Below are positions 1 to 64,000 of a stretch of DNA of 64,000 bases, piece by piece. Source of the DNA: Pseudobdellovibrionaceae bacterium (GTDB lineage: Bacteria > Bdellovibrionota > Bdellovibrionia > Bdellovibrionales > Bdellovibrionaceae). A program made the position numbers and the translations under genes. Location: assembly GCA_019637915.1 (NCBI GenBank), contig JAHBUV010000001.1, positions 1,086,565-1,150,564 on the forward strand, read 5' to 3'. Numbering within the stretch: the stretch's first letter is position 1; every line of letters starts with the position of its first letter. The notes beneath the pieces were generated by a model, which worked only from the letters and a program-made list of their open reading frames with translations, ran no database searches and was not told the origin of the DNA.

Positions 1-1138
1 TGGCGAAACGCAGCAGCTGCACCGGCGAATCCGCGTCCTGGTTGCGGCTGGTGAAACGCGCCAGGGCCACTTCGACCACGACGGGCTTGAAATCGCAGAT
101 GCGCGGTTTGCGGGTGACGACGGCGAAGAAGTCGGTCTCCCCCAGGCGCTGGATGGACTTCGACAGGGATTCCTCGCCGACCGTCAGCACGGAGCGCGTC
201 GACGGCGCCATGAGATCGGTGTTCTGGACCGCCTGGAAGATCTTTTTGTAATCATCCTCGCTGAGGCCGGTGAGGGCCTTGTCCAGCAGGCCCTTCGGCA
301 GGCCGTGCTTTTTCACCATCTCCTGCAGGGCCTGGTCCGAAACGCGGGAAAAACCGCTGCGCAGGAATTTCGAGACGCTGACCTTGCCGTACAACGTGGC
401 ATGGGTGATGAACTCGCCCAGCTTGAAAGTGTGGGGGTGCGGCAAGGTCGCCTCCGGGACGTCCGGCGACTGGTTGCTGACGCGCTCGATTTTCACCCAA
501 TCGTTTTCCGCGAGCTTGTAATTGATGGTCAGGTGCGGGTTCACCAGGACGGTGCCCTCGATGTAGGTCAACAGACCGCCGTCGCCGTTCAGCTGGATGC
601 GGCCGTCCATGGCGAACTCGACGCGGGTGCCATGGGGCTTGTTCCACTCGATGGTCTCTTTGGAGCGCACCAAGCCGTGATTGGATTTGATGTCGACGTC
701 GATCTGCGCCTTCAGGGCCTTGCGCATGCCTTTGGTTTTCGACGTGACGGTGACGCCGCGACCGTTGGTCATCTGCGCCCAGGTGGTGGCGGCCGAGATC
801 CCGATCCCCTGCTGCCCGCGGGTGCACTGACCGCGCCCGAATTTGGACGAAGCCAGGTATTCGCCGAACACCTTCGCCAGGTCGTCGGGGTCGATGCCGG
901 GCCCGTTGTCCTCCACGACGATCTTCACCAGATCGGTGTTTTTCGTGGATCCCGTCCCGACCTTGGTCACCTCGATTTCAAGATCCGGCAGGATCCCGGC
1001 CTGCTCGCAAGCATCCAAAGAGTTGTCGACCCCCTCTTTCAAGGTGGTCAGAACGGCCTTCAAAGGGGAGGAAAAACCGACCTGTTGCAGGTTCTTGGCG
1101 AAATATTCAGCGGTGCTGCTCTTGGTGATTTTACTCAC
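1..1138 (-). CDS. top6B: DNA topoisomerase VI subunit B, C-terminus cut by window edge
   Basis: ATPase subunit of type IIB topoisomerase, which with subunit A passes one duplex through another using ATP. About 379 codons are visible, open to the left edge. The N-terminal GHKL (Bergerat) fold is clear: N-box EGVDNSLDACEQAG, then VEDNGPGI, then a lid/G2 stretch around GRGQCTRGQQGIGISAA, which is the topo VI pattern rather than GyrB/ParE. I take GTG at 1138 as the start because GAAGG lies 4 bases upstream and STAEYFAKNLQQVGF follows at once, as in the family. Subunit A would be expected beyond the left edge but cannot be seen. Topo VI is typical of archaea and plants and scattered in bacteria. 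Confidence 0.9.
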   Translation of the reverse strand, partial: MSKITKSSTAEYFAKNLQQVGFSSPLKAVLTTLKEGVDNSLDACEQAGILPDLEIEVTKVGTGSTKNTDLVKIVVEDNGPGIDPDDLAKVFGEYLASSKFGRGQCTRGQQGIGISAATTWAQMTNGRGVTVTSKTKGMRKALKAQIDVDIKSNHGLVRSKETIEWNKPHGTRVEFAMDGRIQLNGDGGLLTYIEGTVLVNPHLTINYKLAENDWVKIERVSNQSPDVPEATLPHPHTFKLGEFITHATLYGKVSVSKFLRSGFSRVSDQALQEMVKKHGLPKGLLDKALTGLSEDDYKKIFQAVQNTDLMAPSTRSVLTVGEESLSKSIQRLGETDFFAVVTRKPRICDFKPVVVEVALARFTSRNQDADSPVQLLRFA

Positions 1139-1316
1139 GGCGCCTTCAATCCTCTTCGCAAAAATTTTCAGTCTGAGATGAAATCAAAGACCAGCTTAGC
1201 AAAGGGCCGGCGGTTGAGCGCAAGAATTTCTGGCCAAAAGACAAGCTAATGCACCGCTCTGCTGAGGAAATTGGCAATTCACCGACATTTTCTCGCCGAT
1301 TGGCTTTCGAACCAGC

Positions 1317-1634
1317 TCACTCATCCTCGGCGACGGAAGGGGCGGCCAGGGTCTCCAGGGCCAGCTCGGCGGTGGTCTTCGCGCCCTTTTTGGTGTTGCA
1401 GGCTTTGCAGCAGGGCACGCAGTTCTTCTTGTTCGAAAGACCGCCCCGGGCCACGGGGATGACATGGTCCATGGTCAGTTCCGCCGGCGGGAAACGGCCT
1501 TCGCAATAATGGCAGATGCCCCGGCCGCGTTGCTGCTTCCACCATTGCGACTGGCGCAGCTCCCGGGCCTTGGCCTTTTCACGTTTCTGATGCTCCGGCG
1601 AGGCCGGCACGTACCAATCCGAAAGATCCGACAT
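1317..1634 (-). CDS. HNH endonuclease domain protein
   Basis: A 105-residue HNH/McrA-like nuclease domain with almost nothing else attached. The metal-binding Cys pair is CHYC at about residues 45-48, the catalytic strand is MDHVIPVARGG, and NCVPCCKACNTKKG supplies the later Asn and the second Cys pair. The reading frame is open further upstream, but the ATG at 1634 (MSDLSDWYVP) is the best start because the residues before it are low quality. It stands alone between top6B and the cyclic-nucleotide-fold gene. The DNA target and role (restriction, repair or homing) cannot be told. The family call is firm and the function open. Confidence 0.82.
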   Translation of the reverse strand: MSDLSDWYVPASPEHQKREKAKARELRQSQWWKQQRGRGICHYCEGRFPPAELTMDHVIPVARGGLSNKKNCVPCCKACNTKKGAKTTAELALETLAAPSVAEDE

Positions 1635-1743
1635 AACACCGCGAGTTATAGCATGGAATCCAGACCAAAGCCAAGTTGAACGGCACCCGCGGGATTCCGA
1701 CAAGAACACGAGGAAAAGCGCGTTCGTCCACGAAGGAGAAAAG

Positions 1744-2901
1744 ATGTCGACCAGCCAGAAAACCTACAAAAAAGGCGAAATCCTTTTTAAGGACGGCGAT
1801 AAAGTCCAAAACATCATTTTCATCCAGAGCGGCGGCGTGAACCAGTGCCTGCTCAAGGGCAAAAAGAACATCGACCTTTTCCAGCTGGGCGCCAACCAGG
1901 TCATGGGCGAAACGGCCCTGATCGGCCAGCCCACCCACATGACCGCCGCCATCGCCACCTCGGAAACAAAAACCGTTGAGATCGCCCCGGACGTGCTGAA
2001 GGCCCAGTACGAGGGCGCGCCCCCGGTCATGAAGATGCTCATCAAAAGCCTGATCGAGCGCCTGAAGCAGACCCTCGGCGAAGTGCGCTCGAACAAGATT
2101 TCCACCGATTCCTCCCCGATCCCGGAGGAATTCGTGCCGCAGATTTTCGGTTCCATGTTCTTCACCGCCCGCCACAAGGGCGAGAAAGAGGAGAAAGGCA
2201 CCGGCCTCATCGTCGAATGGGGCATGATGCGCTCCTACTGCCAGCGCGTCTTCGGCCAGTCCCTGAAGCGCCTCGAGCAGGCGGCGAACCTGCTGGTGAA
2301 GCTGAAGCTCGCCAGTTACGAGATGGGCAAGCTGCCCGAGGACCCCGAGGGTCCGGACGTCATCCTGCGCATCAAGTTCCCGAACGTCGACATCCTCGAG
2401 GCCTTCTTCGAGTTCTATCAATATTATTACTACAAGCCGGGCAAGGGCGAGATCCTCAAGTACGACGACTTCTGCGCCCAGCTCCTGGAAGTTTTCGTCA
2501 GCGAGGGCGAAAAGATCGCCCCCGACCGCTTCGGCATCGTCAGCGTCGAGTTCAACAGCATCGTCGAGCTCGTCAAAGAGAAGATGGGCATCAACTTCAA
2601 CAACGACCACTTCGCCCGCCTGGAAAACAAAGGTGTGCTTTGCAAGCGCCGCAACATCGAGGGCCAGGGCGTGCGCCTGGAGTTCGAGCTGCGGGATTAC
2701 CAGAACGTCTATTTTTCGTGGCGCATCCTGCGCGAAATCGACAAATGGAACGAAAAGGGCTTCGTCGACATGGACGAAAAAGAAGAGAAAAAGTCCAAAA
2801 AAACCGGACTCGTCTGTCCGGCCTGCGCCGTGGAGGTTGCCCCGCAGGCGAAATTCTGTCATGAATGTGGTCATAAGCTAGTTGGACAGCCCGCTGCCTG
2901 A
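1744..2901 (+). CDS. Cyclic-nucleotide-binding-fold protein with C-terminal zinc ribbon
   Basis: 385 residues. Residues about 5-115 form a CRP/PKA-type beta-roll (YKKGEILFKDGD, then IFIQSGGVNQCLLKG, then MGETALIGQPT). The usual phosphate-cassette Arg is not evident, so ligand binding is uncertain. Residues about 130-345 are a mixed-charge middle region I do not recognise; it does not look like a CRP winged helix. The C-terminus is a short zinc ribbon with CPAC at about 358 and CHEC about 15 residues later. There is no signal peptide or membrane segment, so it is cytosolic. The start is ATG after CGAAGGAGAAAAG. It is followed after 12 bases by a tiny membrane-protein gene. Probably a signalling adaptor; whether it binds a nucleotide is not shown. 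Confidence 0.75.
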   Translation: MSTSQKTYKKGEILFKDGDKVQNIIFIQSGGVNQCLLKGKKNIDLFQLGANQVMGETALIGQPTHMTAAIATSETKTVEIAPDVLKAQYEGAPPVMKMLIKSLIERLKQTLGEVRSNKISTDSSPIPEEFVPQIFGSMFFTARHKGEKEEKGTGLIVEWGMMRSYCQRVFGQSLKRLEQAANLLVKLKLASYEMGKLPEDPEGPDVILRIKFPNVDILEAFFEFYQYYYYKPGKGEILKYDDFCAQLLEVFVSEGEKIAPDRFGIVSVEFNSIVELVKEKMGINFNNDHFARLENKGVLCKRRNIEGQGVRLEFELRDYQNVYFSWRILREIDKWNEKGFVDMDEKEEKKSKKTGLVCPACAVEVAPQAKFCHECGHKLVGQPAA

Positions 2902-2913
2902 AAGAGGACCACC

Positions 2914-3054
2914 ATGAGCATCAAAGACGCCGTCATCATCGCCGCCATCACCTGTGGAATCATCGGGGGCGCCGTCACCGGCATCGTCGGCGGAGCCTGC
3001 GGCATGGCCGCGGCGGCCACGGCCCTTCACCTCGTCGTCGACAACGGCCACTGA
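2914..3054 (+). CDS. Small glycine-rich membrane peptide (46 aa)
   Basis: A 46-residue frame, ATG at 2914 preceded by AAAGAGG at good spacing, TGA at 3052-3054. The peptide begins MSIKDAVIIAAITCGIIGG and is one long hydrophobic, small-residue-rich segment with GxxxG-like spacing and two Cys residues, ending LVVDNGH. It looks like a single or re-entrant membrane helix of the glycine-zipper kind. It follows the cyclic-nucleotide-fold gene by 12 bases and is probably co-transcribed. The function is unknown. Support is the ribosome binding site, the operon position and a composition very unlike random sequence. Confidence 0.6.
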   Translation: MSIKDAVIIAAITCGIIGGAVTGIVGGACGMAAAATALHLVVDNGH

Positions 3055-3090
3055 GCCGGTCCTGAGCCGGCGCCCGCCTCCCGGGACCGA

Positions 3091-3963
3091 TCAGTAGAAT
3101 CTCTGCGCGAAGACCAGCGCGAAACCGCGCCCCAACAGGATGTTGCGCACGGGCCCCAGCAGGGTGTCATCCGTGTACTGCAACTGCGCCATGGCGCCGC
3201 CCTTGAAGAAATAGCTGCCTGAAAAACCCACGGGGAAACGATAGTTCTCGGCCGCCTGGCCGGGAACCCCGCCGGACATCACGTCCCGCGCCCCTTCGTG
3301 CTCGGCGCGCACGCTCACCCCGCCCCGCCACGCGCCCCAGGTCCGACCCGTGCCCGCGGCCAGATCCGCCTTCCAGGAGGACGAGATTCCCGTGCCTTCG
3401 GAAAAAACGCGGGACGAAAAACGCCGCAGCCGCGCGCTCACGAACTGATCGTCGCTCCAACCGCGGCGGATCCCCACCGCGCCCAGGGCGACGCTGCCGC
3501 GGCCTTCGCCGGTGGGATCCTCCTCGGGGGATTGCAATTCCTCGAGGGCGCGACCGGTCGGAAAAGTCGCCTGCAGGAAAACGAAAGCCCGCATGAGACC
3601 CCGCGGACCGTCCGTCTCGGGCAAAGCCTCGTGCATCACCTGCAAGGACAGATCCCCGGCCCGGCCGTCCCGGGGACTGCGCGAGGCCGTGATCCCCGCC
3701 TGCCAGGATTCGCGGATCTCCCCCGCGACCTCCAGGCTCATCAGGCTCATGGAACGTCGATCGCCCGGACGGCGGAACACGGCCTCGCCGTTCGTGCCGA
3801 CATCGGCGATGGCGGTCGTCTGGCTCAAACCGCCCTGCAGTTTCCAGCGCTCCCCGGATGTCAGCAAAGACGGCAGGCTGGCGCTGGGGCCGCAGCAAGC
3901 GGCCGCCCGGGCCGAAGGCCCCGCCAGCACGAACGCGAGAAACAGAACGGCCTGTCCCCTCAC
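3091..3963 (-). CDS. Probable outer-membrane beta-barrel protein
   Basis: 290 residues with a signal peptide (MRGQAVLFLAFVLAGPSARAAA), followed by CCGPSASLPSLL. Alternating polar/hydrophobic strands fill the rest, ending in an aromatic terminus (FALVFAQRFY) as outer-membrane barrels do. The start is GTG at 3963, whose GTGA overlaps the TGA of the lipoprotein gene upstream, so translation is coupled. It is the last gene of the operon sulfatase - YtkA-like lipoprotein - barrel. Proteins with a CCGPS start next to FixH/YtkA-like lipoproteins suggest metal or respiratory export roles, but I cannot name the substrate. Confidence 0.65.
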   Translation of the reverse strand: MRGQAVLFLAFVLAGPSARAAACCGPSASLPSLLTSGERWKLQGGLSQTTAIADVGTNGEAVFRRPGDRRSMSLMSLEVAGEIRESWQAGITASRSPRDGRAGDLSLQVMHEALPETDGPRGLMRAFVFLQATFPTGRALEELQSPEEDPTGEGRGSVALGAVGIRRGWSDDQFVSARLRRFSSRVFSEGTGISSSWKADLAAGTGRTWGAWRGGVSVRAEHEGARDVMSGGVPGQAAENYRFPVGFSGSYFFKGGAMAQLQYTDDTLLGPVRNILLGRGFALVFAQRFY

Positions 3964-4361
3964 AGATTCACGACGAGGGTGACGAGGACGCGGTCGCCGT
4001 CACGAAAGTGAACTTCCCAGGTGCCGCCCATGATGAAGTACATCTGCTTGATCAGGTAAGACCCGTCGGCCTGCGCCTCGATCTTCACCGGCGCCGAACC
4101 GTGGCCCATGTCGGGCATCCACAATTCGACCTGCAGGTTCGACAAGGTCAGGACCTGGCCGTTCTGATCGGTGAAGCTCGCCACGAGAACGCTCTCCGAA
4201 CCCACGGCCGGGCCCTGCAGCCAACGGGAGTGCAGGCGCGTTTCCGCCTTTTCGGCGACCCGTTGGGTGGGCTCGCCAGCGGTGGCGTGTTGCAGGATCG
4301 GCGAAGGCCCGCAGGCCAGCAACGTGGACAACAAGGACAGCATCAACAAACGCATTTTCAT
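3960..4361 (-). CDS. FixH/YtkA-like lipoprotein
   Basis: 133-residue lipoprotein. Residues 1-16 are hydrophobic and end in the lipobox LLAC, with the lipidated Cys at 17. The C-terminal half is a small beta domain containing LQVELWMPDMGHGS, the YtkA/FixH-like signature, with Met and His residues suited to binding a soft metal such as copper. Met codons at 4361 and 4355 are both possible; GGAGGAGG just upstream favours 4361. Its ATG overlaps the TGA of the sulfatase gene, and its TGA overlaps the next GTG. Metal binding is inference from the Met/His pattern. Confidence 0.72.
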   Translation of the reverse strand: MKMRLLMLSLLSTLLACGPSPILQHATAGEPTQRVAEKAETRLHSRWLQGPAVGSESVLVASFTDQNGQVLTLSNLQVELWMPDMGHGSAPVKIEAQADGSYLIKQMYFIMGGTWEVHFRDGDRVLVTLVVNL

Positions 4362-6319
4362 TTTCCTCCTCCGGACGGAGCCGGCACCGCCAGGCGGTTT
4401 TCCCACATGGCTTCGCTGAAATACTGGATCGCGGCTTTCAATCTCAACAACAATTCTTGAGCCCGCGGGCTTTCGGCGCCGCCCAAAGGCCGGCTTTGCC
4501 CGGCGTCGCCCAGGGCGTAGAAGCGCGGCTCCCCGCCCCGGGGCCAATGCAGGAATTCCTTTTTCTCCACCAGGAAATAGGTGCCGTCGACGAAGAGGGC
4601 CGCGGACTTTTCGCCCGGCACGAACACCGAGCGCGCCAGGAGGTTTTCCGCCGGCAAGACCTGTCCGAGGAAATCCATCACCGAGGGCAGGATGTCGATC
4701 TGCTGCACGATCTGATCGCGGTCGATCCCCTTCGGCCATTCGTAAGCGGGATGGAAGAACAGGATCGGCACGCGGAAGCGGCTGAGCTCGTTGTCGAAGC
4801 GGGATTCATAGGGCCGGAAGGTGTGATCCGCGGTGATCACGAACAGGGTGTTCTCGTACCAACCGGTTTTTTCCGCCGCGGCGAAAAAATCCCTCAGGCT
4901 CTCGTCCGTGTAGGCGATGGTTTTCAGGATGGGCAGCGGGCCCTCGGGATACCGCGACCGCACGTTGTCCGGGATCAGGTAAGGGTTGTGGGAACTGATC
5001 GAAAAGAAGGACACGAAAAAAGGCCGCTCCAGCGCGCCGATCCGCTTTTCCATCCAACGCAGGAAAGGCCCGTCGTAAATCCCCCACACGCCGTCATCAT
5101 CGGCCGGATCGGGGTACTCGCGGGCGCCGTAGTAATGATCGATGCCGGCGCTGCGCGTGTAGGAATCGAAATGCATCGTGCCGTTCTGCCCGCCGTGGAA
5201 GAAATGCGTCGAGTAGCCGCGCTCCTTCAGCAGGGACCCCAGGCCCTCCACCCGGTTCGAGGCGAAGGGGGAGGACACGAAGGGCTCGTTCATCAGGGCG
5301 GGAATGCCGGACAGCACGGCGGGAATGCCCTCGATGGAACGGCGGCCGTTGGCGAATCCGTTGCGGAAAAACAGTCCCCGTCTGGCCAGGGAATCCAGGA
5401 AGGGCGAATAGCCCTTCACCCCGTTGACCTCGCCCATGTACTCGAGACCGAAGCTCTCCAGGATCAGAATCACGACGTTCTGGGGGGCCGGGGCGCGGCG
5501 CCCCTCAAGGAGGGATTTTCCCCGCACGGCGCCGTTGAGATGGGCCTCCATGGCCGCGCGGTTTTCGAAAAACCTCTGTTTCGGCAGGTTTTCCTGGTTC
5601 AGGTTTTTCAGCAGCACGAAACTGGTGTTGGAAACCAGGTTGTTCAAGGCCGGCGTGTCGAACACCTGCGCATCAACAAATGAAATCGGTTTTTTCTGCA
5701 ACCCGCCCCGCGACGCGATGATGAAGCCGAGCACGCACAGAAAAGCCAGGACGCCCCGGGCCAGACGCCCTTCGGGACACCACGACGGGCGCGGGCGCCC
5801 CCCGTGCCACCGGAGGTCCCGGAACAGCAGGTGATAGGCGCCGAATCCGGCGAACAACAACGTCAGGGCCGCGATCCCCATCAGCAGTCCATAGGCCGCC
5901 AGAAAGCCCCCGGCCTTGCCCTGGGCTTCGGTGAGGATGAAGAGCACGTCCGCCGTCATGCGCCGGCCGACGAAATTCACGAACTCCACGTCGATCAGGT
6001 TCAGGGTCAGGAAGGGGATCTGAATCAGCAGGAAAAGCGCGAAGACCGCGATCCTCCAGGCTTTTTCCCAGGCCGCCGGCCACGGCACCAGACTGACAAG
6101 CAGCAAAGGCAGGCTCAACCAGGCGGCGGCGGCGGCGTCGAAACGGGCCCCGATCAGAAAGCTTTTCAGAATTCGCCCCGCCCCTTGGGCGTGAAACTGC
6201 GGCCAGTTCCAGATGAGGTACTCCAGGCGCACCAGAGTCAGCAGAAAAACGGTGAAAACAAAGAGGGCGGATACCCGGAGGAGCCTCTGGCTGTAGGGGG
6301 ACAAAACCTTGAACGCCAC
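4358..6319 (-). CDS. LTA-synthase-family membrane sulfatase (phosphoglycerol transferase-like)
   Basis: 653 residues. Residues 1-210 hold about five transmembrane helices; the rest is an extracytoplasmic alkaline-phosphatase-fold domain. Metal-site and nucleophile features are ILESFG (Glu288), then GFANGRRSIEGIP, where Ser328 sits at the nucleophile position, and later ITADHTFRP and SISSHNPY. Family members move phosphoglycerol or phosphoethanolamine onto envelope glycans or lipids; in this didermic cell periplasmic glucan or lipid A sugars are likelier targets than lipoteichoic acid. The start is GTG at 6319, with no strong ribosome binding site. It is first in an operon with two envelope proteins, all joined by 4-base overlaps. 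Confidence 0.82.
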   Translation of the reverse strand: MAFKVLSPYSQRLLRVSALFVFTVFLLTLVRLEYLIWNWPQFHAQGAGRILKSFLIGARFDAAAAAWLSLPLLLVSLVPWPAAWEKAWRIAVFALFLLIQIPFLTLNLIDVEFVNFVGRRMTADVLFILTEAQGKAGGFLAAYGLLMGIAALTLLFAGFGAYHLLFRDLRWHGGRPRPSWCPEGRLARGVLAFLCVLGFIIASRGGLQKKPISFVDAQVFDTPALNNLVSNTSFVLLKNLNQENLPKQRFFENRAAMEAHLNGAVRGKSLLEGRRAPAPQNVVILILESFGLEYMGEVNGVKGYSPFLDSLARRGLFFRNGFANGRRSIEGIPAVLSGIPALMNEPFVSSPFASNRVEGLGSLLKERGYSTHFFHGGQNGTMHFDSYTRSAGIDHYYGAREYPDPADDDGVWGIYDGPFLRWMEKRIGALERPFFVSFFSISSHNPYLIPDNVRSRYPEGPLPILKTIAYTDESLRDFFAAAEKTGWYENTLFVITADHTFRPYESRFDNELSRFRVPILFFHPAYEWPKGIDRDQIVQQIDILPSVMDFLGQVLPAENLLARSVFVPGEKSAALFVDGTYFLVEKKEFLHWPRGGEPRFYALGDAGQSRPLGGAESPRAQELLLRLKAAIQYFSEAMWENRLAVPAPSGGGK

Positions 6320-6344
6320 GTCGAAGTCTGATAACCCATTTCCG

Positions 6345-6575
6345 ATGACACCACAAGAAATGAAAACCCGTTTGGAGACCGCTTATCCCGGAGACCGCGT
6401 CGAGGTGGTGGACCTCACCGGCACCGAGGATCATTACGAGGTCTCCGTCGAAAGCGCCGTCTTTCAGGGCAAGAGCCGCATCCAACAGCACCAGCACGTG
6501 ATGGCGGTGTTCGCGCCCGAATTGAAAACCGGCGAGGTCCACGCGCTGTCGATCCGCACCCAAATCAAATCCTGA
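6345..6575 (+). CDS. bolA: BolA family protein
   Basis: 76 residues from ATG 6345 (MTPQEMKTRLE), the normal BolA N-terminus; an upstream in-frame start at 6309 would run into the divergent sulfatase gene. The core includes VEVVDLTGTEDHYEVSVES and the conserved helix QHQHVMAVF with the His residues that help bind a 2Fe-2S cluster together with a monothiol glutaredoxin. That partner is the next gene, 25 bases downstream. The pair is a known iron-sulfur trafficking or iron-sensing module. Only 25 bases separate this start from the divergent sulfatase start, so the two promoters must overlap one another or the coding ends. Confidence 0.88.
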   Translation: MTPQEMKTRLETAYPGDRVEVVDLTGTEDHYEVSVESAVFQGKSRIQQHQHVMAVFAPELKTGEVHALSIRTQIKS

Positions 6576-6600
6576 CAAAGACCCGCCCGAAGGAGGGCCC

Positions 6601-6909
6601 ATGTCCGACGTTCGCACCCGCATTGAAAACCTCTTGAACCAACACCCGGTCGTGCTGTTCATGAAAGGCACCGCCAGCTTCCCGATGTGCGGCTTCTCCG
6701 CCCGCGCCTGCGCCATCCTCCAGGACATCGGCGTCAAATTCCACGACGTCAACATCCTCGAGGACGAGGAGATCCGCCAGGGCATCAAGGAGTACGGCAA
6801 CTGGCCGACCATCCCGCAGCTCTACATCAACAAGGAACTCGTCGGCGGTTCGGACATCATGATGGAGATGTACCAGAACGGCGAACTGCAAAACCTGCTG
6901 AAGGCCTGA
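6601..6909 (+). CDS. grxD: Monothiol glutaredoxin (Grx4/GrxD type)
   Basis: 102 residues, a single glutaredoxin domain with the CGFS active site (Cys30), preceded by VVLFMKGT and followed by NWPTIPQLYINKELVGGSDI, all standard for the Grx4 class. These proteins hold a bridging 2Fe-2S cluster with glutathione and hand it to targets or to BolA. The gene sits 25 bases after bolA and 3 bases before the DUF2892 gene. AGGAGGG upstream gives a strong start. Confidence 0.95.
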   Translation: MSDVRTRIENLLNQHPVVLFMKGTASFPMCGFSARACAILQDIGVKFHDVNILEDEEIRQGIKEYGNWPTIPQLYINKELVGGSDIMMEMYQNGELQNLLKA

Positions 6910-6912
6910 GCC

Positions 6913-7116
6913 ATGCGCTGCAACCTGGCCTGGTGGGACCGCCTCTTGCGTTTCGTGACGGGCGTTCTGCTGATCACCTACGCCCTGGCCGGGGGGCCCT
7001 TCTGGGCCTGGGGGGGACTGTACCTTCTCGCAACCAGCGCTTGGGGAATCTGCGCCGTCTATGGCATGCTCAAGATTCAAACCCTTCGCGAGCGCCGCCG
7101 GCCGGGAGTTCCATGA
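6913..7116 (+). CDS. DUF2892-like small inner-membrane protein
   Basis: 67 residues with two membrane helices, MRCNLAWWDRLLRFVTGVLL and a second GLYLLATSAWGICAVYGML, then a basic tail. The N-terminal NxxxxDRxLRxxxG pattern and the C-terminal C-x-Y-x-x-L spacing match the DUF2892/YgaP membrane domain. It starts 3 bases after grxD and its TGA overlaps the ATG of the FAD dehydrogenase, so the three are translated in series. No biochemical role is established for these domains. Confidence 0.72.
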   Translation: MRCNLAWWDRLLRFVTGVLLITYALAGGPFWAWGGLYLLATSAWGICAVYGMLKIQTLRERRRPGVP

Positions 7117-8492
7117 GTCTTTCCGAACTGCAGCAGATTTTCCCCCCGGACCAGATCCGCGTCGACGAAGACAGCCGCAACGTCTACGGCCGCGACTGGA
7201 CGACTTACTTCGACATCAAAGCCTCCGCCGTGGTCTTCCCGACCTCCACGGAGCAGGTGGCCTCCCTGGTGCAATGGGCCCGGCGCCACAAGGTCTCTTT
7301 GGTCCCCTCGGGCGGCCGCACCGGCCTGTCGGGGGCGGCCTGCGCCCTGTCCGGCGAAGTCGTCGTGTCCTTCGAGAAAATGAACCGCTTCCTCGATTTC
7401 AACCCCGTCGACCAGACGGTGGTCTGCGAAGCCGGCGTCATCACCGAAGCCCTGCAGAATTACGCTCACGAAAAAGGCCTCCACTACCCCGTTGATTTCG
7501 CCGCCCGCGGCTCTTCGCAGATCGGCGGCAACGTCGCCACCAACGCCGGCGGCATCAAGGTCGTCCGCTACGGCATGACCCGCGAGTGGATCGCCGGCCT
7601 GAAGGTCGTCACCGGGACGGGACAGATCCTCGAGCTCAACAACGCCCTCGTCAAAAACGCCACGGGCTACGACTTCCGCCATCTTTTCATCGGCAGCGAG
7701 GGCACGCTGGGTTTCATCACGGAGGTGACCGTGCGCCTGGCGCCGCCGCCGCCGCCCCTGCAGGTGCTGGTGCTCGCCGTGCCGGACCTCGAGTCGGTGA
7801 TGAAGATCTTCGCTGAATTCAAAACCAAGACCGCCCTCACCGCTTTCGAGATGTTCGCCGACAACGCCCTCGAGCATGTCCTGCGCGGCACGGGCCTGCC
7901 GCGCCCCTTCGACACCCGGTCGGCCTATTACGTGGTCGCCGAGGCGGAGAAAAACTCCGCCCAGGACGAAGAGAGAATCCTCGCGGTTTTCGAAAGCTGC
8001 CTCGAACAAGGCTGGGTCGCGGACGGGGCCCTCGCGCAATCCGAAGCCCAAGCCAAGACCTTCTGGCGCTACCGCGAGGACATCAGCGAAAACCTGTCGA
8101 AGTTCTCGCCCTACAAGAACGACGTCTCCGTGGCCATCTCGAAGGTCCCGGCCTTCATGAAGGATCTCGAGATCATTCTCAAAAACGCCTACCCCGCGTG
8201 GGAAGTCGTGTGGTTCGGCCACATCGGCGACGGCAACCTGCACATCAACATCCTTCGCCCGGCGGACCTGAGCAAAGAGCAGTTCGTGCGCGAGTGCCGC
8301 GCGGTCGACGGCCTGGTTTTCGAAGCCGTGCGTCGCCAGCGGGGCAGCATCTCGGCCGAGCACGGCGTGGGTCTCACCAAAAAAACCTTCCTCAACTACA
8401 CGCGCTCCGACGCCGAGGTGGAGCTCATGCGCGGCGTGAAGCGCGTTTTCGATCCCGACAACATCATCAATCCGGGCAAGGTGTTCGGATGA
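7113..8492 (+). CDS. FAD-linked D-2-hydroxyacid dehydrogenase (GlcD/D2HGDH family)
   Basis: 459 residues. An FAD-binding PCMH domain fills about residues 40-220 (LVPSGGRTGLSGAA; IGGNVATNAGGIKVVRYG; GSEGTLGFITEVTV), and the C-terminal FAD-oxidase domain carries WFGHIGDGNLHIN and SAEHGVGLTKK, the metal and substrate motifs of D-lactate/D-2-hydroxyglutarate/glycolate dehydrogenases. It lacks the iron-sulfur half of longer homologues. It starts at ATG 7113, overlapping the previous stop, and its own TGA overlaps the next start. It likely oxidises a D-2-hydroxyacid and passes electrons to the respiratory chain; the substrate is not decided. D-2-hydroxyglutarate is attractive because serA, whose homologues make it as a by-product, lies 3 kb away. 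Confidence 0.88.
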   Translation: MSLSELQQIFPPDQIRVDEDSRNVYGRDWTTYFDIKASAVVFPTSTEQVASLVQWARRHKVSLVPSGGRTGLSGAACALSGEVVVSFEKMNRFLDFNPVDQTVVCEAGVITEALQNYAHEKGLHYPVDFAARGSSQIGGNVATNAGGIKVVRYGMTREWIAGLKVVTGTGQILELNNALVKNATGYDFRHLFIGSEGTLGFITEVTVRLAPPPPPLQVLVLAVPDLESVMKIFAEFKTKTALTAFEMFADNALEHVLRGTGLPRPFDTRSAYYVVAEAEKNSAQDEERILAVFESCLEQGWVADGALAQSEAQAKTFWRYREDISENLSKFSPYKNDVSVAISKVPAFMKDLEIILKNAYPAWEVVWFGHIGDGNLHINILRPADLSKEQFVRECRAVDGLVFEAVRRQRGSISAEHGVGLTKKTFLNYTRSDAEVELMRGVKRVFDPDNIINPGKVFG

Positions 8493-9448
8493 CGGTGACC
8501 GGGCTCCTCCTCTTTTCGCTGCTGAGCCTCGCCGCCCCGGACGGTTCCGCGTCCGCGACGGAGGTGGCGCCGCCGCGTCTGATGGACGCCCTGACCTCCG
8601 TGCCCGCGAACATCGCGCGCGCCACTCCAGCCCTGCGCATCCTGAACCTGCGCCAGGCCTGCAGCGGCTTTTTCATTTCCAATGACGGCTATTTCCTCAC
8701 CGCCGCCCATTGCGTGAAGCACATCCTGCCCCGGATCGCCCTGCACCTGCAGGACGGCCGCGACGAACTGTCCGGCACCATGGCTTTCAGCTTCTTCTCC
8801 CGCACCCCGGATCTCGTTCTCGATCCCGGCGACCAGGGGTTTCTCGCGCAGGACATCGCCCCCCAGAAACCGCAATTGGTTTTTGCCGGGGAGGGCTTCC
8901 TGGTCACCTATCCCTCGCGGGACAGCCTGCGCCGCCTGCCGCCTGACAGCGCCGCCTGGCAGTGGCTGCGGCGTTGGAACGATGACTTCGTGATCCTGAA
9001 ATTCAGCGGCCAGGATTTTTCCTGCATTCCCTTCAATCCGCCCGCCGCCAAACCGACCGCCACGGTGACCCTGCTGGGCTACTCCCTCCTGCAACCGAAT
9101 CGTCTCGGGAATCATTTTTATCCGCGGCTCTACCTGAGCCAGGCCCCCTCCGCCCCGCGCCAGGAAGAGGCGCGCCGGGCCATGATCGGGGTTTACGACC
9201 GGGTTTTCTCCGACGACAGCGTTGATTTCGTCGGCGCCTCCATTCTCGCCGGCATGAGCGGCGGCCCGGTGCTCAACGAGCACGGGCTGTTGTTGGGTGT
9301 CACGACCCTGGGTTTCGCCGTTGATCCGACTCAAGCTTCCGACCGCGCCGGTTACGTGCGCGTCGAGAAAATCCGCGAGCTGCTGAAGGAACGCTTCGGC
9401 GAGAAAGACGCCGGCCGTTTTTTTTCCTGCCACGAGACATATCCCTGA
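8489..9448 (+). CDS. Secreted trypsin-like serine protease
   Basis: 319 residues. A short hydrophobic N-terminus (MTVTGLLLFSLLSLAAPDGS) acts as a signal peptide. The chymotrypsin-fold triad is visible: His74 in FLTAAHC, Asp165 or 166 in NDDFVILKF, and Ser257 in GMSGGPV. There is no PDZ domain. The ATG overlaps the TGA of the FAD dehydrogenase gene, an odd pairing for an exported protease. Most likely periplasmic or secreted; the target is unknown. Confidence 0.85.
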   Translation: MTVTGLLLFSLLSLAAPDGSASATEVAPPRLMDALTSVPANIARATPALRILNLRQACSGFFISNDGYFLTAAHCVKHILPRIALHLQDGRDELSGTMAFSFFSRTPDLVLDPGDQGFLAQDIAPQKPQLVFAGEGFLVTYPSRDSLRRLPPDSAAWQWLRRWNDDFVILKFSGQDFSCIPFNPPAAKPTATVTLLGYSLLQPNRLGNHFYPRLYLSQAPSAPRQEEARRAMIGVYDRVFSDDSVDFVGASILAGMSGGPVLNEHGLLLGVTTLGFAVDPTQASDRAGYVRVEKIRELLKERFGEKDAGRFFSCHETYP

Positions 9449-9546
9449 TTTCGAAACATTCATGCGAAACGGATTCTTTCTTCACCCGCATCGCGCGGGA
9501 AAGTCCCCACACTCACCTTGCGGGCATTCGTCCCCAAGGAGGAACC

Positions 9547-10977
9547 ATGAAAGCAATCGGACTTTTCCCCACTTTCGCGATGGCCGGCGCCCTGGCTTTC
9601 GCACCGTTCGCGCAAGGCGCGGAGAACGGCAACGACTCGTCCCCATCCCCGGTCCTGAACGCGCCTCAGGCGGAGAAACTCGCCGAGGAGGCCTACATCT
9701 TCGGCTACCCGTTGGTCCTCATGGGAGTGACCCGCGACGTGAGCACGGCGGTTTCGCGGCCAACCGAGCTCAAAGCGCCCCTCAACCAGTTCGTGCACGT
9801 GCGCCGCTTTCCCGACGCTTCTTTTCAGGATGTCGTCCGCCCCAACGCCGACACTCTTTACTCTTCCGCCTGGCTGGATCTCGATAAAGAGCCCCTGGTG
9901 CTGAGCCTGCCGGACCTGGGTGACCATTATGGCATGTTTCCCATCATGGACGCGTGGACCAACGTCGTCGCCTCGCCGGGGACGCGAACCACGGGCAACA
10001 AGGCCAATCGCTTCCTGCTCGCCGGACCCGGCTGGAAAGGGGAAGCGCCCGCGGACATGGCCACCATCGAGATCCCCACGTCCAACGCCTGGATCCTCGG
10101 CCGCATCCGCGTTTCCGCGGATCCCGCCGACCTGCAAACCGTGCATTCCCTGCAAAATCAGGTGAAGCTGGTGCCGCTCAGCGCCTGGGAAGGGGATCAC
10201 GCTCCCCCCGCCCACGTGGACATCGTGGCGGGCGTCGACACCGCCACCGCCCCCAACGCGCAAGTGGACCGCATGGACACGGCGTCCTTCTTCAACCGCC
10301 TCAATCAATTGATGGAAAGCAACCCGCCTTTCGGCCGCGACACCCCCCTGCTGCGCCAATTGAGCGGTCTCGGCATCGCGCCCTCGGCGGAGTTCAGCGC
10401 GCGCGCCTTCGACGCCGACGTCAGCGCCGCCATCGAACGGGGCGTCGCCAACGCCAAGAAAAAACTCGCCACCCTCGCCTTTCCCGACATGAGGGAGAAC
10501 AACGGTTGGACCTACAACCTCAACCTGGGCTCTTATGGACGCAATTACCTGGGACGGGCGACCACCGCGTACGCGGGACTCGGGGCGAACCTCGCCGCCG
10601 ATTCCCTGTACATGTTCAAACAAGCCGACGATCAAGGCCTGGTCTTCGACGGTTCGAAAAAATACGTCGTCCGCTTCGCCAAGGATCAAATGCCGCCGGT
10701 GAAAGGTTTCTGGTCGGTCACGCTCTACAACGAGCGCATGCTGTTCGCCGCGAACCCGCTCAACCGTTACGCCCTGGGCGATCGCAGCGGGCTCCAGCCG
10801 AATGAGGACGGCTCCGTCGACATCCTGATCCAGCACGAATCCCCGGGCGCGGACCGCGAAAGCAACTGGCTGCCGGCCCCGCAAGGAAAGTTCGATCTGG
10901 TGCTGCGTTTGTATTGGCCCGGCCCGGCCATTTTCGACGCGACCTGGATGCCGCCGACCGTGATGGAAGTGAAGTAA
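9547..10977 (+). CDS. DUF1254/DUF1214 exported protein
   Basis: 476 residues with a signal peptide cleaved near AQGAEN. Residues about 45-180 match DUF1254 (EAYIFGYPLVLM; FVHVRRFPD; PNADTLYSSAWLDL), and residues about 340-470 match DUF1214 (NNGWTYNLNLGSYG; KGFWSVTLYNERMLF; IQHESPG; LRLYWPGPAIFDATWMPP). Full-length fusions of the two domains are common in soil and marine bacteria, and no enzyme activity is firmly assigned. It follows AAGGAGGAACC. A GC-rich palindrome lies between its stop and the convergent CBS gene. Confidence 0.86.
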   Translation: MKAIGLFPTFAMAGALAFAPFAQGAENGNDSSPSPVLNAPQAEKLAEEAYIFGYPLVLMGVTRDVSTAVSRPTELKAPLNQFVHVRRFPDASFQDVVRPNADTLYSSAWLDLDKEPLVLSLPDLGDHYGMFPIMDAWTNVVASPGTRTTGNKANRFLLAGPGWKGEAPADMATIEIPTSNAWILGRIRVSADPADLQTVHSLQNQVKLVPLSAWEGDHAPPAHVDIVAGVDTATAPNAQVDRMDTASFFNRLNQLMESNPPFGRDTPLLRQLSGLGIAPSAEFSARAFDADVSAAIERGVANAKKKLATLAFPDMRENNGWTYNLNLGSYGRNYLGRATTAYAGLGANLAADSLYMFKQADDQGLVFDGSKKYVVRFAKDQMPPVKGFWSVTLYNERMLFAANPLNRYALGDRSGLQPNEDGSVDILIQHESPGADRESNWLPAPQGKFDLVLRLYWPGPAIFDATWMPPTVMEVK

Positions 10978-10998
10978 AACGGAAGCCGATCGCCGCCG

Positions 10999-11023
10999 GC
11001 CGCGCGCCTTCAGGGCGCGCGGC
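10999..11023. terminator. GC-rich hairpin between convergent genes
   Basis: A perfect 10-bp inverted repeat, gccgcgcgcc with ggcgcgcggc, around a 5-base loop. It lies 22 bases after the DUF1254 stop and overlaps the stop of the CBS gene. There is no run of T on either side, so it may slow polymerase or protect 3' ends rather than act as a classical intrinsic terminator. Confidence 0.45.
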
Positions 11024-11426
11024 GATCGCGCGCGATCAGGAAGTCGTAAAGGACGTTCGGCTCCACGACGCCGACGATCTGCCCCGCGCGCAGCACGAAA
11101 ACGCGGCGGCTCGGGGCCTCCACCATCTGGCGAAACGCCTCGGTGACGGTCTGCAGTTCCTCGATGATTTTCGGCGGTTCCATGTCGTTCACGTAGTTGC
11201 CGACGAAGAGATTGTTCGGCGTTTCCTGGCTGCGCTTCAGGAAGAATTTCACCAATTGGAATTCGCTCATGACGGCGACGAAATTGCCGGCGGGCGTGAT
11301 CACGGGCGCGACCGACACGCGGTTCTCGCGGAAAAACTGCGCCGCCTCCTCCAGGGTGCGGTCACTGCGCAAATTCGGAGGAGCCGGGCTCATCAATTCG
11401 CCGACCAGAGGAACATTCGCTTCCAT
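11010..11426 (-). CDS. CBS-domain pair protein
   Basis: 138 residues made of two CBS motifs and nothing else: VGELMSPAPPNLRSDRTLEEA...NRVSVAPVI and FVGNYVNDMEPPKIIEELQTVTEA...RRVFVLRAGQIVGVV. Stand-alone Bateman modules usually sense adenine nucleotides and regulate another protein. No obvious partner enzyme lies next to it; the nearest genes are a convergent DUF1254 protein and serA, 90 bases further upstream on the same strand. Confidence 0.85.
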   Translation of the reverse strand: MEANVPLVGELMSPAPPNLRSDRTLEEAAQFFRENRVSVAPVITPAGNFVAVMSEFQLVKFFLKRSQETPNNLFVGNYVNDMEPPKIIEELQTVTEAFRQMVEAPSRRVFVLRAGQIVGVVEPNVLYDFLIARDRRAP

Positions 11427-11516
11427 ATGATTAGAGTCGCAAAGGGAGCCATCCCCCGCAAGGGTTTCGGCGCGGGCCTGGCCCTTCGATGAACCCCGAC
11501 CTAGGAAGGGGGCGGG

Positions 11517-12728
11517 TCACAGCACGTGGGTGCGGATGCTGCGCGGGAGTTTTTGGATCTCGGTCGCGAGTTTCTTCGCCGCCCGCGTTTCCAGGTCCAT
11601 GACCATGTAACCGATCTTGTCGTCCGTGGACAGGAACTGCGCCTGGATGTTGGCCCCGGCTTTGGAGATCAGACCGTTGATCTCCCCCAGAACCCCCGGT
11701 TCGTTGCGATGAACGTTGAGAATCCTCGAAGCGTCATGACCGGGCGGCAGATCCACGTTGGGAAAATTCACGGCGCCGGCGGTGGTGCCGATCCGGAGAA
11801 AACGCCGGAAGCTCTCCGCCACTTCGAGCCCGATGGCGTACTGCGCCTCTTCCGTGCTGCCCCCGATATGCGGGGTGAGCAGGACATTGCGCAGCCCCTG
11901 CAGGGGCGTGTGGAACTTTTCCTTGTTGGAGGCCGGCTCTTTCGGAAAAACGTCGATGGCGCAACCGCCGAGGTGCCCGCTCTCCAGCGCCGCCCGCAGA
12001 TCCTCGATCACCACCACCGTTCCCCGGCTGGCGTTGATCAGGTGGGCGCCCTTTTTCATTCTGGCGAGCTGTTTCTTGCCGATCATGTTCCTGGTCTCGG
12101 GCGTTTCGGGCACGTGCAAAGTCACGAAGTCGGCCTCCTCCAGGAGATGATCGAGACCGCGCACCGCCCGGGCGTTGCCCAAGGGCAGTTTCTTGACGAT
12201 GTCGTGGAAGATCACCCGCAGTCCCATGGACTCCGCCAGCACCGACAGCTGGCTGCCGATGTGGCCGTAGCCGACGATGCCCACAGTTTTGCCGCGGACC
12301 TCGCGGGAGCCGTCGGCGGATTTGAGCCATTCCCCGCGGTGGGCGGCCATGGAGCGATCGCCCAGCTGGCGGGACAGGGCGATCATCTCGGCGATGACGA
12401 GCTCGGCGACACTGCGGGTGTTGGAGTGGGGCGCGTTGAACACCGGCATCCCCCAGGCGCGGGCGGCCTTCAAATCAATCTGATTTGTGCCGATGCAGAA
12501 GGCGCCGATGGCGAAGACGTGGGGGTTCGCCTCGATGACTTTCCGGGTGATCTCGGTTTTGGAGCGGATGCCGACGGCGTCGAAATCCGGCAGGAGCTTC
12601 AGCAGCTCCGCCTCCGTCGGGGCATGGGCCAGGCAGTGCACCTTGAAGCCTTCGCCCTCCAGGCGCTCACGGGCGATGGCATGGACATTTTCAGCGAGAA
12701 GAATGCGGAGTGACGGCATGAGCGTCAT
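11517..12728 (-). CDS. serA: D-3-phosphoglycerate dehydrogenase
   Basis: 403 residues, close to the E. coli length, catalysing the first step of serine synthesis (3-phosphoglycerate to 3-phosphohydroxypyruvate with NAD). Visible landmarks are FCIGTNQIDL, PVFNAPHSNTRSVAELVI, the Rossmann motif VGIVGYGHIGSQL, INASRGTVV, and TPHIGGSTEEAQ with the catalytic His. The C-terminal 75 residues form an ACT domain (HRNEPGVLGEINGLISKAGANI), pointing to serine feedback control as in the E. coli type. The start overlaps the end of the alpha/beta hydrolase gene by 38 bases; a second Met at 12719 is possible. Confidence 0.95.
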   Translation of the reverse strand: MTLMPSLRILLAENVHAIARERLEGEGFKVHCLAHAPTEAELLKLLPDFDAVGIRSKTEITRKVIEANPHVFAIGAFCIGTNQIDLKAARAWGMPVFNAPHSNTRSVAELVIAEMIALSRQLGDRSMAAHRGEWLKSADGSREVRGKTVGIVGYGHIGSQLSVLAESMGLRVIFHDIVKKLPLGNARAVRGLDHLLEEADFVTLHVPETPETRNMIGKKQLARMKKGAHLINASRGTVVVIEDLRAALESGHLGGCAIDVFPKEPASNKEKFHTPLQGLRNVLLTPHIGGSTEEAQYAIGLEVAESFRRFLRIGTTAGAVNFPNVDLPPGHDASRILNVHRNEPGVLGEINGLISKAGANIQAQFLSTDDKIGYMVMDLETRAAKKLATEIQKLPRSIRTHVL

Positions 12729-13737
12729 TCCACAACTCGAGACCCTGATCTGTCATCCGGAATTTCGTGTTCGGGCGCAGGAAGGAATCCCGTGTCAGGA
12801 TCCGGTCAAGAAGACCGGCGGCGCGCGCCCCGTCGGCGTCGGGAATGGCGTGGAAGGCTTTCGTGAAATGCACCAGCACGCCGCGCGAGGCGGGCCGCAC
12901 GCGCTCGAAGGCCGTGAGCTGATCGCGCAAAGCCAGGGGCTCTTCCTCGCCCGCCGTCATGAAGTGCACGCGCGGTCCCCGCAGGCTTTGGAAATCATAG
13001 CGGCGCAGGTCGAAATCCCGCGCGGCGCGGGTCAGATGGAAAATGCTCTCGCGGTAAATTTCCGGGATGTGCCGCAGCTCCGCCGGGATTTTCGCGGGCA
13101 CCAGATTCTGGCGGTAGTAGGTGCGGTAAATCTGCGCGTAGGCCTGCTCGTGGAAATACGGGCCCAGCACCGGTCCCCAGGTGAACTTCAACCACTCGAG
13201 CCCCATCATCACCCACATGCCCTGGGGATCATAATGATCCAGGGACACCACCAGGGGGGCCATGAACACCACGTCCAAAACGCGATCCGGATACAGGCGC
13301 GCGAACTCGGCGGCGATGTGGGAACCGTAAGACAAGGAGACCAGCACGACGGGACCCTTCGCCCCCAAAGCATCCAGCACGCCGCGCAGCTCTTCCGCCA
13401 GCAGCGTCGGGTTCAGGCCCTGCTCGAAAAAAGCCGGGGTATGGCCGTTTTTGGCTTCCTCTTTGAGCGTCCAGCGCTGACCGCGGAAATCATAGTTCAC
13501 CAGGCCGTAACCCTTTTGCGCCAGGGCCTGACGGAACGGATTCCAGCGCTCCGTCGCGTAAACCAGGCCGTTGACCATCACCACCGTGGGCCGACCGGCT
13601 TGCGGCGGGCGGATCTCCACGTAGCGCGAGATCCCGTCCGGCAGACGCAAGAAACGTCCCTCCATGCCCCCGCGGGCCTGGGCCGCCGCCGTCGACAAAA
13701 TGCTCCCCAACGCCAGGATTGCCAAAATCATCCGCAT
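12691..13737 (-). CDS. Exported alpha/beta hydrolase
   Basis: 348 residues from ATG 13737, chosen because GTGAGGCGG precedes it and a signal peptide follows (MRMILAILALGSILSTAAAQA). The alpha/beta-hydrolase core has VVMVNGLVYATERW, LVNYDFRGQ, and nucleophile elbow VSLSYGS, in which the first Gly of GxSxG is replaced by Ser. A late FHAIP supplies the His. Exported lysophospholipase or esterase activity is likely but the substrate is unknown. Its 3' end overlaps serA by 38 bases, so the two are probably co-transcribed. Confidence 0.78.
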   Translation of the reverse strand: MRMILAILALGSILSTAAAQARGGMEGRFLRLPDGISRYVEIRPPQAGRPTVVMVNGLVYATERWNPFRQALAQKGYGLVNYDFRGQRWTLKEEAKNGHTPAFFEQGLNPTLLAEELRGVLDALGAKGPVVLVSLSYGSHIAAEFARLYPDRVLDVVFMAPLVVSLDHYDPQGMWVMMGLEWLKFTWGPVLGPYFHEQAYAQIYRTYYRQNLVPAKIPAELRHIPEIYRESIFHLTRAARDFDLRRYDFQSLRGPRVHFMTAGEEEPLALRDQLTAFERVRPASRGVLVHFTKAFHAIPDADGARAAGLLDRILTRDSFLRPNTKFRMTDQGLELWNDAHAVTPHSSR

Positions 13738-13853
13738 GATCCGCCTCACTTCGAAAAAAAACGTCATACTCCCCCTCGAAACCCAAAGCAAAGTGTCTAA
13801 CGTCACGCACTAATTCTTTCACTCCTTTCAAGGACTTGGGACAATCGCCTGGC

Positions 13854-15200
13854 ATGGCTTCAACTCGAGTTTTTTATCTATTGATCGTGGATGATGATTC
13901 GCTGATTCATCAGTCCTTCCGTTTGTGCCTGCCGGCGCACTGGAAGCCCGTTTCAGCCACGCGGGCGGACGAAATTCCGGATGATCGCAGCTTTCATGCC
14001 GCCTTCGTGGATCTGCACCTGAGCAGCCCCTCCCATCCCGATGGCCTCGAGATTCTGCAAAAGCTCCATCAACAGCAGCCCCAGGCCGAGCTGATCGCCA
14101 TGTCCGGGGACTTGCGCCGCGATCTGATGGAGGCGACCCTGAAGGCCGGCGCCCAGCGTTTTCTCGCCAAGCCCCTGCAAAGCGAAGAGCTGCTGCTGAT
14201 CCTGGGAAAAATCGAAGCCCTGTGGGATCTGCGCCAGTCCACCTCGTCCCGCGGACGGGGTCCGCGCTGGATCGGCGGCGGCGAGGCCTCGAAAAAAGTC
14301 CTCGCGCGCCTGGCGGCCCTCAAGGGCGAAGCCGGCCCGATCCTGCTCGAGGGCGAAAGCGGCTGCGGCAAGGAGGTGGCGGCGCGCCTGCTGCACGGGC
14401 AGGAGGAAAGCGAACGGCCCTTCATTCCGGTGAACATCGCCGCCCTGCCCGAAAACCTCTTCGAGGCGGAGCTGTTCGGCCACGTCAAAGGCGCCTTCAC
14501 GGGCGCCGATCGCGACCGGCCGGGACTGTGCGAAGCCGCCGAGGGAGGCGACCTTTTCCTGGACGAGATCGAAGCCCTGCCCCTGCCGCAACAAGTGAAA
14601 TTGTTGAGGTTCCTCGAGAGCGGCGAGATCCGCCGCGTCGGTGGACGTGACCCCGTGCGCGTGCACTGCCGCGTGATCGCCGCCAGCAACCAGCCGCTGG
14701 CGCAGCTGGTGAAAGACGGCCGCTTCCGCGAGGACCTGTATTTCCGGCTGGCGGGAAAGAGCCTGAACCTGCCGCCGCTGCGCGAGCGTCCGGAGGACAT
14801 CGAGACCCTGGCCCGGCACTTCCTCGAGAACGAACGCCCCCGCCGCAACAAAAGCTTCACGCCCGACGGGATCGCGGCCCTGCGCCGCTACGCCTGGCCC
14901 GGCAACGTGCGGGAGCTGAAACGCCTGTGCGAGCAGCTGAGCCTGGTTTCGCCGCTGCCCTTGCTGCGCGAGGAGGACGTGGGCGCCCTGCTCGGCGCGG
15001 TCGCGGCCGCGCCGGCGGGAACCCGGGCCGTCGACTTGAGCCTGGGACTCACGGCCCTCGTGGAAGACTTCGAAAAAAACATCATCCGCCGCGCCCTGGG
15101 CGCGGAAAAAGACGTGGAGAAAGCGGCGGCCCTGCTCAAGGTCTCGCGCTCGAACCTCTATAAAAAAATCAAAGACTACCGACTGGAGACCGAATCATGA
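13854..15200 (+). CDS. Sigma-54-dependent response regulator (NtrC family)
   Basis: 448 residues in three domains. Residues 5-120 are a receiver with the acidic pocket IVDDD, phospho-acceptor Asp53 and Lys106 in FLAKPL. Residues about 138-365 are the AAA+ domain with Walker A GESGCGKE (167-174), the sigma-54 contact loop GAFTGAD (213-219) and Walker B LFLDEIE. Residues about 405-448 are a Fis-type helix-turn-helix (VEKAAALLKVSRSNLYKKI). I chose ATG 13854; an in-frame TTG lies at 13836. No histidine kinase adjoins it. Its TGA overlaps the ATG of the CdsA-like gene, suggesting that it belongs to, and may control, the lipid operon that follows. Confidence 0.92.
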   Translation: MASTRVFYLLIVDDDSLIHQSFRLCLPAHWKPVSATRADEIPDDRSFHAAFVDLHLSSPSHPDGLEILQKLHQQQPQAELIAMSGDLRRDLMEATLKAGAQRFLAKPLQSEELLLILGKIEALWDLRQSTSSRGRGPRWIGGGEASKKVLARLAALKGEAGPILLEGESGCGKEVAARLLHGQEESERPFIPVNIAALPENLFEAELFGHVKGAFTGADRDRPGLCEAAEGGDLFLDEIEALPLPQQVKLLRFLESGEIRRVGGRDPVRVHCRVIAASNQPLAQLVKDGRFREDLYFRLAGKSLNLPPLRERPEDIETLARHFLENERPRRNKSFTPDGIAALRRYAWPGNVRELKRLCEQLSLVSPLPLLREEDVGALLGAVAAAPAGTRAVDLSLGLTALVEDFEKNIIRRALGAEKDVEKAAALLKVSRSNLYKKIKDYRLETES

Positions 15201-16117
15201 TCCTGACCGCCTGGAACGACCCCATTTATCAGCGCACCGTCCTGACGGTGCTGTCGTTCATTTTCATCTCGGGCCTGATCGTTTACCTCTTCCGCAAGCG
15301 CAACTACTACTTCGTCGTCTCCTGGGCGAGCATCAAGAGCTGGCTGGTGGCCGCGCCCGTGCTGTTCCTGATTTTCGGTTTGCCCGCCCCCTGGCCGCTG
15401 ATCTGCCTGTGCGGCCTGGCGATCTACGGGGCGAAGGCCTATTTCAAGATCCTCGGCATGTACCACCGCAGCTACTTCGTGCTGATCTGTTACGCCGGGA
15501 TCATCGGCCTGGGGCTCGCCTGCTATCACGACAGCCTCAACGCCTACAACAACATGCCGATGCTGGTGCTGGGCGCCTCCTGCCTGGTGCCCCTGGTGCG
15601 CGACTCCTACAAGCGCATGATTCAATACATTTCATTGACCCTGCTGGGATTCATCTTCCTCGGCTGGTCCTTCATGCACCTGGGCCTGCTGCTGAACCTG
15701 CCGAACGGCGTTTACCAGATCATGTACGTGGTGATCCTCACCGAATTCTGCGACAACACGAACCTCGCCGTGCACCGCTACTTCCGCCGCGGCAAGATGT
15801 TCTCGGCCATCGACCCGAAGCGCACGGTCGGTTCGACGGCCGTGTCGATCCTGCTGACCCTGGCCCTCGCGGGCGCCATGCGGCAGCTCCTGCCGGATCA
15901 ATCCGACAAGTACTGGCTGGCGGCGGGCCTGATCGCCTCCTTGGGCGGCATGTTCGGCGACCTCGTCATGGACGTGGTCCGGCGCGACGCCGACGTCAAA
16001 CTCATCGGGCCCTTCATCCTCGGCCGCGGCGATTTCCTGCACCGCATGGACCGCCTGATGTTCGTGGCGCCGATCTATTACTACGTGATGCTCGCCATCG
16101 GAAAGATGGGCGCATGA
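15197..16117 (+). CDS. CdsA-like phosphatidate cytidylyltransferase
   Basis: 306 residues, about eight transmembrane helices, with the C-terminal signature of the CTP-dependent family: FSAIDPKRTVGSTAV, then GGMFGDLVMDVVRRDADVK and GPFILGRGDFLHRMDRLMF, with the paired Asp residues used for metal and CDP chemistry. It would make CDP-diacylglycerol, the branch point of phospholipid synthesis, in the inner membrane. An 80-residue divergent N-terminus suggests this may be a paralogue rather than the housekeeping copy. It is joined by 4-base overlaps to the regulator before it and the acyltransferase after it. Confidence 0.82.
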   Translation: MILTAWNDPIYQRTVLTVLSFIFISGLIVYLFRKRNYYFVVSWASIKSWLVAAPVLFLIFGLPAPWPLICLCGLAIYGAKAYFKILGMYHRSYFVLICYAGIIGLGLACYHDSLNAYNNMPMLVLGASCLVPLVRDSYKRMIQYISLTLLGFIFLGWSFMHLGLLLNLPNGVYQIMYVVILTEFCDNTNLAVHRYFRRGKMFSAIDPKRTVGSTAVSILLTLALAGAMRQLLPDQSDKYWLAAGLIASLGGMFGDLVMDVVRRDADVKLIGPFILGRGDFLHRMDRLMFVAPIYYYVMLAIGKMGA

Positions 16118-16884
16118 AGGACTGGACTTACGAGAACGAGCAGTGGACGAAGCTTCCGACCTACCTGAAGCATCTGCCGCTGTTCACCCGCCACACCGAC
16201 ATCACCAGCATGGTCCTGCGTTTCCTGTGGTCCATCTACCTGCAGGATTTCTGCTTCCGTTTCTACATCCGCCTGAAGGTCACCGGCCAGAGCTTCCATG
16301 ACCTGCGCAAACAGTACCCGCGCTTGCTGATCATCTCGAATCACGCCAGTCACCTGGACGCCACCTCCATCGCGGCGGCCGTGCCGAAACGCTACTGGCT
16401 GGACCTCTACATCGCCGCCGCCAAGGATTACTTCTTCAGCAATCCCCTCTTCACTTTTTTCTCGCAGCACTGCCTGGGCGCCATCCCCATCGACCGCAAG
16501 GACCGCAAGGGCGAGGCCATCCGCCTGATCACGCAGCTCCTGACCGAGCTGCCGCGCATCTGGCTGATTCTTTTCCCGGAGGGGACGCGCTCGAAAGACG
16601 GCAAGATCCACGACTTCAAGCGCGGCGTCTCCACCTTCGCCGAGCGCACGCAGACGCCGATTTTGTTCCTGTACATCGACGGCAACACCAAGCTGTGGCC
16701 GAAGGGCGCGATGTTCGCGAAGCCGGGCAAGCTCCTGATCCACGTGGGACCCGTGGTGCCGCCGGGACCCATCGAAGGGGTGTACAGCGCTTACAAAACC
16801 TGGGTGAAAACCATCAATCCCGACGCTTTCGCCGATGATGAAATCCCGACCGTGGAGGACGACGATGAAAAATCCGGCCTTTGA
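16114..16884 (+). CDS. PlsC-type lysophospholipid acyltransferase
   Basis: 256 residues. The acyltransferase motifs are NHASHLD (the HxxxxD box, His77 and Asp82), GAIPIDRKDRKG (block II) and FPEGTRS (154-160). It probably acylates lysophosphatidate to give phosphatidate, the substrate of the CdsA-like enzyme encoded just upstream. ATGA overlap with the upstream gene shows translational coupling. The acidic tail (residues about 240-256) overlaps the start of the MBL gene by 20 bases. The exact acceptor is not proven. Confidence 0.87.
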   Translation: MKDWTYENEQWTKLPTYLKHLPLFTRHTDITSMVLRFLWSIYLQDFCFRFYIRLKVTGQSFHDLRKQYPRLLIISNHASHLDATSIAAAVPKRYWLDLYIAAAKDYFFSNPLFTFFSQHCLGAIPIDRKDRKGEAIRLITQLLTELPRIWLILFPEGTRSKDGKIHDFKRGVSTFAERTQTPILFLYIDGNTKLWPKGAMFAKPGKLLIHVGPVVPPGPIEGVYSAYKTWVKTINPDAFADDEIPTVEDDDEKSGL

Positions 16885-17773
16885 GGTTCAAGAGAAAAAA
16901 ATCCGCATCGGGCCTTACGAGGTCCATCACGTGCCCACCGGGCTTTTCGGGCTGGACGGCGGCGCCATGTTCGGCACCGTGCCCAAAATCCTGTGGGAAC
17001 GCACCAATCCCCCCGATGAAAAGAACCGCATCCCCATGGAGGCCCGCGCCCTCCTGCTGAAATCCCCGGACGGCAACATCCTCATCGACACCGGCAACGG
17101 CGGCGATTTCGTCCTCAAGTACGGCGAAAAGCTCGGCGGCAAATTCGCCGAGATGTTCAACATCGACCAAAGCGGGCCGTCCCTGCTGAATTCCCTGCGG
17201 GCCGCGGGCGTGGGGCCCGGGGACATTCACCACGTCATCCTCACCCACCTGCATTTCGACCACGCCGGCGGCGCCACCACCGAACGCGACGGCCGCCTCG
17301 TCCCGACCTTCCCGCGGGCGAAATATTACGTTCAAAAGAAAAACCTCGAGACGGCGAGCCAGCCGAACCTGCGCGAGCGCGCCAGTTACTACGCGGCGAA
17401 TTTCCAGCCGCTGATCGAGGCCGGCCAGCTCGTGCAGCTCGACGGCGACACCCCGGATCTGCTGCCGGGGATTTCCACCCTGGTTTCCAACGGCCACACG
17501 CAAGGCCAGCAGATGGTCAAGATCACCGACGGCCGGCAGACCCTTTTGTACTGCGGCGACGTGGTGCCCACCTCGACCCACGTGCGCATCCCCTGGCTGA
17601 TGGGCTACGACCTGCACCCGCTCACCCTGATGGAAGAGAAGGAAAAAATCCTCGGGCCGGCCGCCGACGAAGGCTGGTACCTTTTCTTCGAGCACGACCC
17701 CTACTGCGACATCGCCACCGTGGCCCGCCAGGGGCATGACTTCACCGCCAAGGAGAGATTTTGGTTGGCCTGA
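16865..17773 (+). CDS. MBL-fold metallohydrolase
   Basis: 302 residues from ATG 16865, preceded by GTGGAGGACGACG. The metallo-beta-lactamase fold shows LIDTGNGG, the zinc motif HLHFDH (128-133), SNGHTQGQQ, YCGDVVPTSTH and a late FFEHDP, all suited to a di-zinc site. There is no signal peptide, so it is cytosolic. The family includes lactonases and phosphodiesterases; this member's substrate is unknown, but position inside a phospholipid operon makes a lipid or phosphodiester substrate plausible. It overlaps both neighbours. Confidence 0.83.
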   Translation: MKNPAFEVQEKKIRIGPYEVHHVPTGLFGLDGGAMFGTVPKILWERTNPPDEKNRIPMEARALLLKSPDGNILIDTGNGGDFVLKYGEKLGGKFAEMFNIDQSGPSLLNSLRAAGVGPGDIHHVILTHLHFDHAGGATTERDGRLVPTFPRAKYYVQKKNLETASQPNLRERASYYAANFQPLIEAGQLVQLDGDTPDLLPGISTLVSNGHTQGQQMVKITDGRQTLLYCGDVVPTSTHVRIPWLMGYDLHPLTLMEEKEKILGPAADEGWYLFFEHDPYCDIATVARQGHDFTAKERFWLA

Positions 17774-18600
17774 GAAAACGCGTTTCCCTGCGGCGGTTCC
17801 GCCGCGCCACCGCCGCCACCCTCGTCAACGTCCGCGACGCCGAGATCCCGCTGATCTCCGCCGCCCTGGCCTTTTCCACCCTTTTGTCCCTGATCCCCTT
17901 CGTCGCCGTGACCCTGTCGATCCTGAAGGGCTTCGTCGGTTTCAGTTTTCTCGAGGCCCGGCTGGAAATCCTCTTCGTCAGTTTTTTCAAAGGGCTGGCG
18001 GGCAACGAGGCCGGTCAGATCGTGCGCCGCCTGCTCACGCGCCTGCTCGAGCGTTCCTGGGGTCTCTCCAGCGCCCTCGTGCTTTTTTTCACCAGCTTCG
18101 GGATCTTCTGGGGGGTTGAGGACGCGGTCAACCGCATCTGGGGAACCCGTCGCGAACGCCGCTGGTGGCGCCGGCTTTTCCTGATCCTGGGCTTTTACCT
18201 GCTCGTGCCGGTGGGCATGGCGCTTTACGCGGCCTTGCGCTCCATCGACAACCTGAAGCCGCTCTTCGCCTGGAGCCCGCTGTTCTGGGACGGGGCTTTC
18301 GCCTTCATCGCCTTGCTTCTCATCAACCGCATGCTGCCCGCCACCCACGTGCGCTGGCGCATGGCCCTGCTCGGCAGCCTGATGTCCACGGCCGGCTTGC
18401 TGGTTCTGATGAGCAGTTTCACCTGGCTCACCAAGAGCGTTTTCAATTACTCGAAGATGTACGGTTCCGTCGCCGCCCTGCCGATCCTGTGCCTGTGGAT
18501 CCTCACTGCCTGGCAGATCATCCTCACGGGCGTCGCCTTCGCCGCCGGTTTGACACGCACCTCAAATCCGCCTAGAGTCGGACCCATCGCGACCCCGTAG
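17761..18600 (+). CDS. BrkB/YihY-family inner-membrane protein
   Basis: 279 residues with about six transmembrane helices. Family landmarks are IPLISAALAFSTLLSLIPF, the FFTSFGIFWGVEDAVNRIWG region and KMYGSVAALPILCLWILTAWQIILTG. The start is TTG at 17761, supported by AAGGAGAG five bases before it and by lack of any other start; it overlaps the MBL gene by 13 bases. Once thought to be an RNase (RbnN), the family is now regarded as a membrane transporter or lipid-handling protein of unsettled role. The stop codon TAG is the first part of the tRNA-Arg gene, so the coding end overlaps the tRNA by 10 bases. Confidence 0.88.
   Translation: MVGLRKRVSLRRFRRATAATLVNVRDAEIPLISAALAFSTLLSLIPFVAVTLSILKGFVGFSFLEARLEILFVSFFKGLAGNEAGQIVRRLLTRLLERSWGLSSALVLFFTSFGIFWGVEDAVNRIWGTRRERRWWRRLFLILGFYLLVPVGMALYAALRSIDNLKPLFAWSPLFWDGAFAFIALLLINRMLPATHVRWRMALLGSLMSTAGLLVLMSSFTWLTKSVFNYSKMYGSVAALPILCLWILTAWQIILTGVAFAAGLTRTSNPPRVGPIATP
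18550..18578 (+). promoter_or_regulatory. Sigma-70 promoter for tRNA-Arg inside brkB
   Basis: A perfect -35 box TTGACA at 18550-18555, a 17-base spacer, and -10 box TAGAGT at 18573-18578. The mature tRNA begins 13 bases after the -10 box. The whole promoter lies within the coding 3' end of the BrkB gene. Confidence 0.8.
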
Positions 18601-18667
18601 CTCAGCTGGATAGAGCATCTGCCTTCTAAGCAGAGGGTCGGAGGTTCGAGTCCTCCCGGGGTCGCCA
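18591..18667 (+). tRNA. tRNA-Arg (anticodon TCT)
   Basis: 77 bases fold as a full cloverleaf. The acceptor stem GACCCCG pairs with CGGGGTC, the D-stem is GCTC/GAGC, the anticodon stem TCTGC/GCAGA encloses loop CTTCTAA with anticodon TCT, and the T-stem GGAGG/CCTCC encloses TTCGAGT. A G discriminator is followed by encoded CCA. It decodes AGA and AGG, rare codons in such a GC-rich genome. Confidence 0.97.
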
Positions 18668-18687
18668 AATTTTGCCGCGCAAAATTT
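18667..18687 (+). terminator. Hairpin after tRNA-Arg
   Basis: AAATTTTGC and GCAAAATTT form a perfect 9-bp stem with a 3-base loop, beginning at the last base of the encoded CCA. The T-rich 3' arm and the TTTTCGATTCTCCATTTT after it fit an intrinsic terminator, although the U run is interrupted. Confidence 0.6.
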
Positions 18688-18776
18688 CCTCGATTTTCGA
18701 TTCTCCATTTTCCCGGCGGCGCGCGAAAGCGCCAGCCAGACCCCAACGCAAAATCCGAAAACCGCAAGGCGCCCTG

Positions 18777-18805
18777 TTGACACCCCAGACCCGGAACTCT
18801 AGTTT
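18777..18805 (+). promoter_or_regulatory. Sigma-70 promoter of the acyltransferase gene
   Basis: TTGACA at 18777-18782, 17-base spacer, TAGTTT at 18800-18805. Predicted transcription would begin about 24 bases before the CTG start at 18836, leaving just enough leader for the TTTGGAG ribosome binding site. Confidence 0.72.
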
Positions 18806-18835
18806 AACGGTCGATCACGATCGTTTGGAGATTTT

Positions 18836-20779
18836 CTGTCGTCCACCAACTACCGTCCTGATATTGACGGGCTCCGAGCCCTTGCCGTTGTCGCGGTCCT
18901 GCTCTTCCACGCGAACGCCCGGTGGCTCCCCGGCGGTTTCACGGGCGTCGACGTTTTTTTCGTCATTTCCGGTTACCTGATTTCCAGCCATCTTTTTTCC
19001 TCCCTGAAGACCGGAACGTTTTCGTACAAGGAATTTTACCGCAAGCGCATCAACCGCATCCTGCCGGCTTTCTACGTCATGATCGTGCTGACGATCCTGG
19101 TGTGCGGGCTCTTTTACCTGCCCTCGGATTTCTACGCCGCCGTCCAGTCCGCCCACAACGCCCTGAAGCTCCAGGCGAACCTTTATTTCGCGCAAGACTA
19201 CGACTACTTCAGCCCCGCCAACGGCGAAAAACCGCTGTTGAACCTGTGGTCGCTTTCGGTGGAAGAGCAGTTCTATCTGTTCCTTCCGCCCATTTTGTGG
19301 GTGCTTGTCCCGCGCCTGCGTTTCCGCCTTGTCCGGGCCGTGATTTTCCTTCTGCTGATCGCTTCATTGGCCTTCGCGGAGTTTTCCCGGCTGCCGCAGA
19401 GAGACCTGTACTACTGGTTGTCGGCCCGGGCTTTTGAACTCCTGGTCGGCGTTCTCCTGGCGGCCTCGGACCTCCGCCCCCAGCGACGCTGGCACGCGGA
19501 GGTCCTGGGCGTCGCTGGCCTCGCCATGCTGGGTTTTTCGTTTCTTTGCATCAACGAAAGCATGAGATTCCCCGGCCTGATCGCGCTGTGGCCCTGCGGG
19601 GGCGCGGCGCTGGTCATCCTGGCGGGCCAGTCCCGGGACGTCGTGACGAACCGGCTGCTGAAACTCAGACCCGTCGTGTTCATCGGCTTGATCTCTTACT
19701 CGCTCTACCTCGCCCACTGGCCGATTTTCGCGGTGGCCCGCTATCTTCTCGCGGAGCAGGAAATCCCCCCGCCCGTCCTTCTCCCCCTGATCGCCCTGGC
19801 GTTTTTCCTGGCCTTCCTCAGCTGGAAATTCGTCGAATCGCCCTGGCGCCGGAGCAAAGCGGGTTTCCGGCGGGTTTTCTTTTTCCGTTTTCTGATTCCC
19901 ACGAGCGTGATCCTGGCGGCGCTCTCGATCGTCACCGCCACCCGGGGCCTGCCGCAACGGCACGGATCCATCGGACCCTCGATCACCACGATCCTGGGCT
20001 TCGTGCCGGAAGGATATTGCCACGGTCACTTCGACGAGAGCGATCCCGGCAAATGCACTTTCGGCGACAGGAGCCGGCCCGCCCGTCTCCTCTTTTTCGG
20101 CGACTCCACGACCGGTCACTACCAACCCGTCTTCGATCAGCTCGGAAAGAAGTTCGGTTTTTCCTTTGTCGCGCGCAGCGTGGGCTCCTGCCTCTCCGTC
20201 GTTCCACTCGCGGGCGTTCCGATGACTTGGCCCATGAACGACGTCTGCCAAGCGCAATTGAACTGGAGCGAAAAAGCGGTCGACTCCTTTGATGTCGTGA
20301 TGATCTCCGCCAACTGGCTTTCCTACATCGGAATCCCCGGCCACGACGATTATCCCGCCTACCTGGAGAGGTCGATCCAGGATCTGATCAAACGGGGCAA
20401 AAAGGTCATCCTGGTCGAACAGATTCCCGACTGTCCCGGGGTTTTGAAATTTTACCGCCAGGAATTCTCGCCCCTGCATTTTCTCTTTTCCACGGACGCG
20501 CTTCGCCAGCGGATCATCTCGACCTGCGGTTCCGGGTCGTCCGTGGCCAACGCCCGGATGGAGGACTTCGCGCGGAAAAGCGGAGCGCATTTTTTCAAGA
20601 TCGCCTCGCGATTCAAAGAAACGCGGGCGCTCCATTTCGCCGCCGGCGAAAGGGCGGGTTTCGAATACCTCTACAAGGACGAAAAGCACCTCAACGAATG
20701 GGGTCAGGCCGAGATGGTCCGGGTGCTGGAACAGGATCCCGGGTTTTTCAGGATCCTGCGGAACCCAGCGCGTCCGTGA
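18836..20779 (+). CDS. Membrane O-acyltransferase with SGNH domain (OafA/OatA type)
   Basis: 647 residues. The N-terminal 370 residues are an acyltransferase-3 membrane domain (YRPDIDGLRALAVVAVLLFHA; FTGVDVFFVISGYLI; LWSLSVEEQFYLFLPP; SYSLYLAHWPIF). The C-terminal 250 are a periplasmic SGNH esterase-like domain with FFGDSTTGHY and DEKHLNEWGQ, giving the Ser and the Asp/His. Such proteins O-acetylate surface polysaccharide, lipopolysaccharide or peptidoglycan. Between the upstream in-frame TAG (18800) and the conserved YRPDIDG there is no ATG, GTG or TTG. CTG at 18836 is preceded by TTTGGAG five bases upstream, giving SSTNYRPDIDG, so CTG appears to be the start. The 3' end overlaps bphO by 32 bases tail to tail. 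Confidence 0.88.
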   Translation: MSSTNYRPDIDGLRALAVVAVLLFHANARWLPGGFTGVDVFFVISGYLISSHLFSSLKTGTFSYKEFYRKRINRILPAFYVMIVLTILVCGLFYLPSDFYAAVQSAHNALKLQANLYFAQDYDYFSPANGEKPLLNLWSLSVEEQFYLFLPPILWVLVPRLRFRLVRAVIFLLLIASLAFAEFSRLPQRDLYYWLSARAFELLVGVLLAASDLRPQRRWHAEVLGVAGLAMLGFSFLCINESMRFPGLIALWPCGGAALVILAGQSRDVVTNRLLKLRPVVFIGLISYSLYLAHWPIFAVARYLLAEQEIPPPVLLPLIALAFFLAFLSWKFVESPWRRSKAGFRRVFFFRFLIPTSVILAALSIVTATRGLPQRHGSIGPSITTILGFVPEGYCHGHFDESDPGKCTFGDRSRPARLLFFGDSTTGHYQPVFDQLGKKFGFSFVARSVGSCLSVVPLAGVPMTWPMNDVCQAQLNWSEKAVDSFDVVMISANWLSYIGIPGHDDYPAYLERSIQDLIKRGKKVILVEQIPDCPGVLKFYRQEFSPLHFLFSTDALRQRIISTCGSGSSVANARMEDFARKSGAHFFKIASRFKETRALHFAAGERAGFEYLYKDEKHLNEWGQAEMVRVLEQDPGFFRILRNPARP

Positions 20780-21329
20780 TCAGATCGAAAGTCCGCTTCG
20801 CCGCCTCCACCACTTCATCGTGCCGCTCGGGAGGGATGCCTCCGAGTTCCGCCAGGAAAGCCGTCCACATCGCTCCCGTGCGCGGGCCGTAGCTTTCGAA
20901 AAAGCGCAGGGCCGCTTCCGGGATATTCCGCTTTTTCTGCAGGTGCCGCGAGATCAACTGGCCGCCCAGAGTGGAGCCTTCCAGCACGTACAAAACGCCC
21001 CACACCTTGGCGGAAGAATTCAACCAATCGACGTCCGCGACGTCGGGCGCGGCGCTCACCGGCAGAAACTCCAGATCGGACAACAGCCACGGGGTTTTGC
21101 GACGATCGCGGAGGTAAAAGCGGCTGGCTTCGCAGCCGGCCCCGGCGCGCTCCTCGAATTTTTTTTCCAGGGTCCGATGAACCGCCAAAAAAGCGCGCAG
21201 GATTTTCCGGTAGCGTTCCGGGGACAGCGACTCGTCCAGAATTCCGAGACTTTCTTCCGCTTTCTGATGATGAGGGGAAGTGGCTTCCCGCAATCGTGCG
21301 CGCAACTGATTTGAGGAAACGCTGTTCAT
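20748..21329 (-). CDS. bphO: Biliverdin-forming heme oxygenase
   Basis: 193 residues from ATG 21329. The N-terminal LREATSPHHQKAEESL carries the proximal heme His (His21 by alignment of the AT-x3-H pattern), and VWGVLYVLEGSTLGGQLISRHLQ is the distal-helix signature of bacteriophytochrome-linked heme oxygenases. It opens heme to biliverdin, CO and iron. The divergent neighbour is a bacteriophytochrome that needs biliverdin as its chromophore, which supports the assignment. The two starts are 161 bases apart. Confidence 0.92.
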   Translation of the reverse strand: MNSVSSNQLRARLREATSPHHQKAEESLGILDESLSPERYRKILRAFLAVHRTLEKKFEERAGAGCEASRFYLRDRRKTPWLLSDLEFLPVSAAPDVADVDWLNSSAKVWGVLYVLEGSTLGGQLISRHLQKKRNIPEAALRFFESYGPRTGAMWTAFLAELGGIPPERHDEVVEAAKRTFDLITDALGSAGS

Positions 21330-21490
21330 GTTTTTCTCTCGGAAAAAGATCGTTTTTGAATATCTGTTGTTTGTTTCTACTACATGCGGGCCGCCGTCGC
21401 GACCTCCGCGCATGACGCGTTCGCCCTTCGGTGATCGTCATTTGCCATAACGCGGAAACGAGCCTACTTTCCCCCTGGAAAGGGGGTTCG

Positions 21491-23773
21491 ATGGACGCTT
21501 TTCGTCAGTGGCATCCCAATTTTCCCGTCAATCTCACGAACTGCAAAGACGAACCCATCCACATCCCCGGCGCCATTCAAGATTTTGGAACACTCATCGC
21601 TTTCGACCCGTCCTCCCGCGCCATCCTCGCGGTCAGCGAAAACGCGCCGCTGATCTTCCCGCGGCTGGCGGATTTTCAAACGCGTCCCGTCCCCGTTCAC
21701 GAGATGTTCGACATTCGCGAGGCTTCGGAACTGGCGGGCAAATCAAAGATCGAAAAATCACGCCGCCTGGTCGAGGTGTTTGACCTCCAGGATTCACGTA
21801 AAAAATATTTCGGCGTCCGCTACTCCGCGCCCGGGGCCGAAATCCTGGAAATCGAGATGGAGGGTCCGGATTCCATGCCGGACGCGATCACTTCCTACCT
21901 CAGCAACATGCCGCTGATGATGAGCGACATCCAAACCCACGCGACGGTCACGGACCTGTCGGATTTCGTCACGCGCAAAATCAAAGAGATCACCGGCTTC
22001 GACCGCGTCATGGTGTACCGTTACGACCGCGACTGGAACGGCCAGGTGATCGCCGAGGCCAAAGAGGAAAAGCTCGAGCCCTTCCTGGGCCTGCACTACC
22101 CGGCTTCCGACATCCCCCCGCAAGCCCGCGCCTTGTACGAAAAAAACTGGATCCGCATCATCCCCACGGTGCACTACAAACCCTCGCGGATCCTGCCGGA
22201 AAAATTCCAAAGCCTCGATCTTTCGAACTCCGTCCTGCGAAGCGTTTCGCCGATCCACATCCGCTACCTGCGCAACATGGGCGTCGGCGCCTCGATGTCG
22301 ATCTCCCTGATGGTGGAGGGCAAACTCTGGGGACTGGTGGCCTGCCATCATTACTCCCCGCACTTGGTGCCCCTGGATATCCGCATGGGCTGCGAGGCCT
22401 ACGGCCAGCTGATCTCCTGGCACATCAAGACGCTGGAGTCATCCAAGGCCCTGAAAGACCAGCTCGCCGGCGAAAAAACCCTGCAGAGCGTGCTCGAGAC
22501 CTTCGGGCGCAACGACAACTTCAAGCAGGCCGCGCACGACGCCGAAAAGGACCTGTTGGCGCTGTTCGACGCCAACGGCATCGTCATCCGCCTGGGTGAT
22601 GAGATCGCGGTCCTGGGCGAAAACCCCGGCGACTTTTTCGCGGACACGGTGGCGAAGGTCGTGACAGGCCACTCCATCCTGGAACCGCTGGTGACGGACG
22701 ACATCGGCCGTTTCCCGCCCTTGAGCAAAATCGCCCCCGTCATCCCCCGCCGGACCGTGGCGGGCGTCATGGCGCTGGCCCTGTCCCCCCACCATAACTA
22801 CTACATCCTGTGCACGCGACCCGAACTCAAGCGCACGGTGAAATGGGCGGGAAACCCCCAGCACAAGGAATCCGTGGACTTCTCCAAACCGGGCGAGCGC
22901 CTCGCGCCCCGCGGCTCCTTCGCCCTCTGGGAGGAGCTGCATGAAGGCCAGAGCCGACCCTGGGCCCCGGAATCCGCGGAGCTGCTGAAAAAGTTCGGCC
23001 TGTTGTTTTTCAAGATCGTCATCGAGCGCAAAGAGATCGTCGAAAAAGCCAACAACGAACTGAAGGCCCTCAATCGCGCCAAAGACGAGTTCGTGGCCAT
23101 GGTTTCCCACGAATTGCGCACGCCCCTGAACGCCATCATCGGCTGGACGGACCTCGCCCTGAGCGACGAGCTCAAAGACGGCCAGATGATCGACGCCCTG
23201 AAGGTGATTCAGCGCAATGCCCGCAGTCAGAACCAACTGATCGGCGACCTGCTCGACGCCTCGCGGATCATCTCCGGAAAAATGCAGCTGCAGGTGCGGA
23301 AGATGCGCCTGTCGGAAGTGGTGGAGGCGGTCATCCTGTCCTTCCAGCCCGCCACCGAAGCGAAGGCCATCCGGATCATCCCGGATCTCGACCGCGAAGG
23401 CGACGTCTTCACCGGCGATCCGGACCGCCTGCAGCAGGTGATTTGGAATCTTTTGAGCAACGCGGTGAAGTTTTCCCCCCAAGGTTCTTCCATTCGGGTG
23501 GAAATCAAACGTCAACGCTCCCATCTGGAGCTGAAGGTTCAGGACCAAGGCGTGGGGCTGAAGCCGGAGGATCTCGAAAGGATTTTCGGGCGTTTTCAGC
23601 AGGTGGAGTCCGTCATCTCGAGGAAAACCGGCCTGGGATTGGGCCTGTCGATCTCCAAGCACCTCGTCGAGCTGCATGGTGGCCGCATCGAGGTCGCGAG
23701 CGAGGGTCCGGGCAAAGGCTCGGTGTTCAACGTGTCGTTCCCGCTCACGCCCCCATCTGCAGCTGGTAGATGA
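21491..23773 (+). CDS. bphP: Bacteriophytochrome sensor histidine kinase
   Basis: 760 residues: PAS (about 15-120), GAF (about 145-315), PHY (about 330-505), HisKA and HATPase. Cys18 in LTNCKDEPIHIPG is the biliverdin attachment residue. The GAF domain has PASDIPP (204-210) with the key Asp, and PIHIRYLRNMGV. The PHY tongue has PRGSF (473-477). The kinase has MVSHELRTPLN (His540), then NAVKFSP, DQGVGL and GLGLGLSI. It would sense red/far-red light and phosphorylate a response regulator. None is encoded next to it. ATG 21491 follows AAAGGGGG. The 3' end overlaps the VWA gene by 29 bases. Confidence 0.95.
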   Translation: MDAFRQWHPNFPVNLTNCKDEPIHIPGAIQDFGTLIAFDPSSRAILAVSENAPLIFPRLADFQTRPVPVHEMFDIREASELAGKSKIEKSRRLVEVFDLQDSRKKYFGVRYSAPGAEILEIEMEGPDSMPDAITSYLSNMPLMMSDIQTHATVTDLSDFVTRKIKEITGFDRVMVYRYDRDWNGQVIAEAKEEKLEPFLGLHYPASDIPPQARALYEKNWIRIIPTVHYKPSRILPEKFQSLDLSNSVLRSVSPIHIRYLRNMGVGASMSISLMVEGKLWGLVACHHYSPHLVPLDIRMGCEAYGQLISWHIKTLESSKALKDQLAGEKTLQSVLETFGRNDNFKQAAHDAEKDLLALFDANGIVIRLGDEIAVLGENPGDFFADTVAKVVTGHSILEPLVTDDIGRFPPLSKIAPVIPRRTVAGVMALALSPHHNYYILCTRPELKRTVKWAGNPQHKESVDFSKPGERLAPRGSFALWEELHEGQSRPWAPESAELLKKFGLLFFKIVIERKEIVEKANNELKALNRAKDEFVAMVSHELRTPLNAIIGWTDLALSDELKDGQMIDALKVIQRNARSQNQLIGDLLDASRIISGKMQLQVRKMRLSEVVEAVILSFQPATEAKAIRIIPDLDREGDVFTGDPDRLQQVIWNLLSNAVKFSPQGSSIRVEIKRQRSHLELKVQDQGVGLKPEDLERIFGRFQQVESVISRKTGLGLGLSISKHLVELHGGRIEVASEGPGKGSVFNVSFPLTPPSAAGR

Positions 23774-24701
23774 CGTGCACGCGAAGCACGCCCGAAACCC
23801 CGTTCACGATCGAGGGTGACAACGTCAGGATGCTGCCATCGAAGTGGTAACTTCCTTCCGGGATCAGCACACCGTTCACGTGGACCTGCAGGACTTTTTC
23901 AATGGGCGCCGCCGTCTGCGGCATTTGGATCCAGTTGCGGCTGATGGCCGTCAGGGAATTGACCAGGGACGAGAAGGTCGACGACCAGTCGTTCAAACAG
24001 ATGTCGTAGGTGCTGCCGCCCGTGGAGGACGACAGCGTTTCATAAACGCCGCCCAGGCGGGTGATCGAACAGTTCTTGTTTTTTCCGATGAAACCGAAAA
24101 CCGCCAATTGCGAGGCCGGGTAGTTGGCCTCGAAGGACCGCGCGAACGCGTCGGCGGTGATGTCGGCGTCGTCGTCGGTGACGATGACGAAAACCTTTTT
24201 CGACTCGGCCCGCAAGAAAGAGGTCAAAGTCCCGTTGCCGGAAATCGACCCGCAGGTCGAACCGGCGGGACAGATCGCCTGCGCGGCCAGGGTCAGCGGG
24301 TTGCGGCTGGCCACGGTCTTGTCGACCTGCAGGTAATTGACGCCCGAATAAGGCAGGGACACGTTCGTGCCGCTGTTCCCGGATTTGGAGATCAGGGCCA
24401 ACCGGAAATCGATGGACTGCTCCAAGGTGGAGGCGAAAGCCTCGAAATTGGCGCGGACGTGGGCGGCTTCGTTGCTCATCGAACCGGAGTTGTCGATGAC
24501 CCAGATCAAGTCAATGGGCAGGGAGCTGGTGGTGTTCGGTGAAAATTCCGCGCTGAAGGAGTAAATGCCCTGGGCTTGCAGGGAGGCTTCGTCCGTCAGG
24601 GAGAATTGATGGGGCGTATCGCAATTGGTGAAAAAGAGGCTGAGCGCCAGACCGCCCAGAGCCAAACGGAACCAAGGCTTTCTCCATTTGAGTCGACCCA
24701 T
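23745..24701 (-). CDS. von Willebrand factor A domain lipoprotein
   Basis: 318 residues. A long hydrophobic segment ends FFTNC, with the likely lipidated Cys27. The VWA domain begins DLIWVIDNSGSM with the DxSxS metal-ion-dependent adhesion site (Asp70, Ser72, Ser74) and a later VFVIVTDDDADIT. Several Cys residues (AICPAGSTCGS; NCSITR; YDICLND) suggest disulfides. The C-terminal 90 residues are beta-rich (LQVHVNGVLIPEGSYHFDG). It is anchored in the outer membrane or exposed; binding partner unknown. ATG 24701 follows GGGGGAG. Confidence 0.82.
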   Translation of the reverse strand: MGRLKWRKPWFRLALGGLALSLFFTNCDTPHQFSLTDEASLQAQGIYSFSAEFSPNTTSSLPIDLIWVIDNSGSMSNEAAHVRANFEAFASTLEQSIDFRLALISKSGNSGTNVSLPYSGVNYLQVDKTVASRNPLTLAAQAICPAGSTCGSISGNGTLTSFLRAESKKVFVIVTDDDADITADAFARSFEANYPASQLAVFGFIGKNKNCSITRLGGVYETLSSSTGGSTYDICLNDWSSTFSSLVNSLTAISRNWIQMPQTAAPIEKVLQVHVNGVLIPEGSYHFDGSILTLSPSIVNGVSGVLRVHVIYQLQMGA

Positions 24702-24950
24702 GCACTCCCCCTGTCCGAGATGAATGCAAGGAGAGTGCCCCCTCACCCCCATCTAAAAATTGGGAGAACCCCCCGCCACTGTTCAGCTGTCAGGAAAATC
24801 TCCATTTTCTCATTTTGAGTCTGTCTCTCTTTCGCCCCCTTTTCCGTGGCGCGAAGCTTCAAGTGGGGCCTGGCCGTCCAAAGCGGTTGCTGCCGCACCG
24901 GGCCTTTGCCTAAGATGGGGCGTTTTTTATCGCCCTTTCTTGGAGGTCCT

Positions 24951-26951
24951 TTGAATCTGCCGGTGTTCGCCTTCCTGCTGTCCCTGACCGTTCATTCCCA
25001 AGCCGCCACCCTCTGCGACACCCCGGCGCGCACCCTCGCCTCTCCGGACCAGAAAATCCAAGTGCGCTTTTGCCTGCAAAACGGCGCCCCTCATTACGCC
25101 GTGGAGATGGATCAAAAACCGGTCCTCGGCTGGTCCGCCTTGGGCTTCGAGCTGAAGGACCAACCGGCCCTGCGGGCGAACTTCCTCCTGGACGACACGC
25201 GGATCACCCAGCACGACTCCACCTGGGAGCAGGTGTGGGGCGAAGAGCGTTTCATCCGCGATCAGCACGCGGAAATGACCCTCGACTTGGTGGAAAAAAC
25301 CTCCCCCGCCCGCCGCCTCACCCTGATCTTCCGCGCCTACAACGACGGCATCGCGTTTCGCTACGCTTTCCCAGAACAGGAGGCGTTGAAGGAATTCACC
25401 ATCATGAACGAGCTCACCGAGTTCAACTTCACGCAGGATGCCCCGGCCTGGTCCATCCAGGCTTACACAGAACTCGTCTACGAGCAGATTTTCCGGAAAA
25501 TCCCCCTGTCCCAGATCCCCGTTTCCCACACGCCCCTGACCATCGAAGGCGACGGCTTCGTGGCGAGCCTGCATGAGGCGGCCCTGGTGGATTACTCGAG
25601 CATGCAGATCAAAAGCCGCGGGGACAGCCGCTTGTTCGCGGACCTCGCGCCCTGGGCCGACGGCAGCAAAGTCAAAACCCGGGCGCCGATGAAAACCCCC
25701 TGGCGCACCATGCAGCTCGGCCGCGCGCCGGGCGATCTCGTGACCTCTTACCTGATCCTGAATTTGAATGAGCCGAACCGCCTGACCGACACCTCCTGGA
25801 TCCAGCCGATGAAATACATGGGCATCTGGTGGGGCATGCACATCGGGCGCTTCACCTGGCACTCCGGCCCGCGCCACGGCGCCACCACGGAAAACGCCAA
25901 GGCCTACATCGATGCGGCGGCGCAACTGAAAATGCCGGCCTTGCTGATCGAAGGCTGGAACATCGGCTGGGACACCTGGGGAGCGGACAGCTCTTTCGAT
26001 TACCTGCGGTCCTATCCGGACTTCGACCTCAAAGCCGTGACCGACTACGGACGCGAAAAAGGCGTCGAGATCATCGGCCACCATGAGACCGCCGGCGACG
26101 TGCGCCATTACGAGCGGCAGATGGAAGAGGCCTTCCGCCTCTACCGCGACGTCGGCGTCCGCTCGGTGAAAACCGGCTACGTGAAATTCCAGATCGAGGG
26201 TGAATACCACTACGGCCAGTCCATGGTCCGCCATTATCAAAAGGTCATCGACCTCGCCGCCAAGTACGGCATCATGATCAACGCCCACGAGCCCGTCAAA
26301 GACACGGGTCTGCGCCGGACCTACCCGAACTTCATGACCCGCGAGGGCGGGCGCGGCACCGAGTACGAGGCCTGGGACGGGCCCGTCGGCAATCCGCCGA
26401 GCCACACGACCGTCCTGCCCTTCACGCGCGGCTTGAGCGGGCCCTTCGACTACACGCCCGGGATTTTCGATCTGCTGACGGGCTCGCGCCCCGGCGTGGA
26501 TCGCCTGCACACCACTCTCGCCAAGCAATTGGCCCTCTACGTGACGATCTACAGCCCCATGCACATGGCGGCGGACCTACCGGAGCATTACATGAATCAT
26601 CCGGCCTTCAAGTTCATCCAGGATGTTCCCGTGGATTGGTTCACCACCCGGGTGCTCAGCGCCGACATCGGCCAGCACGTGACCATCGCCCGCAAAGACC
26701 GCCGCAGCGAGGACTGGTACATCGGCAGCATCACGAACGAACAGGGTCGGAACCTCGACATCACCCTGGACTTCCTGAACGCCGCCGTCCAGTACTGCGC
26801 CGAAATTTACCGCGACACCGACGAAACGAATTGGGAAAACAATCCCGCCGTTTTTGAAGTCGCCACCCGCAGGGTCCGCCGCGGGGACCATATGACCCTG
26901 CGCCTGGCCCCGGGCGGGGGTCAGGCCATTCGCCTCAGTCCCTGCGAATAG
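24951..26951 (+). CDS. Glycoside hydrolase family 97 (alpha-glucosidase-like)
   Basis: 666 residues from TTG 24951, which follows GGAGG and begins a signal peptide (NLPVFAFLLSLTVHSQAA). GH97 landmarks run throughout: an N-terminal beta-sandwich; WIQPMKYMGIWWGMHIG; the (beta/alpha)8 stretch EGWNIGWDTWG, IIGHHETAGDVRHYE and SVKTGYV; NAHEPVKDTGLRRTYPNFMTREG followed by GRGTEYEAW; and FDYTPGIF. The HHE and GTEYE glutamates resemble the inverting SusB type more than the retaining members. Periplasmic or secreted, cleaving alpha-linked glucose or galactose oligomers. A candidate -10 TAAGAT lies about 35 bases before the start. An OprB-like porin follows by 133 bases. Confidence 0.9.
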   Translation: MNLPVFAFLLSLTVHSQAATLCDTPARTLASPDQKIQVRFCLQNGAPHYAVEMDQKPVLGWSALGFELKDQPALRANFLLDDTRITQHDSTWEQVWGEERFIRDQHAEMTLDLVEKTSPARRLTLIFRAYNDGIAFRYAFPEQEALKEFTIMNELTEFNFTQDAPAWSIQAYTELVYEQIFRKIPLSQIPVSHTPLTIEGDGFVASLHEAALVDYSSMQIKSRGDSRLFADLAPWADGSKVKTRAPMKTPWRTMQLGRAPGDLVTSYLILNLNEPNRLTDTSWIQPMKYMGIWWGMHIGRFTWHSGPRHGATTENAKAYIDAAAQLKMPALLIEGWNIGWDTWGADSSFDYLRSYPDFDLKAVTDYGREKGVEIIGHHETAGDVRHYERQMEEAFRLYRDVGVRSVKTGYVKFQIEGEYHYGQSMVRHYQKVIDLAAKYGIMINAHEPVKDTGLRRTYPNFMTREGGRGTEYEAWDGPVGNPPSHTTVLPFTRGLSGPFDYTPGIFDLLTGSRPGVDRLHTTLAKQLALYVTIYSPMHMAADLPEHYMNHPAFKFIQDVPVDWFTTRVLSADIGQHVTIARKDRRSEDWYIGSITNEQGRNLDITLDFLNAAVQYCAEIYRDTDETNWENNPAVFEVATRRVRRGDHMTLRLAPGGGQAIRLSPCE

Positions 26952-27084
26952 TCGCGGACGGGAAAGACCGGCCTGGACGAACATCCCCCGGGGAAAAACG
27001 GCGATGAAGGCGATGTGAAGTTGTTTTCATCCCCTTCATGCCGGGACTTGAGTTGCCGATAGCGGATCTCCCCATGGAGTGCGC

Positions 27085-28248
27085 ATGCGTCAACACCTCA
27101 TCCCGTTGCTGTTCCCCCTTTTTGGCGCCTCCGCCCTCGCCGCGTCCCCCGAAGAGCTTCCTGAGTCCCCTTGCAAAGCGGAATTCGTCTACAAAGGCGA
27201 ATGGAGCTCCGTCGCGGGCGGGCTCCGCGAGCGCACCACCTACATCGACAACGTCGATCTGAAATTGTCCCTGGATGCGGAGGCGGCTTTCGGCTGGCAA
27301 GGCGTGTCCTTTTACCTGCAAGGTCTCGCCAACAGCGGCGCGGACTCCGGCCAATCGCCCTTCTTGAACGTGGGAGACAGCCAGGGCACCAGCAACATCG
27401 CCACGCGCGTGAACGCGGCGAAGCTTTACGCGGCTTGGGTGCGGAAAGATTTCGCCGACGGCCGCCTGTCGGCCCTGTTCGGCCTGTTCGATCTGAACAG
27501 CGAGTTCTATGCCACGGACAGCTCGGGCGTGTTCCTCAACGCCTCTTTCGGCATCGGCTTGGATCTCGCCCAGACGGGCGTCAACGGCCCCTCCATTTTT
27601 CCGACTCCCGCGCCGGCCCTGCGTTTGCGGGCAGAACCCCGGGAGGATTTCTACCTGCAAACGGCGGTCTTCAACGCACAGGCGGGCGATCCGGATCATC
27701 CCAGCGCCACGGTCCTGCGCGTGTCTTCCCACGACGGCGTGTTGTGGGTCACCGAAACCGGTTTCACGCCGGAAAAAGAGGGGCTGAAAAGCAAATACGC
27801 CCTGGGCGGATGGGGTTACACCCGCAGCTTCGACGATCTGCGCGACGGCACGCCCCGCGCCAGCACCGGCGCCTATCTGCTGATCGATCAAGCCCTCAGC
27901 GGGCGCCTGTCCTGGTTTTTGCGGAACGGCGTCGCCAGCGACGCCAGCAATCTCATCCGCCGCAACACATCAGTCGGCCTGCTGCTCAAAGGGCCGTTCT
28001 CCCGCGACAACGACCGCTTCGGGATCGCCGTCACGCAAGTGGCGGCCGGCGGGGCCTACCTCGAAACGCTGCAAAGCGCCGGCAAGCCCGGCGCGCGCAG
28101 CGAGGAGGCTTACGAGATCAGCTATCATTGGGAGCTGCGGCCGGGATGGGCCCTGCATCCCGACTTCCAGTACGTGGTGAATCCCGGCTTCGATCCGGGC
28201 GTGGGCGAAGCGCAGGTTTCGACCCTGCGCTTCGAGATCAGTTTCTGA
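27085..28248 (+). CDS. OprB-like carbohydrate porin
   Basis: 387 residues with a signal peptide (MRQHLIPLLFPLFGASALA). The barrel has OprB landmarks: LEAEAAFGW-like strand, VSFYLQGLANSG, RVNAAKLYAAWVRKDF, SALFGLFDLNSEFYAT, and a C-terminal HPDFQYVVNPGF then RFEISF ending in Phe. It would let sugars cross the outer membrane. Adjacency to the GH97 glycosidase suggests a small saccharide degradation and uptake unit. ATG 27085 follows TGGAGTGCGC; a GTG two codons earlier is less well placed. The convergent XRE gene ends 9 bases away. Confidence 0.82.
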   Translation: MRQHLIPLLFPLFGASALAASPEELPESPCKAEFVYKGEWSSVAGGLRERTTYIDNVDLKLSLDAEAAFGWQGVSFYLQGLANSGADSGQSPFLNVGDSQGTSNIATRVNAAKLYAAWVRKDFADGRLSALFGLFDLNSEFYATDSSGVFLNASFGIGLDLAQTGVNGPSIFPTPAPALRLRAEPREDFYLQTAVFNAQAGDPDHPSATVLRVSSHDGVLWVTETGFTPEKEGLKSKYALGGWGYTRSFDDLRDGTPRASTGAYLLIDQALSGRLSWFLRNGVASDASNLIRRNTSVGLLLKGPFSRDNDRFGIAVTQVAAGGAYLETLQSAGKPGARSEEAYEISYHWELRPGWALHPDFQYVVNPGFDPGVGEAQVSTLRFEISF

Positions 28249-28257
28249 GCGGGTTGT

Positions 28258-28542
28258 TCAGGAGGCGCGGCCGGCGCGGCGGCCGCGTTTCGGCGCGAAC
28301 AGGACCTGTTTCACGTCCGCCCGCCTCTGCTCCATGACGATGTCGAAAAACTCCCGGATGTCGACCTTGAAGGCCTTGGACAGCTTGTTCAGGATCTTCA
28401 ACGAAGGGGCGCAGGCGCCGCGCTCGAAGTTGGAAATGTACTGGGACGTGCCGTAGCCGAGAAGTTTCGCCACTTCCGCCTGGGACATGTCCGCTTCGAT
28501 CCTTTTCTTCTTCAGGTAGCTGCCAAGGATATTGCTCTTCAT
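28258..28542 (-). CDS. XRE-family helix-turn-helix regulator
   Basis: 94 residues. The Cro/CI helix-turn-helix fills residues about 6-62 (LGSYLKKKRIEADMSQAEVAKLLGYGTSQYISNFERG...PSLKILNKLSKAF). A basic tail (PKRGRRAGRAS) ends it. ATG 28542 is preceded by AAAGAGGTGATC, a near-ideal ribosome binding site. It is convergent with the OprB gene. It could regulate the GH97/OprB unit or itself; no operator is recognised. Confidence 0.88.
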   Translation of the reverse strand: MKSNILGSYLKKKRIEADMSQAEVAKLLGYGTSQYISNFERGACAPSLKILNKLSKAFKVDIREFFDIVMEQRRADVKQVLFAPKRGRRAGRAS

Positions 28543-28714
28543 TGATCACCTCTTTTCGCTGGAGCCGATCGATAATTATTTTTAATTTGATCCCTTTTCC
28601 GCCGGAAAAACAACGATTGAAACGCGGGACGCGGGGTTCTTCATAAAAACGATATAAAGTTCAGACGATCTTTCGCTTTCAACCGACCACGAGTTTCATT
28701 GAATCTTAAATTCT

Positions 28715-29428
28715 TCACACAACAGAAAAAGGCGAATCCGCGAGGCGCGCCTCGTCCGGAATCCACATCTCTTTTGTTTTGAGCGACGAGGAGGCGACGA
28801 TTTCTCCCTTTTCATTCACCGCGAAGCCGGCCTTCCGGTTTGTTTTGCGGTCCCAGACGGGCGAGATCGACTTCAGGCAATAGGCGATTTCCAGCCGCAG
28901 CGGCGAGCGGGTCTCCCACACCAGGTGGCTCTCGCGCACGACCAGCGCGGACTGGACACTGTCATCCGTCAGAACCTTTTCCTCGAGCTCCTTCAGGCGC
29001 CCCAGGGCCTCGGGATCGCGCGCCCACAGCATGCCCCAGTCCAGCACGTAGAGCTCCTCCAGGTTGTAGCTGCAGACATCGAAGAATTTCAGGTTCGAGA
29101 AGATCTGCACGCCGCGGGTGTCGTAGATCTGGATGATGTCGTCGTCCTCGATCTGTTCGAAAAAATCCGCGGTGGGACGGAAATCAAAACTCTTCAGGGC
29201 CGTCCAGATCAGGCGGCGCGAATCCCACTGCGACCCCATTTCGGCCTTCGCCGCGTTGAAGATGCGGATCAAATTGCCCAGGGCGAAACAGATTTTTTCC
29301 TGCTGTTGAAAGCTCAGACGGCGGAAATAAGGCAGGCTCTCGTTGACGTAAGGCCGCACGCGAAGGCCCATGGCGTTCCCCAGGGAGGCGATGACCTCGG
29401 CGCGATGTCGAAAGAGCTTCAAAAACAT
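28715..29428 (-). CDS. Protein of unknown function
   Basis: I do not recognise this gene. From ATG 29428 (GGAG five bases upstream) it gives 237 residues; in-frame starts at 29473 and 29560 are possible. It is soluble and mixed alpha/beta, with no signal peptide or membrane segment. Notable stretches are FFEQIEDDDIIQIYDTRGVQIFSN, DVCSYNLEELYVLDWG and SPLRLEIAYCLKSISPVWDR. The acidic run EQIEDDD followed by a strand suggests a small signalling domain, possibly PAS-like, but this is weak. It lies upstream of the XRE gene on the same strand, 172 bases apart. Confidence 0.55.
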   Translation of the reverse strand: MFLKLFRHRAEVIASLGNAMGLRVRPYVNESLPYFRRLSFQQQEKICFALGNLIRIFNAAKAEMGSQWDSRRLIWTALKSFDFRPTADFFEQIEDDDIIQIYDTRGVQIFSNLKFFDVCSYNLEELYVLDWGMLWARDPEALGRLKELEEKVLTDDSVQSALVVRESHLVWETRSPLRLEIAYCLKSISPVWDRKTNRKAGFAVNEKGEIVASSSLKTKEMWIPDEARLADSPFSVV

Positions 29429-29619
29429 TCCCGCTCCCGGATGAGTGAAACGTTGGCTGGCGAAGGGCGACATTATTCGATTTCCGCGGATCGCGATAGA
29501 TCCCGAGGTCCGGGATGAAAAGCCCCTAGGGTTGACCAAAAGATCGACAAGGCGGATCATCAGCGGAATTCCCCAAAATCCTCTTTTCTTAGGGTCTTAG
29601 CTCCTCCTATCATGAAGCG

Positions 29620-30283
29620 ATGGGATCCACCGAAAATTCCACGGACAACGCGATTAAACGGCTTTTATTGTTACAGGCGATGTCCGCCCTGGGCCCCGCG
29701 GTGGAGTTGGGCTTTCATATCGATGCGGGGCAATTCGAGCGCGACCTGCAGGCCTTCCAGGGGGACTGGAAGCCCTACAACCCCCGCAAAAACATCGCCC
29801 GCCAGGAGCCTCACCTCCCTCGATGGCGGCCTGGGCGGCATCCCCGATCTCGACTCCCTGATGGAGTACAACCGGCTGAACGGCACGCGCTACGACGAGG
29901 ATCAGTTCACCCAACCCACGCCGGCCTTCCAGCAGATGAGCTCCCTGCGGCCCCTCCTGGATCATTTCGGTCCTTATCTCGGGCGCTCGCACCTGATTCG
30001 CTTCGGCAAGGGCGGTCATTTCCCCCCGCACCGCGACGCCTTCGGCCTCGGCATGAAGTGCTTCCGCGTTCTGGGCCTCTGCCGGAATTGCGGACGCGAT
30101 CAGTTCGTGATGCTGATGAACGGGGAGCGCGCGCACCTCGAGCCGGGCCGCGCCTATCTGATCGAAACGCGCATGGACCATTCGGTGTTTTCCTTCACCG
30201 ACGATTGCACGATCCTGGTGTTGAACGTGATCCTCAGCGACGCCTCTTTCCGCGCCGCCATGAACGCCGTGAAGATCCGCTGA
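29620..30283 (+). pseudogene. Aspartyl/asparaginyl hydroxylase-like gene with a frameshift
   Basis: The N-terminal part reads from ATG 29620 (MGSTENSTDNAIKRLLLL to about KNIARQ). The remainder, in another frame, reads SLTSLDGGLGGIPDLDSLMEYN to a TGA at 30281-30283. The two parts join into one sensible protein of about 220 residues if one base is removed between about 29798 and 29812, near ccaggagcc. The second part has IRFGKGGHFPPHRDAFG and ETRMDHSVFSF, a His-x-Asp...His iron site of 2-oxoglutarate oxygenases. It may be a real inactivating mutation, a programmed shift or a sequencing error. It converges with the GreA/B-like gene. Confidence 0.75.
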
Positions 30284-30287
30284 GCCC

Positions 30288-30767
30288 TCAGCGCACCGAC
30301 AGGATCTCGTAGGGGACGGTGCGGTCTCCGATTTCCACGTCGACGTCATCGCCTTCCCGCAGGCCCAGCAAGGCCTCCCCCAACGCGGAAGCGGGCGTGA
30401 TCACTTGAACCATCCGTCCCTCGAAACTCTGGTTCACACCGCCGCCCAGTGGCATCAGGAGCACGAAGTGCTTTCGACCCGCCGTTTGAAGTTCAACCAG
30501 GGCCGTGGCCGAAATCGCCGCTCCCGGCGGGAAATCCTTCCAGGCAGTCGTCCGAAACAGGGAGAGCACCTCGTCGATCTCGCCGGCGCGCTTCGCCTGG
30601 GCCCCCGCCAGATAAGAGGCCTCAAGCCCCCGCGTGTCGTACTCGTTTTCCGGCTTGCTCTCCTCGTGGGTGGCCTCTTCATAGGTGGCACGCGCCGCTT
30701 CCTTCAAAGCCAACAGATCGTTCTCAAGATGGAGAATGAAGGCCTCCACGAGTTTTTTCTTGTCCAC
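30288..30767 (-). CDS. GreA/GreB C-terminal-domain-like protein
   Basis: 159 residues from GTG 30767, where AAAGGGGATC gives a good ribosome binding site and MDKKKLVEAF is a usual family start. An N-terminal helix pair with THEESKPENEYDTRGLEASYLAGAQAKR is followed by a beta-barrel of the GreA/B FKBP-like type (MVQVITPASALGEALLGLREGDDVDVE). The acidic tip of true GreA is not obvious, so it may bind RNA polymerase without cleavage stimulation, as Rnk or Gfh1 proteins do. The role is inferred from the fold only. Confidence 0.72.
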   Translation of the reverse strand: MDKKKLVEAFILHLENDLLALKEAARATYEEATHEESKPENEYDTRGLEASYLAGAQAKRAGEIDEVLSLFRTTAWKDFPPGAAISATALVELQTAGRKHFVLLMPLGGGVNQSFEGRMVQVITPASALGEALLGLREGDDVDVEIGDRTVPYEILSVR

Positions 30768-30952
30768 GCGCGATCCCCTTTCCGCCAACGCCTTCATGCT
30801 GATTATTTTGCGGGCAATTTTCAACGGATTTTGACGCCAACGTGAAAAGAGAAAGAACAAAAAGACTAACGCACACCTGAAAAGACTTGTCTTTGATTGC
30901 CAAGAGTTCGGAGCGGCGATTTGATTTCCGTCACAAAAAAGAGGGGGACATC

Positions 30953-32314
30953 GTGAACATCTTCACGTCATTCGGTCTAAGCGTCGCAACCGCATTTGTT
31001 GCCATCAGCGCGCAAGCCGCTCCGGACATCGATCCGTCGCTGGCCCGCATCCTGAACTCTCCGCAAGAGAGCAATCGTTCCATGACGGTCATCGTGACCT
31101 ACAAGAATCCGCCCCAGCGCCGGGAGCAATTCTCCAGCCGTGGTGCGTATCAGCGGGGGCTGATGCGGACCGCGGACCTGAGCCAGGCTCAGTCGCTGAA
31201 GCTGTTGCAAAACCAGCGTCGGGAAGCCCGCATCGTCTACAAGCGCTTCTGGCTGGGCAACTCCATGGCCGTCACCGCGCCGGCGAGCGTGATCCGTCAG
31301 CTCGTTCAGGATGAGCAGATCGCCTCCGTGCGTCCGAACCGCATCTACCGCCTGGTGCGTCCCGCCCAGGAAGCCCCGCCGAGCGCGGAAAAGTTCACCT
31401 ACGGCCTGACGAAAATCCGTCTGCCGGAGCTGCAACAAAAAACCCAGGGCACCTTGGACGGCCGCGGCGTGCGCGTCGGGATTCTCGACACCGGGATCGA
31501 CGCCAGTCACCCGGATCTGAAAGGTCGCACCATCCTCTTCAAGGATTTCATCTCGGGTCGCACGACTCCTTATGATGACAACAATCACGGCACCCACGTG
31601 GCCGGCACCATCGCCGGCGGCAATCACTCCGGCACCGCCATCGGCGTGGCTCCGGGCGCCCAGCTGATCGTCGGCAAGATCTTCAGCGCCAGCGGCTCGG
31701 CCAATGAGGACGACATCCTCTCCGCCATGCAGTGGATGGCCGATCCCGATGGCAATCCCGACACCAACGACGCTCCCCGCCTGGTGAGCAACTCGTGGGG
31801 TGGCGGCCGCGCCAGCGGCGATCCCGCCAACGAACCGAACTGCAAAGCCGTGGACGCCTGGGTGAAACTCGGCATTCTCCCCGTCTTCGCCGCCGGCAAC
31901 GAAGGGCCCTCCGCGAAAACCGTTGGTCTGCCCGCCGCTTGCCCCCTCGCCCTGGCCGTGGGCGCCACGGATGAGAACGACAACATCGCGCGCTTCAGCT
32001 CCCGCGGTCCCGTCGTTTGGAGCAACATCACCTTGATCAAGCCGGAGATCTCCGCTCCCGGCGCCCGCGTGCTCTCCAGCGTTCCCGGTGGCGATTACAA
32101 ATCCTACTCGGGCACCTCGATGGCGACACCCCACGTGGCCGGTCTGGCCGCGTTGATGTTCCAGGCCAACCCGCAAGCCCGCAGCGAAACGATCGCCCAG
32201 AAGCTCATGCAGGGCGCCACCGATCTGGGTCCCGCCGGTCAGGACAATGACTCGGGTTGGGGCCGCATCGACGCCATGAACAGCCTGCAGTTCCTGCTGA
32301 ACCGCGCTCTGTGA
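30953..32314 (+). CDS. Secreted subtilisin-family serine protease
   Basis: 453 residues from GTG 30953 (GAGGGGGACATC precedes) with a signal peptide through ISAQAA. Residues about 40-140 are an inhibitor_I9-like propeptide with an I-A-S-V-R-P-N-R end. The S8 triad is Asp179 (ILDTGID), His212 (NNHGTHVAGTIAGG) and Ser389 (GTSMATPHVAG), with oxyanion Asn316 (AAGNEGP). There is no C-terminal sorting domain. It is likely secreted or periplasmic and self-processed. A very strong intrinsic terminator follows. Confidence 0.94.
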   Translation: MNIFTSFGLSVATAFVAISAQAAPDIDPSLARILNSPQESNRSMTVIVTYKNPPQRREQFSSRGAYQRGLMRTADLSQAQSLKLLQNQRREARIVYKRFWLGNSMAVTAPASVIRQLVQDEQIASVRPNRIYRLVRPAQEAPPSAEKFTYGLTKIRLPELQQKTQGTLDGRGVRVGILDTGIDASHPDLKGRTILFKDFISGRTTPYDDNNHGTHVAGTIAGGNHSGTAIGVAPGAQLIVGKIFSASGSANEDDILSAMQWMADPDGNPDTNDAPRLVSNSWGGGRASGDPANEPNCKAVDAWVKLGILPVFAAGNEGPSAKTVGLPAACPLALAVGATDENDNIARFSSRGPVVWSNITLIKPEISAPGARVLSSVPGGDYKSYSGTSMATPHVAGLAALMFQANPQARSETIAQKLMQGATDLGPAGQDNDSGWGRIDAMNSLQFLLNRAL

Positions 32315-32334
32315 TCCTCACGGACCATGTCAGC

Positions 32335-32365
32335 AAAAAACCCCGGGACCTCCCGGGGTTTTTTT
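32335..32365. terminator. Bidirectional intrinsic terminator
   Basis: A run of six A, then CCCCGGG, a 4-base loop, CCCGGGG and seven T. The hairpin serves the subtilase gene on the plus strand and, read the other way, the convergent cheR gene, whose TAA overlaps its last bases. Confidence 0.93.
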
Positions 32366-33218
32366 ATGCCCTTTTCTTTTTCACCAGAACGGACGGACGG
32401 ATGTTTTGCCAGGGCGTCGGCAGACCATGCAGGGATTCGGAGTGGCTGATCATGAAAACGCCGTCCGGGCCGATCGACCGCGCCAGATTCCCCACCACCT
32501 GCACGATGGTTTCCCGGGAAAAATAGATCAGCACGTTCCGGCAGAAGATCACGTCGAACGGGCCTTCCGGCGGCGGCTCCCCTTCGATGAGATTGTGCGT
32601 GCGGAAACTCACGTGCTTGCGCCAGTCCGGGCGGATGCGCATCCAGCCCTCGATCTCACCGCTCCCGAAGGACAGCGCGTTCCGGTGTTCCACCGGGATC
32701 TGCGACAGCAGATGGCGCGGGTAAACGGCGTTCCGGGCCTCTTTCAGCACGGCGGTGTCGATGTCCGTGGCGAGGATGCTGAAGTCGCACTCCGGCGGCA
32801 GGGCGGCCTTCAGGCACATCGCCAGCGTGTAGGGCTCTTGCCCCGTCGAGCAGGCCGCGGACCAGACCTTGAGATGCTTCCCCCCGGCCTTGCGCCATTT
32901 CGGCAGGAAGGTCTCGAGAAGGAATTTGAAATGGGCGGGCTCGCGGAAAAAATCCGTCTTGTTGGTGGTGAGCAGGTTCACGAAAATCTGCCACTCCCCG
33001 TCGTCCGGCGCCAGGCCCTCCAGGCGGCGGCGGTATTCGGCGAAGCCCTTCAGGCCGATGGAGCGCAAATGCGCGCCGAGACGCGCCTGCACCAGGCTTT
33101 TCTTGCCGTCCTTCAGGTCGATGCCGGCCCTCTCCAAAAGCCGGTCCCGGAAGAATTCGAAGTCTTCTTCCAGGAGCGGCAGATCGCCGGGAAAGAGAAT
33201 GCTCGGAAAATCCGTCAC
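32364..33218 (-). CDS. cheR: CheR chemotaxis methyltransferase
   Basis: 284 residues from GTG 33218. The N-terminal helical domain (LGAHLRSIGLKGFAEYRRRLE) recognises receptors, and the SAM-binding domain shows LLTTNKTDFFREPAHF, VWSAACSTGQEPYTLAM, ATDIDTAVLKEARN and FDVIFCRNVLIYF. It methylates glutamates on methyl-accepting proteins with S-adenosylmethionine. The gene for such a protein lies 9 bases upstream on the same strand. No CheB is seen. Confidence 0.94.
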   Translation of the reverse strand: MTDFPSILFPGDLPLLEEDFEFFRDRLLERAGIDLKDGKKSLVQARLGAHLRSIGLKGFAEYRRRLEGLAPDDGEWQIFVNLLTTNKTDFFREPAHFKFLLETFLPKWRKAGGKHLKVWSAACSTGQEPYTLAMCLKAALPPECDFSILATDIDTAVLKEARNAVYPRHLLSQIPVEHRNALSFGSGEIEGWMRIRPDWRKHVSFRTHNLIEGEPPPEGPFDVIFCRNVLIYFSRETIVQVVGNLARSIGPDGVFMISHSESLHGLPTPWQNIRPSVLVKKKRA

Positions 33219-33227
33219 GACCCGGCC

Positions 33228-35024
33228 TTATGATTCGCGGAAATCAGGATGATCATAAGAAGGCATGGTCCCATCCCCCGCGGCGCTTTTCAACTTGGGG
33301 GCGGCGGTCTCGGCGACCTTGGGCTGGGTCGGTCGGGCGCGCAACGGGATGACCTTGGCGCCCTCCTCCTCAACCGGCTTCGAAGGGGCTTTGGCTTGGG
33401 GCGTTTTGGCGGCGGGGCTCCCCGTGACCGCGGCGGGGGCCGTGGCATGGCCCTCGCCCTGCACGGCTTCCATCAGGGACTGCACCAGCCCCTGCATGGA
33501 TTCCGCCTGCGCCGACAGCTCTTCCGCGGCGCTGGCGGCCTCTTCGCTGGTCGCGGCGTTTTGCTGGGTGACCTGATCCAGCTGCCCCATGGCTTTGTTG
33601 ATCTCGCTCACGCCCTGGGCCTGCTCCCGGCTGGCCGTCGAGATCTCGCCCGCCATGCGGCTGACGCTCGTGATGTTGGTGACGATCTCGTTCAGCACGT
33701 CGCCGCACTCCTGGGCGATGCGCGTGCCCTCCTCCACCTTGATGCGGCCTTCGGAGGTCAGCTGCTCGACCTTCGTTTTGGTCTCGCGCACGATGCCTTC
33801 CACCTTGCGCACGCTGTCTTCCAGCATGGTGGAGATCTCCTTGGCGGCGTTGCCGCTCACCTGGGCGAGATTGCCGATCTCCTCGGCGACGACGGCAAAG
33901 CCCTTGCCGTGCTCGCCGGCGCGGGCCGCCTCCACCGAGGCGTTGAAGGAGAGCAGCTTCGTCTGGAAGACGATGTCGTTGATGATCTTCGTCTTGCTGC
34001 CGATCTCGGAGATGACGTTGACGATGTCGGCGATCTGGCGGTTGCTGTCGTCGATCTGCTCCATGATGCGCGTGTTGCTGGTGTTGATGTCGCCGATCGC
34101 CTGGATCATGTTCTGCACGACGCCCTTGCCGTTTTCAGCGCTCGTCTGGCTCTGCGTGGAAACGTCCGCGGTCTGCACGGAGTTCTCGGCGTTTCTCTTC
34201 ACCATGGAATTCATCTCTTCGACGGCGGAAGCCGTCTGTTCCAGGGACGCGGCCTGCTCCGTCGTGGCGCTCGACAGGTTCTGCGCGGCTTCGGCGATCT
34301 GGCCGGCGGCGGCGGAAACCTGCTTGCTGCCCTGGGACAGGGACAGGGCGATCTGATTGAAGGTGCGAACCAGCGAGGACGTCAGCAGCGACGCGAACAA
34401 GAGGCCCAGCCCGATGCCGAGCCCCCCCACCAGCAGGATCAGGTTGCGGCCTTCGGTCTCGGCTTTTTCGGCCAGACGGCCGTTTTCGTTCGCCGCGTTC
34501 TCGTGGTATTTCGCCAGGGCGTACAAATCATCGCGGATTTCGCCGGCGACCGCGCGGAAGTCGTTGACGATGATCGCGGCCGTTTCCGCGCGTTTCGGCG
34601 TGCCTTCCTCGGATTCGTGGTACATCCCGATCGCTTTGTCGGCCAGGGCCTTCCAGCGTTGGGAGGTCTCCATGTACGCGTCGAAGAGCTCTTTCTCACC
34701 GGGCTGAAAGGGGATTTCCAGGTACTCTTTGTTCAAGGCCTGGATCTGATCCCAGTTCGAGTTGAAACGCTTGATGGTCTCCAGATCCGCCGCCGTCGGG
34801 GTTCCGGGAGCGATCAGCTGCAGAAGGTCCGCGCGCGCGGCGCGGAACAGGACAAGGATCTCCAGGGCGTTCCGCGTGTTCGGCAGGCTCACGTCCTTGA
34901 TGACCGCGTAACTGTGCCCCACGCGGTTCACCGTCCAGAAACTCATTCCCCCGATCACTCCCGAAACCAGGACCAGGAAACCGACCAGAGAGAACAACTT
35001 CATCCGAAAGCTCATTTTTTTCAT
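33228..35024 (-). CDS. Methyl-accepting chemotaxis protein
   Basis: 598 residues. TM1 (about 10-30), a four-helix-bundle type periplasmic region (about 31-192) and TM2 (about 195-218) are followed directly by signalling helices with no clear HAMP domain. The hairpin tip reads [40 protein letters not shown]; Lys replaces the usual Asn after FQT. After residue 515 comes a flexible Ala/Pro/Lys-rich linker ending [14 protein letters not shown], which may tether CheR/CheB. The next gene is cheR. No cheA, cheW or cheY is in the window. Confidence 0.93.
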
Positions 35025-35219
35025 CGCTCAAACCCCTTTGACATCGTGGCTCTCCCTGACTTATCGAGCCTCCCGGGGATGAAATGAAGAACGCTTTTGA
35101 GCCATGCCGGTCCCCGGATGAGATTCGGCTCAATTCAAGACGATGTTTCCGCCCAGAACGCCGGAGCTCGATCCCGCGGGGACGGAAAAGCGAATAAGCT
35201 TTTTGAAAGAATCAAGAAG

Positions 35220-36101
35220 TCAAAGGACGCTGAAATGAATATGTTTCGCGGCCGTCATGTTGGCGCGCTTGCCGCCCACCAGGAACGCGCAGGCGATCAG
35301 CGTCTTCGCGCCGCGCTCGGCGTACAGGTAAAAATTCGCGGCGTTGTCGATCATCAGCTTCATTCCCAGGCCGGGGCTGGTCACCGGGCGCCCGTCATGC
35401 GACTCCCCGTAGATTTCCACCAGGCGGTTCAAAACGGGTTCGCGCTGCAGGGATCCGAAAGGGTCCTCGCAGCCCACGATGATCCGCTGATCCGAATACG
35501 ACGCGAACAAACGGGCTTTCTGCCCGGCCGGCAGGACGATTTTTTCCGAACGGGGCAATCCCGCGTAGGGACGGTTCCCGCCGGGCAGCATGGGGGCGTT
35601 GTGGAGCACGTTGGAGAACATCTCGTCCGCCACCTGCATCGCCAGGTCCGAAACGAAACGCAGATTGGGGATCGCCTCGAAAAAACCCCCCAGGTGCTCC
35701 TTGATTTCCTGCTTTTCGCGGCTCTCCCGGAACTCGAGGATGAGGCTGCGTTCCCCCTGGGATTTCTCCGCGGGCGTCTGGAAACCGGTGAAAAAGAAAG
35801 GCAGGGGGTTTTTCGAGAACGTCTCCGGACGCACGATCATCAGCGCCGAGGCCAGCAGCTCCTGGACGAAATCCTCGCGCTCCTTGTGGATGACGTGCTC
35901 GAAACCTTTCGCCAGAAACCAGCTGAAATTGTGATCGCAAGGCCCGTCGATGATGATGATGCTTTTTTTCTTGCTCGCCTCGGGCATGAACACGGACTCG
36001 GCGGGGTAGTGCAGGCAGTAGACGCCCTTCAGGATCGGCTTGAGGCTTTCCAGACGCGAACCCGGCCAGATATGACTATAATGATCAAAAACAGTTTTCA
36101 C
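35220..36101 (-). CDS. Divergent GHKL ATPase-like protein
   Basis: 293 residues from GTG 36101. The N-terminal half is unrecognised. Residues about 150-285 resemble an anti-sigma-type HATPase: helix SDLAMQVADEMFSNVLHNAP (N-box position), IVGCEDPFGSL (where DxG would fall), and GLGMKLMIDNAANFYLYAERGAKTLIACAF (G2-like). The motifs are degenerate, so ATP binding is uncertain. No signal peptide. It sits between an MCP gene and an HPt-like gene, all on the minus strand, suggesting a signalling part. Confidence 0.5.
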   Translation of the reverse strand: MKTVFDHYSHIWPGSRLESLKPILKGVYCLHYPAESVFMPEASKKKSIIIIDGPCDHNFSWFLAKGFEHVIHKEREDFVQELLASALMIVRPETFSKNPLPFFFTGFQTPAEKSQGERSLILEFRESREKQEIKEHLGGFFEAIPNLRFVSDLAMQVADEMFSNVLHNAPMLPGGNRPYAGLPRSEKIVLPAGQKARLFASYSDQRIIVGCEDPFGSLQREPVLNRLVEIYGESHDGRPVTSPGLGMKLMIDNAANFYLYAERGAKTLIACAFLVGGKRANMTAAKHIHFSVL

Positions 36102-36169
36102 CGTCCCAGTTTACATGGATTTCATCATGATTGCGAGGCGGGAGGACCTTCGTCCAGAGGGAAAAACGC

Positions 36170-36685
36170 TCAAAGACCGAGCTTTTTCAGCAGGTCATCC
36201 AGCTGTTCCTGGGCGAGATTCCGCGAGCCGTTGTCGGCGCCGATGCTGCCGCGCAAGCCTTCGTCGAACTGCCGGGAGACCCAGCGCAGGCGATCCAGGA
36301 AAGTTTCCGACAGGATCGTTTTCACGTCCGCCCCCGCCCGTTCGCCGATCCGGTTCAGCATCTCCTCGAACATCTCCGTCGCGTCCATCAGGAGGGCGAC
36401 GACGATGGTGTAGAGCTGGGCGTTGTTCCCCACCTGCGAGGCTTTGTAGGAAACCATCTTGCAGACTTCGGCGTAGGCGCCGATCTTGTCGAGCGCCTGC
36501 GGATCAATGCCGTTTTGTTTGAGCGTCTTCGCGGCCCCCATGATGCGGTCGATGATCTGCCCGAACTCCTCCAGGCGTCGATATTGGGAATAATCGCCCT
36601 CGATGTGATCCAGGATCCCCAGCAATTGACTGACCAGGTTTTTCGACTCAGACTGAAATTCGATGAGCAGCTCGTCCATCGCCAT
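36170..36685 (-). CDS. Helical signalling protein, HPt-like without the His
   Basis: 171 residues from ATG 36685 (or 36679). It is all helical: MDELLIEFQSESKNLVSQLLGILDHIE then EEFGQIIDRIMGAAKTLKQNG, which has the shape of a CheA-type phosphotransfer domain, but the position where HTxKG would fall reads IMGAAKTL with no His. The C-terminus has helices with DRLRWVSRQFDEGLRG and AQEQLDDLLKKLGL, the last resembling the short CheY-binding tail of CheZ-like phosphatases. Function is open; a phosphatase or scaffold is plausible. Divergent from the HD gene with 16 bases between starts. Confidence 0.55.
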   Translation of the reverse strand: MAMDELLIEFQSESKNLVSQLLGILDHIEGDYSQYRRLEEFGQIIDRIMGAAKTLKQNGIDPQALDKIGAYAEVCKMVSYKASQVGNNAQLYTIVVALLMDATEMFEEMLNRIGERAGADVKTILSETFLDRLRWVSRQFDEGLRGSIGADNGSRNLAQEQLDDLLKKLGL

Positions 36686-36701
36686 CAAGGATAGCAACTC
36701 T

Positions 36702-37652
36702 ATGGATGATAAGACAACCAACTACGTTTCGGTCCGGGTCAGCACCCTGCGCGGCGACCAGAAACTGTCGTTCGACCTCTACATCCAGATCGGCGACCGC
36801 CATATTCTCTACGTTCGTCAGGGTGACAGCTTCGCCGGGGAACGTCTGCTGCGCCTGCAGCAAAAAAAGCTGCGCAAGATGTTCATCCTCCCCGAGCATG
36901 AGGAAAAATACCGCGAGTACCTCACGCGCAACATCGAGCAGGCTTACGACAAGACCTCGTCGCAAACCCTCGAGAACCGCGCCCAGGTCATCCAGGGCCT
37001 GCAACAGGCCTCGACGGAGGCGGTCTTCGAAAACCCCGCCGACGCCGAATCCTACAAGCAGGCCAAGGAAGGCGCCGAGCGCTTCGCCGATTTCCTCATG
37101 CGCGAGGACAAGGCTCTCAAATCGCTTTTGTCCGTGGCCAACGCCGACCAAAGTCTGTCCCATCACGGCGTGACGGTGTCGAGCCTGGCCCTGACCGTGG
37201 CGAAAAAGGTCGGCTACTCGGATCCGAAAAACCTGAGCCTGCTGACCCTGGGCGCTCTTCTTCACGACATCGAACACCACCGCAGCGGCCTCCCCGTGGC
37301 CCAGGTCCTGGGCAACCTGACGCCGGAACAGAAAGAGATCTACCTCGCCCACCCGAAAGCGGGCTCCGACCTCATCAAGGACCTGAATCACATCGACAAG
37401 CAGGTGGCGGTGATCATCCTCGAGCACGAGGAGCTGATCGACGGATCGGGTTTCCCCGGCAAAAAGCTCGAGAAAGACCTGAATCCCATGTCGGTCCTCG
37501 TCTCCACCGCCAACGCCTACGACCGCATGGTGTCCTTCGAAGGCATGACGCCGTCCGCGGCGATCAAGTCGTTGATGATCGACAAGCTCGGGCTGCACCC
37601 GTTAGGGCAGCTGAACGCCCTCAAAGCCATCGTCAGCGAGAACAAACTCTGA
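36702..37652 (+). CDS. HD-GYP-like signalling protein with N-terminal sensory module
   Basis: 316 residues. Residues about 20-75 are a small beta/alpha module (KLSFDLYIQIGDRHILYVRQGD...EEKYREYL) that is also found at the C-terminus of the protein encoded at 43490-44629. Residues about 140-310 are an HD domain with HHGVTVSSLALTVAKKVG, LLHDIEHHRSG (His188, Asp189), HPKAGSDLIKDL and EHEELIDGSGFPG, where the GYP of cyclic-di-GMP phosphodiesterases reads GFP. Probably a cyclic-di-GMP phosphodiesterase or binding protein. ATG 36702, with AAGGA ten bases before it. Confidence 0.8.
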   Translation: MDDKTTNYVSVRVSTLRGDQKLSFDLYIQIGDRHILYVRQGDSFAGERLLRLQQKKLRKMFILPEHEEKYREYLTRNIEQAYDKTSSQTLENRAQVIQGLQQASTEAVFENPADAESYKQAKEGAERFADFLMREDKALKSLLSVANADQSLSHHGVTVSSLALTVAKKVGYSDPKNLSLLTLGALLHDIEHHRSGLPVAQVLGNLTPEQKEIYLAHPKAGSDLIKDLNHIDKQVAVIILEHEELIDGSGFPGKKLEKDLNPMSVLVSTANAYDRMVSFEGMTPSAAIKSLMIDKLGLHPLGQLNALKAIVSENKL

Positions 37653-37656
37653 TGAT

Positions 37657-39057
37657 TCAGACGCGCTTGTAGTCGTCCTGGTAGCGGACGATGTCGTCTT
37701 CCCCGAAATAATCGCCGAGCTGGACTTCGACGAATTCCAGCGGCTGATCCGAGGTGTTGCGGATGCGGTGTTTCGCGCCCAGGGGAATGTGGACGTGGCT
37801 CCCGGCCCGCACCGGGATGACCTGGTCGTTCAGCACGACCTCGCCCACGCCGCGGGTGATGGTCCAATGCTCCTCGCGGCGGGCATGGGACTGGTAGGAG
37901 ATCTGTTGTTTCGCGTGCACCGTGATCACCTTCGATTTGAAGTGATCCGTATCGCGCAGGATCTCGAAGCGTCCCCAGGGACGGTCTTCGAACGCATGGT
38001 CCTTGACGATGGCATCGCCCGCCTTCGTCAGCGGATCGACGATCTCGCGCACGCGCTGCGATTCACCCTTGCGGGCGATCAGGAGGGCGTCGCCGGTGTC
38101 GACGACGTTCAGGTCCTCGACGCCGATCAGGGCCACGGTCTTGCCCGCCGGGGCCTCGACGAAAACGCCCCGGGAGTCGACGCCCTTCACGACCGCCCCC
38201 CGCGACTCGACGCCGCGGAGGCGGTTCTCCTCGGCCACCGCGTCCCAGGACCCCACGTCGCTCCAGCCGATGTCGGCCGGCACGCAGACGAGCTCGCCGC
38301 CGCCGCCGATTTTTTCCATGACGGCGTAATCGATGCTGATCGATTTCACGCGGGCGTAGACTTCCTCGAGATTGGAGAGATCCTCGCGCAGCTCCGACAA
38401 GGGCTGCCACACCGCGGGTTCATAGGTCTCCAGCAAGCGCGCCATCACGTCCGCGCGGAAGATGAAAATGCCGGCGTTCCACGAAAACGAACCTTGTTGC
38501 AAAAACGAACGGGCTTTTTCCAGAGAGGGCTTTTCATGAAAAGCCTGAACCGGCTTGGCCTGAAAATGGCCGGAGGAGCGCGTCGCCTCCCCGGAGGTCT
38601 GAATGTAGCCGAAACCCGTCTCCGGCCGGTCCGGCTTGATGCCCAGGGTGACGACCTTGCCTTCTTCCGCCAGGCTCCCGGCGAAATCCACCGCGGCCCG
38701 GAATTCTTTCTCCCGGCGCACCAGGTGATCGGAGGGGAAAACCCCGGCCACCTCGTGACCGAGCCCCTGCAGCTGCAGGCAGCGGCACAGCAGACCGATG
38801 GCGGCGGCCGTGTTCCTCGCCGTCGGCTCGTAGAGCACGCGGCCCATGGCCAATCCCGTCGACTTCGCGTTGATTTCCGTCAGAGTGCGCAGAGCGGAGG
38901 AGGTGATGATCCAAGGCGCGCCGAAAGGCGCCACCCGCTTCAAGGTCAGGGACTGCAACGGCTCGCCGAGCAGATCGCAAAATTGTTTCGGGAGATGGGC
39001 CCGGGACACCGGCCAAAGCCGTGTTCCGCTCCCTCCCGACATCACCACGGGAATCAT
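37657..39057 (-). CDS. manC: Mannose-1-phosphate guanylyltransferase / mannose-6-phosphate isomerase
   Basis: 466 residues, the usual ManC/AlgA length, starting MIPVVMSGGSGTRLWPVSR, the nucleotidyltransferase signature. FPSDHLV, ETGFGYIQ, FHEKPS, SWNAGIFIF and IGWSDVGSW follow. The C-terminal 120 residues are the type II isomerase cupin (RPWGRFEIL; YQSHARREEHWTI; HIPLGAKHRIRNT). It would convert fructose-6-phosphate to mannose-6-phosphate and mannose-1-phosphate to GDP-mannose for surface polysaccharide. It converges with the HD gene, 4 bases apart, and is divergent from the aminotransferase gene. Confidence 0.94.
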   Translation of the reverse strand: MIPVVMSGGSGTRLWPVSRAHLPKQFCDLLGEPLQSLTLKRVAPFGAPWIITSSALRTLTEINAKSTGLAMGRVLYEPTARNTAAAIGLLCRCLQLQGLGHEVAGVFPSDHLVRREKEFRAAVDFAGSLAEEGKVVTLGIKPDRPETGFGYIQTSGEATRSSGHFQAKPVQAFHEKPSLEKARSFLQQGSFSWNAGIFIFRADVMARLLETYEPAVWQPLSELREDLSNLEEVYARVKSISIDYAVMEKIGGGGELVCVPADIGWSDVGSWDAVAEENRLRGVESRGAVVKGVDSRGVFVEAPAGKTVALIGVEDLNVVDTGDALLIARKGESQRVREIVDPLTKAGDAIVKDHAFEDRPWGRFEILRDTDHFKSKVITVHAKQQISYQSHARREEHWTITRGVGEVVLNDQVIPVRAGSHVHIPLGAKHRIRNTSDQPLEFVEVQLGDYFGEDDIVRYQDDYKRV

Positions 39058-39220
39058 CGGCCGATTTGAACAAAAAGGCCGCCGGAGGTCCAGTGATGAA
39101 GGCCCTTGATTCGCTCTGTCATGCGTGGTTCCCGCGCCACCCCCCCTGTGGCCCGAGAGCCACAGTAGACAGGCGATCCCGGGAAAGGCATGATCAGTGT
39201 GTCTTTTCCGAGGAGGAAAA

Positions 39221-40339
39221 ATGCAGCCGACGATTCCTTTCGTTGATCTCAAAACCCAGTACAAGGCCCTCAAGAGCGACATCGACGCCCGCATCCAGAA
39301 AGTGCTCGATCACGGCGCCTACATCAATGGCCCGGAAGTCGCCGAGCTCGAACAGAAACTGGCGGCCCACACGGGTTCGAAACACGCCCTGGCCTGCGCC
39401 AGCGGCACCGACGCCCTGCTGATCCCCCTGATGGCCCTGGGCATCGGCCCCGGCGACGAAGTCATCACCACGGCCTTCTCCTTCATCGCCACCGCCGAAA
39501 CCATCGTGCTCTCGGGCGCCAAACCGGTTTACGTCGACATCGAGAAAGACACCTTCAACCTCGACGTCAGCAAAATCGAAGCGGCGATCACGCCGCGCAC
39601 GAAGGCCATCATGCCGGTGTCCCTGTACGGGCAGATGCCGGACATGGACGCGCTCAACGCCATCGCCAAAAAGCACAACCTCGCGGTCATCGAGGACGCC
39701 GCCCAGTCTTACGGCGCCCGCTACAAAGACCGCAAGAGCGGCCACGCCTCCCTGGTGGGCGGAACCAGCTTCTTCCCGGCCAAACCCCTGGGTTGCTACG
39801 GCGACGGCGGCGCCATCTTCACGGATGACGAAAAACTTCTGAAAGTCATGAAAGAGATTCGCGAGCACGGCTCCGAATCGCGCTACCACCACACCCGCCT
39901 CGGCATCAACGGCCGCCTGGACACCATCCAGTGCGCCATCCTGCTCTCGAAACTGGGCCGCTACGACTGGGAAGTGGAGCAGCGCAACCGCATCGCCGAA
40001 CGCTACAACAAAGCTTTCGCCGCCGTGAACAAGCCCGATTTCCAGATCCCCGTGGTGAAGGAGAACCGCCTGAGCGTCTGGGCGCAGTACACCCTGGCGG
40101 TGGGCGACCGCGCCGGCTTCCAGAAGAAACTGACCGAAGCCGGCGTGCCGACCTCCATCCATTACCCCCGCATCATGCCCGATCAGCCCTGGTACAAGGA
40201 GCACGCCGGCACCTGCGCCGGGCCCGTGACCACGGCGCGCTGGGCGGCCGACCATGTCATCAGCCTGCCGATGTATCCGGATATGGACAACGGCACCCAG
40301 GATCGTGTTATTGATGCGGTTCTGAAAGCCCTCGCCTAA
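39221..40339 (+). CDS. DegT/DnrJ/EryC1/StrS sugar aminotransferase (WbpE-like)
   Basis: 372 residues starting MQPTIPFVDLKTQY after GAGGAGGAAAA. PLP-binding features are SGTDALLIPLMALGIGPGDEVITTAFSF, EDAAQSYGARY and SFFPAKPLGCYGDGGA with Lys188 as the Schiff-base residue; LGINGRLDTIQCAIL and the C-terminal STSIHYP-like TSIHYPRIMPDQPWY complete the family. The pattern is closest to WbpE-type enzymes that aminate the C3 keto group of UDP-GlcNAc-derived uronates in O-antigen synthesis. It leads a plus-strand run with kdsA 12 bases downstream. Confidence 0.9.
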   Translation: MQPTIPFVDLKTQYKALKSDIDARIQKVLDHGAYINGPEVAELEQKLAAHTGSKHALACASGTDALLIPLMALGIGPGDEVITTAFSFIATAETIVLSGAKPVYVDIEKDTFNLDVSKIEAAITPRTKAIMPVSLYGQMPDMDALNAIAKKHNLAVIEDAAQSYGARYKDRKSGHASLVGGTSFFPAKPLGCYGDGGAIFTDDEKLLKVMKEIREHGSESRYHHTRLGINGRLDTIQCAILLSKLGRYDWEVEQRNRIAERYNKAFAAVNKPDFQIPVVKENRLSVWAQYTLAVGDRAGFQKKLTEAGVPTSIHYPRIMPDQPWYKEHAGTCAGPVTTARWAADHVISLPMYPDMDNGTQDRVIDAVLKALA

Positions 40340-40351
40340 GGAGATCCCGAG

Positions 40352-41203
40352 ATGCAAAGTTTCGCCCCCCTCAAAAAGCCCGTGTCCTTCCAATTCGGTT
40401 CGCAAACGATCACCTGGGGGGATGGGAAAAACTTTGTTCTCTTCGCCGGTCCCGACATCATCGAGGACGAGGGCCTGGTCCTGGAAACGGGCCGTGAAAT
40501 CCAAAAAGTCACCCGCGAACTCGGCATCCCCTGGATCCTGAAATGCTCCTACGACAAAGCCAACCGCCAGAGCCTCGGCAGCTTCCGCGGCCCCGGCGTC
40601 GAAGCGGCGCTGAAGTCCCTGGAAAAAATCAAGACCGCCCTCGACTGCCCCCTGCTCACCGACGTGCACGAGACGGTTCAGGTGGAGCCCATGGCCCGCG
40701 TCGCCGACGTGATCCAGATCCCCGCCTTTTTGTCCCGCCAGACGGATCTGCTGGTGGCCGCGGCCAAAACCGACCGCGTGATCCACATCAAAAAGGGCCA
40801 GTTCCTGGCCCCCTGGGACATGAAGGCCATCACGCAAAAAGCCGTTCAGAGCGGCAATGACAAGCTCCTGCTCTGCGAGCGCGGCACCACTTTCGGCTAC
40901 AACCGCCTGATCAACGACATGACCGGCCTCGTGGAAATGCGCGACACGGGCTTCCCGGTGATCATGGACGTGACCCATTCCACGCAATTGCCCGGCGCCA
41001 CCGGGGCGAGCTCCGGCGGCCGTTCCGAGATGATCGCTCCCTTGGCGCGCGCCGCCCTGGCCGTCGGCGTCGACGGGATTTTCCTGGAGGCTCACCCGAA
41101 CCCGGATGAAGCCCTCTGCGACGGCCCGACCTCGTTGCCGCTGAAGGACCTGGCGCCTTTGCTGAAGTCGCTGAAAAAAATCTGGGCCACCCACAGCCTC
41201 TGA
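40352..41203 (+). CDS. kdsA: 3-deoxy-8-phosphooctulonate (Kdo-8-P) synthase
   Basis: 283 residues. It condenses phosphoenolpyruvate with arabinose-5-phosphate for the lipopolysaccharide core. Family landmarks are SYDKANRQS, FRGPGVE, LLTDVHE, IQIPAFLSRQTDL, KKGQFLAPWDM, CERGTTFGY, FPVIMDVTHSTQLPG and EAHPNPDEALCDGPTSLPL. At the site where metal-dependent enzymes have Cys (AGPC) and E. coli has Asn (GGMN), this protein reads FAGPD with Asp35. The other ligand positions (His in DVTH, Glu in EAHP, Asp in CDGP) are present. Start ATG 40352 follows AAGGAGATCCCGAG. Confidence 0.94.
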   Translation: MQSFAPLKKPVSFQFGSQTITWGDGKNFVLFAGPDIIEDEGLVLETGREIQKVTRELGIPWILKCSYDKANRQSLGSFRGPGVEAALKSLEKIKTALDCPLLTDVHETVQVEPMARVADVIQIPAFLSRQTDLLVAAAKTDRVIHIKKGQFLAPWDMKAITQKAVQSGNDKLLLCERGTTFGYNRLINDMTGLVEMRDTGFPVIMDVTHSTQLPGATGASSGGRSEMIAPLARAALAVGVDGIFLEAHPNPDEALCDGPTSLPLKDLAPLLKSLKKIWATHSL

Positions 41204-41212
41204 TCGGTCCCA

Positions 41213-42226
41213 ATGAACAATCGATTGAAGAGCCTGCTCAATTCACTGTTCAAATTCTGCCTGGCCGGAGGCTTGATCTCCTGGCTCGTCGCGACGGGCC
41301 GGTTGGATGTGAACTCCGTTTCAGCCTTGTTCCGCAGTTCGTATTTTTTCATCGGCTTCTTTTTCATCGGTTTGAACCTGTGGTTGGCGAGCGAGCGCTG
41401 GCGCCTGCTCGCGACCCCGCAGAACGTGCCCGCCGGCAGCTGGGAAATGTTCCGGCTTTCCCTGGTGGGCGTGTTTTTCAACTACGCCATGCCCGGCGGC
41501 GTGGGCGGCGACGTGATCAAAGCCTACTACTTCGGCAAGGACCACCCGCAGGCGCGGGCCGCCGCCATCACCTCGGTCATTCTCGACCGCGTGCTGGGGC
41601 TTTACGCCATGATCCTGATGGCCGTTTTCATCATGCTGCTCGACCACACCCGGGTCTTCGCGCAACCCACGCTGCGGACCTTGTTCATCATCCTGATCCT
41701 GCTCGCGGCGGCTTTTTCCCTGGGATTCCTGTCGCTCTTTTCCCGCCGGATCAAAAGCCGCGGCTGGGTTGAAAAAATCCTGGGCCGGCTGCCCCTGTCC
41801 GCCAAGCTTTTGAAACTCTACGAAACCGCCCATCGTTTCGGCCTGTTGCGCGCCCGCGTGCTCACCGCCCTGGCCTTGAGCGTCTTCGCGCAGAGCGTGT
41901 CCATTTTGTTCCTGTGGATCGCGGGCCTGGCCGCGGGTTTCAACGACGTTCCCCTGCTGACCTATTTCCTGGTCGCCCCGCTCGGGTTCATGGCCACGGC
42001 CATTCCCATTTCCCCCGCCGGCCTCGGCGTCGGCCAGGCCGCTTTCCTCGTGCTGTTCAATCTGTACCTGGGTCATCCCTCCTCCCTGGGACCCGTCGTG
42101 ATCACTTCGCAGCAGGTGATGACGGCGATTTTCGGGCTGGCCGGGGCCTTCTTCTATATCCGCCGCAAAGACCGCGTCAGCACCGACGAGCTGGAGCGCG
42201 CCACCACCACGGAGAACAGTCCATGA
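41213..42226 (+). CDS. UPF0104/LPG-synthase-type transmembrane protein
   Basis: 337 residues with about eight transmembrane helices. The family core is visible: FFIGLNLWLASERWRLL, then MFRLSLVGVFFNYAMPGGVGGDVIKAYY (the NxxxPGxxGGDxxR/K motif), ITSVILDRVLGLYAM and a C-terminal PISPAGLGVGQAAFLVLF. It lacks the synthase domain of MprF and resembles the flippase-like half. A role in moving or modifying an envelope lipid is inference. It starts 9 bases after kdsA and its TGA overlaps the next ATG. Confidence 0.87.
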   Translation: MNNRLKSLLNSLFKFCLAGGLISWLVATGRLDVNSVSALFRSSYFFIGFFFIGLNLWLASERWRLLATPQNVPAGSWEMFRLSLVGVFFNYAMPGGVGGDVIKAYYFGKDHPQARAAAITSVILDRVLGLYAMILMAVFIMLLDHTRVFAQPTLRTLFIILILLAAAFSLGFLSLFSRRIKSRGWVEKILGRLPLSAKLLKLYETAHRFGLLRARVLTALALSVFAQSVSILFLWIAGLAAGFNDVPLLTYFLVAPLGFMATAIPISPAGLGVGQAAFLVLFNLYLGHPSSLGPVVITSQQVMTAIFGLAGAFFYIRRKDRVSTDELERATTTENSP

Positions 42227-43488
42227 GCAAGAAAAAACTCTGTCCCCGCTCGCGCAGCATCCACGGTCCGTCCTCCTCGAAAGCCTGGGAATTCTCCCAT
42301 CACCTTGTTCCCCCGATGACGGCTTCGACGACCTTTCGTTTGAAGTCGCTGAAACGGGGCGCGCAGGGCTTCAGCTCCTTCGCCAACCTGGACGCCCAGG
42401 GCGATGAGCCCATCTGGATTTACGACCGCCTCGATGAGCCGACGACCCTGATGCTGGAAGAACAGCTCGCCGTGATGGAGTCCGGCGAGTGCGCCGTGGC
42501 CTTCAGCACCGGCATGGGCGCCATCTCCGCCACCCTGATGTCCCTGCTGGGCGCCGGGCAAAAAGTCGTCGCCCACCGCACCTTGTACGGCTGCACGGAC
42601 AGCCTGCTCACCAACTGGCTGCCCCGCTACAACATCGCTTCGTCCCTGATCAACCTGAATTCGGACGCGGAGCTCGACCGCGAGCTCGCCGATCCCGACA
42701 CCGGCGTCGTATATTTCGAATCGCTCTCGAACCCCATGCTGGAGCTGATCGACATCGAGCGCGTCGCGCGCAAAGTGCGCCAGGCCGGCGCCAAGCGCCG
42801 CAAGCCGATTTACATCGTCGTCGACAACACCTTCGCCACCCCTTGGGCCATGCGGCCCCTGGAGTGGGGCGCGGACTTCACGATCCAGAGCCTGACCAAA
42901 AACATCTCCGGCTTCGGCACCGAGATGGGCGGCGCGGTCATCACCCGGCGCCAGCACGAGCCCCTCCTGAAGCTCGCCCGCAAGGATTTCGGCGCCATCA
43001 TCCATCCCTCCTCCGCCTGGCACATCCTGGTGTTCGGGATCTCCACGCAATCCATGCGCTTCGAGCAGCAGCAGCGCACGGCCCAGAAAATCGCCTCTTT
43101 CCTCGAGAAGCACCCCAAGGTGCAGGGCGTGACCTATCCGGGCCTCAAGTCCCATCCCCAGCACAAGCTGGCGCGCCGCCTGTTGCGCTCCCCCGAAGGC
43201 GAGTTCTGCCCGGGCACGATGATCTCCTTCCGCCTGAAAGGCGGTCCGAAGAAGTGCGAAAAGTTCGTCGATGATCTGGCCAAGAACTCCTACACCATCA
43301 CCCTGGCGGTGAGTCTGGGCCTGGTGAAAACTCTGATCGAAGTGCCCGGCTTCATGACCCACTCCGGGGTCCCGGCCGAGCGCCGCGATGAAAGCCAGAT
43401 CGACCCCAGCCTCATCCGGCTGAGTGTCGGGATCGAGAACAACAAAGACCTGCTGTCCGACCTCGAGGCGGCGCTCAAAAAGATCTGA
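42223..43488 (+). CDS. Cys/Met-metabolism PLP-dependent enzyme
   Basis: 421 residues of the cystathionine gamma-synthase / methionine gamma-lyase family. Landmarks are YDRLDEPTTLMLEEQLAVMESGE, FSTGMGAISATLMSLL, YGCTDSLL, FESLSNPMLELID, VDNTFATPWAMRPLEWGADFTIQSLTKNISG with Lys226 binding PLP, and a C-terminal GLVKTLIEVPGFMTHSGVP. Methionine gamma-lyase or O-acetylhomoserine-using activity is possible; the motifs do not settle it. It overlaps the membrane-protein gene by 4 bases and converges with the next gene one base away. Confidence 0.9.
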   Translation: MSKKKLCPRSRSIHGPSSSKAWEFSHHLVPPMTASTTFRLKSLKRGAQGFSSFANLDAQGDEPIWIYDRLDEPTTLMLEEQLAVMESGECAVAFSTGMGAISATLMSLLGAGQKVVAHRTLYGCTDSLLTNWLPRYNIASSLINLNSDAELDRELADPDTGVVYFESLSNPMLELIDIERVARKVRQAGAKRRKPIYIVVDNTFATPWAMRPLEWGADFTIQSLTKNISGFGTEMGGAVITRRQHEPLLKLARKDFGAIIHPSSAWHILVFGISTQSMRFEQQQRTAQKIASFLEKHPKVQGVTYPGLKSHPQHKLARRLLRSPEGEFCPGTMISFRLKGGPKKCEKFVDDLAKNSYTITLAVSLGLVKTLIEVPGFMTHSGVPAERRDESQIDPSLIRLSVGIENNKDLLSDLEAALKKI

Positions 43489-43489
43489 A

Positions 43490-44629
43490 TCAGGCGGCGA
43501 CGGGCCCGGCGTTGCGGGCCACGTGCACCATTTCGCGGATGCGCTGGTATTGGATCAGGTCGGCGGGATCGATGGCCAAATGACCGATGCCGCGGCTCTT
43601 GAGGCGGGACAGGGCCTCGGGCCGCAGGCGATCCCCCGGGCGCACGTACAGGACGCGGCGTTTGTTTTTCTCCAGCCACACGTAGGTGTGCACCGGCAGG
43701 GGCAGATCGACCCACCAGTCCTCCACCGGCACCAGGAAGTTTTCGTTCACGACGCGGGTGTCGGCCTCTTCGATCTGCTGGCGGTTGCGGTAATACAGGA
43801 GGATCATCTCGCGATCGCCGACGCGGCCGTCGACCACCTCATCGGAGCGCTCGCGCAGCTTTTCGAAAAAGTCCCCGGGCACGGCCTGCACCAGGCATTC
43901 GATGGCGGCCCCCGGGCCCGCCACTTCGCGCACGCGGCTTTCCAGGATCAGCAGGGCCTCGTCCGGTTCGGCGCTGGAGTCCAAGGCGGGAAAGGCGAAG
44001 ACGAAATAACCCCGCCCTTCCGGGTCGTCCACGCGGCAGGCGTGCAGGGCCATGACGTCGGCGCGCAAGGGGCCGGAGGTCTTCTCGACCACTTCCCGCA
44101 GCTTGACGAAAACCCGCTCGGAGCAGGGCCGCGTGGCCGCTTCCGCCGCGTCGTTCATCCGGAATTCCTGTTTCGTCTCCGCTTCGGGCGCCAGGGTGAA
44201 AGACCACTTTTTCATTCCCGAGAAATCAAACTCCCGCAGCATCTGCACCAGGCTTTCCGGCTCCGGGTGACCGATGGGCCGCACGTGGGGGCCGACCGCT
44301 TCGGCGGAGACGCCGGGACGGGAGTCCTGGAACGTCTCCTCGAACAGCAGGACGGGGACGCGGAAACGCTTGGCGACAAAGTCCGCCATCATGCGCTCCA
44401 TGGTGCCCTCGATCTGCGTGGAGATCATGACGAAGCCGGGATTGTCGTCGCGGCAAAGCAGGACGTACAGCTCCGTCGCGTCCGTGGTGACTTCGACCTT
44501 GTAGTTGTGGTGAAGAAAGCGCTCCAGGTAGGGGGCGAGATTTTCCCTGTTCGAGACCAGGATGGTCACCCGGCGGGTGTCCAAACGGCTGGGATCGAGG
44601 CGAAAGAGATCGCGGTCCTTGCGGTCCAT
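43490..44629 (-). CDS. Receiver-like protein with C-terminal sensory module
   Basis: 379 residues, no signal peptide. Residues about 18-130 look like a degenerate response-regulator receiver (RRVTILVSNRENLAPYLERFLHHNYKVEVTTD) without a clear phospho-acceptor Asp. The middle is unrecognised (FVFAFPALDSS; ILLYYRNRQQIEEAD). Residues 308-370 match the N-terminal module of the HD protein at 36702: both have a DLxxx strand, a VLYVRPGD / ILYVRQGD core, a helix and a Y-x(1,3)-Y/R end. Probably a cytosolic signalling protein related to that pathway. Confidence 0.6.
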   Translation of the reverse strand: MDRKDRDLFRLDPSRLDTRRVTILVSNRENLAPYLERFLHHNYKVEVTTDATELYVLLCRDDNPGFVMISTQIEGTMERMMADFVAKRFRVPVLLFEETFQDSRPGVSAEAVGPHVRPIGHPEPESLVQMLREFDFSGMKKWSFTLAPEAETKQEFRMNDAAEAATRPCSERVFVKLREVVEKTSGPLRADVMALHACRVDDPEGRGYFVFAFPALDSSAEPDEALLILESRVREVAGPGAAIECLVQAVPGDFFEKLRERSDEVVDGRVGDREMILLYYRNRQQIEEADTRVVNENFLVPVEDWWVDLPLPVHTYVWLEKNKRRVLYVRPGDRLRPEALSRLKSRGIGHLAIDPADLIQYQRIREMVHVARNAGPVAA

Positions 44630-44770
44630 CCAAACATTCTACACTTTCCGAGGGCTCCGGCGAGAGCGGCGGAGTTTTCGTTCCGGACTGGAACACCCGC
44701 CGTCTCATTTCGCCTCGGCGCACCATCCGCCCTCTGAAGCTCGTGTTTCCGGACCCCCCTTCCCTCGCGA

Positions 44771-44799
44771 TTGACGTCGCTTTCACGCTTGGCCACACT
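44771..44799 (+). promoter_or_regulatory. Possible promoter of the TIGR03546-like gene
   Basis: TTGACG at 44771-44776, a 17-base spacer and CACACT at 44794-44799, 41 bases before the ATG. The -35 box is good and the -10 box poor. Nothing else stands out in 44630-44840. Confidence 0.35.
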
Positions 44800-44840
44800 G
44801 GGAGCACGACCCTCAAGCCCGCGCCCACGGAGGAGCCATC

Positions 44841-45365
44841 ATGACATTGCTGATGAAGCAGATCTTCGCTTTTTTCCGGTTGCTGAATTCCGACACCGGC
44901 CACAATCAGCTCGCCGCCGGCCTCGCCTGCGGGATCATCCTGGGCTTTTCGCCCTTTCTGAGCCTGCAAACCTTCATCGTGATTTTCCTGCTCTTTTTCT
45001 TCCGCATCCAGATCGGCGCGGCTTTCCTGTCGGCCTTTTTCTTCAAATTCATCGCCTGGCTGGCGGACCCGATCGCGGACACCCTCGGCCGCCAGGTGCT
45101 GGAATCCCCGCCCATGCGCCCCTTGTTCGTGGAACTCTACAACATGCCCCTCGTCCCCATGACCCGTTTCAACAACAGCATCGTCATGGGCTCGATGATC
45201 TTCGGTTTCCTGCTGGCCGTTCCGGCTTTTTTCCTTTTCCGCTCCCTGATCCTGAAATACCGCGTGACGGTGGTGTCGCGCTTTGAGCAGACGCGATTCT
45301 GGAAGGCGTGGAAGGCCACGAAGATCTACGGCTGGTACTCCACCTACGAAAAACTCTACCTGTGA
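44841..45365 (+). CDS. TIGR03546/DUF2062-like membrane protein
   Basis: 174 residues with four hydrophobic segments. The N-terminal NQLAAGLACGIILGFSPFLSLQT followed by FFFRIQIGAAFLSAFFFKFI is the DUF2062/TIGR03546 pattern. RBS GGAGGAGCC precedes ATG 44841. It lies 11 bases before a TIGR03545-like gene, the usual partner of this family in other proteobacteria. The pair has no known biochemical role; the second protein's periplasmic region suggests a place in envelope transport or stability. Confidence 0.78.
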   Translation: MTLLMKQIFAFFRLLNSDTGHNQLAAGLACGIILGFSPFLSLQTFIVIFLLFFFRIQIGAAFLSAFFFKFIAWLADPIADTLGRQVLESPPMRPLFVELYNMPLVPMTRFNNSIVMGSMIFGFLLAVPAFFLFRSLILKYRVTVVSRFEQTRFWKAWKATKIYGWYSTYEKLYL

Positions 45366-45376
45366 GCGAGGCCGAC

Positions 45377-47332
45377 ATGACGAACCAAACCCCCGCCAAA
45401 AAAACCAAAGCCAAAGGCCCCGTCCGCTGGGAAGCCGTGATCCCCTTCACCATCGTCGTCCTGTTGACGGTGCTCTACGTGCATTTCTTTTTCGATGGCC
45501 ATTTGCGCCGCGCCCTGGAGTGGGGACTCGGCGCGGGCCTGGGGGCCCAAGTCGACGTGGCGGACCTGAAGACCAGCTTCACCAGCGCCCATCTCAGCGT
45601 CAAAGGCATCGATCTGACCGATTCGGAACAGCCTTCGCGCAACTCCCTGAGCGTCGGCGAGATCCGCTTCGGCATGTCCTGGGACGCCTTGTTGCGCGCC
45701 AAAATCCTGGTCAACGAGGCCGTTGTGGACAAGATCGAATTCGGCAAGCCCCGCGGCCGCCCGGGCTGGGTGAAGCCGCCGGAGCCGCCGAAAGCCGACG
45801 ATGGCTCCCCGTCCATGGCCGAAAAGCTCAAGCAGGAGGCCTTGGAAAAGGTCCAGCAGAAATACGACCAGAACGTCTTCGGCGACCTGGCCGCGATTCT
45901 CGGCGGCGGCAGCGCCCAGGTGCAGCTCGACAAAATCGATCAGTCCCTCAACTCCAAAAAAATGGCGCAAGCCCTGGAGGCCCAGGTCAAAGCCAAGCAG
46001 CAGGAATGGAACGAGCGCCTCAAGGCTCTGCCCAAAGCCTCCGAGTTCCAGGCCCTCGGTGACCGCATGAAGGCGGTGAAGACGAAGGATTTCAAATCGC
46101 CGCAGGAGTTGCAGCAGAGCCTGCAGCAGCTCGACGCGATCTTCAAGGAGGCCGACGCCAAAGTGAAGAGCCTCCAGCAGGCCGGCCAGGATCTCGACGG
46201 CGACGTCAAAAAGATCGACGCCGAAGTGAAGGCTTTGGAGGCGCAGATCAAGGCCGACGTGAAGAGCCTCGAGGCCCACTTCAAAATCCCGCAGATCGAC
46301 GCCAAAGCCCTGGTGATGGCCCTGTTCCGGAAGCAGATCGACAAGTACATGGGCAAGGTCCAGACCTACAAAGCCTTGGCCGACAAGTACGTGCCGCCGA
46401 ATCTGCTGAAAAAAGGCACGGACAAACCCGATCCCTCGATGCAGCCGCGCCCCCGCGCCCAAGGCGTGAGCTACGAATTCGGCCGTCCGAACTCGTATCC
46501 CTTGTTCTGGGTGAAGCGCACCGCCGTGAGTTCCCAGGCCGGGGCCTCGGCCTACGCCGGCAACATCCAGGGCGAGATCCTGGACATCACCTCCAATCAG
46601 GTTCTGATCAACAAGCCCACGATCGCCAACATCGCCGGCGACTTCCCCGGCATGGGCATCTCCGGTTTCTCGACGAAACTCACGGTGGACAACCGCCAGG
46701 AGGCGAGCCTCGTCGAACTGCTGGCGGCGGTGAAATCCTACGCCATCGACGGCCGCGACTTGATCTCGGGCGGCGACGTCAACATCGCCTTCGCCAAGGC
46801 CACGGGCGGCGTGGGCGTCAAAGCCACGTTGAAGGCCCTCAAAGAGCTCGATCTGAGTTTCGACAACCGCTTCCAGAACATCGACTATCAGATCGCCGCC
46901 AAAAGCGAGCTGGTGGACACCCTCCTGAAGAGCATCTTCAAGAGCATCCCCGTCGTCACGGTGGATGGCCGCTTCTCCGGCACTTTCCCACGCATCAACA
47001 CCAGTCTGAATTCCAACCTGGGGCCGGAGCTGCAAAAAGGCCTGGAGCGCGAAGTGAACGCCAAAATCGCCGAAGCCCGCCTGAAAATCGAAAAGTACGT
47101 GCAGGACGAAGTCGGCAAGTACAAGGCGCAGATCGACGCCGAAGTGGCGAAGATCAAGCAGCAGGTCAGCGGCGAGCTGAAAAAGGTCCAGGAGCAGGCC
47201 GACGCCCAGAAAAAACAAGCCGAAGCCCGCGCCGACCAGGCTAAAAAAGACGCCGAAAATTCCGCCAAAAAATCAGTCGAGAAAGAAGCCACCAAGGCCG
47301 CCGAAGAGCTCAAAAAACGCCTCGGCCTCTAA
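45377..47332 (+). CDS. TIGR03545-like membrane-anchored AsmA-related protein
   Basis: 651 residues from ATG 45377. A short cytosolic start is followed by one transmembrane helix (about 18-38). A GAQVDVADLKTSFTSAHLSVKGIDL strand set resembles the AsmA/lipid-groove start. A coiled-coil region with repeated Lys/Glu/Gln (about 120-340) follows, then RAQGVSYEFGRPNSYPLFWVKRTAVSSQ and more beta strands, and a C-terminal Ala/Lys/Glu coiled coil (about 570-651). With its partner TIGR03546-like protein it is probably an envelope-spanning or lipid-handling protein. Function is inferred only from fold likeness. Confidence 0.75.
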   Translation: MTNQTPAKKTKAKGPVRWEAVIPFTIVVLLTVLYVHFFFDGHLRRALEWGLGAGLGAQVDVADLKTSFTSAHLSVKGIDLTDSEQPSRNSLSVGEIRFGMSWDALLRAKILVNEAVVDKIEFGKPRGRPGWVKPPEPPKADDGSPSMAEKLKQEALEKVQQKYDQNVFGDLAAILGGGSAQVQLDKIDQSLNSKKMAQALEAQVKAKQQEWNERLKALPKASEFQALGDRMKAVKTKDFKSPQELQQSLQQLDAIFKEADAKVKSLQQAGQDLDGDVKKIDAEVKALEAQIKADVKSLEAHFKIPQIDAKALVMALFRKQIDKYMGKVQTYKALADKYVPPNLLKKGTDKPDPSMQPRPRAQGVSYEFGRPNSYPLFWVKRTAVSSQAGASAYAGNIQGEILDITSNQVLINKPTIANIAGDFPGMGISGFSTKLTVDNRQEASLVELLAAVKSYAIDGRDLISGGDVNIAFAKATGGVGVKATLKALKELDLSFDNRFQNIDYQIAAKSELVDTLLKSIFKSIPVVTVDGRFSGTFPRINTSLNSNLGPELQKGLEREVNAKIAEARLKIEKYVQDEVGKYKAQIDAEVAKIKQQVSGELKKVQEQADAQKKQAEARADQAKKDAENSAKKSVEKEATKAAEELKKRLGL

Positions 47333-47346
47333 ATCTGACCCCCCCC

Positions 47347-47368
47347 GGGCTGGCGACCCCGCCAGCCC
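47347..47368 (+). terminator. GC hairpin after the TIGR03545-like gene
   Basis: GGGCTGGCG and CGCCAGCCC form a perfect 9-bp stem with loop ACCC, 15 bases after the stop codon. No T run follows, so termination strength is uncertain. Confidence 0.5.
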
Positions 47369-47401
47369 CCAAGACCCTCAACCAGCCCCCAAGACCCTCA
47401 A
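47362..47401. repeat. 20-bp direct tandem repeat, two copies
   Basis: The unit ccagcccccaagaccctcaa occurs at 47362-47381 and again at 47382-47401 without a mismatch, followed by the first three bases of a third copy. It overlaps the right arm of the hairpin just before it. Confidence 0.9.
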
Positions 47402-47472
47402 CCAACGCCCGATTCTCAAGCGGCGCCCACACTCTTCTCCTCTGACTCAAACGCTTGTGCCTGAAACGTCAA

Positions 47473-47602
47473 GGCTGAGGGGGAGCCCGGTCCTCCGATC
47501 GGGACCTCCCGCAAGCCGGAGGCGTTGGCCGCCCAAGGCGGCCATGCGGGCCTGAGGGCAGGAGCCCGTGTCCCGATCGGAGGACCGGGCTCCCCCTCAG
47601 CC
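47473..47602. repeat. Perfect 33-bp inverted repeat enclosing a folded core
   Basis: Arms at 47473-47505 and 47570-47602 are exact reverse complements over 33 bases, enclosing 64 bases. The core folds too: CCCGCA (47508-47513) with TGCGGG (47545-47550); TGGCCGCC (47526-47533) with GGCGGCCA (47537-47544) around a 3-base loop; and GGGC/GCCC (47556-47559, 47564-47567) around AGGA. As RNA this is a 33-bp rod topped by a branched head; as DNA it could be a cruciform or a small transposable element. No real coding frame is present. Together with the hairpin and tandem repeat it accounts for most of the gene-free stretch 47333-47680. Confidence 0.92.
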
Positions 47603-47680
47603 GCTCGCTTCAAGCAAAAACGGCCTTGCCCAGACCCCGCACGAAAACCCCGCGCCACCAACGAGCGGAAAGGAAAACAG

Positions 47681-48271
47681 TTAGAGCGAGGGACCTGTTT
47701 GACCGGCGTTCGCGCTCTTCCGCAGGGACTGGAGATAGGAGACGGCGTCTTCGGAGGACCAGTTGATGGTGCCCGTCACTTTGCGCGCCAGGCGGCCTTG
47801 GGGATCGAAGACGAAGGATTCCGGCAGGCGGTAGACTTTGAAGAGCTTGGTCATGGCGAGCCCGTGACCGCCGTCGTGGACGATGTCGAAGCCCGGGCCT
47901 TTGAATTCCGGGAAGGACTTGAGGAAGACATCAATGTCCTCTTTGAGGGCGTCATTGGAAAGGGCCAGAACCCGCAGGTCATCACCCATGATCTTGGAGA
48001 GCCGCACGAAGGAGGGGACTTCCTCCACGCAGGGTCCGCACCAGGAGGCCCAGAAGTTCACGATGAGGATCTTGCCCTTGTAGTCTGGGGCGGTGACTTG
48101 GCGACCATCGATGGTCTGCAAGGTGAATTCCGGCAGGGCCTCGAGGGCACGGCCCTCCACGGGGCTCTGGGTGGCCTGCTGCTGCCTCCAAATCGTCAGG
48201 GCGGCTGCCGCCATCCCCCCGATCAGGACGATCGCTCCCAGGGCCAACAGGTGGCTTTTCCATGATGTCAT
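47681..48271 (-). CDS. TlpA-like membrane-anchored thioredoxin
   Basis: 196 residues from ATG 48271, six bases after GGGAGG. One N-terminal membrane helix (about 8-27) anchors a periplasmic thioredoxin domain with NFWASWCGPC (Cys78 and Cys81), PEFTLQTIDGRQV and FKVYRLPESFVFDPQGRL, the TlpA/ResA/CcmG pattern. It would reduce disulfides in the periplasm, for example in apocytochrome c or copper-site proteins. It stands alone between the inverted-repeat element and the terminator of the ribosomal operon. Confidence 0.9.
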   Translation of the reverse strand: MTSWKSHLLALGAIVLIGGMAAAALTIWRQQQATQSPVEGRALEALPEFTLQTIDGRQVTAPDYKGKILIVNFWASWCGPCVEEVPSFVRLSKIMGDDLRVLALSNDALKEDIDVFLKSFPEFKGPGFDIVHDGGHGLAMTKLFKVYRLPESFVFDPQGRLARKVTGTINWSSEDAVSYLQSLRKSANAGQTGPSL

Positions 48272-48310
48272 CGTCAACCTCCCACATCAAACAGCCTGCC
48301 ATGGGGGCCG

Positions 48311-48345
48311 AAAAAGCAAAAGGCCCAAGTTTCCTTGAGCCTTTT
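48311..48345 (-). terminator. Intrinsic terminator of the ribosomal-protein operon
   Basis: On the minus strand AAAAGGCTCAAG, tetraloop GAAA, CTTGGGCCTTTT and then GCTTTTT: a 12-bp stem (one G-T pair) with a GNRA loop and a U run, about 70 bases after the rplQ stop. Confidence 0.93.
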
Positions 48346-48413
48346 GTGAGCCTCGGTGGTTTTTTGCAAAACTCGCCGGCTTTTTCGTCGTCCTGAGCAA
48401 GTCAGGATTTCGA

Positions 48414-48938
48414 TTAAGCGCGGGAGGCGGCGCGGGAGCGCTTCTGGATCTTCTTCGCCGATTTCTTCTTGGCGGCCACCACCGAAGCGGCGGCTTTTTT
48501 CACGCCACGAGCGGTTTTTTTGGCGGACTTTTCTTTGTCGGCGCCTTTGCCGTCGGCTTTTTCGCCTTTGTCTTTCCAGTCGTAATCAACGAATTCGAGG
48601 AAAGCCATTTCAGCGGTATCGCCCGGACGACGGCCGATCTTGACCACGCGGGTGTAACCACCCGGACGCGATTTGAAACGGACCGAAATGTCTTTGACGA
48701 TGGATTGCACGGCGTCTTTGTTCGGCAGACGGGACAACAGCAAGCGGGTCGAGGCGAGGTCGCCTTTTTTACCCAGCGTGATCGCCTTTTCGATGTGACG
48801 GCGGACTTCTTTCGCGCGATGCACGGTCGTCTTGATGCGGCCGTGCTCGACCAAAGAAACCATCAAACCACGGATCAAGGCGAGACGCGGTTTCGTCGCG
48901 CGGGAAAAATAACTTGTTCTACGGCGGTGCGAGGACAT
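48414..48938 (-). CDS. rplQ: 50S ribosomal protein L17
   Basis: 174 residues against about 120-130 in most bacteria. The core is L17 ([82 protein letters not shown]). The N-terminus [20 protein letters not shown] differs from the usual MRHRxxGRKLxRxxxHR, and about 50 Lys/Ala-rich residues extend the C-terminus. It is the last gene before the terminator, 19 bases after rpoA. Confidence 0.95.
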
Positions 48939-48957
48939 TTTCTAACTCCCAGTCTTC

Positions 48958-49989
48958 TTACTGTTGTTCACGTTTCGACGGGGGAGCGATGCTCGGATCC
49001 CAACCCACCGGCGGCCAGCCATCGATTTTCATCCCGAGGCTCAGGCCCATTTCGGCCAGGATTTCTTTGATTTCGTTCAAAGACTTGCGACCGAAGTTTT
49101 TGGTTTTCAGCATTTCAGCTTCCGAACGAACGACGAGCTCGCCGATGTAGCGAATGTTCGCGTTCTTCAAGCAGTTCGCGGAACGCACCGACAACTCGAG
49201 GTCGTCGACGGAACGGAACAGATTCTCGTTGAGTTTCGGGCTGGAGCTGTCTTTCTTCTCTTCGGCGGGCTCCATGGCTTCGTCGAAGGTCAGGAAGATC
49301 TGCAGCTGTTCTTTCATGATTTTGGAGGCGAGGGCCACGGCCTCTTCCGGCTTCAAGGAACCGTCCGTCCAGACTTCCAGAGCCAAAGAGTCGTAGTCCG
49401 TGCGCTGACCCACGCGGGCGTTCGACACCGCGTAGTTCACTTTGCGGATCGGGCTGTACAGAGCGTCCACACCGATGAAGCCGACCGGCAGCTCTTCCTC
49501 ACGGTTTTCCGTGGGGACATAGCCGCGACCGAAGCTCACGATGACTTCCGCGCTGAAGCTGGCGTTGCCGCCCAGGGTGGCGATGTGCTGATCCGGGTTC
49601 AGGACCTCGATGCGGTCGGAAACCTGGATGTCAGCGGCCGTCACTTTGCCCGGACCTTTTTTATTGATTTTCAAAGTCACGGGCTCCGCGCTGTATTGGC
49701 GGAAGCGGACTTCTTTGAGGTTCAGAATGATGTCCGTCACGTCCTCGAGGACATCCGGAATCGTCGTGAACTCGTGCAAAACACCTTCGAACTTCACAGC
49801 CGTGACAGCCGAACCCATCATCGAGCTCAGCAGGATGCGACGGAGAGAGTTCCCCAACGTCACGCCGTAGCCACGCTCCAGCGGACGAACAAAAAACTTC
49901 CCGTAATCCTCACGGAGGGACTCTTTTTCAATCTCATAGCCTTTCGGCTTGATCATTTCCCGCCAGAATTTGTAATAGTGCTGCTGCAT
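48958..49989 (-). CDS. rpoA: RNA polymerase subunit alpha
   Basis: 343 residues. The N-terminal dimerisation domain ([53 protein letters not shown]) and the C-terminal alpha-CTD ([23 protein letters not shown]...[19 protein letters not shown]-like) are complete. It nucleates core polymerase assembly and contacts UP elements and activators. It follows rpsK with an 88-base gap that lacks rpsD. Confidence 0.98.
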
Positions 49990-50077
49990 TCTATCCCCCG
50001 GGTTTATTATCTCGAAATCAATCCAACGACCATGTTCTCTTCACCGTCACGCGGTGAAATCGCGCGACGGCACATCT

Positions 50078-50464
50078 TTAGATCCGACGACGTTTCGGCG
50101 GACGGCAGCCGTTGTGCGGAACAGGCGTGATGTCTTTGAGAGAAAGAATTCTCATGCCCGTGGCCGCCAAAGCACGGATCGCCGGCTCACGACCAGCGCC
50201 CGGACCTTTGAGGTAGACGTCGATCGATTTCATGCCGGCTTCCATCGCCTTTTTGGCGGCATCTTCGGCGGCGACCTGAGCGGCGAAGGGCGTGCCCTTG
50301 CGGGAACCCTTGAAGCCCAAATGACCGGCGGAGGACCAGGAAACCGTGTTCCCCGAGGTGTCCGTCATCGTCACGATGACGTTCCCGAAACCGGCTTGGA
50401 TATAGCAGTTTCCTTGGGGAACGTTTCTTTTCACTTTTTTCTTCGTTACTTTTTCCGTGCTCAT
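50078..50464 (-). CDS. rpsK: 30S ribosomal protein S11
   Basis: 128 residues from ATG 50464. S11 signature [39 protein letters not shown], and [18 protein letters not shown], ending [13 protein letters not shown]. It lies 13 bases after rpsM. The next gene is rpoA rather than rpsD; a 7-bp hairpin (50040-50058) sits in the gap. Confidence 0.98.
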
Positions 50465-50477
50465 CACTCAGCTCCGA

Positions 50478-50852
50478 TTAGACGGCTTTTTTCTTGTTAG
50501 CGACGGTCTTACGCGGGCCTTTGCGGGTCCGAGCGTTCGTCCGGGTTCTTTGACCGCGCACCGGCAAGCCTTTGCGGTGACGAAGACCACGATAGCAGTT
50601 GAGATCCATCAAGCGTTTGATCGAGATCCCGGTTTCACGGCGAAGGTCACCCTCCACTTTGAAGTTGATCTCGATGTAGGAGCGCATCTTCGCGACTTGC
50701 TCGTCGGTCAGGGCGTCCGTGCGAAGTTCGGCAGGAATGCCAGCGATCTCACAGATCGTCTTGGCGCGGCTACGGCCGATGCCATAAATGTAGGTTAAAG
50801 CGACTTCGACGCGTTTGTTGCGCGGAAGATCGATACCAAGAAGACGAGCCAT
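50478..50852 (-). CDS. rpsM: 30S ribosomal protein S13
   Basis: 124 residues: [81 protein letters not shown], all diagnostic. It starts 2 bases after the rpmJ stop, so it is translated with it. Confidence 0.98.
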
Positions 50853-50854
50853 GA

Positions 50855-50968
50855 CTAACCCTGCCTTTGCTTATGTTTGGAGTTCTCACAGATCACGCGA
50901 ATGACACCTTTGCGCTTGATCAGTTTGCACTTGTTGCAGATTTTTTTAACTGACGGTCTGACTTTCAT
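50855..50968 (-). CDS. rpmJ: 50S ribosomal protein L36
   Basis: 37 residues, ATG at 50968 and TAG at 50855-50857. The protein begins [20 protein letters not shown], with the C-x2-C pair (Cys11, Cys14), then a third Cys and a His giving the zinc-binding L36 form, ending KHKQRQG. It sits between adk and rpsM, its usual place. Confidence 0.96.
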
Positions 50969-51070
50969 AAATCCTCAACACCCGTACGAGCTTTGTTTAA
51001 CGGACGAAAATTCATTCGCTCGTTTTGTAAAAAAACAAATGCGGTCCGGCACCGTAGCACCCACAATGAA

Positions 51071-51087
51071 TGAAGTCCAGGACTTCA
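51071..51087. repeat. 17-bp palindrome between adk and rpmJ
   Basis: TGAAGTCC, a central A, GGACTTCA: a perfect dyad of 8-bp arms in the AT-rich 135-base gap. It could be an operator for an internal promoter before rpmJ, or a weak hairpin after adk. Confidence 0.4.
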
Positions 51088-51103
51088 ATTTCATTTTTTC
51101 GCT

Positions 51104-51739
51104 CTAAGCGATGATCTGACGAATATCGCTAAAAACGTCTTCAGTGCTCCTGTTTCCGTCCACTTCCACATATTTACCAGCTTTCTTATAGAAGGCCTTT
51201 AAGGGGCTGGTAAACTCTTCATAGTTCTTCAGGCGGGTCTCAATGACCTCGGCCTTATCATCCTGACGCTGGTAGACCTCGCCGCCACACAGATCGCAGA
51301 TCCCGTCCTTCTTCGGGGGCTTGCTCTTCACGTGGTACACCGCACCACAGCTGCGACAAACCCGACGACCTGTCAAACGATCCATCAGTTCAGACATCGG
51401 CACTTCCAAGAAAACGGCCTTTCCAATGGAAAGGTTCATTTTCTTGAGCAACTCATCAAGCGCCTCCGCCTGGGCGACAGTCCGCGGAAAACCATCCAGA
51501 ATAAAGTCTTTCACGCCTTTATTCAGGACCTCTTCCACCATTCCAATCACAATCAAATCAGGGACCAACTCACCGCGGTCCATGAATTCCTGGGCCTTTC
51601 GACCCAAGTCAGTCTTGTTTTTGATCGCCGCACGAAACAGGTCTCCCGTGGAGATCTGAGTCATGCCCATTCGCTCGATCAACAGGCTCGACTGCGTGCC
51701 TTTTCCGGCCCCCGGGGCTCCGAACAGGATCAAGTTCAT
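51104..51739 (-). CDS. adk: Adenylate kinase
   Basis: 211 residues interconverting ATP, AMP and ADP. P-loop [29 protein letters not shown], and a long lid with C-x2-C ([10 protein letters not shown]) and CDLC, so the lid binds zinc. Its ATG shares one base with the secY stop (TAATG), so the two are coupled. map and infA do not follow it here. Confidence 0.97.
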
Positions 51740-53064
51740 TAGAACTGAACCCTCCGACTGCGAACTTTCGCGCCTTTGAGGAAGCCTTCATACTTCTGCG
51801 TGATCACATGAGACTGAATCTGTTGTGCCGTATCAAGGGCCACGCCGACCAAGATCAGCAAGCTCGTTCCACCGAAATGGAAGGGAATGCCGAACTGGTT
51901 CGTCAAAATGCCGGGCAACACGCAAACCGTGCAAAGGTAGATACAACCCAGCACGTTCACGCGGTCCAACACTCTTTGAATGTACTCCGAGGTGCTTTTT
52001 CCAGCGCGAACGCCGGGGATGAAACCACCATATTTTTTGAGATTGTCCGAAACCTCGTTCGGGTTGAAGACGATCTCGGTGTAGAAGAAAGCGAAAAAGA
52101 CGATCAACGCCACGAACAGAATGTTGAACAACACACCATTGGGATTCAGGGAATCCTGCATGGCGCGAATCCAGGGCGTTTGAACGAATTGGGCCATGGT
52201 CGCCGGGAACATCAGCAAAGAGCTGGCGAAAATCGGCGGAATCACACCCGAGAAGTTGATCTTGATCGGGAGGTGGCTCTGAGGAGCCGACATGGCTTGA
52301 GGACCCATTTGGGGGCGCTGGGAGTACTGGATCGGCACGCGGCGCTGGGCCACTTCCATGAAGATCACGCCCGCGATCACCGCGATCATGAACGCCACCA
52401 GCAACAGGGCCACCAGGAAGCGCATTTCGCCATGGCTCACCAGTTCGAAGATCTGCTTCGCACCGGCCGGAATGGCCGCGGCGATCCCGGTGAAGATGAT
52501 CAGGGAGGAGCCATTGCCGATTCCACGTTCGGTGATTTGCTCGCCCAACCACATGATGAAACAGGTTCCCGCCGTCAGGGTGATGACCGTCATCACCTGG
52601 AATGGCAGGAATCCGACCGTCGGGGAGATCACCAGCGGGCGACCATCCGGACTCGGTTGATTCATCAGGAAAGTGCTGATCCCGTAACCTTGGACAAGAG
52701 CCAAAGCCACCGTGGCATAGCGGGTGTATTGATTGATTTTCCGGCGCCCTTGTTCACCCTCTTTTTTCAGCTGTTCCAAATACGGAATCGCCGAAGTCAA
52801 AAGCTGGAAAATAATGGAGGCCGAAATGTAAGGCATGATTCCCAAAGCAAAAATACTGAATTGGGAAAGAGCACCGCCGGAGAAGGTGTCAAAAAGACCG
52901 AAAATCCCCCGGCTCTGCGCTTGGAAGAAGGAGAGAACCGCCGAGCTGTCGACCCCGGGAGTCGGGATATGAACCCCGATCCGATAGATCGCCAGCATGG
53001 CGAGCGTGAATAAAATCCGTTTTCTCAGTTCCGAGTTCTTGCTGATACTCTCGATGGCCGACAC
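51739..53064 (-). CDS. secY: Preprotein translocase subunit SecY
   Basis: 441 residues with ten transmembrane helices, start GTG 53064. Landmarks are [12 protein letters not shown], the plug region [62 protein letters not shown], and [23 protein letters not shown]. It forms the protein-conducting channel of the inner membrane. Confidence 0.98.
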
Positions 53065-53093
53065 GCTCAGAATCCCCTCTTCAGAGTTGATGA

Positions 53094-53531
53094 TTACTTC
53101 AGGATCTCGACTTTACCGCCAGCGGCTTCAATGGCTTTTTTGGCGGCTTCAGAGAACATGTGAGCCTTCACCGTGTGAGACTTCTTGATCTCGCCTTTCG
53201 CCAAAACCTTGATCCGCGTCCCATGAATCAAACCGGCCTTTTTCAAGGTTTCGGGATTGATTTCACCGGACAAGGCGTCCAATTGACCAATATTCACGAT
53301 TTCGTGAGTCGAGGCAAAGGCCACGTTGGTAAAACCGAATTTCGGCAGACGACGATGCAAAGGAGTCTGACCCCCTTCGAAACCGCGACGGATCGAGCCA
53401 CCCGAACGTTGGGTCTGACCTTTTCCGCCCTTGCCGGAGTAACCGCCCAGGCCGGAACCGATTCCGCGACCAACGCGCTTGCGGTAATGCGTGGAGCCCT
53501 CTTTCGGGCTCAGTTGCGACAGAATGCTCAT
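53094..53531 (-). CDS. rplO: 50S ribosomal protein L15
   Basis: 145 residues: LSPKEGSTHYRKRVGRGIGSGLGGYSGKGGKGQTQRSGG, FEGGQTPLHRRLPKFGF and the C-terminal VKAHMFSEAAKKAIEAAGGKVE. It lies 3 bases after rpmD and 29 bases before secY. Confidence 0.98.
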   Translation of the reverse strand: MSILSQLSPKEGSTHYRKRVGRGIGSGLGGYSGKGGKGQTQRSGGSIRRGFEGGQTPLHRRLPKFGFTNVAFASTHEIVNIGQLDALSGEINPETLKKAGLIHGTRIKVLAKGEIKKSHTVKAHMFSEAAKKAIEAAGGKVEILK

Positions 53532-53534
53532 AAG

Positions 53535-53720
53535 TTACCTCACGACCTCAACGTCCACCAAATGCTGGACTTTGAGGATTTGGCCACGCATGGCCGGGTT
53601 GTCTTTCACTTCCACGGTTTGCTCACGCTTGCGAAGACCCAAACAACGAACCGTTTCGCGCTGGTCTTGCGTGCAGCCAATCAGGGATCTTTTCAGAGTC
53701 AATTTGAACGACTTCGCCAT
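53535..53720 (-). CDS. rpmD: 50S ribosomal protein L30
   Basis: 61 residues: [54 protein letters not shown]. The length and the LGLRK...V.D.PA.RGQI..V.HLV pattern are diagnostic of bacterial L30. It lies between rpsE and rplO. Confidence 0.96.
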
Positions 53721-53729
53721 GATCTACCC

Positions 53730-54182
53730 CTACATCATCTTCAGTTGTTTCAAACCGTCGATGGTCGCACGAACCGCATTGTGAGCGTTGCGCGTCCCGA
53801 CGCATTTGGTCAGGATGTCCTTCACGCCGACGCTTTCCAGCACGGCCCGAACAGCACCACCCGCGATCACGCCCGTACCAGGGGCGGCCGGACGCATGAC
53901 GACTTTCGCCGCGCCGAAGCGACCGATCACTTCGTGAGGAATGGTGCGGCTCTCTTTGAGAGAAACCGACAGTGAGTTTTTCTTCGCGGCACGGCCCGCT
54001 TTGCCAATGGCTTCCGGAACTTCACCGGCTTTACCGGATCCGAAACCGACTTGACCGCTTTTGTCACCAATGACGACAAGAGCAGCGAAGGAAAAGCGGC
54101 GACCGCCTTTCACGACTTTGGCGACGCGGTTGATGGCGACGACGCGTTCTTCAAATTCCGACGTGGTCTTCACGTTATCCAC
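53730..54182 (-). CDS. rpsE: 30S ribosomal protein S5
   Basis: 150 residues, start GTG 54182 six bases after AAGGGG. S5 landmarks are [48 protein letters not shown], and [36 protein letters not shown]. It is a little shorter than the E. coli protein. Confidence 0.97.
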
Positions 54183-54192
54183 ACATCACCCC

Positions 54193-54561
54193 TTAGAAGT
54201 TAAGTCCGCCCTCGCGGGCACCGTCCGCCAATGCTTTCACCTGCCCATGGTAGATGTAGCCATTGCGATCGAACACAACGTTTTTGATATTTTTGGCAAG
54301 AGCCGCTTTGGCGACTTCCTGACCGACTTTTTTCGCCATTTCAACGCCCGTCACGCCTTCCATTTTCAGGGAAGAGGTCGACACCAGGGTCATGCCCTTG
54401 CTGTCGTTGATGACTTGCGCATAGACGTTCTTGTTGCTCCGGTAGATGCAGAGGCGCGGGCGCTCTTCAGTGCCCTGAACCGTCTTGCGGATCCGGATTT
54501 TCTTTTTCAGACGGTTCGCCGTCCGATCACTGGTGTGCTTACCAATTTTAACTTTCATCAT
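54193..54561 (-). CDS. rplR: 50S ribosomal protein L18
   Basis: 122 residues: [42 protein letters not shown] and [28 protein letters not shown], the 5S-rRNA-binding family pattern. Two adjacent ATG codons (54561, 54558) begin the frame. Confidence 0.97.
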
Positions 54562-54573
54562 CTCACACCTACC

Positions 54574-55116
54574 TTATTTCCCAGCCGACTTACCGGCTTT
54601 GCGGCGGATGTTCTCGCCCACATAACGGATGCCCTTACCCAGGTAAGGTTCCGGCGGACGGAACGAACGGATTTTCGCAGCGACCTGGCCCACGACGGCA
54701 CGGTTCGCACCGTTGATCGTCACCAGAGTTTGTTTGTCGACCTTGATCTCGATCCCTTCCGGGATGTCGAACGAGATCGGGTGGGAGTAACCCAAGGACA
54801 ACTCGAGTTTCTTCCCGGCCACGTTGGCGCGATAACCGACGCCATGAAGCTCAAGGCCCCGGCTGAAACCCTTCGAGACGCCGGTCACGGCGTTCTGCAG
54901 GAGAGCGCGGTAGAGGCCATGAAGGGAACGGGCTTCTTTGCTTTCAGAATTGCGGGTCAAAACGACTTTTTTGCCGTCAACCTTGGCGGAGACTTCCGAA
55001 CGCATGGGGATCGAGAGTTGGGTTTTGGCGCCCTTCACGATCACTTCATTCGACGGGGTCACCGTCACTTGCACTTTATCGTCAAAAATGACGGGAGCTT
55101 TTCCAATCCGAGACAT
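54574..55116 (-). CDS. rplF: 50S ribosomal protein L6
   Basis: 180 residues: MSRIGKAPVIFDDKVQVTV, LHGLYRALLQNAVTGVSKGFSRGLELHGVGYRA, GYSHPISFDIPEGI, and the RNA-binding end SFRPPEPYLGKGIRYVGENIRRKAGKSAGK. Confidence 0.98.
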   Translation of the reverse strand: MSRIGKAPVIFDDKVQVTVTPSNEVIVKGAKTQLSIPMRSEVSAKVDGKKVVLTRNSESKEARSLHGLYRALLQNAVTGVSKGFSRGLELHGVGYRANVAGKKLELSLGYSHPISFDIPEGIEIKVDKQTLVTINGANRAVVGQVAAKIRSFRPPEPYLGKGIRYVGENIRRKAGKSAGK

Positions 55117-55123
55117 ACATCAC

Positions 55124-55513
55124 CTACCAAATCGTGCAGAGCAGTTCGCCACCGAGCTTATTCTCGGTCGCATTTTTGCCACTCATCACGCCTTTGCTGG
55201 TGCTCAACACGGAGACACCGAGGCCCGAGCGAATGACAGGGATTTCATCGGATTGAACGTACACACGGCGACCCGGTGTGCTCACCCGACGAACGTTGGA
55301 AATAGCGTGGTTGCCTTGCTCATCGTACTTCAAGTAGACGCGCATGATCCCCTGTTTGGAGTCCTTCGCGATTTTGAAGCTGCGGATGTAACCCTCTTCA
55401 ACGAGGATCTGGGCGATCCCGGCGCGCATCTTGGACGCCGGAAGGTCCACTTTCTCGTGCCGAGCATCGCCGGCGTTCCTAACCATCGTGAGAAATTGAC
55501 CGATCATATCCAT
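55124..55513 (-). CDS. rpsH: 30S ribosomal protein S8
   Basis: 129 residues: IGQFLTMVRNAGDARHEKVDLPASKM, GYIRSFKIAKDSKQGIMRVYLKY, SNVRRVSTPGRRVYVQSDEIP, and the C-terminal LSTSKGVMSGKNATENKLGGELLCTIW. In E. coli S8 represses the spc operon by binding its mRNA near rplX-rplE; since rplX is missing here, that site would have to differ. Confidence 0.98.
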   Translation of the reverse strand: MDMIGQFLTMVRNAGDARHEKVDLPASKMRAGIAQILVEEGYIRSFKIAKDSKQGIMRVYLKYDEQGNHAISNVRRVSTPGRRVYVQSDEIPVIRSGLGVSVLSTSKGVMSGKNATENKLGGELLCTIW

Positions 55514-55525
55514 CTTAATAACTCC

Positions 55526-55831
55526 TTACCAGCTGGCCTTGGTGACGCCCGGAAGTTTACCGGTCAGGGCAAGTTCACGGAACTTGTTCCGGCACAAACC
55601 GAACTTGCGAAGAACGCCGCGGGGGCGACCCGTCAGCTCGCAACGATTGCGAATCTGAATGTGAGACGTCTTTTTCGGAAGTTTCTGCAACTTCACGCGA
55701 GCCGCCTGTCTTTCCTCTTCGGAAAGCTTCATGTTCACCGATTGATTGCGGAGCTCTTCGCGATGTTGGTAGTACTTCTTCGCCAAAGCTTTTTTACGAT
55801 TATTTTTTTCAACGGAAGCCAAACGAGCCAT
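55526..55831 (-). CDS. rpsN: 30S ribosomal protein S14 (zinc-free long form)
   Basis: 101 residues, the long form without the CxxC zinc pairs: [61 protein letters not shown]. It lies 15 bases after rplE. Confidence 0.98.
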
Positions 55832-55846
55832 TTTCGTCCACCTTTA

Positions 55847-56389
55847 TTATTTGCGGAAAGGCACGCCCAGGGATTCCAGCAAGGCCATCCCTTCAGCGTC
55901 CGTTTTAGCGGTCGTGCAAATCGTGATGTTCATCCCACGCACTTTGTCGACCTTGTCAAAGTTGATTTCCGGGAAAACGATCTGTTCTTTGAGACCCATG
56001 TTGTAGTTCCCACGGCCGTCAAAGCCTTTGCGCGGCAAACCACGGAAGTCGCGAACGCGCGGCAGAGCCAACGAGTTCAGACGATCCATGAACGACCACA
56101 TCCGGTCACGGCGCAAGGTCACGCGCACGCCGATTTGCAGGCCGGCGCGCAGTTTAAAGTTCGAGATGGCTTTTTTAGATTTCGTCACCACGGCTTTTTG
56201 GCCGGCGATCGAAGTCACTTCATCCACGACACCGGCGAGGATCTTCGGGTTCGCCACGGCTTCAGAGGCCGGGCAAACACTGATGATGATCTTCTCGAGG
56301 CGCGGGACTTCCATCACGTTTTTGAATCCGTGCTTTTTCATCAGCTCCGGCGCGATTTCTTCATTATATCTTTTTTTCAAGCGATCCAC
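55847..56389 (-). CDS. rplE: 50S ribosomal protein L5
   Basis: 180 residues, GTG start at 56389: MDRLKKRYNEEIAPELMKKHGFKNVMEVPRLEKIIISVC, then GQKAVVTKSKKAISNFKLR, and KGFDGRGNYNMGLKEQIVFPEINFDKVD. It starts 10 bases after rplN ends, leaving no room for rplX, which normally lies between them. Confidence 0.98.
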   Translation of the reverse strand: MDRLKKRYNEEIAPELMKKHGFKNVMEVPRLEKIIISVCPASEAVANPKILAGVVDEVTSIAGQKAVVTKSKKAISNFKLRAGLQIGVRVTLRRDRMWSFMDRLNSLALPRVRDFRGLPRKGFDGRGNYNMGLKEQIVFPEINFDKVDKVRGMNITICTTAKTDAEGMALLESLGVPFRK

Positions 56390-56399
56390 AGTCTACCTC

Positions 56400-56768
56400 T
56401 TAGAGAACTTCCGGAGCCAGCGAGACGATCTTCACGAATTGCTTCGCGCGGAGCTCACGAGCGACGGGGCCGAAAATACGGGTTCCGATCGGTTCTTTCG
56501 ATGCGTTGATCAAGACAGCCGAGTTGTCATCGAAACGGATGTAAGAACCATCCGGGCGACGCAGCTTGTGAACCGTCCGGACGACCACGGCTTTCGCCAC
56601 GTCGCCCTTTTTCACTTTGGCGTTCGGAAGAGCTTCTTTGATCGAGACGACAATGATATCGCCGATCGAGGCGTAGCGCTTCTTCGATCCGCCGAGGACC
56701 TTCACGCACATCACTTCTTTAGCGCCTGAGTTGTCAGCGACATTCAAGCGGGTTTGCATTTGAATCAT
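56400..56768 (-). CDS. rplN: 50S ribosomal protein L14
   Basis: 122 residues from ATG 56768: [77 protein letters not shown]. The frame stays open upstream across rpsQ, but the L14 start is unmistakable. Confidence 0.98.
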
Positions 56769-56778
56769 GGCGCGCTCC

Positions 56779-57048
56779 TCAGCGTTTCGATTGCTCCACG
56801 ACTTCCGACAGGGCCCAGCGCTTGGTTTTGCTGAGCGGACGGGTTTCGTGGATGCGGACAATGTCACCGATCTTGGCTTCACCTTTTTCATCGTGAGCCT
56901 TAAAGACGGACGACGTTTTCACGTATTTACCGTATTTCGCGTGCTTCACCATGTGATTCACGCGCACCGAGATGGTCTTCTGCATTTTATTGCTGACGAC
57001 TTCCCCGGTGACTTCAATGCGACGGCCTCTGTTATTTTCCGTGTTCAT
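56779..57048 (-). CDS. rpsQ: 30S ribosomal protein S17
   Basis: 89 residues from ATG 57048 (GAGGGG seven bases before it; an ATG at 57054 is too close to that site). S17 pattern: [69 protein letters not shown]. Confidence 0.96.
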
Positions 57049-57059
57049 AGCCATTCCCC

Positions 57060-57251
57060 TCACCGCGCAACTTTCTTCACGATCGCCGTGTTGATACGAG
57101 CGATGTTGCGGCGAAGTTGACGAATTTCAACCGGATTCGAAAGCTGTCCGATCGAGTTTTTAATTCTTGCATCGAACAGCTCTTTGGAGAGAGCGGTCCG
57201 TTTCTTTTTCAATTCAGCGACCGACAGGTCTTTGATTTCAGCTGCCTTCAT
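57060..57251 (-). CDS. rpmC: 50S ribosomal protein L29
   Basis: 63 residues, two helices: [21 protein letters not shown] and [26 protein letters not shown], diagnostic of L29. Five bases after rplP. Confidence 0.97.
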
Positions 57252-57256
57252 GTCTC

Positions 57257-57664
57257 TTACTCCCGCACCAGGAAACGGGTTTTAAAGGGGAGCTTGTGAG
57301 CAGCCAGGCGGAAAGCCTCCTGAGCTTGTTCACGAGTCACACCGTTCATTTCAAAAAGGACGCGACCCGGGAGGATGCGCGCGACCCAGAGTTCCGGATT
57401 CCCTTTACCGGAACCCATCCGCGTTTCAGCGGGCTTCTTGGTCACAGGACGATCCGGGAACACCCGGCACCAGATTTTACCACCGCGCTTGATGGAGCGG
57501 GAGATGGCGATCCGGGCGGCTTCCAACTGACGGGCCGTCATGCGGTGTTCTTCCGTGGCCTGCAGGCCGAAGTCACCGAAATCGAGGTTCGCCCCGCGAC
57601 GGGCGAAACCCGTGGCACGGCCGACAAACTGTTTACGCCATTTGACGCGCTTAGGACTTAACAC
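57257..57664 (-). CDS. rplP: 50S ribosomal protein L16
   Basis: 135 residues from GTG 57664, giving the normal start [18 protein letters not shown] lies 7-8 bases upstream. The body is [11 protein letters not shown]-like [72 protein letters not shown]. The start overlaps the rpsC end by 14 bases. Confidence 0.96.
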
Positions 57665-58316
57665 GACCGGCCTCCTCAACTTCACGGGTGCTCAAAATGT
57701 CACCCTTGTAGATCCACACTTTCAAGCCGATGATCCCGTAGGTCGTCAGGGCTTCCGCCGTGCCGTAATCAATGTCGGCGCGGAGGGTGTGCAACGGAAC
57801 GCTCTTTTCGTTGTACCATTCCGAACGGGCGATTTCGGCGCCATCCAGACGGCCGGCGACGCGGACTTTGATCCCGCGAACACCGCTCTTGATCCCGGCG
57901 GCGATGGCTTTTTTCAAAGCACGGCGCCACGAGATCCGCTTTTCCAACTGGGTCGCGATGCTTTCCGCGACCAACTGGGCGTCCATGTCCGGTTTGCGGA
58001 CCTCTTGGATGCTCAGGAAGACTTCGTTGGAGGTCAGCTTTTGGACTTCGGCTTTGAGGGAATCAATGCCCGTGCCCTTTTTGCCGATCACCACACCCGG
58101 ACGAGCCGTGGAGATGATGACCTTCACTTTTTTGAACGCGCGCTCGACTTCGATTTTAGCGACGCCGGCGTGCTTGAGTTTCTCTTTCAAATACTTACGA
58201 AGACGCAGGTCCTCGTGGAGATTTTCGTAGTAGGTAGCCCCTTTGGCGTACCAGCGGGAATCCCACGTGCGAATAACGCCAACTCTGAGTCCAATCGGAT
58301 TAACCTTCTGTCCCAC
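57651..58316 (-). CDS. rpsC: 30S ribosomal protein S3
   Basis: 221 residues, GTG start: [29 protein letters not shown], a KH domain with [25 protein letters not shown], then [41 protein letters not shown]. It starts 2 bases after the rplV stop. Confidence 0.98.
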
Positions 58317-58318
58317 GC

Positions 58319-58651
58319 TTACTTCTCCTCAAGCACGACGTTGATGTGGCTGGTCTTCTTGCGAAGTCCGAAGGCGCGGCCCTGGGCGCGCGGCATGAAC
58401 CGCTTCAAAACGGGTCCGCCATCGACAGAGATGTGTTTCACATACAGCTTGTCGATATCCATCGTCTTCTTGTAGTCCGCGTTGGCAACGGCGGACTCGA
58501 TCAATTTCTTGATCATCAAGGCCGATTTTTTATTGAGGTAGGTGAGAACCTTCACCGCCTCATTGACATCTTTCCCACGGACCATGTCCGCCACCAAACG
58601 GGCCTTTTGGCATCCGACTCTGGCGTATCTGAGACTCGCTTTCGCTTCCAT
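58319..58651 (-). CDS. rplV: 50S ribosomal protein L22
   Basis: 110 residues: [54 protein letters not shown] and the exit-tunnel hairpin [35 protein letters not shown]. Confidence 0.98.
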
Positions 58652-58667
58652 AACTCACTACCTCAAA

Positions 58668-58958
58668 TTATTTCTTCGCTGCCGGAGCAGCGGCCGCTTT
58701 CTTCTCCGCATGCCCACCGTAGGTGCGCGTGGGAGCGAACTCGCCAAGTTTATGACCGATCATCTGTTCCGTGACGTACACGGGAACAAATTTACGGCCG
58801 TTGTGAACCGCGAACGTCAGGCCCACGAACTCGGGAAGAACGGTCGAACGGCGGGACCATGTCTTGATGACCTTCTTATCATTCTTTTCGATCGCGTGGT
58901 CGACCTTCTTTTGAACGTGATGATCGACAAACGGACCTTTTTTAACTGAGCGTGCCAC
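58668..58958 (-). CDS. rpsS: 30S ribosomal protein S19
   Basis: 96 residues, GTG start: [72 protein letters not shown], with a short Ala/Lys tail. Confidence 0.98.
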
Positions 58959-58970
58959 CCTTCAACTCCC

Positions 58971-59789
58971 TTATTTCCGTCTCTTGACGATGGTCCAATT
59001 GGTGCGTTTGTTGTTCCGGGTCTTGTAACCTTTACAAGGTTTACCCCAGGGGGTCACCGGGTGGTGACCTTTGCCCACGCCCTCACCGCCACCCATCGGG
59101 TGATCGACGGGGTTCATGTGGACGCCACGAACGCCAGGACGGATCCCTCTCCAGCGAGAGCGACCCGCTTTACCGAGGGAGATGTTTTCATTGTCCGTGT
59201 TGCCGACTTGGCCGATGGTGGCCCGGCAAACGGAGAGGACTTTTTTCACTTCACCGGAGGGCAGGCGAACCAGGCAGTATTCACCCTCTTTACCGAGGAG
59301 AATCGCGCCGGTCCCGGCACCACGGCAAACTTGGCCGCCTTTACCGGGGCGAAGCTCGACGTTGTGGATCGTCGAACCGACGGGCATGGCGGACAGCGGA
59401 AGGCTGTTGCCAGGCTTGATGTCGGCTTTGTCCGAGCTGATGACGGTGTCACCCACGTTCAGACCGATCGGAGCCACGATGTAGGCTTTTTCACCATCCA
59501 GGTAGTGCAACAAGGCGATCCGGCAGGTTCTGTTCGGATCGTACTCGATCGCGGCGACCTTGGCCGGCACGTCGAGCTTGGTGCGCTTGAAATCCACCAG
59601 ACGATAGCGGCGTTTGTGGCCGCCACCGATGTGGCGCATGGTGATGATACCCGTGTTGTTCCGGGCCGCTTTTTTGCGAAGCGGAGCCGTCAGCGATTTT
59701 TCCGGGTACTTTTTGGTGATTTCTTTGAAATCGAAACCAACCTGGGCCCGGATCGCATGGGAACGAGGAGAATATGTCTTCACACCCAT
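58971..59789 (-). CDS. rplB: 50S ribosomal protein L2
   Basis: 272 residues: [72 protein letters not shown], and the peptidyl-transferase-proximal [29 protein letters not shown]. Confidence 0.99.
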
Positions 59790-59791
59790 GT

Positions 59792-60070
59792 TTAGACTCC
59801 CTCAAACAAGGCGATTTTCTCGCCGGCTTTAAGTTTCACGAATGCTTTTTTCCAGTACGGCGTTTTGGTCATGCCGAACTTGGTCTGTTTCCCGTGACCA
59901 CGACACACGGTCGTGCGCACCGAATCCACTTTCACGCCGAAGTTTTTCTCGACGGTGCCTTTGATCGTCGTTTTGTCCGCGGTCATATCGACTTCGAAGA
60001 CATAAACGCCGGCGGCGCTGTGAAAGGTGTTTTTCTCAGTGACGAGCGGGGCTTTAATGACGTTTTTCAT
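59792..60070 (-). CDS. rplW: 50S ribosomal protein L23
   Basis: 92 residues from ATG 60070: [64 protein letters not shown]23 lines the tunnel exit and docks SRP and trigger factor. It starts 1 base after rplD ends. Confidence 0.97.
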
Positions 60071-60071
60071 G

Positions 60072-60701
60072 TTAAGCCTTCTCCAACGTGCAGCGGTCCA
60101 CGATTTTCGCCACGGATTCCTTCGTGATGACAGCGGCATCGTACTTCAGCAGATCAAAGACGTTCAGGCCTTCGACCGGGAAATACTTGAAGGTTTCGAG
60201 GTTGCGGGACGCACGTTTAAACATTTCATCTTGTTGGGCGTCGATCAGCACGGCTTTCGTCAGACCGAAGCCTTTCAGACGGCGACCGAGTTCGTTGGTC
60301 TTGCCTTCCGACTTCATGTTGTCGACGATGAACAGGCGGCCTTCTTTCACCAAGTGGGAGAGAGCCATGCTCAAACCGATGCGACGGACTTTTTTCGGCA
60401 ACACGTAAGCGTAGCTGCGCGGGAGCGGACCGAAGGTGGTTCCACCGCCAGGCATCAGGGGCGAACGGGTCGAACCCTGACGGGCGTTCCCGGTGCCTTT
60501 TTGCTTGAAGGGCTTTTTACCGCCACCAGAGACGAGGCCCTTGGTTTTGGTCATGTGCGTGCCTTGACGACGGCAAGCCAACTGCCACTTCACCACTTCG
60601 TGAAGCACTTCTTTTTTCACTTCGCGCTCGAAGACCTCGGAAACGAGATCAACGGTGCCGACTTTTTCTTTTTTCCAGTTCAAAACATTCGCGGTGGCCA
60701 T
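60072..60701 (-). CDS. rplD: 50S ribosomal protein L4
   Basis: 209 residues: VLHEVVKWQLACRRQGTHMTKTKGLVSGGGKKPFKQKGTGNARQGSTRSPLMPGGGTTFGPLPRSYAYVLPKKVRR is the conserved tunnel loop. L4 autoregulates the S10 operon in E. coli. It overlaps rplC by one base (TAATG). Confidence 0.98.
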   Translation of the reverse strand: MATANVLNWKKEKVGTVDLVSEVFEREVKKEVLHEVVKWQLACRRQGTHMTKTKGLVSGGGKKPFKQKGTGNARQGSTRSPLMPGGGTTFGPLPRSYAYVLPKKVRRIGLSMALSHLVKEGRLFIVDNMKSEGKTNELGRRLKGFGLTKAVLIDAQQDEMFKRASRNLETFKYFPVEGLNVFDLLKYDAAVITKESVAKIVDRCTLEKA

Positions 60702-61372
60702 TATTCCCTCACCAACTTCACGAGGCTGTTGCGAGCGCCGGGAACCGGGCCCTTCACCATGAGAACGTTTTCACCAGGGATCACCTGAACGATCTCGACG
60801 TTTTTCACGGTGATCGTTTCGTCACCCCAGTGACCCGGGAACTTCTTGCCCGGCATCACGCGACCCGGCCACGTGCGGTTCCCGCTCGAGCCCGGACGAC
60901 GGTGGAACTTCGAACCGTGAGTGGCGGGGCCACCGGCGTTGTTCCAGCGTTTGATGGAGGACGTGAAACCGCGGCCCTTGGAGTTGGCCGTGACTTTCAC
61001 GATATCACCTTTGTTAAGACTCTCGATGGAAAGCTGGGCCCCGAGAGACACGCCTTCCGGCAAAGTCTGACGGATTTCCTTCACGAGGGAGGCGCCGTTT
61101 TCGAAACCGGTCTTCGCGAGATGACCTTTTTCGGCTTTGCTCGAGTTTTTCGCTTTTTTCGGACGGCAGGCCAGCTGAACCGCTTCGTAGCCGTCTTGTT
61201 CGTTCGTTTTCACTTGGGAAACGTACCAGGGCTCGAAACGAAGAACGGTGACGGGCACCGCTTCGCCTTGCTCATTGTAAACGGTCGCCATGCCTTCTTT
61301 GAAGGCGTAGAGGCCGTTGAGCTTGAGCTCCGTCGTCCCTGCGCTGTTGGGCGTGGTGTTGGTTTCGCTCAC
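60701..61372 (-). CDS. rplC: 50S ribosomal protein L3, divergent N-terminus
   Basis: 223 residues, GTG start. The C-terminal half is normal L3 (VKVTANSKGRGFTSSIKRWNNAGGPATHGSKFHRRPGSSGNRTWPGRVMPGKKFPGHWGDETITVKN). The N-terminus reads LNGLYAFKEGMATVYNEQGEAVPVTVLRF after a 17-residue extension, where most bacteria have GLIGxKxGMTxxF. It remains recognisable as L3 without doubt. Confidence 0.96.
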   Translation of the reverse strand: MSETNTTPNSAGTTELKLNGLYAFKEGMATVYNEQGEAVPVTVLRFEPWYVSQVKTNEQDGYEAVQLACRPKKAKNSSKAEKGHLAKTGFENGASLVKEIRQTLPEGVSLGAQLSIESLNKGDIVKVTANSKGRGFTSSIKRWNNAGGPATHGSKFHRRPGSSGNRTWPGRVMPGKKFPGHWGDETITVKNVEIVQVIPGENVLMVKGPVPGARNSLVKLVRE

Positions 61373-61382
61373 GACTCACTCC

Positions 61383-61700
61383 TTAGATGGCAGACAACTT
61401 GATTTCAACGTCAACGCCGGCGGAAAGATCGAGCTTCATGAGCTGATCCACGGTCTGCTGAGTCGGCTCGAGGATATCGAGCATGCGTTTATGGGTGCGG
61501 ACTTCGAATTGCTCACGGGATTTTTTATCGACGTGGGGCGAACGCAACACCGTGAAACGGTTGATACGGGTCGGAAGAGGGATCGGACCGGCCACACGGG
61601 CACCCGTGCGGCGAGCAGTCTCGACAATCTCTTTCGTCGATTGATCGAGCAATTTATGATCGAACGCTTTCAAACGGATTCGGATCTTTTGACTTTGCAT
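61383..61700 (-). CDS. rpsJ: 30S ribosomal protein S10
   Basis: 105 residues: [74 protein letters not shown]. It leads the S10 group here, 226 bases after fusA, with no tuf between them. Confidence 0.99.
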
Positions 61701-61858
61701 ACCAAGTCACTCTCGCTGGTTTGTGTAAACTATCGCTTTTACTCACAAAAACACACTACTGAGCACTCTTTCATCAAGGACCTTGTCCCGAGGTGAGCCC
61801 AGTGCGGCCCAAGACGGTAAAACGGGGATCCTCTGTTAAGGTGTCAACAGAGCTGGCA

Positions 61859-61887
61859 GTTATGCACGAGCGCGGAGGGTGTGTCAA
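61859..61887 (-). promoter_or_regulatory. Promoter of the rpsJ-led ribosomal operon
   Basis: Minus strand: TTGACA at 61887-61882, 17-base spacer, CATAAC at 61864-61859 (four of six bases of the -10 consensus). Predicted leader before rpsJ is about 150 bases, long enough for L4-type leader control. A second TTGACA lies 40 bases downstream (61847-61842) with only a weak -10 (GTTTTA or CGTTTT). Confidence 0.7.
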
Positions 61888-61926
61888 AGGGGAATTTGAA
61901 GAATTTCTGACACCGGGAAATCGGGC

Positions 61927-64000
61927 CTAGAAGCGGCCCAATTTCTGCAAAATTTCGCCCTTCGCCCGCGCCGGGACCGGAGCGTATTCCAAAAATTCCA
62001 TGGAGAAAGCGGCCCGCCCCTGACTCAGGCTGCGCACATCCGTCGCGTAACCAAACAGGGTGGCCAGGGGGGCCTCGGCATCAATGATCTGTCCCCCACC
62101 CGGCTTGACGTTCATGGAAAGAATCTTGCCGCGGCGGGAGTTCAAATCTCCCACCACATTGCCGACGAACTCGTCGGGGCAGCTGACTTCGAGCTTCATA
62201 ATGGGCTCCAGGAGCTCCACGGCGGCCTGCCTGACCGCGTCGCGGAAAGCCAGGGAGGTCGCGGCCTTGAAAGCCATCTCCGTGGAGGCGTCCGGGCGGG
62301 TTTCCACTTTGAGTAGAATCCCCTTCACCCCCAGCATGGAGTAGCTGGCCAGAGGACCCACTTCCGCGGCCTCACGGAAGCCGCTCTCCACGGCTTTCAG
62401 GAGCTCCGCCGGGAACTCGCGACCCACCGTGACCAGACTCTGGAACTGGATGCCTTCTTGGCGGGAAATCGGCTCAAGACGCAAAGTGACCTTGGCGTAG
62501 TGGATTTCCCCGCCGATCTCACGCTCGTAAACGTGCTCGGCCTGCGCGGCAACCGTGATGGTCTCACGGTAACTGACTTGCGGCTTGCCCACGTTCGCCT
62601 GCACCTTGTGCTCACGCAGCAGGCGATCGACCAGGATCTCCAGATGCAATTCACCCATCCCCGATAAAAGCATCTGCCCCGTCTCGGGATCCGAACGCAG
62701 GCGGCAGGAAGGATCCTCTTTCGTCAGCTTTTCCAGGCCCTGCATCATCTTGTCCTGATCCCCGGACGATTTGGCCTCGACGGCCACGGCGATGACGGGC
62801 TCGGGGAACGTGATCGACTCGAGCAGAAGAGGATGAGCGGTTTCACAGAGGGTGTCGCCGGTCGCGGTGAATTTGAGCCCGACCACGGCACCGATATCGC
62901 CGGCTTTCAGCGTCTCCACTTCCTCGCGGGAGTTGGCGTGCAACTTCACGAGTTTCTGGATGCGCTCTTTTTTCTGGGTGCGCGGATTCAGCAACTGGGC
63001 GCCGACCTTCACCTGGCCCGAGTAAACGCGGATGTACGTCAAAGTCCCGGCGAAGGGGTCGTTGGCGATCTTGAAAGCCAGGGCGGCGACCGGAGCGTCC
63101 CAGTCGAGCTTGCAGACGATCTCTTTGTCTTCCTTCTCGGGGTGATGGGCGATGATCGGCGGGACATCCAGAGGGGACGGGAGATAATCGACGACCGCGT
63201 CCAGCAAAGGCTGCACGCCCTTGTTCTTGAACGCGGATCCGCACAGGACAGGGAAAACTTTTTTCGCCAGGGTGCCCTGGCGCAAAGCGGTCTTGAGCTC
63301 GGCGATCGTGACCTCTTCGCCGTTCAGGTACTTCTCGAGAAGCGCGTCGTCGAATTCGACGATCCTCTCGATCACTTCCGTGCGGAAACGATCCACCTCG
63401 GACCTCATGTCGGACGGCACCTCGACGACGTCAAACTTTTCGCCTTTATCCTTTTCCTGCCAGACGTAGGCTTTGTTCTCGATGAGATCGACGACGCCGC
63501 GGAAAGAATCCTCCATCCCGATCGGCACCTGAATGGCGATGGGATTGGCGTGCAGTTTGTCGCGGATCGAATGCACGCTCATCACGAAATCGGCGCCCAC
63601 GCGGTCCATTTTATTGATGAAGCAGATGCGGGGCACCTGGTATTTATCGGCCTGCTTCCACACCGTTTCCGATTGCGGTTCGACGCCGTTGACGCCGTCG
63701 AAAACCGCCACGGCCCCGTCGAGAACGCGCAAGGAGCGCTCCACCTCGATGGTGAAGTCCACGTGCCCGGGAGTGTCGATGAGATTGATGCGGTAATCTT
63801 TCCAGAAGCACATCGTCGCCGCCGATGTGATGGTGATCCCCCGCTCCTGCTCTTGCACCATCCAGTCCATGACCGTGTCACCGTCATGAACCTCGCCGAT
63901 TTTGTGGGAGCGGCCCGTGTAATAGAGAATGCGCTCGGACGTGGTGGTTTTACCGGCGTCGATGTGGGCCATGATGCCGATGTTGCGGGTGAATTTCAGA
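61927..64000 (-). CDS. fusA: Elongation factor G, N-terminus beyond right edge
   Basis: About 690 codons are present; the frame runs off the right edge at [27 protein letters not shown], so only the first handful of residues are missing. G-domain motifs: AHIDAGKTT (P-loop), [17 protein letters not shown] and [10 protein letters not shown]. Later domains include [36 protein letters not shown] and the C-terminal [20 protein letters not shown] drives translocation using GTP. rpsL and rpsG are expected beyond the edge. Confidence 0.98.

Follow-up and report, generated by a model that had tools for sequence, protein, structure and literature searches.

Features of the locus

The window analysed here is a stretch of 64,000 nt from a Pseudobdellovibrionaceae bacterium (contig JAHBUV010000001.1, positions 1,086,565 to 1,150,564, forward strand). 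It contains a convergent gene pair, in which a forward-strand gene for a TIGR03545 family protein (45308..47332; NCBIfam TIGR03545, E 1.8e-133) faces a reverse-strand gene for a TlpA/ResA-like thioredoxin-fold protein (47681..48277; Pfam AhpC-TSA 6e-17, NCBIfam ResA 2.7e-20). Between the two genes lies a long hairpin, located by inverted-repeat search and described below on the forward strand. Its left arm, 33 nt long and G-rich (47473..47505), is the perfect complement of the right arm (47570..47602), all 33 positions pairing across a distance of 64 nt, as had been claimed in an earlier reading of these letters without database searches (the sequence-only reading). Given the GC content of the window, 64 kb should contain about 7e-13 perfect inverted repeats of 33 bp whose arms are no more than 200 nt apart, and a chance origin is therefore excluded.

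The 64 nt between the arms form a branched head (47506..47569), here termed head A, and the further hairpins that had been ascribed to a self-folding core were recovered. A 6-bp enclosing stem pairs CCCGCA (47508-47513) with TGCGGG (47545-47550) and holds two hairpins, the weak one GC-CGGAG-GC (47515..47523) and GGCCGCC-CAA-GGCGGCC (47527..47543). The separate 4-bp hairpin GGGC-AGGA-GCCC (47556..47567) lies outside the enclosing stem, and the right arm is followed directly by a 3′ flanking box, GCTCGCTTCAAGC (47603..47615). Folded as RNA, the 130-base unit reached −115.5 kcal/mol, compared to −67.8 ± 4.1 in shuffled sequences (z = −11.7), and the opposite strand of the unit, folded as DNA, gave z = −11.5 relative to shuffles. 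The 9-bp GC hairpin (47347-47368) and the 20-bp tandem repeat (47362-47401) reported nearby are both real; they are located outside the 130-base unit and show no sign of belonging to it.

Rfam covariance models applied to the window at gathering scores detected only a tRNA. With E-value thresholds, copies of the hairpin matched nothing but eukaryotic RNA models, spuriously and at scores well short of gathering, and known families such as HEARO and the group II intron gave no covariance-model match. A retron was likewise rejected, as no RVT_1 match was found in the own genome.

Copies in the genomes of Bdellovibrionota

A search for further copies of the unit identified four in the own genome (at 251.9, 783.7, 1134.0 and 1321.8 kb), and more than 150 were examined in relatives. 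Three of these four copies had nearly identical heads and the same inner 14 bp of stem, while their outer stems differed; each of the four stems was 89-100% complementary. A covariance model built on the head and 14 bp of stem found copies in 40 of the 141 genomes of the order. A broader model detected the head in at least 51 of these 141 and in at least 7 of 228 other Bdellovibrionota genomes, both being lower bounds since no more than 11 candidates were scored per genome. Copy number in the head-bearing genomes of the order reached about 30 per genome.

In a scan of 85,000 species with the head pattern, the genuine hits, those with a model match as well, came from records named Bdellovibrionales or Pseudobdellovibrio. 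Another 21 loci were less certain, from other organisms, one viral contig and two Pseudobdellovibrio, and the model supported only the two Pseudobdellovibrio loci. Matches to the short head pattern in Streptomyces and other phyla were thus discarded, as was a viral origin, the scan of viral contigs having given a single match without a model hit. By pattern scan and model check combined, no convincing copy was present outside the Bdellovibrionota. Among the titles listed for Bdellovibrio with palindromes or structured RNAs, none describes such a hairpin family. As neither an Rfam model nor, in the papers searched, a literature description was met with, the hairpin is a member of an undescribed family of dispersed palindromic repeats. 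We name these non-coding elements, with a conserved branched head of about 64 nt on a variable long stem, capped palindromes.

Conservation and covariation of the head

The covariance analysis that the sequence-only reading had proposed showed that the head helices covary across genomes, which supports a real structure. In alignments of 52 sequences the structure described above paired 96.5% of cells, 558 cells were changed on both sides, and the covariation score reached 0.798, where shuffles gave 0.164 and slid controls no more than 0.14. Covariation was found in all head helices: the enclosing stem was paired in 99.7% of cells with both-sided changes at five of its six pairs, and compensatory changes occurred at all seven pairs of the GGCCGCC-CAA-GGCGGCC hairpin and at all four of GGGC-AGGA-GCCC. 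The small GC-CGGAG-GC hairpin, with a conserved GA in its loop, was near-invariant in all genomes. With most base pairs covarying across genomes, the evidence for the structure goes beyond thermodynamics. Conservation of sequence as such was seen in the GGA of the GGGC-AGGA-GCCC loop and in the segment AAGC..GA.GCG.

Such strong covariation, together with conserved loop residues, is what would be expected if the head-sense strand gave a structured non-coding RNA with a selected stem, its GGA loops binding a protein such as CsrA. The head-sense strand also tolerates G.U pairs above A.C pairs (22:5 in the head and inner stem; the G.T to A.C ratio in the arms was about 81:42 with G053 and G089 left out), and a CsrA gene was present in all 14 genomes tested. 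This modest excess of G.U and G.T hints that the head-sense strand may be under some selection, in the form of RNA or of single-stranded DNA. The CsrA gene does not discriminate, however, because it also occurs in genomes without the element, and the G.U pairs amount to only 22 of 1649 cells (about 1.3%) in the head and inner stem. No promoter-like site was detected in the region of the window hairpin, head orientation relative to co-directional genes was balanced (22 versus 29), and indels in both arms are hard to reach through compensatory point mutation. On this evidence we regard an RNA of this kind as an unlikely main explanation.

Evolution of the arms

In the arms of the stem, pairing is conserved but sequence is not. 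Strict arm length had a median of 42 bp and a 90th percentile of 71 bp (n = 157 copies), extending up to about 100 bp, and the left arm was G- and T-rich in 110 of the 131 copies that showed a bias. Pair-aware comparison of the own-genome arms found their outer parts partly alignable and G-rich, with mirrored differences, which weakened the notion that these arms are wholly unrelated.

Mirrored changes were counted in a pair-aware alignment, which leans towards mirrored indels, and gave the following: five paired substitutions and a 2-bp deletion in both arms, with no one-sided change, between G006 and G033 at a shared Bdellovibrio site with 87% identical flanks; nine mirrored and three one-sided changes at a second shared site; three mirrored and six one-sided between G070 and G068; and eight mirrored and no one-sided between the window copy and the 783-kb copy (L003). 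When an RNA stem is compensated step by step, G.U intermediates are expected to be common. Independent compensatory mutation is disfavoured here, because indels and transversions occur in both arms and G.U intermediates are scarce. To judge from the aligned arms, the mirrored changes at orthologous sites point to hairpin-templated correction by template switching, a process established in microbes and known from the literature to yield perfect stems and double substitutions (PMC8794818). While the DNA is replicated, a single strand would fold back as the hairpin, with one arm templating the correction of the other; the arms would then drift together and stay perfect at the DNA level.

The exact identity of the arms had been attributed to gene conversion, recent insertion or selection for pairing. 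The mirrored changes lend support to conversion, between the two arms of one hairpin. Recent insertion is not needed, because the arms are perfect at sites common to species whose flanks are 85-88% identical.

Genomic position and transcript 3′ ends

For 115 copies with two called neighbours, 52 lay between convergent, 51 between co-directional and 12 between divergent genes, where about 20, 61 and 34 were expected from a background sampled in two of the genomes (convergent excess p 6e-12; gene calls were crude throughout this comparison). Leaving out the copies within the G053/G089 insertion sequence described below, the counts were 41, 49 and 12.

A position between convergent genes, as in the window, would suit an ordinary bidirectional transcription terminator. 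Yet a T-run after the stem was rare (at least five T in the next 8 nt for 6 of 123 copies), no intrinsic terminator was called at the window hairpin itself, termination needs no conserved head, and at one site the hairpin had been added beside an existing hairpin; a terminator of this type is very improbable. The folded form would instead probably act where convergent transcripts share their 3′ end, blocking read-through or 3′ exonucleases, and would do so without being an intrinsic terminator. We infer this role at transcript 3′ ends by analogy, because of the position of the copies, as for REP elements (PMC3733652).

Occupancy and spread

One orthologous intergenic site was filled in four Bdellovibrio genomes (G006, G033, G036 and G063), and the element was absent, with both flanks aligning, in at least six (G072, G073, G074, G076, G030 and G061). 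Dispersed copies and an orthologous site in occupied and empty versions, both characteristic of a mobile repeat, were thus present. The empty versions usually hold other short hairpins, and the filled ones carry a short GC-rich hairpin (GGCGGC...GCCGCC) after the element. No target-site duplication was seen in the flanks, the empty sites being too diverged for comparison, and for solo copies neither a mobilising enzyme nor a sharp two-sided boundary was found. Five paralogous copies in G127 have their arms and left flank in common, the similarity ceasing near the right arm; one pair is an exception, being alike on both flanks. The suggestion that the unit is a non-coding RNA, a miniature transposable element or a chromosome-structuring repeat is borne out in part, by the extra copies and the covariation; duplications of the flanks, as a classical transposon would produce, were not seen.

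Some copies are associated with genes of mobile or repeated character. About ten hairpins in G055 and one in G106 are located directly downstream of genes for HNH endonucleases with a DUF222-like N-terminus, and of the three such genes in the own genome, two have a hairpin no more than 650 bp away, which accounts for two of the four copies (P about 2.5e-5 in simulations). In G053 and G089 the hairpin follows the stop codon of a gene for an IS1-like transposase (NCBIfam IS1 match below the cut-off, no Pfam transposase model above it) and precedes the right terminal repeat GGGTCAGTTT; it has been amplified together with the insertion sequence. This transposase and these terminal repeats accompany the G053/G089 copies and not the window copy. 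The insertion sequence itself (L059, L060, L041) is about 1.17 kb long, has the ends AAACTGACCC/GGGTCAGTTT and encodes a zinc-ribbon transposase.

These associations would fit a miniature transposable element for which the HNH endonuclease or the IS1-like transposase acts as mobiliser in trans and the hairpin serves as recognition structure. Against this, there are hairpin-rich genomes with few or no HNH genes nearby (G127 has one, not adjacent to a hairpin, and G053 none), most HNH loci in other genomes are hairpin-free, and the arms are not common to the copies, unlike terminal repeats. The HNH and IS1-like proteins are moreover unrelated, and two unrelated protein types suggest hitch-hiking. 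Since most HNH loci lack a hairpin and since G127 and G057 are rich in hairpins and poor in HNH genes, hitch-hiking is likelier than a strict partnership; the HNH protein was rejected as a general mobiliser, and mobilisation in trans by either enzyme appears quite unlikely.

Multi-copy HNH endonuclease genes with a weak DUF222-like N-terminus occurred in 78 of the 141 genomes of the order (for example L168:10250-11485 and L166:12536-13729 in the own genome, and many loci in G055, G138, G139 and G052), and they look like selfish repeated genes.

Relation to known repeats

REP elements are palindromes of 20-40 bp with GTAG or CGTC tags (PMC3733652). Like them, capped palindromes are dispersed and intergenic and for the most part follow coding regions, flanked by convergent or co-directional genes, but they differ in their much longer stem, copy-specific arms, conserved multi-hairpin head and lack of RAYT association; no GTAG or CGTC foot was present at the outer arm ends of the 130-bp unit. 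Y1_Tnp-family genes were found in 96 of the 141 genomes of the order, which would allow for a REP-like repeat moved by Y1 (RAYT) transposases. Five hairpin-bearing genomes (G001, G048, G060, G084 and G127) had no Y1_Tnp match, however, none of 20 RAYT loci carried a hairpin, and size and structure are unlike those of the 20-40-bp tagged REPs (PMC3733652). With the association test failed, RAYT mobilisation was rejected and is extremely improbable.

ERIC / RU-1, Ypal / RU-2 and other MITE-like repeats (PMC2229807) resemble the family in being intergenic units of about 130-170 bp with long stem-loops, non-autonomous and patchy between species. The arms of capped palindromes, in contrast, are not one common sequence, no target duplication was detected, and the host phylum is another. 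Terminal inverted repeats common to the copies, as in MITEs, were found only for the G053/G089 insertion sequence, the arms of the hairpin differing even within a genome. The hairpin works like a REP/ERIC-type intergenic repeat, and is not a member of the REP/RAYT system.

REP13E12-like elements are mobile elements with DUF222/HNH proteins. Some hairpin copies recall them in that multi-copy HNH genes matching DUF222 weakly lie next to them, but such a gene is near a minority of the hairpins only. Integron attC arrays have one orientation, an integrase and R/L boxes; clusters of the hairpin are of mixed orientation. RNA/DNA stems maintained by template switching (PMC8794818) share the multi-base mirrored changes and the near-perfect stems, but here the stems, of about 25-100 bp, belong to a multi-copy dispersed repeat.

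As to the moving agent and the function of the family, we infer that the unit may be a small repeat that spreads non-autonomously, either through duplication or carried along by HNH-endonuclease or insertion-sequence modules. Taken together, the hairpin is one of the dispersed non-coding capped palindromes of Bdellovibrionota, which probably spread as a non-autonomous repeat, have hairpin-templated arms and act at the 3′ ends of convergent transcripts. The unusual feature of the family is its co-evolving, copy-specific stem. The copies provide a natural replicated data set for the joint rewriting of long-palindrome arms by template switching, which is usually studied at single sites. With them, a phylum of predatory bacteria gains an undescribed structured-repeat family whose location could let it shape transcript ends, and such families are test cases for the spread of small non-coding repeats without an obvious transposase.

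Other heads and palindromes

The survey of palindromes covered about 800 kb, drawn from G127 and G000. The 400 kb from G127 contained two more heads, B and C, on long copy-specific hairpins. Head B, GAGTTCGGCTT(T)GGC..TTTGCGAACGCAAA..GCCAAACG, is carried on long near-perfect copy-specific stems and is also found in the own genome (L336:1475-1593 and L343:1456-1577), G001, G002, G084, G085 and G127. Head C, about 100 nt and likewise on long copy-specific stems (L147:14572-14824, L151:13039-13230, L345 and L346), was detected in G127 only among the 141 genomes.

In the own-genome copies of heads A and B, the right arm is followed immediately by CG[CA]TTCAAGC or a similar sequence; this 3′ box was seen in the window, L002, L004, L336 and L343 and in weaker form in L003, six copies in all. 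Copies with the unrelated heads A and B have this box and a G-rich variable stem in common. The heads could therefore be interchangeable modules on one chassis, in which the fold would be inherited while hairpin templating rewrites the stem, perhaps with HNH nucleases in attendance. Capped palindromes would then be mobile elements defined by structure, a tentative idea to which we give limited credence.

Two other kinds of repeat were encountered in the own genome. Two copies at L173:913-1039 and L173:2969-3095 share terminal arms of 32-38 nt, AAGGTACCGCCTACTTTCTGGTATC, like an ordinary miniature transposon. A short palindrome with a small loop, GTTCCCTTTTTGTCG(C/T)GC, is dispersed at L176:7720-7774, L176:3979-4031, L173:14566-14612 and L185:13689-13727.
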